A DNA stretch of 64,000 nt from Gluconacetobacter asukensis. Lineage in GTDB: Bacteria; Pseudomonadota; Alphaproteobacteria; Acetobacterales; Acetobacteraceae. Shown here in pieces: positions 1 through 64,000 of the stretch. Below the pieces are notes generated by a model. It was not told the DNA's origin. It searched no databases and was given only the letters and a program-made list of their open reading frames with translations. Both the position numbers and the translations under genes were made by a program. Positions within the stretch are counted from its first letter, which is position 1; each line of letters opens with the position of its first letter. Where the stretch lies: positions 62,001 to 126,000 of the forward strand of contig NZ_JABEQE010000003.1 of NCBI RefSeq assembly GCF_014174375.1. Reading direction: 5' to 3'.

Positions 1-758
1 GAGACCTCGGGCGGCAGGACGATATGCCAGGTGAGGTAGGATTTGTCGGGAACCAGGTCGGCGAGGGGAGGGAGTGCCGACCAGTCGCAGGTGATCTGGA
101 TCTCGCCACCGCATTCCCGGGCGATGTCGGCCAGGCCGATCAGAATGTTTCGTGCATCGTCGCCGCGCTCGTACAGCGCGTCATGAGGGTGGAAGGTCAC
201 GCGCAGCGCGGCGGCGGCCGGTGCGGGTGTCTCTTCGCCGAAGTCGAAATCAAAGGGAATCGGTTCGAAATCCGCCGCGACGGGTTCGAAATCTATGGGG
301 ACAGGGGAAAAATCCACCGGAATGACGTCTTCGGTCGTCGCTGCCGAGGCGCCGCCGTCATGATCCCCTCCGGTGCTGTTGATGGCTGCCAGTTCGGCGT
401 GGCTCTCGGCGACGCGCGCCGGATCGACCGCCGCGCCGCCACGGGCCTCGTTGACCAGATCGCTCAGGACATCCATCGCCTTGAGGAAGGTCTTGACGAC
501 GTCGTGGGTTGGCGCGAAACGCCCCGAACGCAGGCCATCGAGAGAATTTTCGAAGACGTGCGAAAACCGCACAAGGTTATCGAGCCCGAAAGACGCTGCC
601 CCGCCCTTGATGGAATGCACGGCGCGAAAGACAGCGTTGACGGTTTCATGCTCGGACTCGCCGTCCGACAAAGCCGAGAGCCCGCGTTCGAGCTCCTGTA
701 GCTGCTCGTCACATTCCTGGAAGAAGATCTGGAGGATATCGTCCATATCGGAACTCAT
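1..758 (-). CDS. cheA: Chemotaxis histidine kinase CheA, N-terminal part (3' end outside window)
   Basis: Autophosphorylating kinase of the chemotaxis complex, acting in the cytoplasm on receptor arrays. The visible 252 residues open with an HPt (P1) domain: acidic helices at residues 6-30 and the phosphorylation motif AVHSIKGGAASFGL, in which His48 is the predicted phosphoacceptor. After about residue 125 comes an Ala/Asp-rich linker, followed by the start of a second folded domain at the window edge. The ATG lies 16 nt after the cheY stop, so it is the distal gene of the MCP-STAS-cheY-cheA series. The kinase domains and stop codon are not visible, so integrity cannot be judged. The identification rests on the HPt motif and the neighbours. 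Confidence 0.88.
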   Translation of the reverse strand, partial: MSSDMDDILQIFFQECDEQLQELERGLSALSDGESEHETVNAVFRAVHSIKGGAASFGLDNLVRFSHVFENSLDGLRSGRFAPTHDVVKTFLKAMDVLSDLVNEARGGAAVDPARVAESHAELAAINSTGGDHDGGASAATTEDVIPVDFSPVPIDFEPVAADFEPIPFDFDFGEETPAPAAAALRVTFHPHDALYERGDDARNILIGLADIARECGGEIQITCDWSALPPLADLVPDKSYLTWHIVLPPEV

Positions 759-774
759 GCCGTCCCCGCTTTTT

Positions 775-1158
775 TCAGGCCGTTACCCGACGGATTGCCG
801 CAACCAGACTGTCGGAGCTGAACGGTTTGATGATCCATCCCGTCGCCCCGGCTGCCCGGGCCCTGGCCTTCTTCTCCGGATCGCTTTCCGTGGTCAGGAC
901 GATAATCGGCAGATGCTTGAACGCGGCCATCTTTCGAACGGACTCAATCACGCCGAAACCATCCATGCGCGGCATGTTGATATCCGTAATGATCACGTCG
1001 GGAGGGGGGCTGGCGCTTTCCAGGACCTCGATGCCCTCCACACCGTCCCCGCCCTGAATCACATCGTGCCCGGCTTCTTCCAGCGCCTTGCGCAGCATGC
1101 CCTGCATGGTTCGGGAATCATCAATCGTCAGAACACGCAAAATCTTTTTTTCCGTCAT
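775..1158 (-). CDS. cheY: CheY-type single-domain response regulator
   Basis: A 127-residue receiver domain with no output domain, which would take phosphate from CheA and bind the flagellar switch. The acidic pocket is Asp13-Asp14, the phosphoacceptor Asp59 sits in TDINMPRMDG, the switch Thr is in VLTTESD (residues 87-93), and the conserved Lys111 is in IIKPF. The start codon overlaps the stop of the STAS gene (ATGA), indicating translational coupling. It resembles the CheY encoded inside alphaproteobacterial che clusters; a second CheY elsewhere in the genome is possible. Confidence 0.93.
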   Translation of the reverse strand: MTEKKILRVLTIDDSRTMQGMLRKALEEAGHDVIQGGDGVEGIEVLESASPPPDVIITDINMPRMDGFGVIESVRKMAAFKHLPIIVLTTESDPEKKARARAAGATGWIIKPFSSDSLVAAIRRVTA

Positions 1159-1454
1159 GCTGAAAGCTCGCTGGAGGAAGTGGAAGGTTCTGACAGGAAT
1201 TCACTGACCCCGAAAAGGGCGAACGCTTCCCTGACTTTCTCTGACGGCGCGACCAGGGGGCGACCGCTTGCCAGAAGAACCTGAAGGCACAGGCCGCCGA
1301 TATACGCAACGCCTGAGGCGTCCAGAGCGGAACCCTCCGCCTCGGCCCGCGCGACAAGATGCTTGAGCGCCTCGACCGCCGCAGTGTCCAGGCGTTCTGG
1401 CAATGGAACCGGGGCGATGGAGAGCGTGGGGCCCGCTTCGTCTTCAGCGATCAT
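1155..1454 (-). CDS. STAS-domain protein of the chemotaxis operon
   Basis: A 99-residue single STAS-like domain (anti-sigma-factor-antagonist fold). The segment SALDASGVAYIGGLCLQVLL corresponds to the loop and helix that carry the phosphorylatable Ser/Thr in the family. Small STAS proteins are common beside cheA/cheY in alphaproteobacteria, but their role is not settled. I chose the ATG that overlaps the receptor stop (TGATGA), because GGGAAG lies 8 nt before it. A start five codons upstream has its purine stretch touching the ATG. The three genes MCP, STAS and cheY therefore overlap head to tail. Confidence 0.75.
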   Translation of the reverse strand: MIAEDEAGPTLSIAPVPLPERLDTAAVEALKHLVARAEAEGSALDASGVAYIGGLCLQVLLASGRPLVAPSEKVREAFALFGVSEFLSEPSTSSSELSA

Positions 1455-2956
1455 CAGAAATCTTCCCATCCCTGATCGGATGAGGTGGTCAGCAGCGGTG
1501 TGGCTGACACGCTGGCATTGGCCGACCGCGGGGGCTTGGACGCCGGCGCCCGTCCCGAGGGAATGGTAAAGGCGCTTTCGTCGAACAGGCTTTCCCGATG
1601 ATCGTCGCCGACCTTGAACCGGCTGATGGTCTGGGTCAGCGTCCTGGTTTCCGCCGTGAGGTTATGGCTGGCGGCTGTCGTTTCCTCGACCATCGCGGCG
1701 TTCTGCTGAGTCACCTGATCCATGTCGCCGATCGATGCGGTGACTTCGGACAGACGCTGGGCCTGATCGCGGGTGGAGACGGAAATCTCTTCAACCCGCG
1801 TCGAAATGTTCTGCGTGCTTCCGGCGAACTCGCTCAGGTACCGTCCGGTCTGCTGCACCAGGTCGACGCCCTTGTCGACCTGTTCCGCCGAGACGGAAAT
1901 CAGGCGCTTGATCTCGCTGGCCGATTTGGCGGATTTTTCGGCAAGGGACCTGACTTCCTGCGCGACCACGGCGAAGCCTCGCCCGGCATCCCCGGCCCGG
2001 GCGGCCTCGACGCCTGCGTTCAGGGCCAGCACGTTGGTCTGGAAGGCAATGCCGTCGATAACCGAAATGATCTCGCCGATCGCGTCGGATGATTTCTTGA
2101 TGCCATCCATGGCCCGCGTCGTCTCGGTCATGATATCGGTGGCCGATTTCACCTTGTCCAGGGATTGTTTCGCTTCGGAGTTGGCCTCGGAGCTGGCTTT
2201 GGCTGTGCGCTGGACACCATCGGTAATGGTGCGGACCGAAGCTGCGGCCTGGCCGAGATTGGCGGCCTGCTTCTCCGTTCGTTTCGCCAGATCGTCGGAC
2301 GCGGTCGAAATCTCGGTGGCGCCGGTCGCGATCAGTTCCGAATTGCTGGCCAGGGCGCGCAGTGCATCGTTCAGGTGCGACGCCGAATTGTTAAACGCGT
2401 CGCGCAGGGGGGCGAATTCGCTGTTGAAGATCGTGGAGGTGATCCGGGTCCGCAGATCGCCGCGCGCCATGTCTGCCAGGGCGGAACCGAGGGCGTCGAT
2501 CACTTCGTGGGTCTGCTTGTCGCGGGCCTGGCTGCGTTCGAGCGATTGCTGAATTTCCGCGGCCATGGCGGCCTGGCGGGCCTGCGCCGCGTTCTGCTCC
2601 TGAACGATGCGGGCGAATTCGACCATCACACGGGCCATGCGCCCGGTACCGTCCTGGTTTTCAAGAAACGGTACATTGCCGGAAATTTCGCCACGCCCAA
2701 GCCGTTCGCCGAGATCGGTCAGCGTCTCAAGCGGCTCCGTCACTACGCGCGTCAGCATGAACCAGATCAGTTGGACGACGACCGCGCCAAAGGCGAGGGC
2801 GCACATGTTCACGAAGAACATGTGCTGGATCGGCTCATGGATGAAATATCCGAGGGCTTCTATAACGATCTGAAGCAACAGATAGGCTTCCAGACCCAGC
2901 ATCACGGTTCTGATCTTGCTCCGGAACGGTGCGTCCCGATACAGCCAATTCAACAT
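1454..2956 (-). CDS. Methyl-accepting chemotaxis protein with C-terminal GWEDF tether
   Basis: A 500-residue chemoreceptor. Two hydrophobic segments (about residues 17-38 and 46-68) are separated by only some eight residues, so there is essentially no periplasmic ligand domain. A HAMP-like region follows (about 70-120), then a long coiled coil. The kinase-binding hairpin tip at about 294-340 contains [20 protein letters not shown] and [15 protein letters not shown], the family signature. The last five residues are GWEDF, which fits the xWxxF CheR/CheB docking pentapeptide after a Pro/Ser-rich flexible tail. AAGGAAAG precedes the ATG. It heads the MCP-STAS-cheY-cheA series and probably senses membrane, energy or cytoplasmic cues. 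Confidence 0.93.
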
Positions 2957-3555
2957 GCTGATCTAACTTTCCTTACACACCTGGCGGGGCGCCGTCATGT
3001 GGAGCTACGCGCGTATACGGTCTCGCTTCGATGGCACGCCGGATTCCGATGGTTTTTCACGGCGTCCTCCTGCCCTGCGCGAGGATAATGGGCTGGTGCT
3101 TGTTCTCCAAGGCCCTTGGGGGCGCTTGTAAAGAGATGTTTTTATTTGAATGTCGGTCTGTGGCGCACGAGGCAGGATCGTGGCGGGCTTTCCCGGCCGG
3201 CCCGCCTGGAGCCGGACGGCAGGACGTGGTCCTTGCATGAGATTGCTCGCCAACTTCGAACGCCTGCATTGCCTGTTGGCCATTCCCGCTTTGTCTGCTG
3301 CCGCCGGAACGGGGCATTTCCCGAGGGAAGGGCCAGGGAGAAGGCCTCTTTTACCCTTCAGGTGTTGATATCGGGCATGACGTAAATCAATTAATAAGTC
3401 GTTAAATCTTATCGTGAGTGGGGTGCCGCTTCTACCGGCTTCGGGTTCCGGCTACCAGTCGCGGTTGCTATCTTTTTCCGCCTGCTGAACAATCGGATGA
3501 TGCGGGAACGCGTTCATTCATGCGGCCCCGCCATGTCGGGGCCGTCATGATTCGT
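2957..3555. other. Non-coding interval between the chemoreceptor gene and fliP
   Basis: About 600 nt with several short open frames on both strands, none of which has family motifs or a good ribosome binding site. The stretch near 3380-3420 is clearly AT-rich and could hold the promoter for the leftward receptor/che genes, but I see no convincing -35/-10 pair. A GC-rich hairpin lies at its fliP-proximal end. Confidence 0.5.
3524..3543 (-). terminator. GC-rich hairpin just after fliP
   Basis: Perfect 7-bp stem GGCCCCG/CGGGGCC with a 6-nt loop, extendable by one C-G pair, starting 13 nt beyond the fliP stop on the minus strand. No T-run follows, so it is either a weak terminator or an mRNA 3'-end stabiliser closing the fliF-to-fliP operon. 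Confidence 0.35.
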
Positions 3556-4335
3556 TCATCCGCCGAAGCTTCGGACCAGGCCGCCCGCCACCATCTGCCA
3601 GCCATCGACCATGACGAAGAAGATGAGCTTGAACGGCAGCGAGATGGTCGCCGGGGGCAGCATCATCATGCCCAGGCTCATCAGCACGCTTGCCGTGACG
3701 ATATCAATGACGAGAAATGGAAGATAAAGCAGGAAACCCATTTCGAAGCCGCGGCTGAGTTCACCGATCATGAAAGCCGGCATGATGACCCGCCAGGGTG
3801 TTTCGGCCGCCGTCTTCGGCGTCGGTAGATTGGCCAGATGCTGGAAGGTCGCGATGTCGGCCGGTCGGGCATTGGCAAGCATGAAGGTGCGAAAGGGTTC
3901 GGCCGCCGCCTTCAGACCATCGATCTCGCTGACTTGTCCTTCCATCATGGGGACGATGCCGTGGGTCCAGGACTGTTCAAGGACCGGCTGCATGACAAAG
4001 AAGGTGAGGAACATCGCGAGTCCGATGATCACCGTGTTCGGCGGTGTTCCCTGCGCGCCAATGGCGCCACGCAGGAGCGACAGGACAATGATGATGCGTG
4101 TGAACGCGGTGACCATCACCAGCAGGCTGGGGGCGAGGGACAGCACGGTGATGAGCGCTGTTAACTGAATGAGGCGACTCGTCGTGCCCGTGTCCCCGAG
4201 CCCCTTGCCGAGATCGAGGGTCAGAGCCTGCGCGTGGGCCAGATCCGGAATGACAGCTAGCGTCGCGAAGGCCAGAATGCCGGTGATGATGGCCCCGGAA
4301 CCGGTAGGACGGCTCGTGAGCAGTCGGACTGTCAA
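3556..4335 (-). CDS. fliP: Flagellar type III export membrane protein FliP
   Basis: Core subunit of the flagellar export gate (FliP5-FliQ4-FliR1), in the inner membrane. The 259 residues show an N-terminal signal-like segment ending near AHAQA (about residue 36), the family block SLAPSLLVMVTAFTRIIIVL, TPPNTVIIGLAMFLTFFVM, and the C-terminal region FLLYLPFLVIDIVTASVLMS with MMMLPP. This is the usual FliP length. The likely start is TTG at 4335 preceded by GGGGAG about 10 nt upstream. An ATG 8 nt earlier is out of frame and makes only MTR. It is the last gene of the fliF-G-H-N-O-P unit; fliQ and fliR are not visible here. Confidence 0.95.
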   Translation of the reverse strand: MTVRLLTSRPTGSGAIITGILAFATLAVIPDLAHAQALTLDLGKGLGDTGTTSRLIQLTALITVLSLAPSLLVMVTAFTRIIIVLSLLRGAIGAQGTPPNTVIIGLAMFLTFFVMQPVLEQSWTHGIVPMMEGQVSEIDGLKAAAEPFRTFMLANARPADIATFQHLANLPTPKTAAETPWRVIMPAFMIGELSRGFEMGFLLYLPFLVIDIVTASVLMSLGMMMLPPATISLPFKLIFFVMVDGWQMVAGGLVRSFGG

Positions 4336-4476
4336 CGCGTCATGCTCCCCTGTTCATCTCGATTGCGATGAAGCTCCGAATCCGTATTCTGGGACATTCG
4401 GCACGGTTTCATAAGACATTCCCATGGCGGCCCGCCGGTGACCGCGCAGGCTCCCGCGCTTCGAGCTGGCGCGCTA

Positions 4477-4848
4477 TCAGCCGGCATGGATATCCGAAGG
4501 CTGGGCGGCCGATGGCAGGACGGGCGGAGGGAGGGCGCCCTGCTCGTCCACCCATCCCAGGAACAGGTCGTTTCCGCCACCGGTCAGAATCAGTCCCGTT
4601 TTCCTGTTGTATCGTATGATGCTGAGCCGGCGACGCTGATCGACGGCCAGGCTTTCGACGATCGCCAGAGTGCGGGTCTGGCGCCCTTTCAGCAGATAGG
4701 GCTCCAGATATTTCAGGCCGTGGCGGCTGAGGAGAATTAGTGCGATGACGATCGCGAACGACGCAAGATAGGCGAGCCATGGGAACGACCCGATACCATA
4801 CGCCGGTGATCCCGTCTGGGACGTGGTAAGAAGGCCTGTCCCAGACAT
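4477..4848 (-). CDS. fliO: Flagellar biosynthesis protein FliO-like
   Basis: A small membrane protein that assists FliP assembly into the export gate. It has 123 residues, with one transmembrane helix at about 22-42 (PWLAYLASFAIVIALILLS) and a cytoplasmic domain with the FliO-type motif LAIVESLAVDQRRRLSIIRY followed by a hydrophobic TGLILTGGGNDLFLGWV strand. FliO is poorly conserved; the position between fliN and fliP and the single-helix layout support the call. A good SD (AAGGGGCGG) precedes the ATG, 12 nt after fliN. About 140 nt separate it from fliP. Confidence 0.82.
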   Translation of the reverse strand: MSGTGLLTTSQTGSPAYGIGSFPWLAYLASFAIVIALILLSRHGLKYLEPYLLKGRQTRTLAIVESLAVDQRRRLSIIRYNRKTGLILTGGGNDLFLGWVDEQGALPPPVLPSAAQPSDIHAG

Positions 4849-4860
4849 ATTCCGCCCCTT

Positions 4861-5232
4861 TCAGCCCTGCGTGGCCGGAGACGAGGAAAGGATTTCCGTC
4901 ATCGTCACGCCGATATGGTTATCATCGACGACCACGACTTCACCGCGCGCGATCAGCCGGTTGTTCGCATAGATGTCCACCGCTTCGCCCAGTTTCTTGT
5001 TCAGTTCCACGACCGCGCCGCGACCCAGCCGCAGTAACTGGCTGACCGGCATCGTTGCCGTGCCGATGACGGCCGTGATTCGGACCGGGATGTCGTAGAC
5101 GGCCTCCATCTGGCTGGCGCCGACGGTTGTCGCGTCCTTGTCGCCCTGTTCCGGTGCGCTGGCGGCCGGAGACGCCGCCGACGCGCTGGTGGAGAAATCC
5201 TCCAGTCCGATATGTCCGCTATCCGAGTTCAT
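4861..5232 (-). CDS. fliN: Flagellar motor switch protein FliN
   Basis: C-ring component that binds CheY-P and the export ATPase complex. The 123-residue protein has a disordered Ala/Ser-rich N-terminus (about 1-45) and a SpoA domain (about 48-115) containing VRITAVIGTATMPVSQLLRL, the glycine turn, NRLIARGEVVVVDDNHIGV and TEIL. This is the typical FliN length and order. An SD (GGAGAGAA) lies just before the ATG. It sits between fliH and fliO. No FliM is encoded in this window. Confidence 0.95.
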   Translation of the reverse strand: MNSDSGHIGLEDFSTSASAASPAASAPEQGDKDATTVGASQMEAVYDIPVRITAVIGTATMPVSQLLRLGRGAVVELNKKLGEAVDIYANNRLIARGEVVVVDDNHIGVTMTEILSSSPATQG

Positions 5233-5249
5233 GTTTCTCTCCGCCTAGT

Positions 5250-6011
5250 CTAAGCCTTTGGTGTTGGCTGATCTGCACGCTGTCCGGCCAGTGCCGTGAC
5301 AGCGGTGATAATTTTTTCCGCAATTGATTTTCGCCACTGTTGCGGATCGATGACAATGTTATTCGCCGCCGAAACGATACTGATGGCGGCGGGTCCGGTA
5401 TCGGGTACGGTTTCTATACGAATGCGCCCGTCTGTCCCGGCGACCGGTCCCAGAGAATGCGCATCGGCCTCCCGGCAGCGGATTGTGACATCGCCTTCGC
5501 ATTCCCTGGCGAAGCACGCCGCGTCCGCGACTAGGTCGCGTTCCAGCCCGACAAGCATCGTGCCGTCCAGAGCCAGCAGGCCCCCGACGATCTCCACCAC
5601 GGCAGAGACGAAGGCTCGGGTAGCGTCCTCGACGACCTGATGCCGCCGGACGTTCTCGGTTTCGAACGCCGCGGCGAGAGATGACAGATGGGATACGAAT
5701 TCGCTGCGCAGCGCCTCTTCCCTCTCCTTCGCACCTTGCTCGAGGCCTTCGCGGAACGCTGCTTCGCGCAGGGACGCGAGGTCGTCGCAATGCATCGTGA
5801 CAAGGTTGGGGTCGGGTGTGGGTTCGGCGGCAGGGATTTCGGTTGCCGCGATGCGGTCCGCGTCGAGTCCCGGGGCCGCGCCAAAATCCTCCAGGTCGAT
5901 CAATGGACGGGGCGCGCGCCTACTGTCGGCCGCCCACGCGGCCTTGGGGCGGGCATCTGCTCTCGCCATGTCAGGCACATCCGACCAGCCGGAGGAAAGT
6001 GGAGAGGTCAC
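5250..6011 (-). CDS. fliH: Flagellar assembly protein FliH-like
   Basis: Probable negative regulator or stator of the export ATPase FliI. The 253 residues have a variable Ala/Pro-rich N-terminus, a central helical segment with the spaced-glycine pattern EGLEQGAKEREEAL (about 90-104), and a C-terminal domain resembling the V/F-ATPase E-subunit fold. Sequence conservation is weak, as is usual for FliH. Its place between fliG and fliN carries much of the assignment. The start is a GTG that overlaps the fliG stop (GTGA), so it is coupled to fliG. fliI is not in the window. Confidence 0.8.
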   Translation of the reverse strand: MTSPLSSGWSDVPDMARADARPKAAWAADSRRAPRPLIDLEDFGAAPGLDADRIAATEIPAAEPTPDPNLVTMHCDDLASLREAAFREGLEQGAKEREEALRSEFVSHLSSLAAAFETENVRRHQVVEDATRAFVSAVVEIVGGLLALDGTMLVGLERDLVADAACFARECEGDVTIRCREADAHSLGPVAGTDGRIRIETVPDTGPAAISIVSAANNIVIDPQQWRKSIAEKIITAVTALAGQRADQPTPKA

Positions 6012-7060
6012 GGAATGATCTCGTCATTGCCGGCGGTTTCGGTCAGGTCGATTTCACCGGCGTTGGCCAGGTTCTTGATCATGCCGACGATTTCGCCCTG
6101 TGCCGTTTCGACATCTTTGACGCGAACGGGGCCTAGCGACGCGATCTCTTCGAGGAGGATGCTACCGGCACGTTTGGACATGCATTGCAGGAAGAGCTTC
6201 CGGATGGTGTCGGAGGCGCCCTTCAGGGCCAGCGGCAATTTCTCGCGGTCGATTTCGTTGATGATCCGCATGAGCGAGTCGCGCGGCAGCCGCTTGATGT
6301 CTTCGAAGGTGAACATTAGCGCCTTCACTTTCTCCATATCGTCGTGATTGCGCTTGTCCATCGCCTCCATCAGGCGGGTCTCGGTCTTGCGGTCGAAATT
6401 GTTGAAGACTTCGGCTAGCAATTCGTAGCTATCCCGCCGGGCCGGCCGGCCGAGGGTCGAGATGAATTCGGAACGCAGCGTGGCTTCGACGCTGTCCAGA
6501 ACTTCGCGCTGCACCGTCTCCATATGCAGGATCCGCATCATGACATCGGTGGCGTAATCGTCCGGCAGTAATGTCAGGACGCGGGCGGCATGTGCTGGCT
6601 GCAGACGGGTCAGGATGACCGCGGCAGTCTGCGGGTATTCGCTGCGCAAGTAGTTGGCTAGTACGGTTTCCTGCACGTTGCCCAGCTTGTCCCACATCGT
6701 CCGGCCAGCGGGACCACGGATTTCGTCCATGATCTTTTCGACCTGGTCGGGGGGTAAGGCCCGGCGCAGGAATTCCTCGGTGGTTTCATACGTACCCACC
6801 AGTCCGTCCGGCGATTCGAAGTTCTTCGTGAACTCCTGGCAGACACTCTCGACCGTTTCAGCCGTCACGATACCGAGGCTGGCCATCGCAATGGAAATGT
6901 CGCGGATTTCATCTTCATGCAGCAGTTTCAGCAGATTCGCTGCCTTGTCGCGTCCGATGGCCAGCATAAGGACTGCGGCTTTCTGCTTGCCGGACAGACG
7001 GGGTACAAGGGGTGGGTGCGCCATGAGTCCCGACGTGGCTTCCATCGCGGTTTCACTCAC
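6008..7060 (-). CDS. fliG: Flagellar motor switch protein FliG
   Basis: Rotor protein that contacts the MotA stator and the MS ring. The 350 residues show the N-terminal FliF-binding domain (KQKAAVLMLAIGRDKAANLL), the middle domain with SEYPQTAAVILTRLQPAHAA (the EHPQTIAVIL-type motif), and the C-terminal torque domain with MLFTFEDIKRLPRDSLMRII and SKRAGSILLEEIASLGPV. The start is a GTG at 7060 overlapping the fliF stop; an ATG five codons on is the alternative. It is translated with fliF upstream and fliH downstream, both overlapping. Confidence 0.96.
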   Translation of the reverse strand: MSETAMEATSGLMAHPPLVPRLSGKQKAAVLMLAIGRDKAANLLKLLHEDEIRDISIAMASLGIVTAETVESVCQEFTKNFESPDGLVGTYETTEEFLRRALPPDQVEKIMDEIRGPAGRTMWDKLGNVQETVLANYLRSEYPQTAAVILTRLQPAHAARVLTLLPDDYATDVMMRILHMETVQREVLDSVEATLRSEFISTLGRPARRDSYELLAEVFNNFDRKTETRLMEAMDKRNHDDMEKVKALMFTFEDIKRLPRDSLMRIINEIDREKLPLALKGASDTIRKLFLQCMSKRAGSILLEEIASLGPVRVKDVETAQGEIVGMIKNLANAGEIDLTETAGNDEIIP

Positions 7061-8702
7061 GGTCGCGTCCTTTCTTGATGTCGGGAGCCGACAGCCAGTT
7101 GCGGATAATGAAGAGGGTCTCGCGGGGGCTCTGCTCTATACGGTCTGACACTCTCGTCAGCGCGGCCATCCGCAGTTTGCCTTCGATCCCTGCAATGGAG
7201 ATAGTCTCGTCTTCATCGCCCTTGGCGGCGGCCAAGGCAGGTGCGCCCTGACCCGGAAGGCCGGCAGCGGCGGCCGGCGGCCCGCCCGGCAAAGATTCTA
7301 AGTGCGTCGTCGCGAGAAGCGCCGGCAGGTCCTTGCCGCGTCGTAGCATGGGCCGGACCGCCAGGAAGATGGCGCCGACCGCCAGGAGGATGGGAACAAC
7401 CCATTCGGCCACGTAAAGCATGTTATCGCGGCTGAACAGGCTGGAATTGTCCGCCGCGAAGCCGCCTTCCTGGTCCGACATGAAGCGCATGGAAACGACA
7501 CTGACTTCGTCGCCACGGCTCTTGTCGTAGCCGACAGCCGTCCTGACCAAGGCTGTCAGCCTGTCGACCTCGGCGGTGTCCAGCGGCTTCCAGATATCGT
7601 TGCCGTTCTTGTCCCTGGTGTATGTGCCATCCACCAGAACGGCTAGGCTGATCTTGGAGACTCTTGGTCGAGTCTGGTTTATGATTCGGACCCGCTTGCC
7701 GATCTCGTAATTGTCGGTCTCTTCCTCGCGGTCATCGTTGGATCCGGTGCGGTTGTTCTGGTTCGCATTGACATTAGGCAGGTTGTTCGCGACTGAGGTG
7801 TTCGGCGTCGCTTCGGTATTGACGCTCTTGTCTGATGTCGTCTGCTGCGATCTCAGGACCTGCTGATTGGGGTCGTAGCTTTCCTCTGTTTCGCGAATTT
7901 CGTCGGTATTGATGGTGACGGCCGCCCGCGCGCGGACGTGGCCGCTGCCCAGTGTGGGCACCAGGATCTCTTCGGCGGCCTGTGCAAGGCGCTGTTCTTC
8001 TGCGTGGCGGAATTTGTCGAGTGACGCTTCCTGCCCATCCGTGCTGTCCGGATCGCCAGGCTTGGCCAGGACGTCGCCGCGGGTGTCGACGATCGAGATA
8101 TTCTGCGGACGCAGGCCGGGGACGGCCGCCGCCACCAGGTTCTGGATGGCTTGGATACCGTCCGGCGCGATACGGGCCGCGCGGCCAATATCGAGCACCA
8201 CGCTTGCCTGGGACGGGCTGGTCTGGGTCGAGAACAGGTCGCGGTGAGGAAGGACGAGGTGGACCCGAACGTTGCGCACCCCCTGGAGGAGACGAATGGA
8301 TCGTTCAAGTTCGCCTTCCATGGCCCGAGTTTCGTTGATCGTCTGTTCGAACTGCGTACTGGTGAGAGTCGCGCTCTTGTCGAACAGTTCGTATCCGATG
8401 CTTCCGCCGCTCGGCAGGCCGTCCTTGGCGAGCAGCAGTCGCGCATTGGCAACCTGATCCTGCGGCACATAGATGCTTGTGCCGTCGTTGCTCGTTCTGG
8501 TGGCGATATGGGCTTTGGTCAGGTCGTCGACCATATGGGCGGCTTCATTGAGGTCGACGCCACCATAAAGAAGGGCCATCGACTGGCCGCTGCTCCGGGA
8601 GGCAAAGATACCGATTGCCGCAAGGAGGACTGCAGCGGCAGCCCCCATCACCATCAATCGTGTACGCCCCAGCCCCTTAAGGCCGGCCAATAAATTCTGC
8701 AT
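7053..8702 (-). CDS. fliF: Flagellar MS-ring protein FliF
   Basis: Forms the inner-membrane MS ring that nucleates the flagellum. The 549 residues include a first transmembrane helix at about 15-36, the ring-building motifs with GGVDLNEAAHMVDDL and ARLLLAKDGLPSGGSIGYEL, VRVHLVLPHRDLFS, a low-complexity Asn/Thr-rich loop in the middle (about 285-325), a second transmembrane helix near residue 430-448, and a C-terminal FliG-binding tail (VSDRIEQSPRETLFIIRNWL). The length is normal. First gene of the fliF-G-H-N-O-P operon; the ATG lacks an obvious SD. Confidence 0.96.
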   Translation of the reverse strand: MQNLLAGLKGLGRTRLMVMGAAAAVLLAAIGIFASRSSGQSMALLYGGVDLNEAAHMVDDLTKAHIATRTSNDGTSIYVPQDQVANARLLLAKDGLPSGGSIGYELFDKSATLTSTQFEQTINETRAMEGELERSIRLLQGVRNVRVHLVLPHRDLFSTQTSPSQASVVLDIGRAARIAPDGIQAIQNLVAAAVPGLRPQNISIVDTRGDVLAKPGDPDSTDGQEASLDKFRHAEEQRLAQAAEEILVPTLGSGHVRARAAVTINTDEIRETEESYDPNQQVLRSQQTTSDKSVNTEATPNTSVANNLPNVNANQNNRTGSNDDREEETDNYEIGKRVRIINQTRPRVSKISLAVLVDGTYTRDKNGNDIWKPLDTAEVDRLTALVRTAVGYDKSRGDEVSVVSMRFMSDQEGGFAADNSSLFSRDNMLYVAEWVVPILLAVGAIFLAVRPMLRRGKDLPALLATTHLESLPGGPPAAAAGLPGQGAPALAAAKGDEDETISIAGIEGKLRMAALTRVSDRIEQSPRETLFIIRNWLSAPDIKKGRDRE

Positions 8703-8993
8703 AAGGAAACCGCTACGTTGATACAGCGCTGGACCGGGACTTCACGCAATTCCCAGGGAGTTTGATCATTCGAAATCTCTGCAGTTCGCATTGCCATCGC
8801 GCTGTCAGGCGCATCAAGGCGATCCGGAAGTACTGTGTCGCCATCATAGCGCAGCCGGTCTTCTCAGGAAGGGAGAAACGCCAATTCATGACGAAAATGC
8901 CCAAAAACCAGATTTCATCATGAGACGACAGGCAGATGGGGCGCCTGTCGCGCGGGGGCGCGTGTTCCGAAACTTAGGTTCTGTTTCACTGTG

Positions 8994-9329
8994 TCAGGGA
9001 AGATAGTCGTTGGTCGGCGGGGCCTGTTTGACATCCATGTTCAGTCGGTCTGCATTCTGGTCTTGAGTCAGGCCGGTGGGTCCTTGGGCTACCTGCCGCG
9101 CGACATTTGGCATTTGTTCCGGACGGCCCCAGCAATCTACGCCATTCCAGCTTTGCGTACAGTATGGCTGTGGAACGGGTGGTCTTGCCGGCGGTGCGCA
9201 CCAATCCTCGCCTTCCTGAATATAGCCGGCATTGCACTCACGGCCCGCGAGATGCTGGGTGACGGTGTCGGCGGAGCAGCCCGCGAGAAGTGCGGTCATC
9301 AGAACCATCGCCCCGCGCTTGATTGTCAT
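8994..9329 (-). CDS. Small putative lipoprotein, function unknown
   Basis: A 111-residue protein with an N-terminal lipobox LLAGC (Cys18) after a short basic and hydrophobic leader, so it is probably an outer- or inner-membrane lipoprotein. The mature part is rich in Cys, Trp and Pro (ECNAGYIQEGEDWC, PYCTQSWNGVDCWGRP), suggesting a small disulphide-stabilised domain exported to the periplasm. I do not recognise a named family. It lies in the same orientation between the motE-like gene and fliF, but with about 270-290 nt on each side, so it need not be part of the flagellar operon. Confidence 0.72.
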   Translation of the reverse strand: MTIKRGAMVLMTALLAGCSADTVTQHLAGRECNAGYIQEGEDWCAPPARPPVPQPYCTQSWNGVDCWGRPEQMPNVARQVAQGPTGLTQDQNADRLNMDVKQAPPTNDYLP

Positions 9330-9596
9330 GACTGCTAGTTCCTGCTCTTCAGTAACACTGCGTTCCGGTCGCGTGGCGCCTGGCCGATCCAGAATACAGC
9401 ATGGATGAATGACGCGGAATATGCCCGTGCACGTGCGCCTTCACAACTGGCGGCGTCATTTTTCCCGTGCAAAACATTCGCAAGGAAGACAACCCCTTTC
9501 GCGAAATTCTTGAAAGTAATGCATTCTGGGCTTCAGCTATGATTATTTCCAATCTGGATGAGCCGTTAGGGATACGCCTAGTCGCGCAGGAAGCGG

Positions 9597-10523
9597 TCAC
9601 TGGCGCGACAATTTCAGTGCGTCCTGGTCGGATTCGGATTGCTTCTGGTCGGCTTTGGATTTGGACCACCAGGTCAATGTCCCCGAATCCACGGGCTGTC
9701 CGGTCGTGCCGTCGAAGGATGTGCGAAGGGGGCGGAATGTCCTGACCCCCGCCATGTATTGCGAAACGATATTGACCCGCTCGGGCATCATGTACCCCAT
9801 GATGGCCGATATCTTGCGGGGGGCCATCTTGTTGGCCACGGAAACGAGGACGTGGATGTCCATGATGTTGAAGACTGCGGCGGCCTCCTTGGGAGGCATT
9901 TCCTCATAGATCCGTACCAGCCTGTCTGTCTCGGCCGACATCGTTTCGCGATGCGCGGCCTGCCGTTCGGCCAGCGCGGCTATCGAGCTATCCAGGCTCC
10001 GCATCTTTTCGTTGAGTGCCGCCTGGGCGGCGTCGAGGATGTGTTTCTGCTCTTCCAAGTTTTTCTGTTCATTCTCGAAGGTCGACTGTCTCGCCAGGAT
10101 ATTCTGGACCAGATCCGTTTCCACCCTGTCGACTTCGGGATCGGCGCCCTGTTTAGGCGTTACTGTCGCCACCGCTGCCTTCGCCACATCGGGGCAATCG
10201 CCGTCCGCGCATGCTTCGGCGCGACGGGCGATGGTTGCCTGCGCGGTTGCGGGGCGCGTCCCCGCATCGCGGTCATCGGAGGGGAGGGCGGAGATCCACC
10301 CTTCGGTGGCATTCCTCTCGGCGTTTGGATTGGGGTCTGTGTTTTCTGCGGATCTGCTCTGGCGTGGCTGCGGGACTGTGTCCTGCGTGGGCGGGTCATC
10401 GGCCTCTATGGCGTCGCCTTTCAGGTGGCCGGCGAGGGCGTGCATGTTCATCGCCAGCAGCAGAGTCATCAGAATTGACGAAACATGCACAAGCTTCCCG
10501 AATGACAGGCGAGGTATCAGCAT
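9597..10523 (-). CDS. MotE-like flagellar protein (MgtE-N-like domain, coiled coil)
   Basis: A 308-residue protein with one N-terminal membrane helix (about residues 13-33), a long Asp/Pro/Ala-rich low-complexity stretch, a coiled coil (about 130-200; FENEQKNLEEQKHILDAAQ) and a C-terminal MgtE-N-like module containing YEEMPPKEAAAVFNIMD and VANKMAPRKISAIMGYM. This architecture matches MotE-type chaperones of alphaproteobacteria that stabilise the periplasmic MotC. I start it at the ATG at 10523, preceded by AGG about 5 nt upstream. Only a TTG gives a longer form. Proximity to fliF supports a flagellar role; motA/B/C are not in the window. Confidence 0.72.
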   Translation of the reverse strand: MLIPRLSFGKLVHVSSILMTLLLAMNMHALAGHLKGDAIEADDPPTQDTVPQPRQSRSAENTDPNPNAERNATEGWISALPSDDRDAGTRPATAQATIARRAEACADGDCPDVAKAAVATVTPKQGADPEVDRVETDLVQNILARQSTFENEQKNLEEQKHILDAAQAALNEKMRSLDSSIAALAERQAAHRETMSAETDRLVRIYEEMPPKEAAAVFNIMDIHVLVSVANKMAPRKISAIMGYMMPERVNIVSQYMAGVRTFRPLRTSFDGTTGQPVDSGTLTWWSKSKADQKQSESDQDALKLSRQ

Positions 10524-11064
10524 CTTAACCTGATCGGCTTTCGGATTCGTGTCGATGACATGACGTTGGCCCAAATCGAGAATGCGGGCAATTAACTGGA
10601 TTTAAACAGACAATTCGGCGCAGATTTTTGCGATCTGTTCGCAACGAGTTCTCGTAAAGTATGTAACTGTCTTGCGTTTCTGCAAGTCATGGGGTCTCCG
10701 GAGGCATTGAATGCAACGGACGTTGTAATTCGGAAACCGTAATCACATGTTTTTAATACCGCGCAATAAAAATGCTGGGAATGAAGGTTTCTGTCAAGCC
10801 GGACCATGGCCCGACGGCCTATTTTCTCCCGGCCGGGATGAAGTGTGGCCTGTGGAAAGGCAAGGAGCGATGTCAGTATGCATTTCTGGTGTGCGATGCT
10901 TCAAGCCGCCAAGTGGCTGTGCGCTTGTGTCGAGTAAGCGGGAGCGTGACTTAAAGGCGCTGCCCGGCTTGGCTCTGTGGCAGATTGTCTGGTTATTGCA
11001 GAGGAAGATGGCGTTCTTCTGCATTTATTGTGACAATTCTGTTTACCATCTTTTCTTGAAAGAA
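10524..11064. other. Non-coding interval before tRNA-Tyr
   Basis: About 540 nt without a supportable gene. AT-rich patches near 10590-10760 probably hold the promoter of the leftward motE-like gene, but no clear -35/-10 pair is visible. A rightward open frame that starts here runs straight through the tRNA and is not a gene in this part. Confidence 0.5.
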
Positions 11065-11150
11065 TGGTGGAAGGGGTTGGATTCGAACCAACGTAGGCGC
11101 ACGCCAGCGGATTTACAGTCCGCCCCCTTTAGCCACTCGGGCACCCTTCC
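11065..11150 (-). tRNA. tRNA-Tyr (anticodon GUA)
   Basis: An 86-nt class II tRNA with CCA encoded. The acceptor stem GGAAGGG pairs with CCCTTCC, the anticodon loop is CUGUAAA giving GUA, there is a long variable arm, and the T-arm GTTGG/CCAAC encloses TTCGAAT. It is transcribed away from the rlmB-like gene. Confidence 0.97.
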
Positions 11151-11259
11151 GTGTTGGAAAGGGTGGTTAAGGCCATCGGCCGGACGTGTCAATGGTCTTG
11201 TCGTACGTTCTCTTACGGCATGTCGTGACGGGCGGGACGGTTCGTCCTATATCGAGGAA

Positions 11260-12093
11260 ATGCGCACCCGTCCCCCGCGTCGTCCGGACGCCAGAATCGC
11301 TTCTCATTCGACCGATAACCGGGCGGAAACCGCCGGTCGGGAGTCTTTCCGCTCGCCCCGGCGCAGTGGCGGGACCACGCCGCGCGGAACCTACTGGCTG
11401 TATGGGCTGCACCCGGCGCTGGCGGCCCTGGCCAATCCGGAGCGGCGAATCCGCCAGATTCTGACGACCGAAGAGGGCGAGGCCGTGTTGCGCCAGCGGT
11501 TGGACGCCTCCCTGCCGATGCAGCCCCAGCGGGCCGATCGGGCACGGTTCGAGGCGTTGTGCGGTCGTGATGCCGTGCATCAGGGCATCGCGATTCTGAC
11601 CGATATCCTGCCGCCCCTGGCGATCGAGGATGCTGTGGAGCGGCCTGGTCCGCTGCTGTTGCTGGACCAGGTGACCGATCCGCGCAATGTCGGGGCGATC
11701 CTGCGTTCCGCCGCTGCGTTTGGCGCCGCCGCCGTCGTGATGATGGATCGCAATGCACCCGACGAGACCGGGGCCTTGGCCAAGGCCGCCTCGGGCGCGC
11801 TGGATGTCGTGCCGCTGGTGCGCGTGGTGAATCTGGCCCGTACCTTGGATCTACTGAAGGAGCGGAATTTCTGGGTCGTGGGACTGGATGCCGGCGGGGG
11901 CGTGCTGGATGGAGGAACGTTCGGACAGCGACGCGCCGCTCTGGTCCTTGGGGCCGAGGGAGACGGGTTGCGGCGCCTGACCCGCGAGCATTGCGACGAG
12001 ATCGCTGGACTGGCTATGTCGGGCGATATGGAAAGCCTGAATGTCTCGAATGCCGCGGCGGTCGCGCTGTATGAGGTGACCCGCCGACGCTGA
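11260..12093 (+). CDS. rlmB: 23S rRNA (guanosine-2'-O)-methyltransferase, RlmB/TrmH family
   Basis: SPOUT-class 2'-O-ribose methyltransferase of rRNA (RlmB modifies G2251 in E. coli). The 277-residue protein has a basic disordered N-terminus (about 1-40), a short substrate-binding domain beginning with YWLYGLHPALAALANP, and the SPOUT domain. Its three motifs are LLLLDQVTDPRNVGAILRSA, ALVLGAEGDGLRRL and SLNVSNAAAVALYE; the knot that binds SAM is therefore intact. The ATG at 11260 has GAGG close by. The reading frame stays open upstream only because it crosses the tRNA-Tyr gene. The choice between RlmB and another TrmH-family member cannot be settled by eye. Confidence 0.88.
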   Translation: MRTRPPRRPDARIASHSTDNRAETAGRESFRSPRRSGGTTPRGTYWLYGLHPALAALANPERRIRQILTTEEGEAVLRQRLDASLPMQPQRADRARFEALCGRDAVHQGIAILTDILPPLAIEDAVERPGPLLLLDQVTDPRNVGAILRSAAAFGAAAVVMMDRNAPDETGALAKAASGALDVVPLVRVVNLARTLDLLKERNFWVVGLDAGGGVLDGGTFGQRRAALVLGAEGDGLRRLTREHCDEIAGLAMSGDMESLNVSNAAAVALYEVTRRR

Positions 12094-12209
12094 TGGTGTG
12101 GGGAGGCGATTCTAAAATCGCCCTCATGATCCGTGAAATGCGGCCGAGAATGGCTGACGGCAGGGAGGGAATCTGGCACCCTGGACGTGCCCGGTGGAGA
12201 GCGTTGCCG

Positions 12210-12662
12210 ATGAGAGCCGCCATTCCTCTTCTGTTCGCTGCATCCCTTATGCTCGCCGGTTGTGTCGAGCGGCGTGCCGATGGGATCGTTGCCAGGTCCG
12301 ATGTCTTGGCGGGCCCGGCGGCCGATGCCCATTTCGTCCGGGACTTCGCGGTGGCTGCTGGCCAGCCCGGCATAATCAATACATGGTTCATGCTGAATCC
12401 CGACTGCTCGGTCGGGGGCCAAATCACGGTGCGGGTGCAGGAGGCGCCGACACATGGCACGGTGACGATCGAACCGGGCGCGTATTATCCCAACTATGCG
12501 GTCGGCAGTCAGCGGCGGACCTGCAATCTGCGGCCTCAGCATGGTGTGCGGGCTATCTATCATCCCGCCCCCGGCGCGCTGGGAAAGGATCGCTTCTCCA
12601 TATTGGTCGTAACGCCGCTGGGACGGTCCTGGACGACCGACATTCATGTCGTCATCCGCTGA
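12210..12662 (+). CDS. Putative lipoprotein, function unknown
   Basis: A 150-residue predicted lipoprotein. The start at 12210 gives a standard leader MRAAIPLLFAASLMLAGC with Cys18 as the lipidated residue, and GGAGAG lies 9 nt upstream; the open frame further upstream is ignored. The mature domain looks like a small beta-rich fold (QITVRVQEAPTHGTVTIEPG, GVRAIYHPAPGALGKDRFSI), reminiscent of cadherin/Ig-like repeat modules with the pattern HGTV...Y.P....G.D.F. I do not recognise a specific family. It overlaps the next gene by 17 nt, which suggests co-transcription. Confidence 0.72.
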   Translation: MRAAIPLLFAASLMLAGCVERRADGIVARSDVLAGPAADAHFVRDFAVAAGQPGIINTWFMLNPDCSVGGQITVRVQEAPTHGTVTIEPGAYYPNYAVGSQRRTCNLRPQHGVRAIYHPAPGALGKDRFSILVVTPLGRSWTTDIHVVIR

Positions 12663-13077
12663 CGGGAGCGTGGACGCTGGCCGCCCCCTGACCGGAAGCT
12701 GTCTGTGCGGCGCGGTCGTCTATCGTCTCGACGGTGCGCCGTTGGATTTCGTGCTGTGTCATTGCGGCCGCTGCCGCAAGACGACGGGGTCGGCTTTCGC
12801 CGCCAACCTGATTGCCCATCCGAAGGATATGGTCTGGATCTCCGGCGACCCGGATGGGATCATGCGCTGGGACCTGCCGACGGCCAGCAGCTTTGCCACG
12901 GCGATCTGTCGTGCCTGTGGCACGTCGGTTCCGCACGCTACGCGAAACGGGCAGCTGATGATCGTTCCGGCCGGCACGCTGGACGATGACCCTGGTATAC
13001 GGCCGCGCCGGCAGATCTTCACCGCCTCGCAGGCAGGTTGGTGCGTCGATCTTGAGGATGTGCCCGTGGAGACCTGA
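12646..13077 (+). CDS. GFA/CENP-V family zinc-binding protein
   Basis: A 143-residue protein of the glutathione-dependent formaldehyde-activating (GFA) superfamily. The zinc-binding Cys sets are visible: CLCG (about 19-22), CHCGRC (about 38-43) and CRACG near 88-92, followed by the family strand regions. Most members have no proven enzyme activity. A formaldehyde link would be attractive next to methyl-group catabolism, but only position suggests it. The start overlaps the preceding lipoprotein gene; a later start is possible. Confidence 0.83.
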   Translation: MSSSADGSVDAGRPLTGSCLCGAVVYRLDGAPLDFVLCHCGRCRKTTGSAFAANLIAHPKDMVWISGDPDGIMRWDLPTASSFATAICRACGTSVPHATRNGQLMIVPAGTLDDDPGIRPRRQIFTASQAGWCVDLEDVPVET

Positions 13078-13101
13078 CCATTGGCAACGGGAGCTTGATT
13101 G

Positions 13102-13488
13102 ATGTTCAGCCATGTAACCATCGGTGTTGACGACGTTGCCCGCGCGATCCCGTTCTATGACGCATTTCTGGCCCCGCTGGGCATTACCCGGATCTGGACC
13201 GACGAGGACGGTGGCTTTGCCGGCTGGGGCAAGGATGAGGTGGGACCGAAGCTATACCTCACCCGCCCGTTCGATGGCCGGCCGGCGGCCCCGGGCAATG
13301 GAGGGATGTGCGCGCTGGTGGCGGACAGCCATGATTCGGTGCGCGCTGCCTGGGAGGCCGCTATGGCTCATGGCGGTAGCGACGAGGGTGCGCCGGGACT
13401 GCGCCCCAATTATGGCCCCGATTATTTTGGCGCCTATGTTCGCGATCCGGAGGGCAACAAGCTACACGTCGTCTGTCGCGGCCTCTGA
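13102..13488 (+). CDS. VOC-family (glyoxalase/dioxygenase superfamily) protein
   Basis: A 128-residue single-repeat VOC protein. It has HVTIGVDDVARAIPFYDAFL at the N-terminus and YVRDPEGNKLHVVC at the C-terminus, the paired beta-alpha-beta-beta-beta module. Possible metal ligands are His4 near the start and His near the C-terminal strand. The substrate is unknown. The ATG at 13102 has GGGAG about 9 nt upstream. It ends 135 nt before soxB and may be separate from that operon. Confidence 0.85.
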   Translation: MFSHVTIGVDDVARAIPFYDAFLAPLGITRIWTDEDGGFAGWGKDEVGPKLYLTRPFDGRPAAPGNGGMCALVADSHDSVRAAWEAAMAHGGSDEGAPGLRPNYGPDYFGAYVRDPEGNKLHVVCRGL

Positions 13489-13623
13489 CGGGGTGATCCA
13501 CGCATCGCCATGATGTCGCGAACATGCAAGTGGCGTGTCATTTTTGTAAAAGATTTTGCCGGGTGCGGCTTCCATCATCGCCCACGATCGCGCGTGTCGG
13601 TGCGGAGGTGAAGTCAGATCGCC

Positions 13624-14877
13624 ATGCAGAAATTTTCCGCGTTTTCCCTGGCCCGTCAGGCAGTGGGACGTCATCTGGGGTGGCGACCTCAGTGGCGTTC
13701 GGTCGCGCCGAAGCCGAGCTATGACATCATCATCGTCGGCGGCGGTGGCCATGGGCTGGGCGCGGCCTATTACCTGGCCAAGCAGCATGGGCTGCGTAAC
13801 ATTGCGGTGGTCGAACGCGGATGGCTGGCGGGCGGCAATACCGCGCGCAATACCACCATCATCCGGTCGAATTACCTGTTCGAGCAGAGTTCGTCCTATT
13901 ACGAACATGCGCTGAAATTGTGGGAAGGTCTCTCGGAAGAGCTGAACTACAATGTCATGTTCAGCCAGCGCGGCTGCCTGATGGTGGCGCATACGGTTCA
14001 TGACGTGCAGGTCTTCAAGCGTCATGTCTATGCCAACCGGTTGAACGGCATCGATAATGAATGGCTGACGCCGGAAGAGACCAAGGCGTTCTGTCCGCCG
14101 CTGAACATCTCGCCCAACATCCGCTATCCCGTCCTGGGGGCTGCGCTGCAACGCCGCGCCGGTACCGCGAGGCATGATGCGGTGGCCTGGGGGTTCGCGC
14201 GGGCGGCCAGCGACCTGGGCGTCGACATCATCGAGAATTGCGAGGTCACGGGCATCGACCGCGACCCGTCGGGCAAGGTGACGGGCGTGCAGACGACGCG
14301 GGGACCGATCCGTGCGGGCAAGCTCGGCGTGTCGGCGGCGGGCCATAGTTCGGTAGTGCTGGCGATGGCCGGCATCCGCCTACCCTTGCAGGTCAATCCG
14401 TTGCAGGCGCTGGTGTCTGAACCGGTGAAGCCGGCCTTTCCCTGCGTGGTGATGTCCAACACCATTCACGCCTATATCAGCCAGTCCGACAAGGGCGAGA
14501 TGGTGATCGGTGCCGGCACCGATTCCTATGTGTCGTACACCCAGCGCGGGGGCCTGCACATTCCGGCCCACACGCTGGAGGCGATCTGCGAACTGGTGCC
14601 GGATTTCCGCCGGCTGCGGATGCTGCGGTCATGGGGCGGGATCACCGACAACACGCCCGACCGCTCGCCCATTACGGCGAAGACGTCGGTGCCCGGCCTG
14701 TATGTGAATTGCGGCTGGGGCACCGGCGGTTTCAAGGCGACGCCCGGGGCGGCGAACCTGTTCGCCTGGACGATCGCACGCGACGAGCCGCACCCGATCA
14801 ACGCGCCTTTCACCATCGAGCGTTTTCGCGACGGCACCCTTATCGACGAAGCCGCTGCGGCGGCGGTCGCGCACTGA
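13624..14877 (+). CDS. soxB: Sarcosine oxidase subunit beta
   Basis: Flavoprotein subunit of heterotetrameric sarcosine oxidase, which oxidises sarcosine to glycine and passes the methyl group to tetrahydrofolate. The 417 residues include the family N-terminal [16 protein letters not shown] segment, the FAD fold [20 protein letters not shown] (about 36-55), [15 protein letters not shown], and the C-terminal [15 protein letters not shown] and [16 protein letters not shown]. This is the typical SoxB length. It heads the soxBDAG operon: 16 nt to soxD, then overlapping soxA and soxG. Confidence 0.97.
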
Positions 14878-14893
14878 AGCGGCGGAGACTGTC

Positions 14894-15175
14894 ATGCTTC
14901 TGATCGACTGTCCCTATTGCGGTCCCCGGGCCGAAATCGAATTCGCCTATGGGGGGGAGGCGCATATCGCTCGCCCCGCCGCCGATGTGTCCGAGGTGGA
15001 ATGGTCCGCGTTCCTGTATCTGCGCGACAATACCAAGGGTGTTCTGGCCGAGCGCTGGCGCCATTCTCATGGGTGTGGCCGCTTCTTCAACGCGCTGCGC
15101 GATACGCGGACCGACCAGTTCCACGCCTTTTATGAAATCGGGACGCCTCGGCCCGATATGGGAGGCGCGGTATGA
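14894..15175 (+). CDS. soxD: Sarcosine oxidase subunit delta
   Basis: Small zinc subunit of heterotetrameric sarcosine oxidase. The 93 residues carry CPYCGPRAEIEFAYGGEAHI at the N-terminus and HSHGCGRFFNALRDT near the middle; these Cys/His residues fit the zinc site reported for SoxD. The stop overlaps the soxA ATG (ATGA), so the two are translationally coupled. Confidence 0.96.
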   Translation: MLLIDCPYCGPRAEIEFAYGGEAHIARPAADVSEVEWSAFLYLRDNTKGVLAERWRHSHGCGRFFNALRDTRTDQFHAFYEIGTPRPDMGGAV

Positions 15176-18165
15176 GCGGCGCTTTCCGGCTGGCCGGTCG
15201 CGGTTGCATCGATACCACGCGGCCTGTCGTCTTCCGCTTCGACGGGCAGATGGTCAGGGGGTATGCTGGCGATACAGTGGCTTCCGCCCTGCTGGCAGAG
15301 GGCCGGCATCTGATGGGGAGATCCTTCAAATATCACCGGCCGCGCGGCCCGGTTTCCGCCGGGTCGGACGAGCCGAACGCGCTGATCGGCGTTGGCGAGG
15401 GGGGGCGGTACACGCCCAATCTGCGCGCGACCCAGGTCGAGATCTATGGCGGGATGGTTGCGGTCAGCCAGAATCGCGCGCCCAGCCTGCGCTTCGATAT
15501 CGGGGCGTTGAACACGCTGGCGGCGCCGCTGCTGCCGGCCGGGTTCTACTACAAGACCTTCATGTGGCCGCGCGGATTCTGGGACAAGGTTTACGAACCG
15601 CTGATCCGCCGTGCCGCCGGGCTGGGCCGCGCGCCCACCGCGCCGGATCCCGACCATTATGCGCTGCATTACGCCCATTGTGACGTACTGGTGGCGGGCG
15701 GTGGCCCGGCTGGCCTTGCGGCGGCGCTGGCGGCGGGGCAGGCGGGGGCGCGGGTCATCCTGTGCGATGAGAACGCCGAATGCGGCGGTAGCCTGCTGAC
15801 CGATACGTACAGCCTCATCGATGGCCTGCCCTGTGGGGAGTGGGTGGTGCGCATTGTCGCCGAACTGCAGCGGCTGCCGAATGTGCAACTGCTGACCCGT
15901 TGTTCGGCCTTCAATTACGGCCCGCACAACATGGTGGCGCTGAACCAGCGCCTGACCGACCATCTCGCGATGCCGCCGACCGATATGCCGCGCGAGCGGA
16001 TTTGGCAGGTGCGGGCGCGCGAGGTGGTGCTGGCGGCGGGCGCGCTTGAACGGGTGCTGGTATTCGAGGGCAACGATCGACCCGGCATCATGCTGGCCAG
16101 CGCCGCGCGGACCTATCTGCATCGCTACGGCGTGGCCTGCGGCCGCAAGGCCATAGTGGTGACGGCGGACGATGCCGCCTATCGCGTTGCGCTGGATCTA
16201 GCCGAGGCCGGGATGAAAGTCGCGGCGATCGCCGATCTGCGCCCCGCGCCGGGCGGCCCGCTGGTCGAGGCGGCGCGGGCTCGGGGAATCGAGGTTCTGC
16301 CGGCCACTACCATTCAGCGTGCCCATGGCCATCTGCGGGTGACGGGAGCCGAACTGGCACCGGTCGGGGCGGATGGCACGGTCGGGAAGGGACGGACGGT
16401 CTCGTGTGATCTGGTGCTGATGTCGGGGGGCTTCACGCCCAGCCTGCATCTGCATAGCCAGGCACGCGGGGCCCTGCGTTTCGACGATGCACTGGGTGTC
16501 TATCTTCCCGGCGAATCGATCGAGCGCGTGCGGTCGGCCGGGTCTTGCCGGGGTGTCTTCGCTCTGGACGACGTGCTGCGCGATGGGGTTGCGGCCGGGC
16601 TGGCGGCGGCGGGTGGCGAGACCGGGCCGGTGTGGACGGTGACGCGCCAGGATGCACCGGGAACGGGGGGCTTCGCGGGCGTGTTGCCGCGCCGTGGCCC
16701 CGGCCATCTGGCGCTGGCCTTTGTTGATTTCCAGAACGACGTCACGGCCAAGGATGTGAAGCTCGCGGTGCGGGAAGGTTTCCGCTCCATCGAGCACGTC
16801 AAGCGCTACACCACCACCGGCATGGCGACCGACCAGGGCAAGGGCTCCAACGTCAACGCGCTGGCCATTGTCTCCAACGTGCTGGGGCGCAGGCCGGAGG
16901 AGATCGGGCTGACGACCTATCGGCCGCCTTATACGCCGGTGACGTTCGGCGCCTTTGCCGGTCATGCGCGCGGCGACCAGTTCGATCCGCTGCGTCTGCC
17001 GCCGATGGATGCATGGGCGCGCGCGCAGGGGGCGGTGTTCGAAGATGTCGGGCTGTGGCGCCGCGCGCGCTATTTTCCCCGCGCGGGCGAGGACATGGCG
17101 ATGGCGGTGGCGCGCGAATGCCGCGCGGTGCGCGCGGTGGCCGGGATCTTCGATGCCTCGACCCTGGGCAAGATCGAGGTGGCGGGGCCGGACGCGGCGG
17201 AATTCATGAACCGCTTCTACGTCAATGCGTGGACGAAGCTGGGCGTCGGCAAATGCCGATACGGGTTGGTGTGTCGGGATAGCGGCTTTGTCTATGATGA
17301 CGGGGTGGTCGGGCGGATTGCCGCCGACCGGTTCCATGTCACCACCACCACCGGCGGGGCGGCGGGCGTGCTGAACATGATGGAGGATTACCTCCAGACC
17401 GAGTGGCCCGATCTGGATGTATGGCTGACCTCGATCACCGAGCAATGGGCGGTGATCGCGCTGCAGGGGCCGCGCGCGCGCGACATTCTGGCGCCGCTGG
17501 TGGACGGGCTGGATATTTCGGCCGGCGCGATGCCGCACATGGCGCTGCGCGAGGGCACGATTGGCGGCGTGCCGATGCGGCTGTTCCGCGTCAGCTTCAC
17601 GGGCGAGCTGGGTTACGAGATCAACGTCCCGTCCAGTCAGGCGCAGGCGGTCTGGGACCGGGTCTGGCAGGCCGGTGCCGCATTCGGCCTGACGCCCTAT
17701 GGTACCGAGGCGATGCATGTGCTGCGCGCCGAGAAGGGGTACCTGATCGTCGGGCAGGAAACCGACGGCACCATGACCCCCGGCGATGTCGGCTGTAGCT
17801 GGGCGGTCAGCAAGGTCAAGCCGGATTTTATCGGCAAGCGGGCCCTCGCTCTGCCGGCCCTGAATGCGCCGGACCGGTTGCAGATGGTGGGCGTGCTGAC
17901 CGATGATCCACGATTGGTGCTGGAAGAAGGCATGCAGCTTGTTCCTGCCGCCGATAGCCCGATGCCGATGTCGGCGGAGGGGCATGTGACCTCGTCCTAT
18001 TTCAGCCCGGCGCTCGACCGCTCCATTGCGATTGCGATGGTGAAGGGGGGCCGTGGCCGGATGGGCACCAGCCTGTATGCGCCGAGCCTGGATGGCCCGG
18101 CGGTCAAGGTCATGCTGGTTGATCCTGTGTTCTACGATCCCGAGGGAGCGCGCCTGAATGGTTGA
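15172..18165 (+). CDS. soxA: Sarcosine oxidase subunit alpha
   Basis: Large subunit (997 residues) that binds NAD+ and hosts the folate site. Domains in order: an N-terminal Fer2-like module (FDGQMVRGYAGDTVASALLA, SFKYHRPRGP), a dinucleotide-binding domain starting CDVLVAGGGPAGLAAALAAG at about residue 169, a second binding region with ERVLVFEGNDRPGIMLASAA, a connecting Cys-lacking SoxA middle part with FVDFQNDVTAKDV, and a C-terminal aminomethyltransferase (GcvT-like) half from about 640 onward with EIAGPDAAEF-type and GELGYEIN motifs. Length and order match the family. It overlaps soxD upstream and soxG downstream. Confidence 0.97.
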   Translation: MSGAFRLAGRGCIDTTRPVVFRFDGQMVRGYAGDTVASALLAEGRHLMGRSFKYHRPRGPVSAGSDEPNALIGVGEGGRYTPNLRATQVEIYGGMVAVSQNRAPSLRFDIGALNTLAAPLLPAGFYYKTFMWPRGFWDKVYEPLIRRAAGLGRAPTAPDPDHYALHYAHCDVLVAGGGPAGLAAALAAGQAGARVILCDENAECGGSLLTDTYSLIDGLPCGEWVVRIVAELQRLPNVQLLTRCSAFNYGPHNMVALNQRLTDHLAMPPTDMPRERIWQVRAREVVLAAGALERVLVFEGNDRPGIMLASAARTYLHRYGVACGRKAIVVTADDAAYRVALDLAEAGMKVAAIADLRPAPGGPLVEAARARGIEVLPATTIQRAHGHLRVTGAELAPVGADGTVGKGRTVSCDLVLMSGGFTPSLHLHSQARGALRFDDALGVYLPGESIERVRSAGSCRGVFALDDVLRDGVAAGLAAAGGETGPVWTVTRQDAPGTGGFAGVLPRRGPGHLALAFVDFQNDVTAKDVKLAVREGFRSIEHVKRYTTTGMATDQGKGSNVNALAIVSNVLGRRPEEIGLTTYRPPYTPVTFGAFAGHARGDQFDPLRLPPMDAWARAQGAVFEDVGLWRRARYFPRAGEDMAMAVARECRAVRAVAGIFDASTLGKIEVAGPDAAEFMNRFYVNAWTKLGVGKCRYGLVCRDSGFVYDDGVVGRIAADRFHVTTTTGGAAGVLNMMEDYLQTEWPDLDVWLTSITEQWAVIALQGPRARDILAPLVDGLDISAGAMPHMALREGTIGGVPMRLFRVSFTGELGYEINVPSSQAQAVWDRVWQAGAAFGLTPYGTEAMHVLRAEKGYLIVGQETDGTMTPGDVGCSWAVSKVKPDFIGKRALALPALNAPDRLQMVGVLTDDPRLVLEEGMQLVPAADSPMPMSAEGHVTSSYFSPALDRSIAIAMVKGGRGRMGTSLYAPSLDGPAVKVMLVDPVFYDPEGARLNG

Positions 18166-18682
18166 GATCGCCGAAGGCTGCGCGCTTGCCGGCCTTCCCC
18201 CAATGGTCCGGCTGGTGGTGCAGGGCCGCCCGGCGGCGCTGGATGCCGCCGCCGCGTCGCTGGGGTTGGACGCCCCGCCACCGATGCTGCGCGTGGCGTC
18301 TGGTGTAGGCGGCTCGGCGCTGCGGCTGGGGCCGTTCGAATTGCTGATCCTGCCTACGTTGGAGGGACGCGCGGGGCTGGACGCGGCCCTGGCTCCGGTG
18401 CCGCACAGTCTGGTGGAGGTCAGCGACCGGAATGTCGGCTTTCTGCTGGAAGGTGCGCGGGCTGCTGATATCCTGGCCGGTCTGTGTCCGCTGGATTTCG
18501 CCCTGTCGTCCTTTCCGGTCGGGATGGTGACGCGCACATTGCTGGACAAGGCAGGTGCGATGATCTGGCGGACGGACGCACACTCCTTTCATGTCGAAGT
18601 CTGGCGGTCATTCGGGCCTTATGTCGAGGCGCAAATGCGCGAGGTAGCGAAGGGCATTTCTTTCTCGCTTCTGACGGTCTGA
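18158..18682 (+). CDS. soxG: Sarcosine oxidase subunit gamma
   Basis: Fourth subunit of heterotetrameric sarcosine oxidase (174 residues), which packs against SoxA and resembles a truncated GcvT fold. Recognisable features are VEVSDRNVGFLLEGARAADI, LAGLCPLDF and the C-terminal HVEVWRSFGPYVEAQMREV. The ATG overlaps the end of soxA by 8 nt. About 130 nt separate it from gbcA, in the same orientation. Confidence 0.93.
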   Translation: MVEIAEGCALAGLPPMVRLVVQGRPAALDAAAASLGLDAPPPMLRVASGVGGSALRLGPFELLILPTLEGRAGLDAALAPVPHSLVEVSDRNVGFLLEGARAADILAGLCPLDFALSSFPVGMVTRTLLDKAGAMIWRTDAHSFHVEVWRSFGPYVEAQMREVAKGISFSLLTV

Positions 18683-18815
18683 AAAAAACGGATGACGGAA
18701 AAAGAAAACAGGAACAGCATATCGATATCGTAATGTCCGAGGTGGAGATCGGGAGGCGGGCGTGCCCGTGCCCTTCGCAACAGGACGGCCGCCGGCCGAT
18801 GGAGAGCGTTGTGCC

Positions 18816-20072
18816 ATGCCGAAATACGATGCCGAGGCGGTACGGGGCCTGATCGCCCGTCGTCGACCGGGACATGCGCTGGAAAGCGCGTTCTATACCG
18901 ACCCGGAGATCTTCCGGGCCGATATGGACGCCATTTTTCACCAGCACTGGATCTATGCCGCGGTGGAATGCGAGGTGCCGGAAGCTGGCGACGCGCTGGC
19001 GGTGGATATCGGTGCTTCGTCCGTCGTGATCGTTCGGGGCGATGACGAGCAGATCCGGGCCTTCCACAATGTCTGTCGCCATCGTGGCGCGCGGCTGTTG
19101 CCGCCGGGGCTGTCCATCGTCGGCAATCTGGTCTGTCCCTACCATGCCTGGACCTATGGGCTGGATGGCGCCCTGAAATTCGCCGAACATATGGGCGACG
19201 GTTTTGACCCGTCCTGCCACGGGCTGCGCCCGGTGGCGCTGCGCTCGGTCGGCGGGTTGCTGTTCATCTGCCTGGCGGAAACGCCGCCCGACGATATCGA
19301 CGATCTGGCGCGGCAGATCGAGCCGTATCTGGCACCGCATGATCTGCGCAACACGCGCGTTGCGCATTCGGCGGACCTGATCGAATATGGCAACTGGAAG
19401 CTCGTGATGGAAAATAATCGCGAATGCTACCATTGCACGCCCAATCATCCCGAACTGACGATTCCGCTTTTCGCCTATGGGTTCGGCTTCGCCCCCGAGG
19501 AACTGACGCCGGAAGGGCAGGAGCAGGCCGCGCGATATGAAACGCTGCGCCAGACCTCCCATACGGCGTGGGAGGAGGCGGGTTTGCCCTCGCGCCTGAT
19601 CGAGCATCTGGACGATCGCCCGACCGGCTTTCGCACCGAACGCCTGCCGCTGGATGGCGCGGGCGAAAGCCAGACGATGGACACGATGGCGGCCTGCCGA
19701 ATCCCGTTGGGTTCGATCCGCGACAAGGCGGCGGGGGGACTGCATTTCTGGACGCAGCCCAATTCCTGGCATCATTTCATGAGCGACCATATCGTGACCT
19801 TTACCGCGCTGCCGCTGGATGAGGGGCGCACGCTGGTCCGTACCAAATGGCTGGTCCACAAGGATGCCGTGGAAGGCGTGGATTACGATTTGGAGAAGCT
19901 GACCGACGTCTGGAACGTGACCAACCGCCAGGATGCCGATCTGGTGGAGATGACGCAGCGCGGAGTCGCTGATCCGGCCTATGTGCCAGGCCCGTATTCG
20001 CCCTATACCGAAGGGCTGGTCGAGAAATTCATGCTCTGGTACCTGGCGCGCCTGCACGCGCATCTGGGCTGA
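18816..20072 (+). CDS. gbcA: Glycine betaine demethylase oxygenase subunit (Rieske)
   Basis: Rieske non-haem iron oxygenase that removes one methyl group from glycine betaine as formaldehyde, giving dimethylglycine. The start at 18816 has GGAGAG about 10 nt upstream and gives 418 residues; a longer frame upstream lacks support. The Rieske site is Cys87-x-His89 and Cys107-xx-His110 (CRHRGARLL, CPYHAW). The mononuclear-iron motif is in ENNRECYHCTPNHPEL (about residue 205-220). gbcB, encoding its reductase, follows 8 nt later. Stachydrine demethylases are related, but the betaine gene context favours GbcA. Confidence 0.93.
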   Translation: MPKYDAEAVRGLIARRRPGHALESAFYTDPEIFRADMDAIFHQHWIYAAVECEVPEAGDALAVDIGASSVVIVRGDDEQIRAFHNVCRHRGARLLPPGLSIVGNLVCPYHAWTYGLDGALKFAEHMGDGFDPSCHGLRPVALRSVGGLLFICLAETPPDDIDDLARQIEPYLAPHDLRNTRVAHSADLIEYGNWKLVMENNRECYHCTPNHPELTIPLFAYGFGFAPEELTPEGQEQAARYETLRQTSHTAWEEAGLPSRLIEHLDDRPTGFRTERLPLDGAGESQTMDTMAACRIPLGSIRDKAAGGLHFWTQPNSWHHFMSDHIVTFTALPLDEGRTLVRTKWLVHKDAVEGVDYDLEKLTDVWNVTNRQDADLVEMTQRGVADPAYVPGPYSPYTEGLVEKFMLWYLARLHAHLG

Positions 20073-20080
20073 CTGCCGGC

Positions 20081-21166
20081 ATGATGTCCAGTGAGACCCT
20101 GCTGCCCTTTTGGGACCCCGAACAGGACGAAGTGCTGGTCTGCCGTGCTGTACGGCGGCAGACCCATGATGTGGCGACCTTTATCCTGACCGCGCCCGCG
20201 CCGCGCCGGTTCCGCTACCGGCCGGGGCAGTTCATGACCTTTACCGTCATGATCGGGGATGTCGTGTATCATCGCTGCTACACGCTCTCCTCCTCACCTA
20301 GCAGGCCGGATGCGGTGGCGATCACGGTCAAGCGCGTGGCCGGCGGCCCGGTGTCGAACTGGCTGCATGATCATCTGCAGCCGGGGATGGAGATTGCGGC
20401 ACTGGGTCCGGCGGGGGATTTCGTGCTGGATGTGCCGCCGGACGGTGCGGCGGAACGATATGTGTTTCTCTCGGCGGGCAGCGGTATCACGCCGGTGATG
20501 TCGATGGTGCGGCACATGGTCGATACGCGCTTCGATGTTGATGCCGTGTTCCTGCATTCCGCCCGTTCGCCGAACGACCTGATTTTCGAACGTGAACTGG
20601 CATGGATGGAAAGCCAGGCGCCGTCGCTGCGGGTGCGGGTCACCTGCGAGCACGATACGCCCTGGCGGCGTTGGCCGGGTGCGATGGGGCGGATCGACGG
20701 GGCGCTGCTGATGCGCGAGGTGCCCGATCTGCTCGCCCGCCGCTGGTTCGTCTGCGGGCCGGAGGGCTATCGCCAGGCAGTGCGGGCGCTGGCCATGCAA
20801 GCCGGGCTGGATATGGAGCGATTCCACGAGGAGAGTTTCGATTTCGGTGAACTGGTGGCGCAGGAGGCCGACGGTTCCGATCAGGAGGCTGTGCCTGGCG
20901 GCGTGCAATATGCAGTCAGCTTCACCCGAAGCCGGCGCGAGATTGCCTGTGCCGGTGATACGCCGGTTCTGTCCGCCGCGCGGGCAGCCGGGATGCGCCT
21001 GCCGGCATCCTGCGCGCGGGGCATGTGCGGAACGTGCAAATGCAGGTTGGTATCCGGCACGGTGGAGATGCAACATGACGGTGGCATCCGCCAGCGTGAG
21101 ATCGACCAGGGCATGATCCTGATCTGTTGCGCGCGCCCCACCAGCGATCTCGTGATCGAGCGTTAG
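20081..21166 (+). CDS. gbcB: Glycine betaine demethylase reductase subunit
   Basis: Electron-transfer partner of GbcA. The 361 residues contain an FAD-binding barrel (RPGQFMTFTV, RCYTLSSSPSRP at about 65-76), an NAD-binding domain (FLSAGSGITPVMSM, WFVCGPEGYRQAV), and a C-terminal plant-type 2Fe-2S ferredoxin domain with CARGMCGTCKC and a fourth Cys (ICC) near the end. Two adjacent ATGs (20081, 20084) are possible starts. It lies between gbcA and the GbdR-like regulator, with tight spacing on both sides. Confidence 0.94.
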   Translation: MMSSETLLPFWDPEQDEVLVCRAVRRQTHDVATFILTAPAPRRFRYRPGQFMTFTVMIGDVVYHRCYTLSSSPSRPDAVAITVKRVAGGPVSNWLHDHLQPGMEIAALGPAGDFVLDVPPDGAAERYVFLSAGSGITPVMSMVRHMVDTRFDVDAVFLHSARSPNDLIFERELAWMESQAPSLRVRVTCEHDTPWRRWPGAMGRIDGALLMREVPDLLARRWFVCGPEGYRQAVRALAMQAGLDMERFHEESFDFGELVAQEADGSDQEAVPGGVQYAVSFTRSRREIACAGDTPVLSAARAAGMRLPASCARGMCGTCKCRLVSGTVEMQHDGGIRQREIDQGMILICCARPTSDLVIER

Positions 21167-21170
21167 AGCG

Positions 21171-22136
21171 ATGGCCCCACGCGCCAGCGACCTCGCCAGC
21201 CTGCGCCGTTTCGGGTTCCTGACGCTGAAGACCTATTCGCTGATCGCTGTCAGTAACGCGATCGAGGCGTTGCGCATGGCCAATCGAGTGACCGGGCGCG
21301 AGGATTATGGCTGGCGGGTGCTGAGCCTGGATGGCGCGCCGATTGCCGCCAGCAACGGATTGTCGCTGCATCCGACCGAAGCGCTGGGGGACGCCGAGGG
21401 GCTCGATGTGCTGTTCGTGTGCGGTGGGATCGATGTCCGCTCCGCCACCAGCCAGGAGCTGCGGGTGGCGCTGCGCCGGCTGGCGCGGCAGCGGATCGTG
21501 ATCGGGGCGTTGTGTACCGGCACTTTCGCCCTGGCCGAAGCCGGGCTGCTGCGTGGTTATCGCTGTGCGATCCATTGGGAAAATCTGGGCGCGATCCGCG
21601 AGGAATTTCCCGAGATCGATATCGTGGACGAGATGTTCGTGATCGATCGCGATCGCATCACCTGCACCGGTGGTGCGGTGCCGCTGGATATGATGCTGCG
21701 GATCATCGCCACCCATCTCGGCCCGGCGCGCGCCCGCGAAATCGCGACGCAGTTCCTGCTGGAGCGCGACCGGGCGGGGAGCGAGGTTCAGCCCGTCACC
21801 ACGCTGGACCCCTTGCCGCCATCGATGGGCCGGGCCGTGCAGCTGATGGAAAGCCGTATCGACCAGAAGCTGAGCGTGGGTGAGATCGCGCGCGCCGCCG
21901 GCCTGTCGGAACGCCAGCTGGAACGGCTGTTCCGCACCTATACCGGTGCCACGCCGGTCGCTTATCTGGCCGCGACACGGCTGGAGCGCGCACGGCGCCT
22001 GCTGCGGCAGACCGGCATGTCGATCACGGATATCGGCATTGCCTGTGGCTTCATGTCCCTGGCCCATTTCTCGACCGCCTTCCGTAACCGGTTCGGCTAT
22101 GCCCCGCGCCAGGAACGCCAGCGGCAGGCAGGCTGA
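21171..22136 (+). CDS. gbdR: GlxA/AraC-family activator, GbdR-like
   Basis: Likely the glycine betaine/dimethylglycine-responsive activator of this catabolic cluster. The 321 residues comprise an N-terminal DJ-1/PfpI-like ligand-binding domain (about 12-190) with GALCTGTFALAEAGLL around the conserved Cys and TCTGGAVPLDMMLRII, then an AraC-type DNA-binding domain (about 215-315) with two helix-turn-helices (SVGEIARAAGLSERQLERLF; SITDIGIACGFMSLAHFSTA). In Pseudomonas, GbdR activates gbc, dgc and sox genes; here it is embedded between gbcB and dgcA in the same orientation, unlike an isolated regulator. Confidence 0.88.
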   Translation: MAPRASDLASLRRFGFLTLKTYSLIAVSNAIEALRMANRVTGREDYGWRVLSLDGAPIAASNGLSLHPTEALGDAEGLDVLFVCGGIDVRSATSQELRVALRRLARQRIVIGALCTGTFALAEAGLLRGYRCAIHWENLGAIREEFPEIDIVDEMFVIDRDRITCTGGAVPLDMMLRIIATHLGPARAREIATQFLLERDRAGSEVQPVTTLDPLPPSMGRAVQLMESRIDQKLSVGEIARAAGLSERQLERLFRTYTGATPVAYLAATRLERARRLLRQTGMSITDIGIACGFMSLAHFSTAFRNRFGYAPRQERQRQAG

Positions 22137-22146
22137 AGGAACGAAT

Positions 22147-24195
22147 ATGATCCCCTATGCCGATGCCCTGCTGAAGCCGTTGCGCATCAAGTCGCTGGTC
22201 ATCCGCAACCGGGTGATGAGCACCAGCCATGCGCCGGGCTATGGCGTCGATGGCAAACCGCAGGAACGCTACCAGCTTTATCACGCTGAAAAGGCGAAGG
22301 GCGGCATCGGGCTGACCATGTTCGGCGGTTCGTCCTCGGTCGAACTGGACAGCCCGGCCACGCCGTGGAGTCAGATCGCGGTCTCCGACGACAGCGTGAT
22401 CCCGTATTTCCGCCAGTTCGCGGACCGGGTGCATGGCCATGGCGCCCGGTTGATGATCCAGTTGACCCATATGGGGCGCCGTACGCGGTGGGATACCGAT
22501 GCGTGGCTGCCGGTGATCGGGCCCTCGGTCCGGCGCGAGCCGGCATCGCGGTCGATCCCCAAGGAGATGGAGCCGGAGGATATTACCCGTGTCGTCCGTG
22601 CCTTTGGAGCTGCCGCGCGGCGATGTCGCGAGGGCGGGTTGGACGGGCTGGAAATCTCGGGGGCGCATGGGCATCTGCTGGACCAGTTCTGGAGCCCATC
22701 GGTCAATCACCGGCACGATGCCTATGGTGGCAGTTTGGAACACCGGATGCGCTTCGGCATCGAGGTGCTGAGCGCGATCCGTGAGGCGACCGGGGATGAT
22801 TACGTGGTCGGCATGCGCATGTCGGGCGATGAACTGATGAAGGGGGGGCTTACGCAGGAGGATTGTATTGCGATTGCCGAGGACTACGCGCGTCGAGGAT
22901 TGATCGATTTCGTCAATGTCATCGGCGGGCAGGCGCGTGATGAGATGGCGCATGCGGTCTCGCTGCCTAATATGGCGTTTCCCGTCGCGCCTTTTCTCGG
23001 CCTGGCCAGCGCGATCAAGCGGGCGGTGGATATTCCCGTTTTTCACGCCCAGCGCATCACCGACCTGGCGACGGCGGCCCGCGCGGTGGCCGAGGGCCAT
23101 GTCGACATGGTGGCGATGACCCGCGCGCATATCGCCGACCCGCATCTGGTCAGGAAACTGGCTGCCGGGCACGAGGACGATATCCGCCAATGTGTGGGGG
23201 CGGGCTATTGCATCGACCGGATCTATGTCGGTGGCGACGCGCTGTGCCTGCAGAATGCGGCGACGGGCCGCGAGGCGACGATGCCGCACGAGATCGTGCC
23301 GGCGCCGGTGACGCGGCGCGTGGTCATTGTCGGAGCCGGCGTGGCGGGGCTGGAGGCCGCGCGGGTCTGTGCCCTGCGTGGCCATCAGGTGACGCTGTTC
23401 GAACGAGAGGACCGCACTGGTGGGCAGGTGAACCTGGCGGCCCGCGCGACGTGGCGCGAGGCGCTGTCGGGCATTGTGCGCTGGCTGGACGGGCAGGTGC
23501 GCAAGCTGGGGGTCGACCTGCGACTGGGCGAGGACGCGACGGTGACCGATATCCTGCTGTGCGCACCGGATGTGGTGATTGTGGCGACGGGCGGCGATGC
23601 GATCCGGGGTGACGATCCGGGCAGCGACCTGCACCATACGACGCGGGACGTGCTGGCGGGGCGGATTGCGCCGACGGGCAGTGTGCTGATCTTCGACGAA
23701 ATGGGACAGCATAATGCGTCCTCGGTGGCTGAATTGCTGGCGACGCGGGGGTGTCTGGTCGAGCTGGTGACGCATGACCGGCTGGTGGCGCAGGAGGTCG
23801 GTACCACCAACCAGCCGGTGCATCTGCGCGAATTCTATCGGCTGAACGTTGTGACGACGCCGAACATGGAACTGACCGAGACCTGGCGCGAGGGCAACCG
23901 GCTGGTCGCCGTGCTGCGCAACACCATGACGGGCGCGGAAGAGGAGCGGGTGGTTGATCACATCGTGGTCGATCGCGGCGGGGCGCCGGATAGGACTGTT
24001 TATGACGGGTTGAAGGCGGCCTCGGCCAATGACGGGCAGACCAACGCGCACGCGCTGGTCGCCGGACGGCCCCAGCCGGTGATGGAGCGGATCCGGGCGG
24101 GGGAATATGCGCTGTTCCGTATCGGCGATGCCGTGGCGGCGCGCAACGTCCATGCTGCGCTCTATGACGCGCTGCGGCTGTGCAAGGATCTCTAG
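22147..24195 (+). CDS. dgcA: Dimethylglycine demethylation protein DgcA
   Basis: Old-yellow-enzyme/trimethylamine-dehydrogenase-type oxidoreductase that acts with DgcB to demethylate dimethylglycine to sarcosine. The ATG at 22147 gives 682 residues: an FMN TIM barrel (about 1-350; LIQLTHMGRRTRWDT, EISGAHGHLLDQFWSPSVNH), an Fe-S cluster region (CVGAGYCIDRIYVGGDALC) and a C-terminal dinucleotide-binding part (VVIVGAGVAGLEAARV, and FDEMGQHNASSVAELLA). It is the first of four genes dgcA-dgcB-etfA-etfB with 4-nt gaps or overlaps. Sequence upstream of this ATG in the same frame overlaps gbdR and is not coding. Confidence 0.93.
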   Translation: MIPYADALLKPLRIKSLVIRNRVMSTSHAPGYGVDGKPQERYQLYHAEKAKGGIGLTMFGGSSSVELDSPATPWSQIAVSDDSVIPYFRQFADRVHGHGARLMIQLTHMGRRTRWDTDAWLPVIGPSVRREPASRSIPKEMEPEDITRVVRAFGAAARRCREGGLDGLEISGAHGHLLDQFWSPSVNHRHDAYGGSLEHRMRFGIEVLSAIREATGDDYVVGMRMSGDELMKGGLTQEDCIAIAEDYARRGLIDFVNVIGGQARDEMAHAVSLPNMAFPVAPFLGLASAIKRAVDIPVFHAQRITDLATAARAVAEGHVDMVAMTRAHIADPHLVRKLAAGHEDDIRQCVGAGYCIDRIYVGGDALCLQNAATGREATMPHEIVPAPVTRRVVIVGAGVAGLEAARVCALRGHQVTLFEREDRTGGQVNLAARATWREALSGIVRWLDGQVRKLGVDLRLGEDATVTDILLCAPDVVIVATGGDAIRGDDPGSDLHHTTRDVLAGRIAPTGSVLIFDEMGQHNASSVAELLATRGCLVELVTHDRLVAQEVGTTNQPVHLREFYRLNVVTTPNMELTETWREGNRLVAVLRNTMTGAEEERVVDHIVVDRGGAPDRTVYDGLKAASANDGQTNAHALVAGRPQPVMERIRAGEYALFRIGDAVAARNVHAALYDALRLCKDL

Positions 24196-24199
24196 CCTG

Positions 24200-26062
24200 A
24201 TGCGGGCGCTGATCGCAGGGGAGATCGGGGGCATTGCGCTGGCGGCCGTGGTGGGCTGGCTGGTGCTGCTGGCGCGTTGGCTGAAGGGGCGCCCGGCGGC
24301 CGGTTGGCTGGCGGGGCTGCGGCATGTGCCTCGGCGCTATCTGGTGGATGTGCATCATGTCGTCGCGCGCCGTCCGGCGGCCGCGCGGATGCATGCCATG
24401 GCGGCCGGGGGCGTATTGGGTGGGTCGGCGCTGGCGCTGCTGGCGGTTCTGCTGGGTGCGGGGGGGATTGTCTGGGCGCTGGCGGCTCTGGTTTTCGGAA
24501 TGGGGGGTATCGGTGCGCTGCTGGTGTGGCGGCGACGGGTGCCGAAGATGCCGCCCGCCTTGTCGGGAGGCGCATTTCTGTGGCTGCCGGCAGCTCTGGC
24601 CGCATGGTGTGTGGGCAATGGATTGGCCGCCCTGTTCATGGCGATCGGTGCGCCGGCGCTGCCGGTGATCCTGTCGGTGGTGCTGGGCGGCTTGGGCGGG
24701 GTGGCGCTGCTGCGGTTGGTGGCGCTGGGGCCGATGCGCCATGCATTGGCCGGCGTGGCATGGCTGGCCGGTCATACGCGGCCGGGCCGTTTCAGCGGGA
24801 AGGGGCGCGATACGGGGTTACGGCCGCTCGATCTTGCGGCGCCGCGTCTGGGCGTGCTGGTGCCTGCCGATTTTTCGGGGCCGGAACTGGCTGCTTTTGA
24901 TGCCTGCATCCAGTGCGGGCGGTGCGAGGAGGCGTGCCCTGCTTTCGCCGCCGGGCAGCGTCTGAACCCCAAGGCGCTGATCCAGACCCTGTCGGGGGCG
25001 ATGCGTGCCGTGCCGCCTCCTTATGCCGGGCGGCCGGCGCCATCGGTGCCGATGTTGCAGGGCAAGGGGGGAATGGGGCAGCCCATCGTCGGCAATGTGT
25101 TGCATCGCGACATGCTGTGGGCCTGCACCACGTGTCGCGCCTGTGTCGAGGAGTGTCCGATGCTGATCGAGCATGTCGACGCGGTGGTGGCGCTGCGGCG
25201 GGGACAGACCCTGATGCTGGGGGCGACGCGTGACGGCGCGGCACAGGCATTGCGGGCTTCGCGCGAGCGGGCCGAGCCAGGCGGTCGGGATCTGGCGGCG
25301 CGGGGGGACATGATTGCGGCCCTTGATGTGCCGGTGCTGCCGCCGGGGGGCGAGACGGACATCCTGCTGTGGCTGGGTGAGGGGGCATTCGACGCGCGCT
25401 ATGGCCGCACATTGCGGGCGCTGGTCACGCTGATGCGCCGGGCCGGACTGCGCTTCGCCACCCTGGGCGCGGACGAGGTTGATTGCGGGGATCTGGCGCG
25501 CCGTCTGGGGGATGAGGCGACATTCCAGTCTCTGGCGGCGGAAGCCATCTCGGCGCTGAAGGCGCGGTGCTTTACGAAGATCGTTACCGCCGATCCGCAT
25601 GTGCTGCATGTGCTGCGCAATGAATATCCGGCGCTGGGCGGCCGGTGGGAGGTTCAGCACCATACCGGCCTGCTGGACGAGCTGGTGCGCGACGGGCGGC
25701 TGCGCCTGGAGCGGCGGGAAGGTGCGCGCGTTGCCTATCACGATCCCTGCTATCTGGGCCGGTATAATGGCGAGATCGATGCGCCCCGCCGCCTGCTGGA
25801 TGCAGCCTGCACCGACCGGGTGGAAATGGCGCGTCATGGCATGCGCGCCATGTGCTGTGGCGGCGGGGGCGGCAGTCCGGTCAGCGATGTCGATGCCGTC
25901 ACCCGGATTCCGGACCTGCGGATGGAGCAGGCGCGAGCGGCGGGGGCGAGCCTGGTGGCGGTGGCCTGCCCCGGCTGCACCGCGATGCTGGAAGGCGTGA
26001 CCGGGCCGCGCCCCGAGATCCGTGACGTGGCCGAACTGGTGCTGGCGGCGGTGGTGGCATGA
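24200..26062 (+). CDS. dgcB: Dimethylglycine demethylation protein DgcB (Fe-S, membrane)
   Basis: Membrane-associated iron-sulphur protein of the heterodisulphide-reductase type that carries electrons from DgcA. The 620 residues show several N-terminal hydrophobic helices (first at about 5-25, others at about 70-200), two 4Fe-4S ferredoxin motifs (CIQCGRCEEACP; CTTCRACVEECP) and two CCG-like cysteine domains (HDPCYLGRYN; CCGGGGG and VACPGC near the end). The ATG at 24200 is 4 nt after dgcA. The stop overlaps the next gene. The electron route is presumably ETF to DgcB to quinone, by analogy. Confidence 0.93.
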   Translation: MRALIAGEIGGIALAAVVGWLVLLARWLKGRPAAGWLAGLRHVPRRYLVDVHHVVARRPAAARMHAMAAGGVLGGSALALLAVLLGAGGIVWALAALVFGMGGIGALLVWRRRVPKMPPALSGGAFLWLPAALAAWCVGNGLAALFMAIGAPALPVILSVVLGGLGGVALLRLVALGPMRHALAGVAWLAGHTRPGRFSGKGRDTGLRPLDLAAPRLGVLVPADFSGPELAAFDACIQCGRCEEACPAFAAGQRLNPKALIQTLSGAMRAVPPPYAGRPAPSVPMLQGKGGMGQPIVGNVLHRDMLWACTTCRACVEECPMLIEHVDAVVALRRGQTLMLGATRDGAAQALRASRERAEPGGRDLAARGDMIAALDVPVLPPGGETDILLWLGEGAFDARYGRTLRALVTLMRRAGLRFATLGADEVDCGDLARRLGDEATFQSLAAEAISALKARCFTKIVTADPHVLHVLRNEYPALGGRWEVQHHTGLLDELVRDGRLRLERREGARVAYHDPCYLGRYNGEIDAPRRLLDAACTDRVEMARHGMRAMCCGGGGGSPVSDVDAVTRIPDLRMEQARAAGASLVAVACPGCTAMLEGVTGPRPEIRDVAELVLAAVVA

Positions 26063-27150
26063 GCAACGGTGCGATGACGAGGCGGCCCAGACGCGATCCG
26101 CGTGCGGAACGGGCGCGTTGCCTGGTGCCGGGCGGTGCCCGGCCGCGTCTGGCACGCGCCGGCTGGGATGGTATGGCGATTGCGCCGGATGCCGGGCCGC
26201 GTGAGCCCGTGATGATTCGCGTCGAAACGCCTGTCTTCTGGGTTGCGGCGGTCGTCGAGGCGCCGAATGGGCGGCTGGATCGCTGGGCGCGCCAGACACT
26301 GGGTGCGGCGCGTGCGTTGGCGGGGGCGGATGGTGGCGTCGTTGCCTTGCTGGCTGGGAGAGATGCGGGCGAGGCGGTGGGCGAGGCGGGTGCCGACCGT
26401 GTGGTGTGGCTGGATACGGCCATTGGTCCGGACGCGATGCCGGGGGTGATGCTGGCGGCGCTGGTGCCGTTTGCGCCGCGCCATGTGGTGCTGGCGGAAA
26501 CGCCGGCGGGGGGGGATTGGGCGCGCCGGCTGGCTGCGCGGTCGGGGTGGCCGATCCAGACCGGAATTGAAATGCTGAGCGCGCGCCAGGCGATTCGGCC
26601 TGTTGGGGCCGCGTGGCGCGAGCGGGCGGCCATGCCGGCCCGAGTGCTGACCCTGCCGATCGATCGTGTCGCGCCCTATGGCGGGATGCGGCGCGAGGGC
26701 CGGGCATGCCCGCCGCCGGACGTGCCGGCGATGGAGGCGCGGATGGAGGTCGGGCCGGTGATCGCGGCGCAGGCTGCCGGTATTCCCCTGGCCGAGGCGC
26801 CGTTCGTGGTGGCGGCGGGGCAGGGGGTGCGGGATTTTGAAAGTTTCCATACCCTGTCTCACCTTATGGGCGCGACCGAGGGGGCGAGCCGTGTGGTGTG
26901 CGATGCCGGGCTGATGCCGCGCGCGGCGCAGGTTGGCGCGTCGGGCACGGTGCTGGATGCGCGCTGCTATCTGGCGTTCGGCATTGCCGGCGCGCCGCAG
27001 CATCTTCAGGGATTGGGCAAGGTGGAGCATGTGGTGGCGGTCAATACCGACCTGCATGCGGCGATCGTTGCGCGGGCGGGGCTGTCGATCATTGCCGATG
27101 CGCAGGCGGTCATGCCGGCGCTGATCGCCCTGCTGCGGGGGGGAGGGTGA
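26059..27150 (+). CDS. Electron transfer flavoprotein alpha-subunit-like protein
   Basis: EtfA-type protein dedicated to dimethylglycine catabolism. The 363 residues include an unusual Arg-rich N-terminal stretch (about 1-50), an EtfA N-domain-like region, and the C-terminal FAD domain with VVAAGQGVRDFESFHTLSHL, SGTVLDARCYLAFGIAGAPQ and VVAVNTD (about 250-345), the diagnostic block. In Pseudomonas an analogous etf pair lies with dgcAB. Overlaps dgcB by 4 nt at the start and the EtfB-like gene at the stop (TGATG). Probably accepts electrons from DgcA and/or GbcAB-linked flavins. Confidence 0.88.
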   Translation: MSNGAMTRRPRRDPRAERARCLVPGGARPRLARAGWDGMAIAPDAGPREPVMIRVETPVFWVAAVVEAPNGRLDRWARQTLGAARALAGADGGVVALLAGRDAGEAVGEAGADRVVWLDTAIGPDAMPGVMLAALVPFAPRHVVLAETPAGGDWARRLAARSGWPIQTGIEMLSARQAIRPVGAAWRERAAMPARVLTLPIDRVAPYGGMRREGRACPPPDVPAMEARMEVGPVIAAQAAGIPLAEAPFVVAAGQGVRDFESFHTLSHLMGATEGASRVVCDAGLMPRAAQVGASGTVLDARCYLAFGIAGAPQHLQGLGKVEHVVAVNTDLHAAIVARAGLSIIADAQAVMPALIALLRGGG

Positions 27151-27857
27151 TGCGCAGCGTGGTGCTGCTCTCGGGCGGGGTCGACCCTGTCTCCGGCCGT
27201 CCGGCTCCGCCGCGCGGCGAGATTGCGGCCATCGGGCTGGCGCTGTCGGCGGGTGGGGCGGTCGGTGGGTTGCATGTGGGTCTGCCGGCGGCGGCCCTGG
27301 GGCAGGCGGCCGGTCATGGGCTGGGACAGATCGCGTGTCTGCGGGGGGTGGGCGATCCCGTCGCGATTCTGGCCGCGCATCTGTCTGCCGCGCCGCCCGA
27401 TCTGGTGCTGGCGGGGTCGCGGGCCTGCGGTGGCGAGGATAGCGGCATGCTGCCCTATCTGCTGGCCGAGCGGCTTGGCTGGCCGCTGCTTGCCGGTGTG
27501 GTGGCGATCGGCACCGTGGCGGACGGCTGGCTGCCGGTGACGATCGGCCTGCCGTTGGGGGCGCGGCAGGACGCGCGGATCAGGCTGCCCTGCATCCTGT
27601 GCGCGCATGATGCGGCGCCGGCGCCGCCCTTTGTCTTCGACCGCGCGCGGCGGGTGGCGATGCATACGGTCGCTGTGGCGGATGCGGAGACCATCGCCCC
27701 GCTGGAAGGGACGGAGCGACCCTATCGTGCGCGCCCCCGGCTGATCGGGTCGGCCGCGCCGGCTGGTGGAGGGCGGGTGCTGGACAATCCGGACCCTGCC
27801 GAGGCGGCGCGGGTGCTGCTTGACCATCTGCGGGCGCTCGGCATGCTGGGCGCATGA
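27150..27857 (+). CDS. Electron transfer flavoprotein beta-subunit-like protein
   Basis: A 235-residue EtfB-like partner of the preceding EtfA. Supporting segments are VLLSGGVDPVSGRPAPPRG at the N-terminus, the central PDLVLAGSRACGGEDSGMLPYLLAERLGWP (the EtfB signature region VL.G.Q..D...G..PG.LA..LGWP in divergent form) and a C-terminal helix with PAEAARVLLDHLRALGML. It is shorter and more divergent than housekeeping EtfB (about 250 residues). The ATG overlaps the etfA stop. Confidence 0.82.
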   Translation: MRSVVLLSGGVDPVSGRPAPPRGEIAAIGLALSAGGAVGGLHVGLPAAALGQAAGHGLGQIACLRGVGDPVAILAAHLSAAPPDLVLAGSRACGGEDSGMLPYLLAERLGWPLLAGVVAIGTVADGWLPVTIGLPLGARQDARIRLPCILCAHDAAPAPPFVFDRARRVAMHTVAVADAETIAPLEGTERPYRARPRLIGSAAPAGGGRVLDNPDPAEAARVLLDHLRALGMLGA

Positions 27858-27873
27858 GAAGGAACATCCATTG

Positions 27874-28365
27874 ATGCGTGAAGATCTGCGTGCCCTGCTG
27901 GAGCGGCTGGATTTCCAGCCGCACGGCGTCAGCCATCCGCCCGTCCGCACGGTGGAGGAAGCGCATCTGCATTATGCGGGGCTGGAGGGGGTGCATACCA
28001 AGAATGCCTTCCTGAAGGATGCAAAGGGCGTTCTGGTGCTGGTGAGTGTGCCGGCGGACCGGCGGCTGGACATGAAGGCCCTGCCGGGGCTGATCGGGAC
28101 CAAGCGCCTGTCCTTCGGCAGTCCGGAACTGATGCGTGCGGTGCTCGACACCGAACCGGGTGCGCTGGGGCCGCTCAGCCTGGTGGCCGATACGCAGCAC
28201 CAGGTCCGCTTTGCCATCGAATCCTCTCTGCTGGAGGCCGATGCCATCACCTGTCATCCGCTGGACAATACGGAAACCTGGGTGATCCCCCGCGCCGTGC
28301 TGACCCGCCTGCTGGCCGATCTGGGGGTGGAACCGGTGGTCTTTACCCTGCCGGCGGAGGGGTAG
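27874..28365 (+). CDS. Prolyl-tRNA deacylase/editing-domain protein (YbaK/ProX family)
   Basis: A free-standing trans-editing domain (163 residues) that hydrolyses mischarged tRNAPro, of the ProXp type. The family features seen are HPPVRTVEEAHLHYAGLEGV, HTKNAFLKDAKGVLVLVSV with the conserved Lys, and GALGPLSLVAD (the GALGP loop). The ATG at 27874 has AAGGA about 9 nt upstream. It follows the dgc/etf operon by only 16 nt, so it may be transcribed with it, but no functional link is evident. The 3' end overlaps the convergent kinase gene by 23 nt. Confidence 0.88.
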   Translation: MREDLRALLERLDFQPHGVSHPPVRTVEEAHLHYAGLEGVHTKNAFLKDAKGVLVLVSVPADRRLDMKALPGLIGTKRLSFGSPELMRAVLDTEPGALGPLSLVADTQHQVRFAIESSLLEADAITCHPLDNTETWVIPRAVLTRLLADLGVEPVVFTLPAEG

Positions 28366-29245
28366 GACCCGTCGCCACGTGCAGCGGCGATGTGGAAATA
28401 TCGAGATGGACCGGGGAAAATCCTTTGCGGTCGCCGTCGCTCTGGATGGGAATGGCGGCGGGGGATGGCACCTGGATGGTCGAGGCCGTCAGGGTTCGCG
28501 TGCCCTTCTGCTGCTCGATCCTGCCGAGGAACAGCGAGAGGATGGTCTTGACCAGGGCCAGCTTGCCGGATGTTTCGAACAGGATGACGGAAAAATTCCT
28601 GTCCCCGTGCGCGGAATGGCGCGTCAGCTCGTATTTTCCGGCGTAGAGCGATCCTTTCGAGACGATGATGGTTGTGGCCCGATAGGGAATATCGTCGATC
28701 AGCGCGGTGAATTCCGTCAGTTCGAACCGGAAGAGGGATGAGAGCGTGCTGACGGCATAGGCGGCGCGGCCCACCCATGCTTTCAGGCGCGTCGAGGTGC
28801 CGTGGACGATGTGGGCGTCGAACCCGATGCTGGCCATCTGTACGAAAGGCTGGCGCCCCGCCTTGGTGTGGAGATAGCCTGGCCAGATGGTCGTGAAATG
28901 GCCGGCCTGGATCAGGGTGGCGTTCCTGATCTCGTTGAAGGGGATCTTCAGCTCGTGCGCCAGCACGTTGGCCGAACCGAGGGGGAGGATGCCCAGGATG
29001 GCGGAGGTGCCGATCATGCCCGCTGCGACTTCCGCGATCGTGCCGTCTCCGCCTGCCGCGATGATGTGGGAATAGAGCCCGCTGGCGGCGGCGTCGCGGG
29101 CGAGGATGGTCGCGTGGCCGGGATATTGTGTCTGCGCGAGCGTCGGGCGCAGGCCGGCCTGTTCCAGATGGCGTACGAAGCGGGAAATTCTTGAGCGACT
29201 ATGATGTCCGGCCGTCGGGTTTGTAATAATAATGACTTTTTTCAT
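28343..29245 (-). CDS. Diacylglycerol/sphingosine kinase-family lipid kinase
   Basis: A 300-residue DAGK-catalytic-domain protein (YegS/BmrU/DgkB type). N-terminal strand KKVIIITNPTAGHHS, nucleotide-binding AAGGDGTIAEVAAGM (GGDGT motif at about 64-68), GILPLGSANVLAHEL, and a C-terminal beta-rich domain. It would phosphorylate a lipid such as diacylglycerol at the membrane; the substrate is not predictable. The gene is convergent with and overlaps the ProX-type gene by 23 nt, and lies upstream-adjacent (75 nt) to the purU stop on the same strand. Confidence 0.88.
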   Translation of the reverse strand: MKKVIIITNPTAGHHSRSRISRFVRHLEQAGLRPTLAQTQYPGHATILARDAAASGLYSHIIAAGGDGTIAEVAAGMIGTSAILGILPLGSANVLAHELKIPFNEIRNATLIQAGHFTTIWPGYLHTKAGRQPFVQMASIGFDAHIVHGTSTRLKAWVGRAAYAVSTLSSLFRFELTEFTALIDDIPYRATTIIVSKGSLYAGKYELTRHSAHGDRNFSVILFETSGKLALVKTILSLFLGRIEQQKGTRTLTASTIQVPSPAAIPIQSDGDRKGFSPVHLDISTSPLHVATGPTPPPAG

Positions 29246-29320
29246 CGAAAATATTCATCTTCTGGGAAATGTCCGCGATCATATACACCGCCCCAGGGAT
29301 GAAAGACATGGCCGGGCTGG

Positions 29321-30172
29321 TCAGTCAGGAAACACCACCGTGCGATGCCCGTTGACGATCACCCGCCGTTGCAGATGGTAATGCACGGCCTTGGACAGCA
29401 CGCGCCGTTCCACGTCGCGGCCCTTGCGGATCAGGTCGTCGGGCGTGTCGGCGTGCGAGATCCGTTCGACATCCTGTTCGATGATCGGACCTTCGTCGAG
29501 GTCTGCCGTGACGTAGTGGGCGGTGGCGCCGATGAGCTTGACGCCGCGGGCCTGGGCCTGGTGATAGGGGCGCGATCCCTTGAAGCTGGGCAGGAAGGAA
29601 TGGTGGATGTTGATGCAGCGGCCGGAGAGTTTCGCCGCCATCTCGTTCGACAATACCTGCATGTAGCGGGCCAGAACGACCAGGTCGGCCCCGGTTTCGG
29701 CCACCAGGCGCCATAGCTGCTCTTCCTGCGCCGCCTTGGTCATGGGGGTGACGGGCAGGTAGTGGAACGGGATGCCGTCGGTGGCGACGGCGCGGGTGGC
29801 CTCGCGCGGGTGGTTCGACACGATGGCCACCGGGTCCATCGCCAGTTCGCCGATGCGCCAGCGATAGAGCAGGTCGGCCAGGCAATGGTCGAATTTCGAC
29901 ACCATGATCAGCACGCGCTGCCGCGCGCCGGCCGGGTAGAACTGCCAGTGCGCGTCGAACCGGGCCGCCACCTGGGTCAGGATCGCCCGGTCGGGCGGGG
30001 TGGCGGCGGTAAAGGCGATGCGTATGAAGAACTGGCCCTCCGCCAGATCCGCATGCTGATGGATCTCGATGATGTTCGCGCCCGCGTCGAACAGGCAGCC
30101 CGACCAGGCGGCGACCAGACCCGTCTGGCTGGCGCAGGTGACGATGAGGATATGGGCGTCGGCATAGGCCAT
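29321..30172 (-). CDS. purU: Formyltetrahydrofolate deformylase
   Basis: Hydrolyses 10-formyl-tetrahydrofolate to formate and THF, relieving one-carbon load from methyl-group catabolism. The 283 residues have an N-terminal ACT domain (HILIVTCASQTGLVAAWSGC) and a C-terminal formyltransferase fold with VSKFDHCLADLLYRW, LARYMQVLS, NIHHSFLPSFKG (catalytic His) and GATAHYVTADLDEGPIIEQD (catalytic Asp). The ATG at 30172 lies just after the regulator stop at 30186, so the two genes form a unit with choX upstream. purU is often linked with soxBDAG in betaine users. Confidence 0.95.
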   Translation of the reverse strand: MAYADAHILIVTCASQTGLVAAWSGCLFDAGANIIEIHQHADLAEGQFFIRIAFTAATPPDRAILTQVAARFDAHWQFYPAGARQRVLIMVSKFDHCLADLLYRWRIGELAMDPVAIVSNHPREATRAVATDGIPFHYLPVTPMTKAAQEEQLWRLVAETGADLVVLARYMQVLSNEMAAKLSGRCINIHHSFLPSFKGSRPYHQAQARGVKLIGATAHYVTADLDEGPIIEQDVERISHADTPDDLIRKGRDVERRVLSKAVHYHLQRRVIVNGHRTVVFPD

Positions 30173-30185
30173 GGTCGGGTTGTCT

Positions 30186-31262
30186 TTACCGGTCGGAGAA
30201 CAGCCTGATGCCGGCATGGGACAGCACGTCCGGCGCGGCGCGGCGGGCGGCGAAGTCGGGCAGGGCGGTGCGATGGCAGGCGCTGGGGCTGATGCCGAAC
30301 ATGCTCTTGAAATGGCGGGAGAAATGCGAGCAGTCGGAAAAGCCCATCTCGATGGCGATCTCGGTCACGCTCATTTCGCCGGCTTCCAGCAGGGCGCGGG
30401 CGTGGCGCAGGCGCAATGTGCGATAGAAATCCTGCGGCTTGCGGCCCAGCGTGGTCTGGAACAGCCGTTCGAGCTGGCGGCTGGAGATGCCCAGCCGGGC
30501 GGCGAGCTGCGCGATCGGCAGCGGGCGCGCCATGTTCTGTTCCATGTGTAACACCGCGCGCCGCACCCGCGGGTCGGCGAAGCGGGTTGCCGAGGCCAGG
30601 GTCGGGGGCTGGGGTTGCAGCCTTGTCTGGTTGCCGGCGGCGCCGGCGCGTTCCATCAGCAGGATATGGCTGGCCTTGAGCCCCGCCGGGCGGCCGATGC
30701 TGCGTTCGATCAGGTGCATGGCCACGTCGGCCGCCGCCCCGCCGCCGGAGCAGGTGATGCGGTCGCCATCGTCGAGGAACATCTGGTCACTGACCGGCTC
30801 GTGGGTGGGAAAGGCCTCCTGGAAATCCTGGCGATGGTACCAGCTGACGCAGACGCGGCGATTGTCCATCAGCCCGGCGCGGCACAGGGCGAAGGTGCCG
30901 GTGCAGACGCCGATGAGGGTGATGCCCATGGCGGCGGCGCGGCGCAGCCAGGCGGTGGTGACGTAATCGATCTGCTCCTGCCCGTGCAGCAGGCCGCCGA
31001 CCACGACGATATGGTCGAAGGCCCTGGGATCGCCCAGCGGGGCGTCGCGCGCGATGGCCACGCCGCAACTGGAGCGCACCGGATGGACCGAGGCGGAGAG
31101 GACCTGCCAGGAACAATGGATGGGGCGGCTGCGATCGTCCTTGTCGGCGGCGAGGCGCAGATGGTCGACGAACAAGGCGAAGGCGGACAGCGTGAAATGC
31201 TCGGCGAGAATGAAGCCGACGCGCAGGCGCGGCTTGATGCCGGCCGATGCCCCTTCTGACAT
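30186..31262 (-). CDS. GlxA/AraC-family transcriptional regulator
   Basis: A second GbdR/SouR/CdhR-like regulator. From the ATG at 31262 (GGGAGA 7 nt upstream) it has 358 residues: a DJ-1/PfpI-like sensor domain with FILAEHFTLSAFALFVDHL, GVCTGTFALCRAGLM (conserved Cys) and TCSGGGAAADVAMHLI, then an AraC DNA-binding domain with PIAQLAARLGISSRQLERLF and SVTEIAIEMGFSDCSHFSRH. It lies between choX and purU on the same strand, so choline, betaine, sarcosine or carnitine are plausible effectors. The specific ligand cannot be assigned from sequence alone. Confidence 0.86.
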   Translation of the reverse strand: MSEGASAGIKPRLRVGFILAEHFTLSAFALFVDHLRLAADKDDRSRPIHCSWQVLSASVHPVRSSCGVAIARDAPLGDPRAFDHIVVVGGLLHGQEQIDYVTTAWLRRAAAMGITLIGVCTGTFALCRAGLMDNRRVCVSWYHRQDFQEAFPTHEPVSDQMFLDDGDRITCSGGGAAADVAMHLIERSIGRPAGLKASHILLMERAGAAGNQTRLQPQPPTLASATRFADPRVRRAVLHMEQNMARPLPIAQLAARLGISSRQLERLFQTTLGRKPQDFYRTLRLRHARALLEAGEMSVTEIAIEMGFSDCSHFSRHFKSMFGISPSACHRTALPDFAARRAAPDVLSHAGIRLFSDR

Positions 31263-31389
31263 GATCATTCTCCCGATCGTGGCCGGCCCGTGCCGGGCGG
31301 TTTGATTTCTTGTCCGAAACGAGGATACGGAACCATAAGCGCGTGCCTCTTGTCCCGATACGACATAAATTTCATTCAATCCGTCAGAT

Positions 31390-32346
31390 TCATCCACCGG
31401 GCGCGAGAAATGCCTGTATGGCGGGCAGGGACGGCGCGCCGTCGCGGGTGGTCACGCCGTCCAGCCAGGTGTGCCAGGCATCGGGATGGTCGCGCAGCCA
31501 GTGCCGGGCGACCTGGGGCGGGGGCATATGGTCGCGCTGGATGGCCAGCATCATGATGTTCTCGTCGGGGATCGTGAAGCGGATTTGGGCCAGCAGCCGC
31601 GCCGCGTTGGGGCAGTCCGTGCGGTAGCCGCGCCGGATCACGGTATTGACGGTGGCCCCGCCATCGGGGCCGAAGACCTTGTCGCCGCCGGTCAGGTAGC
31701 GCAGGGCGAAGCGCAGGTTCATGGGATGGGGCTCCCACGCCAGGAACACGATCGGGCGGTGGCTCTGGATCGTGCGGTCGACCTGGCTGAGCATGCCCTG
31801 TTCGCTGCTTTCCACCAGGCGGAAGCGTTGCAACTGGAACTGGTTGGTGCGGATCATGTCCAGCACCAGCGCGTTGCCGTCATTGCCGGCTTCCAGGCCG
31901 AAGATCATGTAGCCCAGGCGCGAGCCCCATGCCGCGATGTCGCGATAGTCGCGCAGGCCCGCCTGCCAGACATAATCGGGCACCGCCAGCGTGTAATGCG
32001 CGCCCGACAGGTTGGTGGCCAGCCGTTCTACCGACCCGTCGGCAAGGAATGGGGCGATCGGGGTGCTGCCCGCGGGTTCCCAGTTGCTGAGAAACGCGTC
32101 CACGCGCCGGTCGCGCATGGCCACATAGGTCATGGTGAGGGCCAGCATCGGCGTGCGGGGGGCGTAGCCGAGGGCCTCGAACAGCGTGGCGGCGACGGCG
32201 GTGACGGCTTCGGCATCCGTCCAGCCGACATTGGACAGGCGGACCGGTGCGCAGGCGGCCGGATCGCCGGATGCGGCATGCGCCCCGCCCGCCGGGAGGG
32301 CCAGCAGGGCCAGCATCGCGAGCAGGCGGCCGGTACGGCTGGGCAT
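31390..32346 (-). CDS. choX: Choline ABC transporter substrate-binding protein ChoX-like
   Basis: Periplasmic binding protein of the OpuAC/ProX family (318 residues). A signal peptide covers about 1-24 (LAMLALLALPAGGAHA/A). Aromatic-box features of quaternary-amine binders are visible: NVGWTDAEA, FLSNWEPAGS and VFLAWEPHPMN, plus two Cys (about 32 and 251) that could form the ChoX-type disulphide. AAGGAGG lies 10 nt before the ATG. The partner permease and ATPase genes (choW, choV) are 20 kb away at 52.6-54.6 kb. It is followed at 128 nt by the GlxA/AraC regulator and purU. Confidence 0.9.
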   Translation of the reverse strand: MPSRTGRLLAMLALLALPAGGAHAASGDPAACAPVRLSNVGWTDAEAVTAVAATLFEALGYAPRTPMLALTMTYVAMRDRRVDAFLSNWEPAGSTPIAPFLADGSVERLATNLSGAHYTLAVPDYVWQAGLRDYRDIAAWGSRLGYMIFGLEAGNDGNALVLDMIRTNQFQLQRFRLVESSEQGMLSQVDRTIQSHRPIVFLAWEPHPMNLRFALRYLTGGDKVFGPDGGATVNTVIRRGYRTDCPNAARLLAQIRFTIPDENIMMLAIQRDHMPPPQVARHWLRDHPDAWHTWLDGVTTRDGAPSLPAIQAFLAPGG

Positions 32347-32573
32347 GCGGACAATCCTCCTTCTGACCGGCAGGGCTCCCGGCTATCATGTCGGGCCTGT
32401 CGGCCTGTCACCCGAATGTTCGCGTCGGATGACGGTTCGGTTCCGACATGAAACACAGGAAGAGCGGATCGGGTCGATTTTTTTGTGTCGATGGGCTGGC
32501 CCCGACATTCCCTCGCCGTGGCAAGGGCCTTATCAGACTGTCGGATATCCTGCCTGACCGATCGGAGCCCGTC

Positions 32574-32987
32574 ATGTCCATTGCCACCGCGCGTGCGGTC
32601 ATCGAGAGCTATTACCGCATCTTCAATTCCGGCGACCGCGCGGCCTTTCTGGCCCTGCTGACCGATGATGTCGTGCATGACATCAACCAGGGCGGCAGCG
32701 AGAGCGGGGTGGCGGCGTTCCGCGCCTTTCTGCAACGCATGGACCGCTGCTATCGCGAGGAGATCCGCGACGTGGTGGTGATGGTCAATGACGATGGCAG
32801 CCGGGCGGCGGCGGAATTCGTCGTCCATGGCACCTATCTGAGCACCGACGAGGGGCTGCCGGAGGCCGCCGGCCAGACCTATGTGCTGCCGGCGGGGGCG
32901 TTCTTTACCCTGCGCGAGGGCAAGGTCGCGCGGATTTCGAATTACTACAACCTGCCGGAATGGACGCGGCAGGTTACGGGCGGGTAG
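32574..32987 (+). CDS. SnoaL-like/NTF2-fold protein, function unknown
   Basis: A 137-residue ketosteroid-isomerase-like protein of the SnoaL polyketide-cyclase family. Features: the N-terminal helix ESYYRIFNSGDRAAFLALLT, DDVVHDINQGGSESG, a central cone-forming sheet (AEFVVHGTYL) and FFTLREGKVARISNYYNLPEW. The start at 32574 has GGAG about 7 nt upstream. It is a single gene divergent from choX (227 nt intergenic) and convergent with the cytochrome gene. The activity is unknown: members include cyclases, isomerases and non-enzymatic binders. Confidence 0.8.
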   Translation: MSIATARAVIESYYRIFNSGDRAAFLALLTDDVVHDINQGGSESGVAAFRAFLQRMDRCYREEIRDVVVMVNDDGSRAAAEFVVHGTYLSTDEGLPEAAGQTYVLPAGAFFTLREGKVARISNYYNLPEWTRQVTGG

Positions 32988-33033
32988 GGGCCTGCATCGC
33001 GATCCGTACAATGCGGATTTAAAAAATTGCCGT

Positions 33034-34290
33034 TCAGCGCGGAAGGGATTGGGGAGCGTTGAGTGCCTGGCGGGCGCGGGCCGCGTCGGCTGGGGTGATG
33101 GGGGCGGCGCGGTTGCCCCAGCTGTTGCGTACGAAGGTTGTGACGTCGGCGACCTGGGTGTCTGTCAGTTTCCAGGCGAAGGCCGGCATGCTGGTGCCGC
33201 GATCGTTGCCGCGTGTGATCGCGGACTGGGCGCCTTGCAGGATCACGTTGAGGGCGCTGGCCGGATCGGCCGACTGGACGCCCGCGTGGCCGGCCAGGGC
33301 CGGGACCATGCCCGGGATGCCTTGCCCGTCGGCGCCGTGGCAGGCGCGGCAGCTTTCGCCGTAGAGGCGCGCGCCGGCTTCCATCGCCGCCGTGCCCGGT
33401 GGGGCGGGCGGCGTGGCCTCCTGCCCGGGTGGTGTGGGCACCGAGCGCAGATAGACCGCGATTGCCCGCAGGTCGGCGTCGGTCAGGAACTGGGTCGAGC
33501 GGCTGACGACTTCGGCCATCGGGCCGGCCGCGACCGCGCGGCGGCTGGTGCCGGTGCGCAGGTAGGCGACGATGTCCTCCTCCGTCCAGCCGCCCAATCC
33601 GGTGCGGGCGGCGTCATCCAGCGCCGGGGCGAACAGGCCTTCCAGCGGTGCGCCGCCCAGATAGGCGCGCACATCGTCGGCCCCCAGGCGGTTCTTGGGC
33701 GAATGGCAGGTTGTGCAGTGACCCAGGCCGGTCACCAGATAGGCGCCGCGATTCCATTGCGCGTCGCGCGCGGGATCGGCGCGGAACGGTGCCGGGTCGA
33801 AATAGAGCATCGACCAGACGAAGGCTGACAGCAGGCGGATATTGAAGGGAAAAGAGAACTGGTTGGTCGCCACCGCGTTGCGTACCGGCTGCAGGCTGGC
33901 GAGATAGGCCTTGATGTCCAGAATGTCGCGGTCGCTGGCCCTGGCATAGGTATTGAACGGCATGGCGGCATAAAGCCGCTGGCCCTTGCCGCCGATCCCG
34001 CGCTTGACCGCGCGCAGGAACTGCGCGTCCGTCCAGCCGCCGATGCCGGTTGCGGTGTCGGGCGTGATGTTGCTGCCCAGCAGGGTGCCGAAGGCGGTAC
34101 GGATGGCCCGTCCGCCCGCGAAGGGACGGCCGCCGGGTGCCGTGTGGCACGCCACGCAGTCCCCGGCCGCCGCCAGATAGGCGCCACGCGCCACCGCCTC
34201 CTGGTCGGGAATGGTGGCCTGGCCCGCCGCGCGGGCCGGCGCTGCGCCGGCCCCGATCAGCAGCAGGGCCGCGCAGGCGGCGCGGCGCAT
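33034..34290 (-). CDS. Tri-haem cytochrome c subunit of a membrane-bound dehydrogenase
   Basis: A 418-residue exported cytochrome with a signal peptide (about 1-21) and three c-type haem sites: CVACH at 45-49, CTTCH at 192-196 and CRACH at 314-318. This matches the cytochrome subunits of acetic-acid-bacterial alcohol, gluconate and aldehyde dehydrogenases, which pass electrons to ubiquinone. Next to a molybdopterin subunit and a 2Fe-2S subunit, it most likely completes an AldFGH/isoquinoline-oxidoreductase-like periplasm-facing complex. A GTG seven codons upstream overlaps the preceding VOC stop; I prefer the ATG because it gives a standard signal peptide. Confidence 0.92.
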   Translation of the reverse strand: MRRAACAALLLIGAGAAPARAAGQATIPDQEAVARGAYLAAAGDCVACHTAPGGRPFAGGRAIRTAFGTLLGSNITPDTATGIGGWTDAQFLRAVKRGIGGKGQRLYAAMPFNTYARASDRDILDIKAYLASLQPVRNAVATNQFSFPFNIRLLSAFVWSMLYFDPAPFRADPARDAQWNRGAYLVTGLGHCTTCHSPKNRLGADDVRAYLGGAPLEGLFAPALDDAARTGLGGWTEEDIVAYLRTGTSRRAVAAGPMAEVVSRSTQFLTDADLRAIAVYLRSVPTPPGQEATPPAPPGTAAMEAGARLYGESCRACHGADGQGIPGMVPALAGHAGVQSADPASALNVILQGAQSAITRGNDRGTSMPAFAWKLTDTQVADVTTFVRNSWGNRAAPITPADAARARQALNAPQSLPR

Positions 34291-34307
34291 GCGGTTGCGG
34301 CCGCTGG

Positions 34308-34757
34308 TCACTGTTTGGCGAACAGCTGGTCCATCGAACGCAGGGCCTTGAATTCCAGGGCATTGCCGGCCGGGTCGAAGAAGAACATCGTGGCCTGCTC
34401 GCCCGGCAGGCCCTTGAAGCGGACCTGCGGTTCCAGGACGAAGGGGATATTGTGCGCGCGCACGCGCTCGGCCAGCGCCTCCCAGCTTTCCATGTCCAGC
34501 ACGACGCCGAAATGCGGGATCGGCACATTGTGGCCATCGACCGCGCCGCTGCCCGTGCCGCCCTGGGGGTCGCGGGGGCCGGTGCAATGGGTGACGATCT
34601 GGTTGCCGAACAGGTCGAAATCGATCCAGCTATCGGAGCTGCGCCCCTCGGGGCAGCCCAGGACCTCGCCATAGAAATGGCGGGCGGCGTCGAGATCGTC
34701 CACGGGAAAGGCGAGATGGAACGGTGCGGACACTTTCTGTTTCTCCTGATGGTTCAT
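34308..34757 (-). CDS. VOC-family protein within the Mo-hydroxylase operon
   Basis: A 149-residue VOC protein with [20 protein letters not shown] at the N-terminus (His about 14), [18 protein letters not shown] in the second module and [15 protein letters not shown] at the end (Glu). These are the expected positions for His-His-Glu metal ligands of ring-cleaving or lyase-type VOC enzymes, so a metal-dependent catalytic role is plausible. It lies between the molybdopterin subunit gene and the cytochrome gene (33 nt and under 20 nt spacing), so it is co-transcribed with them. The substrate is unknown. Confidence 0.85.
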
Positions 34758-34790
34758 GGATGATTCTGTTATTGGTGCGGCGGTGCGGCG

Positions 34791-36986
34791 CTATGCGCGC
34801 GCCTGGAACCATTCGGCGCGGAACGGCATGCGGTCCGGCCGGCGTCCTGTGGCGTGGAGCAATGCCTGCGAGATGGCGGGGGCCAGCGGCGCCACCATGA
34901 TCTCGCCCGCGCCCTGGGGCGGCCGGTCGCTCTCGACGATGACCGGCACGATTTCGGGCATTTCGGCGATGGACAGCAGCGGATAGTCGACGAAGTTCGA
35001 CTGTTCCGCCGCGCCGTCGCGGAAGGTGATTTCGCTTTTCAGCGCGGAGGTCAGGGCAAAACCGACTCCGCCCTGGATCTGGGCGTTGAAGGTATTGTGG
35101 TTGACGACCAGCCCGGCATCCATCGCGCAGACCACGCGGGCCACCTTCCAGCGGTCGCCCACGCGCTTGAGTTCCACCACCTCGGCGCATTCCGACACGA
35201 ACGAGCCGCCGCGCCCGAAATAGGTGTTGAAGGCGATGCCGCGTGCGATGTCCGGGCCGGCCGGCCGGTCCCATCCTGCCGCCTGGGCAGCCGCGTCCAG
35301 GACCCGCAGCCCGGCGGGGTAGTTGCGCAGCAGGTGCCGGCGATAGGCGTACTGGTCGATGCCGGCATGATGGGCGAGATCGGTGATGAAGCTTTCCCAG
35401 AACAGCACGCCGGCGCTCGACCCGACCGAGCGCATGAAATAGACCGGGATCGGCAGCGGCGTCTGGATGACGTCCACATGGAAGTTGGGGATGGCGTAGG
35501 TCTGCTGGTACAGCCCGTCGACCATGCTTTCGTCGTAATCGCCCAGCGGTGTCTTGGTGAGCCAGTACGGCCGGGTGGTGGCGAACAGCGACTGGCCGCA
35601 GACCCGCGCGTGGACCGCCAGCGGGTAGCCGTCGGCATCCAGCACCGCGCGCAGCCGGCCCTTGTTGTTGGGCCGGAAATGATCGTGCTGGATATCCATC
35701 TCGCGCGTGCGGATCAGCTTGACCGGGCGGCCGAGCGCCTTGGCCGCCTTGGCTGCCTGCGCGACGAAGGCCGGCACGATCTTGCCGCCGAAACTGCCGC
35801 CCAGGAAGCCGACATGCAGGTGGACCTGGTCCTCATGCATGCCGCAGATCTTGGCCACGGCCGAGACGGTGGCGTCCGTGCTCTGGATCGAGCCCCAGAC
35901 ATCCACCCGGTCCTTCTGCACATGGACCGTCGCGTTCATCGGCTCCATCGCGGCATGGGCCAGGTGTGGAACGCTGAAGCGGCTTTCGATCACCCGGTCC
36001 GGATGCTGGCCGATGATCTTGAGCGCGTCGCCCTGCGAGAGTGCGGGCACGCCGATTTCGGCCTCCAGCCCCGCCTCGGCCAGATTGTCGATCAGCGCGG
36101 TCGACAGGTGGCCGTTCTCGCCGGCCGAGAAGACGACATCGAGCAGGTCGACGGCGCGCTGGGCCTGCCAGTAGCGATCGGCGACGGCGATGACGGCGTC
36201 ATCGAGTTTCAGGATGTGACGCACCCCGGGCTGTTTCAGCACCTCGGCCTCGTTGCGGACATCGACCAGCCATCCGCCGATGGCCGGCGCGATGCGGATG
36301 GCGGCGTTGAGCATGTCCGGCAGCGTGACGTCGAGCCCGAAGATGGCCGAGCCATTGGTCTTGGCCGCCGTGTCGCGGCGGGGCAGGGATTTGCCGATCA
36401 GCCGGAAGGCGCTGCGGTCCTTCAGCGGCGGATCGGACGGTACGGGCAGCTTCGCCGCGTCGGGGGCCAGCGTGCCGTAGGCCAGTTTTTCCCCCGTCGC
36501 CCGGTTGTGTACCCAGCCGTCGCGCGTCTCGCACTGTCCGGGGGGCACGCCCCAGCGCGTGGCGGCGGCGCTGACCAGCATGATGCGTGCCGCCGCGCCG
36601 GCGGTGCGCAGCCGGGCGTACAGCTTGGTGGTCGAGGTGGAGGCGCCTTCCTTCTGCGACGGTTTCTCGTTGCGGAACTGGATCTTGTAGGCGTCGCGCC
36701 CCATCACCCAGCGCACGGCGACGGCCGGCCAGTCGGCATCCAGCTCCTCGGCCAGGATACTGGGCAGGACGGTGTACGAGCCCTGGCCGACCTCTGGCTG
36801 GCACAGGCCGAGGGTGACGGTGCCCGCCTGGTCGATGAAGATCCAGTCCGTCAGTTCGGATTCCGCGACCTCGCCCCGCCGGGCGATGGCGGCGTCCAGC
36901 GGGACGGCCAGCACCGCGCCGAAGGCGGCCGCGACCTCGAGGAAACGGCGCCGGCCCAGCAGGACAGGGGATGGGTGGTGCGACAT
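34791..36986 (-). CDS. Molybdopterin-dependent hydroxylase/aldehyde dehydrogenase large subunit
   Basis: A xanthine-dehydrogenase-family catalytic subunit of the IorB/AldH type, 731 residues. An N-terminal twin-arginine leader RRRFLEVAAAFGAVLAVPLD indicates Tat export with bound cofactor. Molybdopterin-contact segments include GLCQPEVGQGSYTVLPSILA, VHLHVGFLGGSFGGKI and the C-terminal PQGAGEIMVAPLAP, in which Glu695 corresponds to the active-site Glu of the GxGE motif. GGAGG lies 8 nt before the ATG. The 2Fe-2S subunit gene precedes it by 14 nt. The substrate could be an aldehyde or an N-heterocycle; sequence does not decide. Confidence 0.9.
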   Translation of the reverse strand: MSHHPSPVLLGRRRFLEVAAAFGAVLAVPLDAAIARRGEVAESELTDWIFIDQAGTVTLGLCQPEVGQGSYTVLPSILAEELDADWPAVAVRWVMGRDAYKIQFRNEKPSQKEGASTSTTKLYARLRTAGAAARIMLVSAAATRWGVPPGQCETRDGWVHNRATGEKLAYGTLAPDAAKLPVPSDPPLKDRSAFRLIGKSLPRRDTAAKTNGSAIFGLDVTLPDMLNAAIRIAPAIGGWLVDVRNEAEVLKQPGVRHILKLDDAVIAVADRYWQAQRAVDLLDVVFSAGENGHLSTALIDNLAEAGLEAEIGVPALSQGDALKIIGQHPDRVIESRFSVPHLAHAAMEPMNATVHVQKDRVDVWGSIQSTDATVSAVAKICGMHEDQVHLHVGFLGGSFGGKIVPAFVAQAAKAAKALGRPVKLIRTREMDIQHDHFRPNNKGRLRAVLDADGYPLAVHARVCGQSLFATTRPYWLTKTPLGDYDESMVDGLYQQTYAIPNFHVDVIQTPLPIPVYFMRSVGSSAGVLFWESFITDLAHHAGIDQYAYRRHLLRNYPAGLRVLDAAAQAAGWDRPAGPDIARGIAFNTYFGRGGSFVSECAEVVELKRVGDRWKVARVVCAMDAGLVVNHNTFNAQIQGGVGFALTSALKSEITFRDGAAEQSNFVDYPLLSIAEMPEIVPVIVESDRPPQGAGEIMVAPLAPAISQALLHATGRRPDRMPFRAEWFQARA

Positions 36987-37000
36987 GACCGTGCCTCCTC

Positions 37001-37453
37001 TCACGCCCGCCGGGCGGCGGCGTGGATGGCCGCGCGGATGCGGATATAGGTCGCGCAGCGGCAGAGATTGGTGATGGCCTGGTCGATATCCTGATCGGTG
37101 GGATTGGGATTGCGGGCCAGCAGGGACGTGGTGGCCATGATCATGCCCGACTGGCAGTAGCCGCATTGCGGCACGTCCAGTTCGTTCCAGGCCTGATGCA
37201 CGGGATTGGTCTCGTCGGTCGGCAATCCCTCGATCGTGGTCACGGCGCGCCCGCGCACATGGCCGACGGCCATGACGCAGGTGCGCACGGCCTCGCCGTC
37301 CAGATGCATGGTGCAGGCGCCGCACATGCCGATCCCGCAGCCGAACTTGCTGCCCGTCAGGCCGAAATGCTCGCGCACCGCCCACAGGAGGGGCACGTCG
37401 TCGGGCCCGTCGAAGATGACGGGCTTGCCGTTGAGGCTGAAAGTGACCGACAT
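37001..37453 (-). CDS. 2Fe-2S subunit of the molybdopterin hydroxylase
   Basis: A 150-residue two-cluster ferredoxin subunit (IorA/AldF/CoxS type). The plant-type cluster cysteines are in GCGIGMCGACTMHLDG with a fourth Cys in RTCVMAVG. The C-terminal all-helical cluster has QCGYCQSGMIM and LCRCATY. It transfers electrons from the molybdenum site to the cytochrome. AAGGAG lies 6 nt before the ATG. It is the first gene of the 2Fe-2S/Mo/VOC/cytochrome set and follows the GntR gene by about 200 nt. Confidence 0.95.
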   Translation of the reverse strand: MSVTFSLNGKPVIFDGPDDVPLLWAVREHFGLTGSKFGCGIGMCGACTMHLDGEAVRTCVMAVGHVRGRAVTTIEGLPTDETNPVHQAWNELDVPQCGYCQSGMIMATTSLLARNPNPTDQDIDQAITNLCRCATYIRIRAAIHAAARRA

Positions 37454-37471
37454 CGATGCTCCTTCTGGAAG

Positions 37472-37547
37472 GCCCGGCGCAGCCGGGCGGTGTCAGAGCC
37501 TGACCGGAAATGTGGGCTGGTGAGCGAGAGCGGCCCGACAGGGCCGC
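37472..37547. other. Cluster of stem-loops between gntR and the 2Fe-2S gene
   Basis: Three perfect inverted repeats lie close together: GCCCGGC/GCCGGGC (37472-37488, 3-nt loop), GTCAG/CTGAC (37492-37504) and GCGGCCC/GGGCCGC (37530-37547, 4-nt loop). They lie within the roughly 200-nt gap. None has a proper T-run on the minus strand, so they may be a processing or stabilising leader for the Mo-hydroxylase mRNA, or a weak terminator after gntR. Confidence 0.35.
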
Positions 37548-37658
37548 GGCCGGCGTGTGTTTTCGAGCATCGCAGCGCAGCGGCCTCTATGGCCGTGAGC
37601 AGTGAAGCGCAGAAAACGCGCGTCGGATCGCCATCAGCACGCATTTACGGTCAGGCTC

Positions 37659-38345
37659 TCAGACGGTGGCGTAGAGCGTGGCGTATGGCCGCGCGCCGTC
37701 CTGCTCGCGGCTGCGCAGCAATTGCAGCACGCCGGCCGCCAGCCGGGCGTTGTGGTCGCGCATGACGGTGTAGGCGGTCTCGGGATCGCCAGCGACGATC
37801 GCCCGCATGACCGCGCCATGATCGTCATGCGACCGGGTCAGGCGCTCGCCGTTTTCCAGCGGCTGGGCCTGGCGGAATGCGGCCAGGCGGGTGCGCAGGT
37901 CGCGCATCAGTTCCGCCAGGGTATGGTTGTGGGCGCCGCGTCCGATCAAATCGTGGAACTGCTGGTTGATGGCCCAGTACGCCTTGCGGTCGCCGCGCGC
38001 GGAGGCGTCCTTGCCCTGCTCGTACAGGTCCTGCAGCAGGCTCTTTTCCAGCGCGTTCATTTTCTGCGACGCCAGCCGGGCGCACAGCGCCTCGATCTCG
38101 CACTCCGCGTCCAGCATGTCGGCCAGCTGGTCGAGGCTGATCTGCGTGACCACCGCCCCGCGCCGGGGCTGGAATTCGATCAGTCCCCTTGCCGCCAGTT
38201 CCTTCAGCGCCTCGCGCACCGGGGTGCGCGACACGCCGAAGCTGGCGGCCAGGCCCTGCTCGTCCAGTTTCTGGCCGGGCTGCAACTGGCCATGGATGAT
38301 CTGTTCGGCCAGGCGGTTATATATATCTTCGGCATATGTCGACAT
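37659..38345 (-). CDS. GntR-family (FCD/FadR-type) transcriptional regulator
   Basis: A 228-residue regulator with an N-terminal winged helix (about 5-70; EQGLAASFGVSRTPVREALK) and a C-terminal FCD ligand domain (about 75-215) with the His/Asp metal-site residues in AINQQFHDLIGRGAHNHTL and MRDHNARL. FCD regulators usually respond to small carboxylates and control the neighbouring catabolic operon. AAGGAG lies 7 nt before the ATG. It lies centrally in the leftward operon, 27 nt after the D-2-hydroxyacid dehydrogenase gene. TNGT-N2-ACNA-type palindromes suited to this family occur in the locus. Confidence 0.92.
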   Translation of the reverse strand: MSTYAEDIYNRLAEQIIHGQLQPGQKLDEQGLAASFGVSRTPVREALKELAARGLIEFQPRRGAVVTQISLDQLADMLDAECEIEALCARLASQKMNALEKSLLQDLYEQGKDASARGDRKAYWAINQQFHDLIGRGAHNHTLAELMRDLRTRLAAFRQAQPLENGERLTRSHDDHGAVMRAIVAGDPETAYTVMRDHNARLAAGVLQLLRSREQDGARPYATLYATV

Positions 38346-38372
38346 GAAGGGCTCCTTGCGTTCAATCCCGCT

Positions 38373-39356
38373 TCAACTGTGTACCAGATTCGGCGGAGAC
38401 TTGCCCTGCATGCAAGCAGCGATATGATTTTCCAGCGCCGAGAGCTGCGCGGCCTGCGCCTGCGGCGACCGGCCGGCCAGATGGGGCGTGAGGATGAGAT
38501 TGGGCAGCGCGCGCAGCCGTGGCGGCGCGAGCGGTTCGCCCTCGAACACATCCAGCGCGGCGCCGGCGATGACGCCGTCCTCCAGCGCCGCGATCAGGGC
38601 CGTGGTATCGACCACGCTGCCGCGCCCGATATTGACCAGGAACCCCTGCGGCCCGAGTGCCCGCAGCAATGCGGCATCGACCAGATGGCGCGTCTGCGCC
38701 CCGCCGGGGCAGGCCACCACCAGATAGTCGGCGCGCGTGGCCATGGCCGTCAGGTCGGCCACATGTTCCGCGCCCCTGAAGGGACGCGGGGCGCGGGCGT
38801 GATAGAGGACGCGCATGTCGAACCCCAGCGCGCGGGTGGCGATGGCCTGGCCGATCTGCCCGAAACCCAGCAGGCCCAGCGTGCGCTCGTGCGGCGCCGG
38901 GCGCGGCTGGCGCAGATCCTCCCACCGGCCCGCGCGCACGCCCTGGTCCAGCCGGAGCAGGTCGCGCGAGATGGCCAGCAGCAGCGCCATGGCGTGATCG
39001 GCCACCGTGTGGGCGTTTGCGCCGGGGGTATTGGATACCAGCACCCCCCGCGCCTGCGCCGCACCGAGATCGACATTCTCGTGCCCCACCCCGGTACACA
39101 AGACCCATCGCAGCGCGGGCAGTGCCGCCATGTCGTCGGCCGACAGCCCGACCGAGCCGTTGGTGACGACAAGACGGACCTGCGCCCGCACCCCCTGGTC
39201 GAGCAGCGCGACCGGTGTGGCCGGCCCCGGCCATTCGACGACGCTTCCATGCCGCGCCAGCATCATCCAGGCGGGCTCGGCCAGCGGGACGCGCGTCAGG
39301 ATCGCCATGGCGTCATCGGGTCCGGGCCGGGACGGGGGGTGGGACAGGCGTGTCAC
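38373..39356 (-). CDS. D-isomer-specific 2-hydroxyacid dehydrogenase
   Basis: An NAD(P)-dependent dehydrogenase (327 residues) that interconverts a 2-oxoacid and a D-2-hydroxyacid. The Rossmann motif is LGLLGFGQIGQAIATRAL. Catalytic Arg is in NIGRGSVVDT, Glu in FEGEPL and His in LTPHLAGRSP, so the active site is intact. The first in-frame start is a GTG 5 nt after the VOC gene; an ATG 16 codons later is the alternative. The substrate is unknown, though it fits a pathway yielding a hydroxy or oxo acid. Confidence 0.9.
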   Translation of the reverse strand: MTRLSHPPSRPGPDDAMAILTRVPLAEPAWMMLARHGSVVEWPGPATPVALLDQGVRAQVRLVVTNGSVGLSADDMAALPALRWVLCTGVGHENVDLGAAQARGVLVSNTPGANAHTVADHAMALLLAISRDLLRLDQGVRAGRWEDLRQPRPAPHERTLGLLGFGQIGQAIATRALGFDMRVLYHARAPRPFRGAEHVADLTAMATRADYLVVACPGGAQTRHLVDAALLRALGPQGFLVNIGRGSVVDTTALIAALEDGVIAGAALDVFEGEPLAPPRLRALPNLILTPHLAGRSPQAQAAQLSALENHIAACMQGKSPPNLVHS

Positions 39357-39360
39357 GGTG

Positions 39361-39774
39361 TCAGGCCGCGACCACGTTCTTGACCGCGCCGCGCCAGCCG
39401 CTCTCGGTCATGTCGAAGACGATGCCTTCGGGGGTCTTGTACTTGACCTCGTAGAACACGTTCGGATCGGTTTCCTTGCGGCCGGTCACATAGGCGCCGC
39501 CGGCCTCGGTCACCTTGCTGCCGGCTTCTTCCAGGCTGTCGACCCAGACGCCGAAATGGATCAGGCCGTAATAGCCCTTCTGATTTTCGAAGCCCGGTAC
39601 CGGCTCGTCGCCGAAATTCAGCAGCGCGATGTTCACGATGCCGTCCGACATATAGATGCCCCGCATGGCGCGGCCGGCGCGCTGCATGCCGAAAGCCTGT
39701 TCGAAGAATGTCGCCGCCGCCTCGGGGTCCGGCACGGACAGGGCGATATGTCTCAGCTTGCTCGTCTCACTCAT
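39361..39774 (-). CDS. VOC-family protein (lactoylglutathione-lyase-like)
   Basis: A 137-residue VOC protein with RHIALSVPDPEAAATFFEQA at the N-terminus and HFGVWVDSLEEAGSKVTEAG, then YKTPEGIVFDMTESGW at the end. Metal-ligand candidates are His9 and His in HFGVW. It is the first gene of the leftward operon and is divergent from the alpha/beta hydrolase gene. It could be a lyase, isomerase or extradiol-type dioxygenase. No substrate can be deduced. Confidence 0.85.
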   Translation of the reverse strand: MSETSKLRHIALSVPDPEAAATFFEQAFGMQRAGRAMRGIYMSDGIVNIALLNFGDEPVPGFENQKGYYGLIHFGVWVDSLEEAGSKVTEAGGAYVTGRKETDPNVFYEVKYKTPEGIVFDMTESGWRGAVKNVVAA

Positions 39775-39846
39775 GGGTCACTCTCGTCCTTGATATACGC
39801 ACGTGCCGCCTGAGCCTCATCAGGGCGGAACTTCACTATGCATAGG

Positions 39847-39902
39847 AATACAATTCGGCGCTACAAAATACTTTGACAGAGAATTGTATTTTTGCCTAGC
39901 CT
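39847..39902 (+). promoter_or_regulatory. Divergent control region: 10-bp inverted repeat and rightward promoter
   Basis: AATACAATTC (39847-39856) and its exact complement GAATTGTATT (39881-39890) form an inverted repeat with a 24-nt spacer. A candidate promoter TTGACA (39873-39878), 18 nt, TAGCCT (39897-39902) reads toward the hydrolase gene, overlapping the right arm. The TTGTAT/ATACAA half-sites match those of the palindrome before the TonB receptor, so the local GntR regulator may bind both. The -35 is perfect; the -10 is weak. Confidence 0.55.
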
Positions 39903-39977
39903 GCGAGCAAGGCAGGAGGGGTGCGTGTCGACGATCGGTCGAAACCTGCCGTCAAATAGATCACATGATTGAAAAAG

Positions 39978-40970
39978 ATGCAGATCTGTGAGGGCGGGCG
40001 ATTGGTGCGTGACGATTTCCTGTGCGATCCGACGGGTTTCGCCCAGCTGACGCCGGAGCAGCGCGCCCGCATGCGGACGATCGGGGCGTGCTGGAACGAC
40101 GATATCGTGGCCCATCGTGCGGAGATGGTGGCGCTGTATTCCCCGCTGGCCGCCGGCGCGCCCAAGGCCGCGAAGGTTGTCCGTGACATTGCCTACGGAC
40201 CCGACGCGCGGCAGGTGCTCGACATCTTCTGCCCCGACGGTCAGGAGGGGGCGCGGCCGGTCGTCGTCTTTATCCATGGGGGGGCGTTTACCCGTGGTGC
40301 CAAGAGCGCGAATGGCGAGATCTATGACAATGTCCTGCACTGGTTCGCCCGGCTGGGCTATGTCGGCGTCAATGTCGAATACCGTCTGGCGCCTGCCGTC
40401 ACCTGGCCCGATGGCGCATGGGACGTGCTGGACGCGCTGACCTGGGTACGGGACAGCATTGCCGCCCATGGCGGCGACCCGGCGCGGGTGCATGTGATCG
40501 GCCATTCGGCGGGCGGCAGCCATCTGGCCACCGCCGCGCTGGAGCCGGGGCTGGGCGGGCTGCCGGCGGGGGTTCGCAGCCTGGCGCTGGTCAGCGGCCG
40601 GCTGCGTGCCGACCGGCGCCCCGACAACCCCAATGCGGGCAATGTGGCGGCCTATTTCGGCCCGGACGAAAGCCTGTATGCCGCGCGATCGCCCGTGAGC
40701 CGTGCCGCGGACTGCCCGCTGCCGGTGCTGGTGGCCGTTGCGGAATTCGAGAACCGGCACCTGGATACGTACGGCGCGGAATTTGCGCACGCCGTGGCGC
40801 GGGCAGGCCGGGTGCCTGTGCGCTGGGTCCGCCTGGCGGGCCACAACCACACGTCGATCGTCGCCCATCTCAACACCGGCGAGGAAGGATTTGGCCGCGC
40901 GCTCGATGCCTTCTTCCGCTTAAATGATTCCGTGTCCGTTTCGGAACGGAAGCGAACAGGAGCCTCGTAG
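39978..40970 (+). CDS. Alpha/beta hydrolase (HSL/esterase-like)
   Basis: A 330-residue serine hydrolase. The oxyanion motif HGGAF is in VVVFIHGGAFTRG, the nucleophile elbow is GHSAGGSHLA (Ser about 178), and a His in GHNHTSIVAH near the C-terminus completes the triad, with an acidic residue expected before it. The arrangement resembles arylformamidase and acetyl-esterase relatives. The ATG at 39978 is preferred; a TTG three codons upstream is possible. It is the first gene of the rightward set, ending 5 nt before the FAD monooxygenase gene, so the two probably act in sequence, for example on an ester, amide or lactone. Confidence 0.88.
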   Translation: MQICEGGRLVRDDFLCDPTGFAQLTPEQRARMRTIGACWNDDIVAHRAEMVALYSPLAAGAPKAAKVVRDIAYGPDARQVLDIFCPDGQEGARPVVVFIHGGAFTRGAKSANGEIYDNVLHWFARLGYVGVNVEYRLAPAVTWPDGAWDVLDALTWVRDSIAAHGGDPARVHVIGHSAGGSHLATAALEPGLGGLPAGVRSLALVSGRLRADRRPDNPNAGNVAAYFGPDESLYAARSPVSRAADCPLPVLVAVAEFENRHLDTYGAEFAHAVARAGRVPVRWVRLAGHNHTSIVAHLNTGEEGFGRALDAFFRLNDSVSVSERKRTGAS

Positions 40971-40975
40971 GACAG

Positions 40976-42187
40976 ATGCAGAAACGGATCATGATCGTCG
41001 GCGCCGGCCCTGTGGGCATGGTCTGCGCCCTGGCCCTGGGGCGGCAGGGATTCGACGTCACCGTCGTCGAACGCGAGGCCGGACCGGTGATGGACCAGCG
41101 CGCGGCGTCGCTGCACCCGACCACGCTGGCCATGCTGGGCGATCTGGGTATTGGCGAGACGATTATCGACAAGGGGCTGATCGCGCCGAAATACCAGTTC
41201 CACGACCGTGTCAGTGGCGAGATCGTGGCGGAATTCGACCTGTCCACCATGGCCGACGAATTCCGCTATCCTTATGTGCTGCAATACGAACAATATAAAT
41301 TCACCGACGATGTCAGCACCCGTTATGCCGACGAGATCGGGATTGCGGTGCTGTTCTCGACCGAAGCGACGCAGATCGTCCAGCATGCGGACGGCGTGAC
41401 CGTCACGCTGGAGCATGACGGTGCGCAGGAGGTGCGGGAGTACGATTATCTGATCGGCGCCGATGGCGGACGCAGCATCGTGCGCAAGTCGCAGGATATT
41501 GCCTTCGAGGGCTTTACCTATGACGAGCGGTTCGTGAAGATCGCGACCTTCTTCGATTTCGGCGCGCAGCGGCCGGACTATGCCTTCCGCAATTATTTCT
41601 CGGACCCGAACGAGTGGTGCAACCTGTTCAAGGTGCGCGGCGCGGACGGCAAGGGGTTGTGGCGCGCGATCTTTCCCACCCGGGTCGGCGAGTCCGAGGA
41701 AGAGGCGCTGAGTCATGCCGGCATCCAGGGGCGGTTGCAGAAATTCTTTCCCAAGGCCGGCGATTACGACATTGCCTATTCCAACATGTATGCCGTCAAC
41801 CAGCGTGTCGCGGCCACCTTCCGCAAGGGGCGCGTGCTGCTGGCGGGGGATTCGGCGCATGTGAACAACCCGATCGGCGGCATGGGCATGAATGGCGGCA
41901 TTCATGACGCCGTCAATCTGAGCGAGAAGCTGGGCCAGGTTCTGCGCGGCGAGGCCGATGCGGCGGTGCTGGACCTGTACAGCCGGCAGCGGCGCAAGGC
42001 CGCGGTGGATTTCGTCCAGGCCCAGACCATCCAGAACAAACGCCTGCTGGAAGAACGCGACCCTGAAATCCGCGCCCGGCATCTGCGTGACCTGCGCGAC
42101 GCGGCCGCCGACCCCGAGCGGGCCCGGGCCTTCATGCGGCGCGCGTCGCTGGCCGACAGCCTGAAGGCGGCGGCTTCCGTGACCTGA
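40976..42187 (+). CDS. FAD-dependent aromatic-ring monooxygenase (PHBH-fold)
   Basis: A single-component flavin hydroxylase, 403 residues. The FAD-binding motif is IMIVGAGPVGMVCALALG (about 5-22), with Arg at about 41-42 after the second strand. The DG motif is in YLIGADGGRSIVRK and the GD motif in VLLAGDSAHVNNPIGGMGMN. This is the family that hydroxylates phenolic acids and hydroxypyridines with NAD(P)H and O2. It is somewhat similar in style to MhpA- and UbiH-like enzymes; the substrate is not predictable. It lies between the hydrolase and MFS genes in one operon. Confidence 0.9.
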   Translation: MQKRIMIVGAGPVGMVCALALGRQGFDVTVVEREAGPVMDQRAASLHPTTLAMLGDLGIGETIIDKGLIAPKYQFHDRVSGEIVAEFDLSTMADEFRYPYVLQYEQYKFTDDVSTRYADEIGIAVLFSTEATQIVQHADGVTVTLEHDGAQEVREYDYLIGADGGRSIVRKSQDIAFEGFTYDERFVKIATFFDFGAQRPDYAFRNYFSDPNEWCNLFKVRGADGKGLWRAIFPTRVGESEEEALSHAGIQGRLQKFFPKAGDYDIAYSNMYAVNQRVAATFRKGRVLLAGDSAHVNNPIGGMGMNGGIHDAVNLSEKLGQVLRGEADAAVLDLYSRQRRKAAVDFVQAQTIQNKRLLEERDPEIRARHLRDLRDAAADPERARAFMRRASLADSLKAAASVT

Positions 42188-42231
42188 TTTTCTGCCCGCT
42201 TCGTGCCATGCCCCCAGACAAGGATCGCAGA

Positions 42232-43542
42232 ATGCCCCTCGCCAATGTCGAGACGTCCGCCATTCCGGCGACGTCAGCCCCCAGGACGCAGCCCGGCGCC
42301 GGTCCCCTTGGCTGGTATACGGGCCTGTCGAAGGTCGAAAAGATCACCTTCTGGAGCTGCTATGGTGGCGTGGCGCTGGATGCGATGGATCTGCGCATCT
42401 TCAGCTTCCTGATCCCGGTGCTGATGAAGGCCTGGCATGTCGCGCCCGCGCAGGCCGGGCTGCTGGGCAGCGCGGCCCTGTACGCGGCGGCGGCCGGCGG
42501 GTGGATGACGGGCCTGCTGGGCGACTGGTTCGGGCGCGTGAAGGCGATGCAGTTCACGATCGTCATCTACTCGCTGTTCACGTTCCTCAGCGGCTTTGCC
42601 ACCAGTTACGAACAATTGTTCATCTGCCGGACGATTCAGGGATTCGGTTTCGGGGGTGAAATCACCGCCGGCGTGGTGCTGATGGCCGAAATCGTCGGTC
42701 ATCAGAACCGGGGCCGCGCGGTGGGATGCCTGCAAAGCGGCGTGGCCGTGGGCTGGGCCCTGGCCGCCATCATCGCCAGCGTCGCGATTGCGCTGCTGCC
42801 GGAATCCATTGCGTGGCGCGCGGTATTCTGGTCGGGCATCCTGCCCGGGCTGCTGCTGATCGTCATCCGGCGGCATGTGGACGAGCCTGCAATATACAAG
42901 GAATGTCGCGAGCAGGCGATCGAGCGCGCGGCGCGGATGAAGATCCATGACATTTTCCGCCCTGCCATCCTGCGGCGGACGACGCTGTCCACCGTGCTGG
43001 CGCTGGGGGTGCAGACCAGCGGGCTGGGCATTTCGACCTGGTTGCCCGCCTATCTGACCCTGTCGCGCCACCTGTCGCCCGGTGCCACCGGGCTGTATGT
43101 CATCGTGCTGACGGCGGGTGCCTTCTTTGGTTATATCGGCAGCGCCTATCTGTCGGATCGCTGGGGCCGGCGGCCCAATTTCTTTGTCTATGTCACGGGC
43201 AGCATCGGCATCCTGGCCATCTATCTCTGTCTGCCGATGCCGGCCTGGGCGCTGCTGGTGGCGGGCTTTCCGCTCGGCTTCTTCTCGCAGGGGCTCTATG
43301 GCGGCATGGGCACCTTCTTTTCCGAACTGTTTCCCACGGCGATCCGTGCCAGCGGCACCAGCTTCGCCTATAGCGCCGGGCGGCTGGGTGCGGCGTCGGG
43401 CGTGGCCCTGGTGGGGGCGCTGGCCCATGGGGTGGGGATCGGTGTCGCGCTGCTGTGGGTCTGCCTGGCCAGCTATGTGCTGGTGCTGATCGCGACGATC
43501 CTGCTGCCCGAGACCGGTCGGAACGGGCGCCTCGCCCACTGA
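42232..43542 (+). CDS. MFS transporter, aromatic acid:H+ symporter type
   Basis: A 12-helix major facilitator (436 residues) in the inner membrane. Diagnostic are the first-helix acidic motif DAMDLRIFSFLIPVL, the loop 2-3 motif GDWFGRVKAMQ and the loop 8-9 motif SDRWGRRPNFFVYV. This is typical of the aromatic-acid:proton symporters (PcaK/BenK/MhpT/NicT). The ATG at 42232 has AAGGA 8 nt upstream; an earlier ATG lacks an SD. With the upstream FAD hydroxylase it suggests import of an aromatic or heteroaromatic acid. Confidence 0.9.
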   Translation: MPLANVETSAIPATSAPRTQPGAGPLGWYTGLSKVEKITFWSCYGGVALDAMDLRIFSFLIPVLMKAWHVAPAQAGLLGSAALYAAAAGGWMTGLLGDWFGRVKAMQFTIVIYSLFTFLSGFATSYEQLFICRTIQGFGFGGEITAGVVLMAEIVGHQNRGRAVGCLQSGVAVGWALAAIIASVAIALLPESIAWRAVFWSGILPGLLLIVIRRHVDEPAIYKECREQAIERAARMKIHDIFRPAILRRTTLSTVLALGVQTSGLGISTWLPAYLTLSRHLSPGATGLYVIVLTAGAFFGYIGSAYLSDRWGRRPNFFVYVTGSIGILAIYLCLPMPAWALLVAGFPLGFFSQGLYGGMGTFFSELFPTAIRASGTSFAYSAGRLGAASGVALVGALAHGVGIGVALLWVCLASYVLVLIATILLPETGRNGRLAH

Positions 43543-43692
43543 CGCGTGCCCCGGCACACGGGCTGGGGAGTTCGTTTCTTCCAAGAAATTTCTTTGCGCC
43601 GGCCGTGGTGCCGGTGTCCGCGATCCGCGTGAATCGCTCGTCAGGCCGGCGGATGGCATGCCTTATGGGCTCAGCGGGATTTTTTCGCTTCC

Positions 43693-43706
43693 TTTTGTAT
43701 ACAAAA
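43693..43706. promoter_or_regulatory. Perfect 14-bp palindrome, likely GntR-FCD operator
   Basis: TTTTGTATACAAAA is a perfect palindrome containing TTGT-AT-ACAA, which fits the TNGT-N2-ACNA pattern of FCD-type GntR operators. It lies about 60 nt upstream of a promoter for the TonB-dependent receptor gene and shares half-sites with the 39.85-39.89 kb region. Confidence 0.6.
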
Positions 43707-43753
43707 CAGACTGAAAAAGTGTTTTTTCGAGTCTATGTCTACGTAACGGCATC

Positions 43754-43792
43754 AAAATGATATCGACATATCGTTTTGGTATGCGATATAAT
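43754..43792 (+). promoter_or_regulatory. Promoter and overlapping inverted repeat before the TonB receptor
   Basis: TCGACA (43763-43768), 18 nt and TATAAT (43787-43792) form a good sigma-70-type promoter with a start site near 43799 and the ATG at 43822. A near-perfect inverted repeat AAAATGATAT/ATATCGTTTT (43754-43777, one mismatch) covers the -35 region, so a repressor could block it. Confidence 0.6.
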
Positions 43793-43821
43793 CTGGATCA
43801 CATGATGATCGGGGTGAAAAC

Positions 43822-46218
43822 ATGCGTAAGACCATTTTCGGTATAACGCGCCGGAACCTGCGGGCGGTCCTGCTGATGGGTGCCGGCCCCTGCGCGCTCG
43901 CACTTCCCGCCCTGGCGGCGACGGCACAGCATCAGGTGCCGGGCCATGGCCCCCACCCGGCAACCGCCCGGCAGCCGGCCCGCTCGACGGATGCCGGCCC
44001 GGCCCGCAAGGCCGCCGTCACCACGCCGGCCAAGCCGGCGGGTCATGATGCGCAGGGGCTGGAGGAAGTGACCGTGTCGGCGACGCGGCGCACCACCAGC
44101 GTCCAGCATACGCCGATGGCGATCGATGCGATCAGCGGCCGCGTGCTGACGCAGATGCATGCCCAGGGCATTTCCGACTATGCCACGCAGATTCCGGGCC
44201 TGAGCATCCAGGATCAGGGGCCTGGCCAGAAGCGCCTTGCCATCCGCAACCTGACCGCGGCCGGCGAGCCGCAGGTGGGCATGTATCTCGACGAAATTCC
44301 GATCGTCGGCTTTACCGGCGAGAATACGGATGCGGGGTCGGCCCAGCCCGACGTGAAATTGTGGGACATGCAGCGCATCGAGGTGCTGAAGGGCCCGCAG
44401 GGCACGCTCTACGGCTCGGGCTCGGAAGGGGGCACCGTCCGCATCATCTCGGAGCGGCCGGACCTGGCGAAATTCGGCGGCCGCGTCGACACGTCGGTTT
44501 CGACCTATGCCACGGGCGGATTCAATAATTCACAGAATGGCACGATCAATATTCCGATCATAAAGGACAAGCTGGCGATTCGCCTTTCGGCCTATCGCGA
44601 CAGCAACGCGGGATGGATCAAGGAATATTACCTGCAGCAGAACGGCACCAACTGGGTGCATAATGCCGGCGGGCGGCTGAACATCCGCTATCGTCCGATG
44701 GAGAACTGGACGATTGACTTTATCGGCTATCGCCAGAACACGAATACCGGCGACCTGTTCAACCTCAACCCCCAGTTCGATTCCGTCGCCCACAGCAAAT
44801 GGGCAGCGGCCAATTTCGTCAAGCAGCCGATGACGGACCAGTTCCAGGCCTACAACCTCATTTCCACCAATCACATGCATTGGGCGACGTTGACCGCCAT
44901 TGCGTCCTGGCAGGAACGCAAGATGGAATATACGCATGATACGTCATTCAATTACGGAAATGATTGCAGTAGTGGCGATTTCTGGAACTGCTATCCGCTG
45001 GCGCAGTACCAGCAGCGTCTGGCATCGGGCCAGATCAACGCGGTGAACGACCGCCAGCGCGTCAGCGCCTGGACGGCCGAGGTGCGGCTGTCCGCGCCCA
45101 GCCATGCCCGAATCCAGTGGACGGGCGGCGTGTTCTACCAGATGCGCAAGAACATGTTCAATCTGTACTATGGCGGGGTGGATTCCGCCGGCTTCTTCGA
45201 CCGGATGTCAGACGGTTATGCCCCGACCACCAAATATGCCCGGGCCAACTGGGACGACACGCAGCAGATCGCGGAATTCGGCGAGCTGACCTATCCCATT
45301 ACCTCGAAGCTGAAAGTCACCGGCGGCGTGCGCGTCTTCCAGGTTTCGCGCACCTTGAACACGCTGTCGATCATGCCCTTCATGGATTTCAGCGCCGTGC
45401 CCACCTACTACCCGAAGCTGTCGGCGAAGGAGAATTCCGCGACCGGAAAGTTCCTGGTGTCGTATGACATCACGCCGAACGCGATGGTCTATGCCGAGGC
45501 GGCGGAAGGCTATCGCATCGGCGGGCCCAACCTGCCGATCGGCTTTACCGTGCAGCAGGCCCCGCCCTATCAGCCCGATACGGTGTGGGACTATGAATTC
45601 GGCTGGAAGACCGGCTGGTGGAACAACCGCGTGACCTTCAACGGCGCCTTCTACCGGATGAACTGGTCGAACGTGCAGCAGCAGGGCACAGACCCGACAG
45701 GTGCCTTCGATTATATCGTCAATGCCGGGTCGGCCGCCGCGACGGGGTTCGAGGCCGAACTGGCGGCCCGGCCGATCCGCGCGCTGCAACTGGGGCTGGG
45801 CACCAACTATGCCGACGCCCAGCTGGTCGGGCGGCAGCCCTATCAGCCGCTGGCGGTCAACCAGACGCATGCCGGCGACCCGCTGCCCTACGTGCCGCGT
45901 TGGACGCTGAACGCCAACGCCACCTACACGTTCGACGTGCTGGGCCACGAGACCTACCTGCGCGGCGATATCGCCTACCAGAGCGGGCGCAGCACGGCCT
46001 TCAACCGCGCCAATCCCGACTATATCTATCTGGGCGGTTGGTTTCTGGCGAACGTCAATCTGGGCATGAAATTCGGCCGCTACAGTGCGCAGATCTTCGC
46101 CAGCAATATCCTGAACCGGCAGACGCGCGTGTCGGGCCACGTCAATTCGGTGATGCCGGTCTATTATAACTCCTCGCCGCCGGCGACGGTCGGGCTCGAC
46201 CTGTCCGCGACGTTCTGA
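43822..46218 (+). CDS. TonB-dependent outer-membrane receptor
   Basis: A 798-residue receptor for active import across the outer membrane. Signal peptide about 1-33 (ending LPALAATA). After a Pro/Ala-rich stretch comes a TonB box-like LEEVTVSATRR (about 80-90), a plug domain (VLTQMHAQGISDYATQIPGL, RIEVLKGPQGTLYGSGSEGG) and a beta-barrel ending in an aromatic residue (DLSATF). The style is of receptors for carbohydrates or small organic molecules rather than typical siderophore ones, but this is soft evidence. It is downstream of the MFS gene with its own promoter, and a terminator follows. Confidence 0.93.
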   Translation: MRKTIFGITRRNLRAVLLMGAGPCALALPALAATAQHQVPGHGPHPATARQPARSTDAGPARKAAVTTPAKPAGHDAQGLEEVTVSATRRTTSVQHTPMAIDAISGRVLTQMHAQGISDYATQIPGLSIQDQGPGQKRLAIRNLTAAGEPQVGMYLDEIPIVGFTGENTDAGSAQPDVKLWDMQRIEVLKGPQGTLYGSGSEGGTVRIISERPDLAKFGGRVDTSVSTYATGGFNNSQNGTINIPIIKDKLAIRLSAYRDSNAGWIKEYYLQQNGTNWVHNAGGRLNIRYRPMENWTIDFIGYRQNTNTGDLFNLNPQFDSVAHSKWAAANFVKQPMTDQFQAYNLISTNHMHWATLTAIASWQERKMEYTHDTSFNYGNDCSSGDFWNCYPLAQYQQRLASGQINAVNDRQRVSAWTAEVRLSAPSHARIQWTGGVFYQMRKNMFNLYYGGVDSAGFFDRMSDGYAPTTKYARANWDDTQQIAEFGELTYPITSKLKVTGGVRVFQVSRTLNTLSIMPFMDFSAVPTYYPKLSAKENSATGKFLVSYDITPNAMVYAEAAEGYRIGGPNLPIGFTVQQAPPYQPDTVWDYEFGWKTGWWNNRVTFNGAFYRMNWSNVQQQGTDPTGAFDYIVNAGSAAATGFEAELAARPIRALQLGLGTNYADAQLVGRQPYQPLAVNQTHAGDPLPYVPRWTLNANATYTFDVLGHETYLRGDIAYQSGRSTAFNRANPDYIYLGGWFLANVNLGMKFGRYSAQIFASNILNRQTRVSGHVNSVMPVYYNSSPPATVGLDLSATF

Positions 46219-46254
46219 CGACACGGCGCCGGACCGTCCGGTCCGGGAATGGCG

Positions 46255-46299
46255 GGCCGGCGCGGGGGAAATTCCGCGCCGGCCTTGCTGTTGGTTTTT
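46255..46299 (+). terminator. Rho-independent terminator after the TonB receptor gene
   Basis: A perfect 11-bp stem GGCCGGCGCGG/CCGCGCCGGCC (46255-46265 and 46274-46284) with an 8-nt loop is followed by a T-rich tail ending in TTTTT at 46295-46299. It lies only 22 nt before the next start codon, so read-through or attenuation control of that gene is possible. Confidence 0.65.
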
Positions 46300-46320
46300 C
46301 CCATTTTTGGAGTCCCGTCC

Positions 46321-47151
46321 ATGCATTTTGCCCCCTATGCCCGGTCGCGCCCCCTGCGGATCGGGCTGGCCGGCCTCGGCTCGATCGGCATTCAGGTGGC
46401 GCGCCTGCTGGATGCCGGGATTCCCGGCCTGGAACTGGCCGCCGTGGCGGCCGGGGACCAGGAGCGGGCCCGCGCGCGGCTGGCTGGCCTGGCGAATCCG
46501 CCGCCCGTGGGCGACCTGGCCATGCTGGGGGAATGCGATGTGGTGGTCGAGATGCTGCCTTCGCGCCTGTTCGTGGATATCGCGCGGCCGACCCTGGCGC
46601 GGGGGGCGACGCTGATCGTGGCCTCGGTCGGTGCGCTTTTGTCCAACATGGAGCTGATAGACCTGGCGCGTGCCAGCGGGGGGCGGATATTGGTGCCCAG
46701 CGGGGCCATCCTGGGGCTGGATGCGATCAAGGCCGCCTGTGAAAGCCAGGTGGCATCGATCCGGATCGACACCCGCAAATCGCCCGCCAGCCTGGCCGGT
46801 GCGCCGCATATCGTCGCGAATGCGATCGATATCCACGCCATTATCGCGCCCACCGTGATTTTTACCGGCACGGCGGATGAGGCCGCCATCGCCTTTCCGG
46901 CCAATACCAATGTCGCCGCCGCCCTGGCGCTGGCCGGGCTGGGGCCCGCGCGCACGGATGTTCGCGTGATTGCCGACCCGGCGGTGGATCGCAATATCCA
47001 CACGATCACCGTCGAGGCCGATTCTGCGCGCTTTACCGCGACGATCGAGATCGTGCCCAATGCGGAAAATCCCCGCAGCGGGCAGTTGACTCCGCGTTCG
47101 ATCGTCGCCTGCCTGCGCGACCTGGTCTCGCCGATCCGGATCTGCAGTTGA
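46321..47151 (+). CDS. L-aspartate dehydrogenase-like oxidoreductase (NadX family)
   Basis: A 276-residue NAD(P)-binding protein of the aspartate dehydrogenase family. Rossmann motif RIGLAGLGSIGIQVARLL (about 12-29), the central VASVGALLSN and LVPSGAILGLDAIKAA, FPANTNVAAALALAGLG, and the catalytic-His region DRNIHTITVEA. Family members oxidise L-aspartate to iminoaspartate, but homologues in catabolic clusters may use other amino acids. GGAG lies before the ATG. It is downstream of the receptor after a strong hairpin and convergent with sdaA. Confidence 0.82.
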   Translation: MHFAPYARSRPLRIGLAGLGSIGIQVARLLDAGIPGLELAAVAAGDQERARARLAGLANPPPVGDLAMLGECDVVVEMLPSRLFVDIARPTLARGATLIVASVGALLSNMELIDLARASGGRILVPSGAILGLDAIKAACESQVASIRIDTRKSPASLAGAPHIVANAIDIHAIIAPTVIFTGTADEAAIAFPANTNVAAALALAGLGPARTDVRVIADPAVDRNIHTITVEADSARFTATIEIVPNAENPRSGQLTPRSIVACLRDLVSPIRICS

Positions 47152-47178
47152 GCGGGTCGTCGGGCAGCGGGGGGACGA

Positions 47179-48537
47179 TCAGCATTCCGGGAAATTGACC
47201 GCGAGGCCGCCCAGCGCCGTTTCCTTGTAGCGGTGGTTCATGTCGCGGCCGGTTTCCGCCATGGTGCGGATGACCTGATCCAGCGAGACATGGTGGGCGC
47301 CGTCGCCATGCATGGCCAGCGAGGCGGCGTTGATGGCCTTGACCGCGCCGAAGGCGTTGCGTTCGATGCAGGGGATCTGCACCAGGCCGGCGACCGGGTC
47401 GCAGGTCATGCCCAGATGATGTTCCATGCCGATCTCGGCGGCATTTTCGATCTGGAGCGGGGTCGCGCCCAGTGCCGCCGCCAGGCCCGCCGCCGCCATG
47501 GATGAGGCCACCCCGACCTCGCCCTGGCAGCCGACCTCGGCGCCCGAGATCGAGGCGTTGAGCTTGAACAGCCCGCCGACCGCCGCCGCCGTCAGCAGGA
47601 AATCATGCATGCCCTGGCGCGAGGCGTCGGGGCAGAAATCGCGGTAATAGCGCAGCACGGCCGGGATCACGCCCGCCGCGCCGTTGGTGGGCGCGGTGAC
47701 GACGCGGCCGCCGGCGGCGTTTTCCTCGTTGACGGCAATGGCGAACAGGCTGACCCAGTCCATCGCCTCGTGCGGGGGGCGCTGGTTGAGGCGGGCGCGC
47801 TCCTGCAGGCGTTCGTGCAGTGCCGCCGCGCGGCGGCGGACCTTGATCCGGCCGGGCAGCGTGCCGTGCTGGACCAGGCCGCGTTCGACGCAGGCCATCA
47901 TGGTGTCGATGATCCGGTCCAGATAGGCGGTGATCTCGGCATGGGGACGGAGGCTTGCCTCGTTGGCCAGGACAATTCCTGCGATGCTCAATCCGCTTTC
48001 GCGCGTGCGGTCCAGCAGTTCGATGCCGCTGGTGAAATCCAGTTTCATGTCGGGCTGGGCGTAGCCGGCCTGTTTCGTCGCGTCCTCGGGCACGATGAAG
48101 CCGCCGCCGACCGAACAGAAGCGTGCCGTGTCCAGCACCGTGCCGTCGGCGGAAAGGGCCTGGAACTGCATTGTGTTGGGGTGGACGGGCGGGATCGTGT
48201 CGCGGTCCAGCACGATGTCGTGTGCGGGGTCGAAGGCGACGGGGCGGCCGTGCACCAGCACCGTGCGGTCGGTGCCGATCGTGCGGACGATGTCATCGGC
48301 GGCGTCGGGGTCGACGCTCTCCGGCGTTTCGCCCGCCAGGCCGAGGATGACGGCCTTGTCGGTGGCGTGGCCGCTGGCGGTCCATGCCAGCGAGCCGTAG
48401 AGCGTGACGCGCAGTCGTGCGACGGGCATCGCGGGATCGAGATGCGCGATAAAGCGCCGGGCGGCGCGCATCGGCCCGACCGTGTGGGACGAGGAGGGGC
48501 CGATGCCGATCTTGAAAAGGTCGAAGAGGCTGATCAT
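47179..48537 (-). CDS. sdaA: L-serine ammonia-lyase (4Fe-4S, single-chain type)
   Basis: Converts L-serine to pyruvate and ammonia, closing the route from choline-derived glycine/serine to central metabolism. The 452 residues start at ATG 48537 ([20 protein letters not shown]). The iron-sulphur ligand region [20 protein letters not shown] is present, as is [18 protein letters not shown]. The protein ends in Cys (NFPEC), matching the 'tail-in-mouth' C-terminal Cys described for type 2 enzymes. It lies 88 nt downstream of betA on the same strand, consistent with a betIB-betA-sdaA operon. Confidence 0.95.
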
Positions 48538-48625
48538 GGGCGGTGATGGTGCGCCTGACAGCGGCACGGCACAAGGAGGCGCGCGCCATCTGTACGGCGG
48601 AAAACGACAGGGGGCGCGCCGATGG

Positions 48626-50293
48626 TCAGGCTTTGCCGAGACGCTGCCGGGTCTGCCAGTCCGGGGCTTCGAAGAACGGGGCGTTGGAGGCGGGCAGGGG
48701 GGGCAGGCCCCTGATGTGATCGGCGGCTTTTTCCGCGATCATGATGGTCGGGCCGTTCAGATTGCCGTTGGTGACGCGCGGCATGATCGAGGAATCCACC
48801 ACGCGGAGGCCCTCGACCCCGATGACGCGGGTCTCGGGATCGACCACGGCCATCGGGTCGTCCGTGGCCCCCATCCTGCAGGTGCAGGAGGGGTGCAGCG
48901 CGCTTTCGACTTTCCGGCGGATGAAGGCGTCGATCTGGTCGTCGCTCGTGCAGTCGGCGCCGGGTTGCAGTTCCTGGCCCCGGAACGGGTCGAAGGCGGG
49001 CTGGGCGAAGATCTCGCGCGTCAGGCGCACGCACGCGCGCATGTCGGTCCAGTCGTCCGGGTGGCTCATGTAGTTGAACTGGATTTTCGGCTTTTCCGCC
49101 GGGTCGGCCGAGCGCAGGCGGACCCGGCCTCGGCTTTTCGAGCGCATCGGGCCGACATGGGCCTGGTAGCCATGGCCCTGCGCCAGGCCCTTGCCGTCAT
49201 AGGTGACGGCCAAGGGCAGGAAATGGAACTGGATGTCGGGATAGCGGATGCCGGCGCGGCTGCGGATGAAGCCGCAGCTTTCGAAATGGTTGGTGGCGCC
49301 CAGCCCGTCCTTGAACAGCAGCCAGCGCAGGCCGATCCGGGCGCGGGCCCAGGGCGACATGGCGGAATAGAGCGTGACCGGCTGGCGGCAGGCGACCTGG
49401 AAGTAGAATTCCAGATGGTCCTGGAGATTTTCCCCCACGCCCGGCCGGTCGGCCAGGACCGTGATGCCATGATCGCGCAGTTCTTCCGCCGGGCCGATTC
49501 CCGACAGTTTGAGAAGCTGCGGGGAGTTGATGGGACCGCCGCAGAGAATGATTTCGCGTGTGGCGCGAACGGTATGGGACACGCCATGGCGCGTATAGGT
49601 CAGGCCGGTGGCGCGCCGGCCATCGAAGAGGATGCGCGTGACGCGGGCGTGGGTTTCCAGAAACAGGTTGGGGCGTTTGAGCGCCGGGCGCAGATAGGCG
49701 TTCGCCGTGCTCCAGCGCCGGCCGCGATGGACCGTCATGCTCATCCGGTCGAAGCCTTCCTGGCGGAAGCCGTTATAATCGCCGGTGCGGCCGTAGCCGG
49801 CCTGTTCGCCCGCCTTCATCCAGGCGTCGTGCAGGGGATTGTCCAGCGTGCCGTATTGCGTGTGCAGCAGGCCGCCGCGTCCGCGATAGGAATCCTCGCC
49901 CTCGGCGCAATCCTCGGCGCGGCGGAAATAGGGCAGGACGTGGCGATAGCCCCAGCCGGCAGCGCCACTTTCCTCCCATTCCTGGTAATCCAGCGCGTGG
50001 CCGCGCACATAGACCATGCCGTTGATGGAGGATGAGCCGCCGAGCCCCTTGCCGCGCGGGGTGTGCATGCGGCGATTGTCCAGATGCGGTTCCGGCTCGC
50101 TTTCGTAGAACCAGTTGAAGCGTTTCGAATGCATCGGCATGGCCAGGGCGCTGGGCATCTGCACGATGATCGAGCGGTCGCTGCCGCCGAATTCCAGCAG
50201 CAGGACGCGGTTGCGGCCGTCCTCGGTCAGGCGGTTGGCCAGCACGCAGCCGGCCGAGCCGGCGCCGACGATGATATAATCATAGTCCCGCAT
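48626..50293 (-). CDS. betA: Choline dehydrogenase
   Basis: GMC-family flavoprotein oxidising choline to betaine aldehyde (and able to go to betaine), coupled to the respiratory chain. The 555 residues show the FAD motif YDYIIVGAGSAGCVLANRL at the N-terminus, the GMC signature GKGLGGSSSINGMVYVRG, GGPINSPQLLKLSGIGP, and the C-terminal HPSCTCRMG with the active-site His and DSSIMPRVTNGNLNGPTIMI. The ATG overlaps the stop of the betI-betB fusion (TGATG). Length and motifs match BetA; general GMC alcohol dehydrogenases are related, but the neighbours decide. Confidence 0.95.
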   Translation of the reverse strand: MRDYDYIIVGAGSAGCVLANRLTEDGRNRVLLLEFGGSDRSIIVQMPSALAMPMHSKRFNWFYESEPEPHLDNRRMHTPRGKGLGGSSSINGMVYVRGHALDYQEWEESGAAGWGYRHVLPYFRRAEDCAEGEDSYRGRGGLLHTQYGTLDNPLHDAWMKAGEQAGYGRTGDYNGFRQEGFDRMSMTVHRGRRWSTANAYLRPALKRPNLFLETHARVTRILFDGRRATGLTYTRHGVSHTVRATREIILCGGPINSPQLLKLSGIGPAEELRDHGITVLADRPGVGENLQDHLEFYFQVACRQPVTLYSAMSPWARARIGLRWLLFKDGLGATNHFESCGFIRSRAGIRYPDIQFHFLPLAVTYDGKGLAQGHGYQAHVGPMRSKSRGRVRLRSADPAEKPKIQFNYMSHPDDWTDMRACVRLTREIFAQPAFDPFRGQELQPGADCTSDDQIDAFIRRKVESALHPSCTCRMGATDDPMAVVDPETRVIGVEGLRVVDSSIMPRVTNGNLNGPTIMIAEKAADHIRGLPPLPASNAPFFEAPDWQTRQRLGKA

Positions 50294-52386
50294 CAATAGG
50301 GTGCCTCGACATCGCCCAGCGCCACGTAGACGCTCTTGATCTGGGTGTAGTGATCGAGCGCCGCGCGGCTGTTCTCGCGGCCCAGGCCGGACTGCTTGTA
50401 GCCGCCGAAGGGGAGTTCGATCGGCGTCACGTTATACTGGTTGATCCAGCAGGTGCCGGCTTCCAATCGGGCGATCACCCGATGCGCGCGGGCCAGGTCG
50501 CGGGTGAAGATGCCGGCGGCCAGGCCGAACGGGGTGGCGTTGGCGCGGGCGATCACTTCGTCCTCGTCGGTGAAATCCAGCACTGCCATCACGGGGCCGA
50601 AGATTTCCTCGCGCACGATCGTCATCTCGTCATGGCAGTTGGCGAACACGGTCGGTTCGACGAAGGCGCCGCGCCGCAGGGCGCCGCGTGTGGCGCGTCG
50701 GCCGCCGGCCAGGAGTTCGGCGCCTTCCTTCTTTCCGGTCGCGATATAGGACAGGACCTTGCGCATGTGATCGTCGGAGATCAGCGCGCCGACATCGGTT
50801 TTCGGGTCGAGCGGATCGCCGATCGTCATGGCCGATACGCGGGCCTTCAGCCGTTCGAGGAACCGGTCGCGGATGCCGGATTGGACGAAGACGCGCGTTG
50901 CGTTGGAACAGACCTCGCCGGCCGAATAGAAATTGCCCAGCAGGGCGGCCGACACCGCATTGTCCAGGTCGGCATCGTCGAAGATGATCAGCGGCGATTT
51001 TCCGCCCAGTTCCAATGTGACATATTTCAGGGTGGCGGCGGCGTCCGCCATGACGCGGCGGCCGGTGCCGACTTCGCCGGTGAGGGATATTTTTCGGATC
51101 TGCGGTGCGCGGGTCAGCAATTGCCCGGTTTCGCGCGTGCCCTGCACGACGTTGAACACGCCGTCGGGCAGGCCGGCCTCGCGGAAGATGGCCGCCAGGC
51201 GCACGGCCGTCAGGGGGGTGAGCTCGGCGGGTTTGAAGATCATCGCGTTGCCGCAGGCCAGGGCCGGTGCGGCCTTCCAGCAGGCGATCTGGATCGGGTA
51301 GTTCCAGGCGCCGATCCCGGCCACGATGCCCAGCGGTTCGCGTCGCGTGTAGCCGAAGGCCGTCGGGCCCAGATCGACGTAATCGCCGGTCATCGTCGCG
51401 GCAAGGGCGGCGAAATATTCCAACGCGTCGGCGCCGGACAGCACGTCGACGCTGGATGTCTCGGCGATCGGTTTGCCGGTGTCCAGCGTTTCGATCCGGG
51501 CCAGATCCGCGTTGTCGCGGCGCAGCAGGTCGGCGGCGCGGCGCAGGATGCGTGCCCGTTCGGCGCCGGTGTGGGCGGCCCATGCGGCCTGCCCGCGCGC
51601 CGCGGCCTCGATGGCCTGTGCGACCATTGCCTCGCCGGCTTCCTCGACTTCCGCCAGCACATTGTTGGTTGCCGGATTGCGGGTTTCGAACCGTACGCCG
51701 TTGCCGGTGGCGGGGCGGCCGTCGATCCAGCTTGTGCACAGCCCCTCCGGCGCGCCGTGCCGGATCGCGGGGGGTGGGGAGGGCGATGCGCCGGCGCCGA
51801 TCTGGCTGTCGAGAAAGGCGAGGACCTGCTGGCGGGGCATGCGGCTGTCGAACGCCGCCGGTGGGGCCAGGGCCGCGCGCAGCCATGTGCCGTCGATCAG
51901 CGAGGCCAGCGTGTCGGCCGTGGCGTGGGCGCGGGTCCGGGGCAGCAGGTGGCCGAGATCGTGCCGCAGGTTCGAGAGCATGCGGGCCTGGTAGGCGCGC
52001 TGGATGCGGCCCAGCGTCGGGCTGTGGACTGCCTGCCCCCACAGGGCCAGCCAGATGGCGACCTGACGAGTGGTGAACTGTTCGCCCCCCAGGCAGACGC
52101 CGATCAGGGCTTCCAGCCGGGCCCGTGGCCCCCGCGCATGGCGCAGGGCGCGCGCGACGTCGGCAGAGAGGGCGGCGGCGGTGCCGCGGAATGCCAGCCC
52201 GAGCAGCGCGTCCTTGTCGCCGAAATAATGGACCAGGAGTGGCGGGGAGACGCCGGCATGACGGGCGATGCGTGCCACCGTGGCGCCGGCGAAACCATGA
52301 TCGACCAATATGTCGCGCGTCGCGGCCACGAGTTCCCTGCGGCGCTTCAGTTCGACCGGCGTAAGAGCGGGAGGGGGCTGTTTCAT
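50293..52386 (-). CDS. BetI-BetB fusion: TetR regulator joined to betaine aldehyde dehydrogenase
   Basis: One uninterrupted 697-residue frame carrying two proteins normally encoded apart. Residues 1-197 match BetI: a TetR helix-turn-helix (about 38-57; [20 protein letters not shown]) and the BetI effector domain ([14 protein letters not shown]). A Pro-rich linker (198-216) leads into a full betaine aldehyde dehydrogenase (217-697) with [20 protein letters not shown], Glu459 in LELGGK and catalytic Cys493 in [13 protein letters not shown]. The preferred ATG (52386) leaves the BetI operator upstream; an ATG at 52476 would translate through it. A purine-rich GGAGGGG relic sits at 51742-51748, where a separate betB would start, but no in-frame ATG follows. 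betA overlaps the 3' end. Confidence 0.9.
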
Positions 52387-52404
52387 GTGCGGAATGTGGC
52401 ATGT

Positions 52405-52422
52405 ATTGAACGTCTGTTCAAT
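52405..52422. promoter_or_regulatory. BetI-type operator
   Basis: ATTGAAC-GTCT-GTTCAAT is a perfect inverted repeat (7-bp arms, 4-nt spacer) of the kind bound by BetI upstream of bet genes. It lies 18 nt before the betI-betB start and in the 169-nt gap shared with choWV, so the fusion protein is expected to repress its own operon and perhaps the transporter until choline is present. Confidence 0.75.
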
Positions 52423-52555
52423 GTCGATTTCGTTCCTGTAAAAGTCGGAATTCTCTCTATCACTTTCCGATTTCATTTCGTTATATGTTCATTCAGTTCG
52501 CAGGGGTATCGACGTCCGCGATATCGAACACCGAGAGACGGGGGCCGCGCGGATC

Positions 52556-53404
52556 ATGGCGCCGGAACAATGGATCGCGGAGCACAAGATTCCGGTGGGT
52601 GCCGTCATGGCGGCCGTGGTGGATGTGGTCCGGAAGCATGGTCTGGGTGTCTTCGACGTGATCACCGATAGTGTCGGTTTCTGTGCCGATGGCCTGACCA
52701 CGCTGCTGCTGGATCTGCCGCCCCTGCTGCTGGTGGTGGCCGCCATGGCGGGGGCGTGGTTCCTCCGCCGGTCGGTGGGGCTGGCGGCTCTGGTCGCGCT
52801 GGGGCTGCTGTTCATCATCAATCAGGGATACTGGAACGAGACGATGGCGACGCTGTCGCTGATCCTGTTCTCGACCCTCTTCTGCATGGCGGTCGGCGTG
52901 CCGTTGGGGATCGCCTGTGCGCATCGCCCCCGGCTGGCGCGGGCGTTGCAGCCGCTTCTGGACCTGATGCAGACCCTGCCGACCTTCGTCTATCTGATTC
53001 CGACGCTGATCCTGTTCGGGCTGGGTACCGTGCCGGGCATGATCTCCACCATCATCTTCGCCGTTCCCGCACCGATCCGCATGACGCAGATGGGCATTGC
53101 CCGGGTGCCCCGGTCGCTGATCGAGGCCGGGGAGGCTTTCGGCGCCACCGAGCGGCAGATCCTGTGGAAGATCGAACTGCCTGCCGCGCTGCCGATGATC
53201 CAGGCGGGGTTGACGCAATGCATCATGCTCAGCCTGTCGATGGTGGTGATCGCGGCGCTGGTCGGGGCCGGGGGGCTGGGGGTGCCGGTGGTGCGGGCGC
53301 TGAATACCGTGCAGGTCGATGCCGGGTTCGAGTCCGGATTCGTCATCGTGCTGCTGGCGATCATGCTCGATCGGGTCTGTCGCCCGAAGGATTCGGCTTC
53401 GTGA
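52556..53404 (+). CDS. choW: Choline ABC transporter permease ChoW-like
   Basis: Inner-membrane permease of the ProW/OpuAB family, 282 residues. It has several transmembrane helices from about residue 48 onward, the family segments LQPLLDLMQTLPTFVYLIPT and VPAPIRMTQMGIARVPRSLI, and the EAA loop EAGEAFGATERQILWKIELP (about 185-205), which contacts the ATPase. The stop overlaps the GTG start of choV. No binding protein gene is adjacent; choX at 31.4 kb is the likely partner. The gene is divergent from the betIB fusion. Confidence 0.93.
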   Translation: MAPEQWIAEHKIPVGAVMAAVVDVVRKHGLGVFDVITDSVGFCADGLTTLLLDLPPLLLVVAAMAGAWFLRRSVGLAALVALGLLFIINQGYWNETMATLSLILFSTLFCMAVGVPLGIACAHRPRLARALQPLLDLMQTLPTFVYLIPTLILFGLGTVPGMISTIIFAVPAPIRMTQMGIARVPRSLIEAGEAFGATERQILWKIELPAALPMIQAGLTQCIMLSLSMVVIAALVGAGGLGVPVVRALNTVQVDAGFESGFVIVLLAIMLDRVCRPKDSAS

Positions 53405-54585
53405 GCGAAGGGATCAACGCGGCGCTGGAGTTCCGCAATGTCGATATCCTGTTCGATCGCGGCAATCGTCGCGGCGCGATCGAGGCTGCGCTGGCCCGGC
53501 TTGATGCCGGCGAGACGCGCGAGGAGATCGGCCGCGCCCTGAAGGTGACCGTGGGGGTGGCGGGCGCGAACCTCGCGGTGGCGCGGGGCGAGATCAGCGT
53601 GCTGATGGGGTTGTCCGGCTCGGGCAAATCGACCCTGCTGCGGGCGGCCAATCGGCTGAATCGGCCGGTACGAGGCGAAGTGCGGATCGGCAACGGCCTG
53701 GCGTGGCTGGATATCGCGCGCTGTGATGACGATACGCTGCGCACCCTGCGCAAGACGCGCATCGCAATGGTGTTTCAGCAGTTCGGCCTGCTGCCGTGGC
53801 GGACCGTGCGCGACAATGTGGGGCTCGGGCTGGAACTGCGCGGCATGGCGCCGTCGATCCGGCGGGATATCGTTGCCGAAAAGCTGGAACTGGTTGGTCT
53901 GGCGAACTGGGCCGATGCCCATGTCCATGAACTGTCGGGTGGCATGCAGCAGCGTGTCGGCCTGGCGCGCGCGTTTGCGACCGATGCCGACATTCTGTTG
54001 ATGGACGAGCCGTTTTCAGCGCTCGACCCGTTGATCCGCCGGAAATTGCAGGACGAGCTGCTGGACCTCCAGAAGCGGCTGAAGAAGACGATCCTGTTCG
54101 TCAGCCACGATATCGACGAGGCGCTGAAGATCGGCAGCCGCATCACGATCATGCGCGAGGGCCGTATCATCCAGACCGGCACGCCGGATGATATCGCCCT
54201 GCGCCCGGTGGATGACTATGTCGCTGAATTCATCCGGCACATGAATCCGCTGCCGAGCATTGTGGCCACCGCCGTCATGCGGCGCTTCCAGGACCTGCCG
54301 CGCCGGCCGGACGGGATGCTGGATGGCGGGCGCATTGCCATAGCGCCGGACTCCGCTACCGCGACGATCGCCGATCGGGCCCTGGCCATCCGACCGCATG
54401 GCGAGTGGGTGCGGGGGGCGCTCTGCGTGGTTCCGGCCCAATTGAGCCTGGGCGAGATCATCGCCTTGCGCCAGCGCAGCGGCCTGCCCGTGCTGGTCGA
54501 AGCCGAAGGGCGGCTTGTCGGCCTGTGTGACGATGCGGACATTCTTCAGGCCCTGTGCGGGGAAGCCCGCTTTCGGGCGGGATAG
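53401..54585 (+). CDS. choV: Choline ABC transporter ATP-binding protein ChoV-like
   Basis: A 394-residue ATPase of the ProV/OpuAA family. Features: Walker A GLSGSGKSTLLRAAN (about 63-77), Q-loop VFQQFGLLPW, signature LSGGMQQRVGLARAF, Walker B ILLMDEPFSALDP and switch His in FVSHDIDEA. An N-terminal extension (about 1-45) and a C-terminal accessory part from about 285 on resembling the CBS-type tail of ProV-like ATPases are present. It starts with GTG overlapping the choW stop (GTGA). Confidence 0.94.
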   Translation: MSEGINAALEFRNVDILFDRGNRRGAIEAALARLDAGETREEIGRALKVTVGVAGANLAVARGEISVLMGLSGSGKSTLLRAANRLNRPVRGEVRIGNGLAWLDIARCDDDTLRTLRKTRIAMVFQQFGLLPWRTVRDNVGLGLELRGMAPSIRRDIVAEKLELVGLANWADAHVHELSGGMQQRVGLARAFATDADILLMDEPFSALDPLIRRKLQDELLDLQKRLKKTILFVSHDIDEALKIGSRITIMREGRIIQTGTPDDIALRPVDDYVAEFIRHMNPLPSIVATAVMRRFQDLPRRPDGMLDGGRIAIAPDSATATIADRALAIRPHGEWVRGALCVVPAQLSLGEIIALRQRSGLPVLVEAEGRLVGLCDDADILQALCGEARFRAG

Positions 54586-54661
54586 CGCGCGTCGGGCCCC
54601 ATTTCGGGTGGGTCGCATTTCTTCAAGTGCCTGACGGATTCATCATTCCGAAATGACAATG

Positions 54662-54679
54662 ATTGAACGAACATTCAGC
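54662..54679. promoter_or_regulatory. Degenerate BetI-like site before the second TonB receptor
   Basis: ATTGAAC-GAAC-ATTCAGC has a perfect left arm of the BetI operator, the same 4-nt spacer and a right arm matching 4 of 7 positions. It lies about 40-55 nt before the receptor start codon. It could place the receptor under BetI control; the imperfect arm makes chance resemblance possible. Confidence 0.35.
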
Positions 54680-54715
54680 TCTCCGCTTGGTTCCGTCGGA
54701 CCGGCCGCCTGAACA

Positions 54716-57160
54716 ATGGGACAGCCAACAATGAGACATGCCTCGTGTCTTCCGAGATGTCCGCTGCCGACCGGCATGGCCTCGCGAACATTCCTATCCT
54801 TTCTCTTGTTGACCTCCTGCATCGTCACGAGCCCGGATGCGGCGTTTTCGGCCGAGACGGGGAATGGGGCCGGCAAGGCTGGCGGGTCGCGGCATCGTCA
54901 TGCGTCGAAGACCGATGCGCCCGCGTCCGGCCCGGCTGCAAGCCATACGGATGCCCGTTCGCGCGCGGGTGAAGACCTCATGGTGACGTCCATGCGGCAT
55001 CATGCCAATGGGGCGACGGAAACCATGACCCGCACGGAGATGGACAGGTTCGTCCAAGGCAGCAGCCCGATGATGATGCTGTCGCGCAAGCCGGGTATCA
55101 ATTTCGTGGCCAATGATCCGCTGGGGGTCGATACCTGGGGCTCCAGCCTGTATATGCGCGGGTTCCAGCAGGATCAGCTTGGCGTCACGCTGGATGGCGT
55201 GCCGCTGGGGGCGCAGACATACCTTCCCTATAACGGCCAGAGCATCAACTTCTCGATCCTGTCGGACAATATCGAGCGCATGGATGTCTCCGAGGGTGGT
55301 GGCGATGTGGCATTGCCTGCCACGACGAATCTGGGTGGCGCGATTCAGATCGTCTCGCGCGATCCGGCGGACAGGTTCGGCGGCAGGATTTCGCAGATGT
55401 TCGGCAGTTACAATGCTTTTCGTACTTTTGGACGCGTTGACAGCGGCAGGTTGAACGCATCGGGTACCAAATTCACGGTGTCTTACGCCCGATCCGACGG
55501 CAATAAATGGAAGGGGGATGGCGAGCAGTTTGATCAGCAGGTGAATGCCAAGCTTGTCCAGCCCATCGGGCAGGACAGCAATGTGAAGGTGTTTTTCAAC
55601 TGGAACGATGCCACCCAGTTCAACTACGCCGACCAGACGATCGACATGCTGAACAAGCTTGGTCATCGGAACGATTATTACTACCCTGATTATACGCGCG
55701 CCTATCTCGCTGCCGCCGGGGAATTCAGTGGTGCCCTGGCGGCTTACGACGCGGCAGGTGGGGATGCCCTGGATGCATCCTATTTTGACGGCGTGACGCA
55801 TTCGTCGAGTTATCTGGGTGGCGTGAATGCTCATCTGGTGCTGAACCGGCGTCTGGCGTGGAATTCCGTGGTCTATGGGCAGGCTGCGAACCAGTGGGGT
55901 ACCTGGACGACCCCCTATGTCAGTTCTCCCAATGGTGTGCCGCTTTCCGAGCAGGTCAATTTTTCCGGAAACCAGAAGTTCGGCTTTACGACCGCGCTGG
56001 AATACAAGTTCAGGAAACATACGATCGATGCGGGTGTCTGGTACGAAAACAACCGTTACCATGTTGTACAGGATATGTTCCAGCAACCAGTGCCCGGTGA
56101 GGGTATTCCTGTCAGCGGTGTGCTGGGCAATTTTGGTACGCCGTTTCAGCGTAACTGGGGTGAGAATTTCAATACCAACAGTTTTCAGTTCCACCTCGAG
56201 GATAGCTATCGGCCGATTTCCAGCCTGACCTTCAGGGCCGGGTTCAAATCCATGCTGGTGACGACGGTCGGGGGAGCCACGGCGAACGACGCCGCCTATA
56301 CCGGGCAGGAGCAGCTTGCCAATGGCAGCCTGACCAGCGCGAAGGCATTCCTGCCTCATTTCAATGGAGTATGGCATTTCCTGCCGGGGCATGAAGTCTA
56401 TTTCGACGTCGCCCGCAATATGCGCGCTTACAGTTATGGCGGATATCAGCTGGGATCGACCTTTGGGGGTTTCGCCAATCAGGCAACATTCGACAGTATC
56501 AAGAATACCCTGCGCCCGGAGACGGCCTGGGTCTATGATGTTGGATATCGCTATACTTCACAGATCGTTGGGGGATCGCTCAACCTGTATCATGCGGATT
56601 TTTCCAATCGTATCCAGAACCTGACATCGGGCCCGATTACCGACCCGGTTTCCACGCCCATAGACGTTGGTGGCGTCAGCATGTACGGCGTCGACGCCGC
56701 GCTCACGCTTCGCCCGGTCAGGAATCTCTCGATTACGAATAGTATCAGCTATAATCATTCGACCTACGACGACAATATCATATCGGAAGGCGTGACCTAT
56801 GCGCTGGCGGGAAAGAGGGTGGTCGCTTTTCCGCAATTGATGTACAAGGCCGATATTTCCTATAATTGGGGTCCGGCAAGTGTTTATGCCAATGCCAATT
56901 ACATGTCGAAGCGCTATTTCAGTTACGTCAACGATATGTCGGTGCCGGGTTACTGGCTGACGTCTTTGGGGGCAAGCTACCGATTCGGAAAGATCGGCCC
57001 GCTGCATGATCTTAAATTCGATCTGAATATCTATAATCTTACGAACATATCGTACATTTCCCAGATTGGCGAAAATGGCCTTCCGCTCTCGGGCGATTAT
57101 CAGTCGGCTCTGGCGGGCTCCCCGCGTACATATTATGGCACCGTCAGCGTCGCATTCTAG
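54716..57160 (+). CDS. TonB-dependent outer-membrane receptor linked to choline genes
   Basis: An 814-residue receptor downstream of choWV. The real start is uncertain: ATGs at 54716, 54731 and 54776 are in frame, and the last gives a clean signal peptide MASRTFLSFLLLTSCIVTSP. A TonB box-like EDLMVTSMR follows, then a plug domain (MLSRKPGINFV, YMRGFQQDQLGVTLDGVPLG, NIERMDVSEGGGDVALPATT) and a barrel ending TYYGTVSVAF (terminal Phe). The plug resembles receptors described for small nutrients rather than haem receptors. Context suggests uptake of choline, betaine or a choline-containing compound; this is inference only. It ends 72 nt before the convergent flgH stop. Confidence 0.9.
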   Translation: MGQPTMRHASCLPRCPLPTGMASRTFLSFLLLTSCIVTSPDAAFSAETGNGAGKAGGSRHRHASKTDAPASGPAASHTDARSRAGEDLMVTSMRHHANGATETMTRTEMDRFVQGSSPMMMLSRKPGINFVANDPLGVDTWGSSLYMRGFQQDQLGVTLDGVPLGAQTYLPYNGQSINFSILSDNIERMDVSEGGGDVALPATTNLGGAIQIVSRDPADRFGGRISQMFGSYNAFRTFGRVDSGRLNASGTKFTVSYARSDGNKWKGDGEQFDQQVNAKLVQPIGQDSNVKVFFNWNDATQFNYADQTIDMLNKLGHRNDYYYPDYTRAYLAAAGEFSGALAAYDAAGGDALDASYFDGVTHSSSYLGGVNAHLVLNRRLAWNSVVYGQAANQWGTWTTPYVSSPNGVPLSEQVNFSGNQKFGFTTALEYKFRKHTIDAGVWYENNRYHVVQDMFQQPVPGEGIPVSGVLGNFGTPFQRNWGENFNTNSFQFHLEDSYRPISSLTFRAGFKSMLVTTVGGATANDAAYTGQEQLANGSLTSAKAFLPHFNGVWHFLPGHEVYFDVARNMRAYSYGGYQLGSTFGGFANQATFDSIKNTLRPETAWVYDVGYRYTSQIVGGSLNLYHADFSNRIQNLTSGPITDPVSTPIDVGGVSMYGVDAALTLRPVRNLSITNSISYNHSTYDDNIISEGVTYALAGKRVVAFPQLMYKADISYNWGPASVYANANYMSKRYFSYVNDMSVPGYWLTSLGASYRFGKIGPLHDLKFDLNIYNLTNISYISQIGENGLPLSGDYQSALAGSPRTYYGTVSVAF

Positions 57161-57232
57161 GCCTGATGCTTCAGGAGGCCATTGCCTGGATGGTATATGG
57201 GCACCGCCGATGATCCGCGCTGCGACGAGTGG

Positions 57233-57955
57233 TCAGAACGGCAGGACGCTATCGAGAATCTGCTGTCCATAGCGCGGTGTCTGGATCTTGCTGAGCTGGC
57301 CACGGCCGCCATAGGAAATCCGCGCTTCGGCGATCCTGTCGTGGGTCACGATATTGTCTTCGGTAATGTCCTGAGGGCGGACGACGCCGCTGACCATCAA
57401 TTGGCGTAGTTCGCCATTCACGCGGACTTCCTGACGGGCCACGACGACGAAATTGCCGTTGGGTAGGACCTGGGTGATTGTACCTGCCAGGGCAAGCGTG
57501 ACCGATTCGTTGCGCCGGATCGAGCCGGTGCCCGTGTTGGCGCTGGCGCTGCTTGTGTCGAGGGCCGACGAGCTGGACAGGGTCTTGCCCTGGGCACCGA
57601 AGAAGCTCGGGATGCCGAATGTCTGCGAGCCGCTGCCGGCGGCGCTGGTATTGTTGGTCACGGCCGCATTGTCGGCGATATTGACGTTGATCGTGAGCAG
57701 GTCGCCGACCTGCGATGCTCGCTGGTCCTTGAAAAAGGCTCGGCTGCCGGGCCGCCACAGGCTTCCGACTTCCGTCGGAGGGGGCTGGAGCGGGGGCATG
57801 GGCATCGTGATCGGGCGGTAATCGGGCGCCTGGGTCGGGTCCGACGTCTTCGTCATGCGGGGAGGGTGGCCGATCTCGCTCATATCGGCCAGCCCGGTGC
57901 ATCCGGACACGCACAGCAATCCGGCCAGGGCTGCCCGGGACAGAGGACGTTTCAT
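57233..57955 (-). CDS. flgH: Flagellar L-ring protein FlgH
   Basis: Outer-membrane L-ring lipoprotein, 240 residues. The ATG at 57955 has GGAG about 10 nt upstream and gives a lipoprotein leader ending in VSGC (Cys19); an ATG 21 nt earlier lacks an SD. Family motifs: GSLWRPGSRAFFKDQRASQV, GDLLTINVNIADNAAV, and the C-terminal VSGVVRPQDITEDNIV, DRIAEARISYGGRGQL. It is the last gene of the flgG-flgA-flgH unit. flgI and the rest of the basal-body genes are not here. Confidence 0.95.
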   Translation of the reverse strand: MKRPLSRAALAGLLCVSGCTGLADMSEIGHPPRMTKTSDPTQAPDYRPITMPMPPLQPPPTEVGSLWRPGSRAFFKDQRASQVGDLLTINVNIADNAAVTNNTSAAGSGSQTFGIPSFFGAQGKTLSSSSALDTSSASANTGTGSIRRNESVTLALAGTITQVLPNGNFVVVARQEVRVNGELRQLMVSGVVRPQDITEDNIVTHDRIAEARISYGGRGQLSKIQTPRYGQQILDSVLPF

Positions 57956-57985
57956 CGCAGGCAGGCTCCAGCGCATAAGCGGCGG

Positions 57986-59008
57986 CTATCGAAGGGACAG
58001 GTCCGCGCGCGAGGCGTCGCGCGAGGATGTCGTCAGGTGCCGCAGGGTATTTGAGTCGGAGGGGACCGGGTTGCTCCCGGCCTCGACCTCGATTTCGGAT
58101 GCGCTGACCACCCGGCCTGTGACGATCATGCTGCTCGACAGATTGAGGATGTGCACGTACTGGCCCGCCCCGCCATCTTCCAGTGCGCGGCCGGTCGCCG
58201 TCAGGTGAACGCCTGGTGCGGCGAACGTGATGACTGCCGGGTCTCCCTTATGCATCAGCACTGTCCGATGCAGGTCCTGGTCGAGGACGGCGGAACCGGC
58301 GACCACGCCGCGCGTCACGGTCATGCCGTCGATATCGGCTTCGTTCGTGAATGCCCTGGAGCCAATGTGTCCGGCATAGGATTCGTCGAGCTGGACGTCG
58401 GAGGCCGAAATCACGCTGCCGGCGGGGAGGGCATGCGCATAGACAAGCAGCCGGCGCGCCGCGTGGATCACGCCGGTCAGCATGAAGGAATCCCGCGTGA
58501 TATCGCCCGTGGGCTGGCCACGATAGGCTGTCGCGGAAAACCACCCGCTGCGCTGGTCCCATTTGACGTCGGACAGGACGACCGGCTTCGGGTCGTCCGG
58601 CGCGACCATCATGGGATGGAAATCGCGAAGGTCGATGGAGACGGGGCCGTTGCCGAGATCCGGCAGGTTCTGCCTGATGAGATCGGCGAAATAGGCCTGG
58701 TCCAGTATCCGGCTGGCCCGGGTGATCGTTGCCATGGCCGATGGCGATTGATCGAGCCAGTCGACGCCATATTCGTCGGCGATGGCGATCAATTGCGCGC
58801 CGCCCACCTGGATGCTTGCCCCGGGGGCAGGGCCGGGGCCGAGGGGGCGGTCCTGGCCCGGTTCGAGATCGGCGAAGAGGTCGGACAGCCTGACGGTGCC
58901 CGACGTAATGAGGGCGGTACTCCGAAGTGTCGCCGCCCGGGCATGCGTGGCGCCTGCTGCCGTCAGGGCGAGCGCGAACACTCCCGCAATTGCCACGCGT
59001 GCCGGCAT
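57986..59008 (-). CDS. flgA: Flagellar P-ring chaperone FlgA, long form
   Basis: Periplasmic chaperone for P-ring assembly. The 340 residues start with a signal peptide (about 1-25). The C-terminal SAF-like domain, VYAHALPAGSVISASDVQLD...GMTVTRGVVAGSAVLDQDL (about 195-260) and DPAVITFAAPGVHLTATGRA, is FlgA-like. The N-terminal 190 residues are longer than in short FlgA proteins, as in some alphaproteobacteria. The gap to flgG is 1 nt, and 30 nt separate it from the flgH start. Confidence 0.9.
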   Translation of the reverse strand: MPARVAIAGVFALALTAAGATHARAATLRSTALITSGTVRLSDLFADLEPGQDRPLGPGPAPGASIQVGGAQLIAIADEYGVDWLDQSPSAMATITRASRILDQAYFADLIRQNLPDLGNGPVSIDLRDFHPMMVAPDDPKPVVLSDVKWDQRSGWFSATAYRGQPTGDITRDSFMLTGVIHAARRLLVYAHALPAGSVISASDVQLDESYAGHIGSRAFTNEADIDGMTVTRGVVAGSAVLDQDLHRTVLMHKGDPAVITFAAPGVHLTATGRALEDGGAGQYVHILNLSSSMIVTGRVVSASEIEVEAGSNPVPSDSNTLRHLTTSSRDASRADLSLR

Positions 59009-59009
59009 G

Positions 59010-59798
59010 TTATCTCAGGTTCGTCAGCGTCTGCAGCATCTCGTCGGAAGCGGTGATGACTTTGCTGTTCATTTCGTAGGCGCGCTGCGCAGTGATCAGG
59101 TCGGTGATTTCGGTCACTACGTTGACCGATGATTCTTCCACGAAACCCTGCCTGACCGATCCATAGCCTTCGCTCTGGGGCGTGCTGAGATTGGCGGTGC
59201 CCGACGACGTGGTTTCGGTGAACAGGTTCTGCCCCATCGCCGCCAGGCCGTTTTCGTTCTGGAAGGTCGCCAGCTGGATCTGGCCCGCGACCTGGGCCGT
59301 CGTCTGGCCGGACAGGGTGTACTGGACCTGGCCGGACTGGTCGATGGTGATGTTCTCGGCGTTGTTCGGCAGGGAAATGTTGGGCGACAGCGGATAGCCG
59401 TCGGCCGATACGATGGTTCCGTCCTGCGACAGGGAGAATGTGCCGTCGCGCGTGTAGGCATATTCACCCGACGGCAGCGTGACCCGGAAATAGCCGCGCC
59501 CCTCGATGGCGAAGTCGAGCGAATTGCCGGTCTGTTCCAGCGTGCCCTGTTCGTTGATGCGGTAGATGCCGGCGGTGCGGACACCCAGACCGATCTGCGC
59601 GCCTGCCGGAACCAGGTCACCAGTATCGGAGCTCATGGTGCCGGCGCGTCGCAGGTCCTGATAGATCAGATCCTGGAATTCGGCGCGGCGGCGCTTGTAG
59701 CCCGTCGTGGTCATGTTGGCAATATTGTTGGAAATCGTCTCGACATTCGTCGTCTGGGCCTGCATGCCCGTATTGGCGATATCAAGCGAACGCATCAT
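59010..59798 (-). CDS. flgG: Flagellar distal rod protein FlgG
   Basis: Distal rod subunit, 262 residues, exported without a signal peptide. The N-terminal rod motif SLDIANTGMQAQTTNVETIS and NNIANMTTTGYKRRRAEFQD are diagnostic, as are GLGVRTAGIYRINEQGTLEQ, the central FlgG/FlgE-family beta region, and the C-terminal SSVNVVTEITDLITAQRAYE with the final helix. It is the first gene of the flgG-flgA-flgH operon. Confidence 0.97.
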   Translation of the reverse strand: MMRSLDIANTGMQAQTTNVETISNNIANMTTTGYKRRRAEFQDLIYQDLRRAGTMSSDTGDLVPAGAQIGLGVRTAGIYRINEQGTLEQTGNSLDFAIEGRGYFRVTLPSGEYAYTRDGTFSLSQDGTIVSADGYPLSPNISLPNNAENITIDQSGQVQYTLSGQTTAQVAGQIQLATFQNENGLAAMGQNLFTETTSSGTANLSTPQSEGYGSVRQGFVEESSVNVVTEITDLITAQRAYEMNSKVITASDEMLQTLTNLR

Positions 59799-60074
59799 GG
59801 GATGACAGTCCTCCGGGCATGCCGCCGCGTGCGGTCACCCACTATAACAATTATAGGTCCACAATATTCGCACATGCGGTAGTCTGACGGACCGCATCCG
59901 TCTCTGCATTGCCATCGACACAGCTACGATTATGTCGCGTTCATGGCAAGGTCTTTCCCCCACCCGCGATCCGTTAAATTTCTCTGTCCAGCGGCCCTGT
60001 GCGGAACCGGGTTCAGCCGAAACCTCATGGTCGGGCACATGCCGTTCGGCGGGTTGTTTTCGCCATGGAGGGAA

Positions 60075-60165
<91 letters not shown>

Positions 60166-60854
60166 GGTCGGATATTAGCGTTTTATTTCAGTATCTTGGT
60201 GCCGTATTTCCAAAAATAAACCGCTGCCTGATCTTTATCCTGTGCCGAGTTTTGGGCCAGCATTGACAACCGTGTCAAGCTCTGCGCTCGAAAAGTACCG
60301 ACAGATAGATTCTGTGGTCTTCACGGACATAGGCCCTGGATGCCGAATACCGATGGCAGGAATGACCGGCCCGAGCATCGTTCCTTCACCGAACGGGGCT
60401 GCGGGCCCGGCTGGTCTTTGTGCGGCTGAGGGGGATCTGCCGAATGGGCAAACCGGCATAAGAGACCGCGCATGCATTGAGGGATATTTCCGCTCCCGGC
60501 GGTATTCTGGCCCGGAATCCTGACTGTCCCTGCTGCATGGGCAGGACACCGTGCCCAATCCGCTGCGGTACGCATATCTGCCGAGGCGATAGAAAAACGC
60601 GAAGATACCAGTCGATTTCCGGTCATTCGGCATGTGACCGGACATGTAAGGATCCCAGAGACATACCATTCAGAACGGCACGTCAGGAATCGGGTCGTTA
60701 GCCTGTGGTTATAGGTAAACAACCATTTTAAAATGGACGCATTCGATTCGATGCAGAGACAATATAAGACCGGAACACAACCAGTCGCCAGGAACGCAGG
60801 GCATGGCAAAAACAAGAGTGTCTGCGGGCCGGCGGATTTTGACACCCATGACCG
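60166..60854. other. Gene-free interval downstream-flanking tRNA-Ser, within the duplicated bracket
   Basis: About 690 nt with only short open frames that show no recognisable motifs and no good ribosome sites. Together with the broken acyltransferase that follows, it has the look of decayed sequence between two tRNA-Ser segments. Confidence 0.5.
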
Positions 60855-62028
60855 GTGCCGCAACGTCCCTTGCTGCCCCCCCGCATCGTCTCGATCGACG
60901 CGATGCGGGGGGCGACGATCGCGTTCATGATCGTCGTCAATACGCCCGGTAACTGGAACCATGTCTGGCCGTTCCTGGAACACGCCCCCTGGAACGGCTG
61001 TCGGCCGGCGGATTTCGTCTTTCCGTTCTTCCTGTTCCTGATGGGCTGCGTCATTCCGTTCGCGCTCGACCGCCGGCGAAAGCCGGGCCATGCTGGCCGG
61101 GCATATCGCGCGGCGGGTTCTGCTGCTGATCGCGCTCAAGCTCCTGCTCAGCGCGTATCCCCATTTCCATCTCGGCCATCTGCGCCTCTTCGGCGTTCTG
61201 ACGCGCATCGCGCTGTGCTACGGCCTTGTGGCGTTGCTCTATATGGCTACCCGCAAATCCCTACCCCTGTTTGCCGTAACCTGCGGCATCCTGCTGGGCT
61301 GGTGGCTGATGCTTTGCGCCATTCCCATACCGGGTCTCGGTCTGCCGGGGCACGATGTCCCGCTGTTCGACCCTCAGGCCAATCTGGCGGCATGGCTGGA
61401 TCGTATCGTGTCGGACTGGACGCTGCGTACGCTGCATACAGGTGTGCTGTATGAAAAAACCTGGGACCCGGAAGGGCTGCTTGGCACGCTACCGGCCTGT
61501 GCCTCGGTGCTGGCTGGCGTGCTGGCGGGGCAGGCTTTCCGGAACCGCAGCCTGCCCGCGCAGCGCAGGCCGTTGCTGTTTCTGGCTGCCGGTATCGTCA
61601 ACCTTGCAGTCGGTCTGGGCTGGGGCATGGCCATGCCGATCAACAAGGCACTGTGGAGCAGTTCCTTCGTGCTGGTCACATCCGGTGCCGCCCTGCTGAT
61701 GCTGGCCGCGTTCGATTGGGCGTTCGACATCCGGCGGGTACAGGACAGTAGTCGGGTCGCGTTCCGCACGCTGCTCTTCCTGCGCGTGTTCGGCACAAAC
61801 GCCATCGTTGCCTTTCTGCTCAGCGGTTTCGTCGTCAAGACACTGATGCTCTTTCCGGCGCCCTCCGGCACGGAGCACTCGGCCTATGCCTGGCTCTATA
61901 TGCGGCTTTTCGCATTCTGGGTTCCATCACCCGACCTGGCCTCGTTCCTCTTCGCCCTGGCTTTCATGGTTGCAATGGCCCTGCCCCTTGCAGCTCTTTA
62001 CCGTCGCAACATCGTCATCAGACTCTGA
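60855..62028 (+). pseudogene. Frameshifted HGSNAT/NagX-like membrane acyltransferase (DUF5009-type)
   Basis: Two partly overlapping frames together spell one heparan-alpha-glucosaminide N-acetyltransferase-like protein. The first (from 60855) has the N-terminal signature SIDAMRGATIAFMIVVNTPG and DFVFPFFLFLMGCVIPFALD (first helix). It then loses the frame near 61068-61078. The second (61090-62028) resumes with GHIARRVLLLIALKLLLS and reads through the remaining helices, WDPEGLLGTLPACASVLAGV, SSFVLVTSG and the C-terminal AFWVP region, to a stop. A one-base deletion explains it (LDRRAGESRAML would restore continuity). It is either a pseudogene or a sequencing error. Confidence 0.8.
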
Positions 62029-62202
62029 CCCGGCATCAAAGGCCGCGGTCTTTGAAAGATCGCGTCTGGACATACCATGACCTCTGTGTTCCGACGCGCC
62101 GCCCGCACGTAGTGCGGAAAGACGTTTTTCATGCATCTTACGCGGACGGGTGAGTTTTTTTTGAGTATTTTCATATGGATAGGGGGGAGCGGCTATGCTT
62201 CT

Positions 62203-62248
62203 GCGGTTTTCAAGACCGCTGCCTTAAGCCGTTTGGCAACGTCTCCGG
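62203..62248 (-). repeat. Degraded copy of the 5' half of tRNA-Ser
   Basis: A 46-nt segment matching 60122-60167. The first 25 nt (anticodon stem-loop side) are identical, and the remaining 21 nt have 6 mismatches in the D-arm and acceptor strand. It covers the tRNA 5' end through the complete anticodon stem and lacks the 3' half. Its position about 2 kb from the intact gene suggests an attachment-site duplication or a recombination scar. Confidence 0.8.
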
Positions 62249-62340
62249 CCCATCGCCGGTGTCGCGTTTCGCGAGCCGACGACGCCTTGGGGGCCGGATT
62301 TGGCCGACCGCTGTCAGGCTCCGCACCAGGGCGTTGATAC

Positions 62341-62417
62341 TGGCGCGCCCTGCTGGATTCGAACCAGCGACCCACAGCTTAGAAGGCTGTTGCTCTATCC
62401 AACTGAGCTAAGGGCGC
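62341..62417 (-). tRNA. tRNA-Arg (anticodon UCU)
   Basis: A 77-nt tRNA including CCA. Acceptor GCGCCCT/AGGGCGC, D-loop AGTTGGATAGA, anticodon loop CUUCUAA (UCU), T-arm GCTGG/CCAGC around TTCGAAT. Confidence 0.97.
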
Positions 62418-62450
62418 ATGCACAGTGAAGTGTCTTCTGCCAGAGCGCGG

Positions 62451-62756
62451 TCAGTGCGTCCAGTTCTGGACCCGGTCGTGGCGGAAATTGTCGGCGTAGA
62501 GTTTCGGCTTGCGCACCCGTGCCACCGGCAGTTCCAGATCGTAGGGGACCGCATGCCGGTCGGCATAGGCGACGGCGCTCTCGCGGTCCGGGAACTGCAG
62601 GCGGAGCTGCGAGCGGGTATCGCGGCTGCCGGTCCAGCCCATCAGCGGGTCCTGCTGGCGGGCCTGGGTCTGGCCGTATTCGAGAATCCAGTCATGGGTA
62701 TTCGCCTGGCCGGACTGGGTCGCCGTCTTCGCCTGCCTGTAGATTCGGGCCCGCAT
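62451..62756 (-). CDS. NDUFS4-like complex I accessory subunit (ETC complex I subunit)
   Basis: A 101-residue protein of the NDUFS4/18-kDa (ETC_C1) family found with alphaproteobacterial respiratory complex I. Diagnostic are MRARIYRQAKTATQSGQANT, the segment WILEYGQTQARQQDPLMGWT, and RLQFPDRESAVAYADRHAVP with the C-terminal basic KPKLYADNF. It sits alone between tRNA-Arg and tRNA-Pro, away from nuo genes, which is usual for this family. GGGAG lies about 10 nt before the ATG. Confidence 0.92.
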   Translation of the reverse strand: MRARIYRQAKTATQSGQANTHDWILEYGQTQARQQDPLMGWTGSRDTRSQLRLQFPDRESAVAYADRHAVPYDLELPVARVRKPKLYADNFRHDRVQNWTH

Positions 62757-62783
62757 GGAACGAAACTCCCTTTGATTCTCTGC

Positions 62784-62860
62784 TGGTCGGGGCGCCCGGA
62801 CTCGAACCGGGGGCCTCGTGTACCCAAAACACGCGCGCTACCAGGCTGCGCCACGCCCCG
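62784..62860 (-). tRNA. tRNA-Pro (anticodon UGG)
   Basis: A 77-nt tRNA including CCA. Acceptor CGGGGCG/CGCCCCG, anticodon stem CGTGT/ACACG enclosing UUUGGGU (UGG), T-arm CCCGG/CCGGG around TTCGAGT. Confidence 0.97.
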
Positions 62861-62937
62861 AACCTGGGGGCGAAGCTATGAGTCCTTGAGGGCGCTGACA
62901 AGCGCCCCACGAAATTTTTCCTTGGCCCGGGCCCGTA

Positions 62938-63420
62938 TCAGCTTGCCGTGCTGCCCTTGCGGGCCAGGGGCGGGATGAACAGTGGCGCGGTGTCCCACGG
63001 GAACAACACCCAGGTTTCCTGCGGGACTTCGACCACGAACAGGTCGGTCAGCGGCTTGCCGGACGGTTTGGCGTACAGGCAGGCGAACACGGCCTTGGGC
63101 AGGAGCTGGCGCACGATCTGGGCGGTGACGCCGGAATCGACCAGGTCGTCGATGATCAGGAACCCTTCGCCGTCGCCGGCGGCGGCGGGCGCCTTCAGCA
63201 CCGTGGGCTGGCCCTGTTCTTCCTCGTCATAGGTCACGACGGAGACCGTTTCGATCAGCCGGCAATCGATTTCGCGGGCGATGATGGCGGCGGGGATCAG
63301 GCCGCCGCGGGTGACCGCCACGATCCCCTTGAAGGGGCCGCGCGGGATCAGGATTTCGGCCAGCTGGCGGGCGTCGCGGTGAAGCTGGTCCCAGGTTACG
63401 GTTGCGTAGTTGGTGGCCAT
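62938..63420 (-). CDS. gpt: Xanthine phosphoribosyltransferase
   Basis: Purine-salvage phosphoribosyltransferase, 160 residues, converting xanthine/guanine and PRPP to nucleotides. The PRPP-binding motif GFLIIDDLVDSGVTAQIV is in the usual place (about 88-105), with the N-terminal VAVTRGGLIPAAIIA and the C-terminal WVLFPWD nucleobase-binding region. The ATG overlaps the csaA stop (TGATG), so the two genes are coupled. Confidence 0.93.
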   Translation of the reverse strand: MATNYATVTWDQLHRDARQLAEILIPRGPFKGIVAVTRGGLIPAAIIAREIDCRLIETVSVVTYDEEEQGQPTVLKAPAAAGDGEGFLIIDDLVDSGVTAQIVRQLLPKAVFACLYAKPSGKPLTDLFVVEVPQETWVLFPWDTAPLFIPPLARKGSTAS

Positions 63421-63785
63421 CAGAACAGCTTTCCTCCATCTGGCACGGTCAGGTCGGGTCTGATCAGGACGACGTCGCCCTTCGTGTCGGGCATGCCCAG
63501 GGTCAGGACTTCGCTCAGGAACGGGCCGATCTGGCGTACCGGGAAGTTGACCACCGCGCAGACTTGCCGTCCCACCAGCGTGTCGGGGGTGTAGTGGACG
63601 GTGATCTGGGCCGACGAGCGCTTGACGCCGATCTGCGGCCCGAAATCGATCCATAGCTGGTAGGCCGGCTTGCGGGCCGCGGGGAAGGGGCGGGCTTCCA
63701 CGATCGTGCCGACGCGGATGTCGAGGCGTGCGAAGGTCTCGAAATCCGTGGGGGGAAGCGGCGCGGATGGGACGGTCTCTGTCAT
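63420..63785 (-). CDS. csaA: CsaA-type tRNA-binding/export-chaperone protein
   Basis: A 121-residue OB-fold EMAP/Trbp111-like domain protein. Family residues include FETFARLDIRVGTIVEARPF, PAYQLWIDFG, KRSSAQITVHYTPDTLVGRQ, VCAVVNFPVRQIGPFLSEVL and the end PDGGKLF. CsaA in Bacillus has chaperone-like and tRNA-binding activity; the role here is inferred from family. ATG at 63785; upstream in-frame codons are unlikely to be coding. Confidence 0.9.
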   Translation of the reverse strand: MTETVPSAPLPPTDFETFARLDIRVGTIVEARPFPAARKPAYQLWIDFGPQIGVKRSSAQITVHYTPDTLVGRQVCAVVNFPVRQIGPFLSEVLTLGMPDTKGDVVLIRPDLTVPDGGKLF

Positions 63786-63898
63786 GGAACGGTTTTGCCC
63801 GCGCGGCGGCGGATTTGCAAACGGTCCCGTGGGCGTGATGGCGGACACGAGAGACAATGGATGGTAAAAGACGTCCGTCCGGCTATTGTCCGCCCATC

Positions 63899-64000
63899 AT
63901 GCCAGATCATTCCGAGCAGGCGGACGAAACGCGGGAGCGGTCCGCCCCGACACCAGCGCTGGCGCGTCTGTTCAGCCATCGGGGCTTTGCCGTCTTCCTC
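63899..64000 (+). CDS. N-terminal fragment, possibly a membrane transporter
   Basis: The first 34 codons of a gene that leaves the window, starting with ATG at 63899 and diverging from csaA. A charged N-terminus (about 1-20) is followed by LARLFSHRGFAVFL, which resembles the cytoplasmic start of the first helix of MFS or exporter proteins. The remainder is not visible, so no function is assigned. Confidence 0.45.
   Translation, partial: MPDHSEQADETRERSAPTPALARLFSHRGFAVFL

Follow-up and report, generated by a model that had tools for sequence, protein, structure and literature searches.

Choline is the effector of characterised BetI repressors, and in Ruegeria pomeroyi BetI1 binds ATTGACG*CGTCAAT (PMC12442346). 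The second R. pomeroyi repressor, BetI2, uses two overlapping palindromes with AAACTTGAAC in common, neither of which fits the consensus; non-canonical boxes thus have a precedent (PMC12442346). PutA, an enzyme that contains an aldehyde dehydrogenase, represses its own gene as well as a divergent permease gene through operators lying between them (PMC5879082). The locus described here lies in a 64,000-nucleotide stretch of the Gluconacetobacter asukensis genome (the window), where a sequence-only reading had proposed that BetI and the betaine aldehyde dehydrogenase BetB are encoded by a single gene. To our knowledge, regulator-enzyme fusions are few (PutA, BirA, NadR) and none joins a TetR repressor to an aldehyde dehydrogenase. 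Literature searches among open-licence PMC papers, directed at BetI-BetB and TetR-enzyme fusions, found no description of this fusion.

BetI and BetB in a single, widespread frame

The minus strand translates without a stop from 52386 to 50293 into 697 residues; one frame runs from a BetI-type TetR repressor (about residues 15-197) through a disordered linker into a complete BetB (about 217-697) (Table 1). The Pfam matches TetR_N, TetR_C_6 (BetI type) and Aldedh (231-686) all exceed their curated cut-offs, so the proposed fusion is genuine. TetR_N scores 48.9 bits against a cut-off of 24, and the BetI-type C-terminal domain (PF13977) 81.4 against 27. The BetB half exceeds both NCBIfam equivalog models for betaine aldehyde dehydrogenase, namely TIGR01804 (683.9 vs. 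668.6 bits) and NF009725 (789 vs. 593). The BetI half exceeds the BetI equivalog NF001978 (158.6 bits, cut-off 118) and falls short of TIGR03384, the equivalog for the choline-binding repressor BetI (173.7 vs. 201.3 bits). Two further fused proteins fall on either side of the latter cut-off (L111, 182.7; L058, 211.6), while a separate BetI (L067, 222.8) lies above it. In the predicted structure, pLDDT is mostly above 90 in the BetI half and below 50 at linker residues 200-212. Elsewhere in the same genome, TetR matches are weak only.

Table 1. Features of the betIB locus in the window.
Feature	Position	Strand	Remarks
betA, choline dehydrogenase	48626..50293	-	NCBIfam betA 833.9 vs. 732.1 bits; directly downstream of the fused gene
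Fused betI-betB gene	50293..52386	-	697 aa; stop codon included
BetB betaine aldehyde dehydrogenase domain, residues 217-697	50296..51738	-	Pfam Aldedh, TIGR01804
Linker, residues 198-216	51739..51795	-	Pro/Ala/Ser/Gly-rich; no in-frame ATG/GTG/TTG; partly predicted disordered
BetI-type TetR repressor domain, residues 1-197	51796..52386	-	TetR_N 19-62, TetR_C_6 87-196
Operator candidate ATTGAAC-N4-GTTCAAT	52405..52422		Between fused gene and choW
choW, choline ABC transporter permease	52556..53404	+	TIGR03416 385.2 vs. 363 bits; divergent
choV-like choline transporter ATPase	53401..54585	+	Start approximate; named by place after choW and sequence reading
Weaker operator candidate	54662..54679		3 mismatches, matrix score 19.4; directly before TonB receptor gene
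TonB-dependent receptor gene	54716..57160	+	NCBIfam TonB-family matches all below curated cut-off; operator candidate at 54662

Conservation and purifying selection extend to both halves. In an alignment of 60 fused proteins, the helix-turn-helix residues G31, L50, H53 and F55 are invariant, as are Asn362, Lys385, Glu459, Cys493 and Glu594 of the BetB half; Glu459 and Cys493 are therefore intact, as had been read. We take Cys493 to be the catalytic cysteine, Glu459 the general base and Asn362 the oxyanion asparagine. The recognition helix of the window protein carries Pro49, a position at which most relatives have Gly. Across five close species, pairwise dN/dS is 0.07-0.31 for the BetI half, 0.09-0.23 for the BetB half and 0.13-0.94 for residues 198-219.

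The gene start originally chosen, 52386, is reasonable, since the Gluconacetobacter aggeris copy (L037/L010; 706 residues vs. 697) is open only about 9 codons further upstream. For the same reason, the longer start at 52476 in the list of open reading frames is unlikely; it would also place the operator within the gene. At the other end, the start codon taken for betA overlaps the fused gene's stop by one base.

Both domains occupy one frame in 101 of the 192 loci read, and 89 non-identical BetB sequences are found among these fused loci; the fusion is conserved and not strain-specific. It should be noted that the fused rows were retrieved with a fused query, keeping the best 80 loci of 543 relatives, and that the separate rows came from the relative searches and from 60 regions hand-picked from match tables. 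The 89 sequences come from Acetobacteraceae, Hyphomicrobiales, Caulobacterales, Sphingomonadales and metagenome-assembled genomes labelled gammaproteobacterial. In a tree of BetI domains, for which rows with identical BetB or with BetB shorter than 420 aa were removed beforehand, the 89 fused rows form one clade against 35 separate BetIs (100/97); a few species are duplicated among the rows (K. saccharivorans, L048/L132; A. estunensis, L043/L045). On this tree, the fusion predates the genus. A tblastn comparison with the window's proteins places betA downstream of the fused gene in 86 of 87 loci; upstream neighbours were named in the same way, replacing a greedy gene calling that was too crude.

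This recurrence refutes an assembly or sequencing artefact that conceals a stop codon in the fused frame. The two-domain frame is present in 84 stop-to-stop frames of the first 116 loci (78 of them non-redundant), and the 89 non-redundant rows that share the architecture come from many assemblies. Furthermore, a K. saccharivorans plasmid has an annotated 676-aa CDS that spans most of the TetR part. Its annotation is solely betB; records named in this way may conceal the pathway's repressor, this being the one such case seen.

Candidate operators of fused and separate genes

The palindrome between the fused gene and choW, previously cited as a binding site, is present without mismatch to ATTGAAC-N4-GTTCAAT and is a candidate operator; TTGAAYNNNNRTTCAA is matched nowhere else in the 4.39 Mb genome. 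A second candidate operator lies about 2.2 kb away, at another gene. All four sister loci that contain this stretch have a counterpart, which in three of them precedes the receptor start by 36-37 bp, and the TonB receptor gene possibly belongs to the regulon of the fused protein, which we call BetIB. No sigma-70-like promoter was found on scanning 52380-52600.

Palindromes are conserved upstream of fused genes, and their geometry differs from that at separate betI genes. The canonical BetI box is present at 29 of the 35 separate genes, whereas the box (TTGA-N4-TCAA core) is missing from 75 of the 87 fused loci, the window included; 12 of the 87 have a canonical-type site. For these counts, two of the 89 fused rows were excluded as having fewer than 150 bases of upstream sequence. 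A palindrome 4 bp wider is found at 71/87 fused vs. 1/35 separate loci, and in two copies at 61/87 vs. 1/35, while a strict scan found neither type of site in 8 of the 87 fused regions. Upstream of fused genes, TTGA-N8-TCAA turns up in 79 of 87 regions, while shuffled sequences give a mean of 0.4. The same pattern is contained in the canonical repeat TTGATTGA...TCAATCAA and hence also occurs in 23 of the 35 separate regions; such occurrences were removed from the 71/87 vs. 1/35 count. The two matrices behind the two-copy counts were trained on these same loci (54 fused and 28 separate sites) and cross-react, the canonical one scoring in 45/87 fused and the wide one in 32/35 separate regions; the wide matrix is the better-scoring in 66/87 fused and 1/35 separate. 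Taken together, these comparisons suggest a new feature of the system, namely that the operator changed along with the fusion, becoming re-spaced and usually doubled relative to that of separate BetIs.

The separation between paired operators ranges from 41 to 251 bp, with 50 of 61 within 133-190 bp. Strict helical phasing of the pairs was considered and rejected, the signal being weak (resultant 0.21-0.29 over the periods tried) and the rows not independent.

The sequence-only reading had missed the wide occurrence of the fusion, the re-spaced and usually doubled operator, and the second candidate before the TonB receptor gene.

Proposed circuit and alternative readings

That the repressor is tied to its enzyme, as originally suggested, appears to be the best reading of a true fusion with both halves conserved under purifying selection. 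We put at roughly 0.7 the probability that BetIB is an autoregulated, self-limiting repressor-enzyme on one polypeptide, for which we infer DNA binding, choline sensing, oligomeric state and kinetics as follows. The TetR half would dimerise and bind the re-spaced palindromes TTGAAY-N4-RTTCAA, candidates for which closely precede its own operon, betIB-betA, as well as genes for choline uptake, namely the divergent choWV and the TonB receptor gene in the window. Choline, by analogy with known BetIs, would release it from the DNA. BetA would make betaine aldehyde, and oxidation by the tethered BetB half would turn this into glycine betaine. With the repressor and the enzyme produced one to one, induction would raise both together, so that the system would shut itself off sharply when choline falls.

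BetB-type aldehyde dehydrogenases are tetramers, and a BetIB particle would thus present a pair of DNA-binding dimers, which could occupy two operators simultaneously. It is conceivable, though in our judgement unlikely, that BetIB is a bivalent repressor that bridges two operators, for the most part separated by 130-190 bp (by about 2.2 kb in the window), its attachment to a tetrameric core having re-shaped the TetR dimer, with a 4-bp shift of the half-sites and selection for a second operator as the outcome. If so, enzyme turnover beside the sensor could directly modulate DNA binding. We see a little less than an even chance that BetIB regulates without bridging, the two operators serving two divergent promoters and the wider spacing being drift in one BetI clade, with its fusion a coincidence. 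The distal site lies towards the divergent transporter genes, the separations span 41-251 bp with weak helical phasing, the tree shows essentially a single change, and the window's second site is located at another gene; all of this favours such a reading. However, among loci with a divergent transporter gene upstream, a second site at least 60 bp away occurs in 43/52 fused and 0/10 separate cases, a comparison in which short-flank loci may be misclassed as lacking the transporter and the Fisher value ignores relatedness. Two divergent promoters can thus manage with one operator.

The fused frame might instead yield two proteins, with BetB started at a non-ATG codon (e.g. CTG, 51741-51739) or released by linker cleavage and the fusion incidental, which we consider improbable. 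GGAGGGG is indeed located at 51742-51748, immediately before that CTG, but without any spacer. Among five close species it is intact in three, reads GGAGGGT in G. takamatsuzukensis and is lost in G. sacchari. Given this variation and a fusion that predates the genus, the motif is more simply read as Pro-Glu-Gly codons, and its proposed role as the relic of an ancestral betB ribosome site and start is unsupported. A codon scan of residues 175-290 found in-frame ATG, GTG or TTG only at 183 (ATG), 243 (GTG) and 254 (ATG), agreeing with the reported lack of an ATG in the linker, and none of the five close species has such a restart codon ahead of BetB's NPAT motif. Elsewhere, the junction contains an in-frame ATG in 38 of the 87 scored fused rows, eight of which also show a Shine-Dalgarno-like match, so some fused lineages may additionally make a separate BetB. 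Internal re-initiation, raised in the sequence-only reading, is accordingly improbable in the window's lineage but not in every fused one. Against two proteins as the general rule, ATG, GTG and TTG are all absent from the junction in 19 of 89 rows. Scripted scoring of 87 rows yielded 17 of these; L001 and L009, left out by its motif filter, were read individually (L009 through L038, the same gene under a named record). Sphingomonadal rows account for eight of the 17; their linkers are short and the first strand of BetB is missing. The linker, being predicted disordered, is probably exposed, and proteolytic separation of the halves may occur.

A BetI half reduced to a vestige or to a structural add-on of BetB, with regulation lost, seems very improbable. 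Its score under the stricter model TIGR03384 would fit such a reading, as would its greater divergence among distant members (for example, 52% BLAST identity vs. 73% for BetB with Acetobacter conturbans). Yet the helix-turn-helix residues are invariant, dN/dS of the BetI half is well below 1, almost every fused locus retains the palindrome, and the window's copy is the only one in its genome. The site near the TonB gene is likewise kept in 4/4 sister loci, at varying distance from betIB.

BetIB and known systems

The fusion permits asking what the joining of repressor and enzyme does to a circuit, and how a repressor and the geometry of its operators evolve together; many natural fused variants across orders, together with close unfused relatives, allow operators to be compared. 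In its logic, BetIB resembles PutA, the trifunctional proline enzyme that contains an aldehyde dehydrogenase and doubles as a repressor, but the parts are unrelated and the likeness is one of analogy only. PutA has ribbon-helix-helix and proline dehydrogenase domains and is membrane-bound at high proline, whereas BetIB carries a TetR domain instead and lacks any flavoenzyme domain; Pfam finds only TetR_N, TetR_C_6 and Aldedh in the 697-aa protein, and neither of the PutA-like domains. ALDH1L1, a tetrameric aldehyde dehydrogenase with mobile N-terminal domains (PMC8748788), is likewise an aldehyde dehydrogenase with fused N-terminal domains; those domains are enzymatic, while that of BetIB is predicted to bind DNA. 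Close to BetIB, too, are the systems with separate BetI, betB and betA (the E. coli-type bet genes; R. pomeroyi BetI1 and BetI2), which share with BetIB the same two protein families and TTGA half-sites, and the separate bet loci read here also share its gene order, betI-betB-betA. BetIB differs from them in being one polypeptide, in half-sites 4 bp further apart and in having, usually, two operators.

The fused gene and its product

An open frame carrying both BetI and BetB, as proposed by the sequence-only reading, is borne out by its translation, which contains the Pfam domains of both proteins, namely: TetR_N (19-62), the BetI-type TetR_C_6 (87-196) and Aldedh (231-686). The BetB half scores above the cut-offs of the two NCBIfam equivalog models for betaine aldehyde dehydrogenase, while the BetI half passes NF001978 (158.6 vs. 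118) and misses the stricter TIGR03384 (173.7 vs. 201.3). AlphaFold2, run on a 60-row alignment of fused proteins, gives two mostly confident domains with a low-confidence joining stretch at 200-212 (mean pLDDT 84.5, pTM 0.66); the final ~57 residues of the aldehyde dehydrogenase half are predicted poorly. The 50 PDB matches listed by Foldseek are all aldehyde dehydrogenases, headed by BetB structures, and do not inform the TetR half.

Features of the fused locus in the window
Feature	Position	Strand	Remarks
Fused betI-betB frame (betIB)	52386->50293	minus	697 residues
betA			directly after the fused gene
Operator candidate	52405-52422		between betIB and choW
Weaker operator candidate	54662-54679		36 bp before the ATG (54716) of the TonB receptor gene
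TonB receptor gene	54716-57160

The same 60 rows show no variation at N362, K385, E459, C493 and E594 of the BetB half or at G31, L50, H53 and F55 of the BetI half; E459 and C493 are the catalytic residues already read as intact. Pairwise dN/dS among five close species ranges over 0.07-0.31 in the BetI half and 0.09-0.23 in BetB, and over 0.13-0.94 in residues 198-219. Both halves are kept.

A separate BetB could in principle arise by re-initiation inside the frame. Between residues 175 and 290 of the window gene, the only in-frame ATG, GTG or TTG codons are ATG at 183, within the BetI half, and GTG at 243 and ATG at 254, within BetB, in agreement with the earlier view that the junction has no in-frame ATG. 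In this stretch, the G. aggeris copy has codon 183 alone, and G. takamatsuzukensis and G. sacchari have only a GTG, at 268 and 267, respectively. No junction start codon of the three types is found in 17 of the 87 scored rows, nor in the window and locus L009, which the script's motif filter had dropped and which were read separately. A junction ATG is present in 38/87 scored rows, 8 of them with a Shine-Dalgarno-like match. So, as judged from the sequence, the case for one protein is strong in the window, while elsewhere some lineages may make a separate BetB too. In several sphingomonadal and gammaproteobacterial-labelled members (e.g. L089, L095, L111, L075 and L105), the first strand of BetB is apparently lost, and the linker enters the FxTxNPATG stretch directly, apparently in its place.

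Spread and history of the fusion

Chance or a sequencing error is excluded as the source of the fusion by its recurrence: both domains share a stop-to-stop frame in 84 cases (78 non-redundant) among the first 116 loci, and the 192 loci in total comprise 101 fused, 40 separate, 25 BetB-only and 26 without a strong BetB. Dropping identical or short BetB rows leaves 89 fused, 35 separate and 22 BetB-only, so the fusion is not strain-specific. Its carriers are Gluconacetobacter, Acetobacter, Komagataeibacter, Acidocella, Acidisoma, Ancylobacter, Azorhizobium, Methylobrevis, Caulobacterales, Sphingomonadales and MAGs labelled gammaproteobacterial.

Fused genes are nevertheless a minority. Scoring as fused a match over nearly full length without a stop, and counting the G. 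asukensis genome in each sample, we found 12 fused among the 23 of 249 family genomes with a match at E <= 1e-150, plus one partial case (G104, L150), and 3 among 49 matching genomes of 385 in the class. For the phylum (111/398 with a match) the count is at least 5: three by this test and two more (L163 and L172) in the minority of the sample's remaining loci that were read. The Komagataeibacter saccharivorans gene (L132) lies on a 217 kb plasmid (NZ_CP023037.1, 96699-98729), where a 676-aa CDS spanning most of the TetR part is named only 'betB'; its BetI half sits on a long branch. No published description of a BetI-BetB fusion was recognised in our search of open-licence PMC papers.

In a BetI-domain tree of 124 rows (midpoint-rooted for drawing only, with several long rows and L150 partial), all 89 fused rows fall on one side of a single branch (100/97) that is recovered in 100% of 200 bootstrap trees. 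A quicker BetB tree groups them with 9 BetB-only rows (98 rows, SH-aLRT 97); there the fused label requires 6 changes, two of them forced by starred branches, so that this tree alone does not prove a single gain. One of the nine (L017) is truncated by a contig end. The BetI profile finds no match in the loci of the other eight (L151, L152, L171, L178, L177, L129/L191, L126/L135 and L142), read through these or other fetches of the same genomes, and these genes have probably lost the repressor half secondarily. The simplest history is a single fusion, after which some lineages lost its BetI part.

In the BetI tree, the closest unfused relatives are L141 and L067 (Aquibaculum arenosum), although the node order is weak (98/27). 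In L067, betI and betB share a frame, with one betI stop between them and the betB ATG a few codons on, so loss of a single stop would suffice to join them; the locus-finding procedure favours such in-frame neighbours. The fusion may have arisen in this way.

Operator spacing and number

The core of the canonical BetI box, TTGA-N4-TCAA, occurs upstream of 28/35 separate betI genes vs. 9/87 fused genes. The wide form, TTGA-N8-TCAA, occurs upstream of 79/87 fused genes (shuffled mean 0.4) and also in 23/35 separate regions, because it is contained in the canonical repeat. Wide sites not derived from that repeat are found in 71/87 fused vs. 1/35 separate regions, and canonical-type sites in 12/87 vs. 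29/35. Since L067 and L141 both have the canonical box, the change maps to approximately the fusion branch. It is essentially one event. Among the few fused loci with canonical-type sites is K. saccharivorans, which has operator candidates of another type as well.

In the recognition-helix region, S47, H53, Y54, F55 and K58 hardly vary among either fused or separate rows. Position 49, where the window has Pro, is Gly in 61/88 fused and 33/35 separate rows. The two groups differ mainly at positions such as 27, 28, 50, 66, 99, 117 and 133. This pattern would fit a change in how far apart the two DNA-binding heads stand, and not a change in the half-site.

Scanning with one matrix per site type shows two or three sites within 500 bp in 61/87 fused vs. 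1/35 separate regions, the latter with two sites 22 bp apart; the wide matrix gives 15 matches in 693,716 bases outside upstream regions. Where a divergent upstream choline transporter gene was found, two sites at least 60 bp apart occur in 43/52 fused and 0/10 separate loci. Separations lie within 133-190 bp in 50 of the 61, with weak helical phasing. Two operators may be bridged by a BetB tetramer, or each promoter may possibly have its own.

The proposed circuit and its closest parallel

In the G. asukensis genome, TTGAAYNNNNRTTCAA matches only at the betIB-choW operator candidate, and the scan found no second site in that divergon. On its own, the receptor-side candidate is about what chance would give, as a mean of 1.10 matches is expected at <=3 mismatches. 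It has a counterpart in all four sister loci with that stretch (L037-L040), where distances to betIB vary by ~200 bp, and lies 36-37 bp before the homologous receptor start in three of them; in L039, two sites lie near the TonB receptor gene and the homologous start was not placed. In the more distant Gluconacetobacter loci L041 and L046, the scan gave no receptor-side site and two sites near betIB instead. In K. saccharivorans, a related receptor gene lies divergent to the fused one. Together, these arrangements suggest that a choline-related compound is taken up by a TonB-dependent route. In the window (52422-54585), choW adjoins the fused gene with no space for a substrate-binding gene; many other fused loci have space enough, their choW beginning 1.1-1.8 kb upstream.

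In the best-supported reading, BetIB would be an autorepressed repressor-enzyme with additional control over choline uptake genes, released by choline as known BetIs are (PMC12442346). Closest in logic is PutA, an enzyme containing an aldehyde dehydrogenase that doubles as repressor of its own gene and of a divergent permease gene (PMC5879082), although the DNA-binding and partner domains of PutA and BetIB are unrelated.
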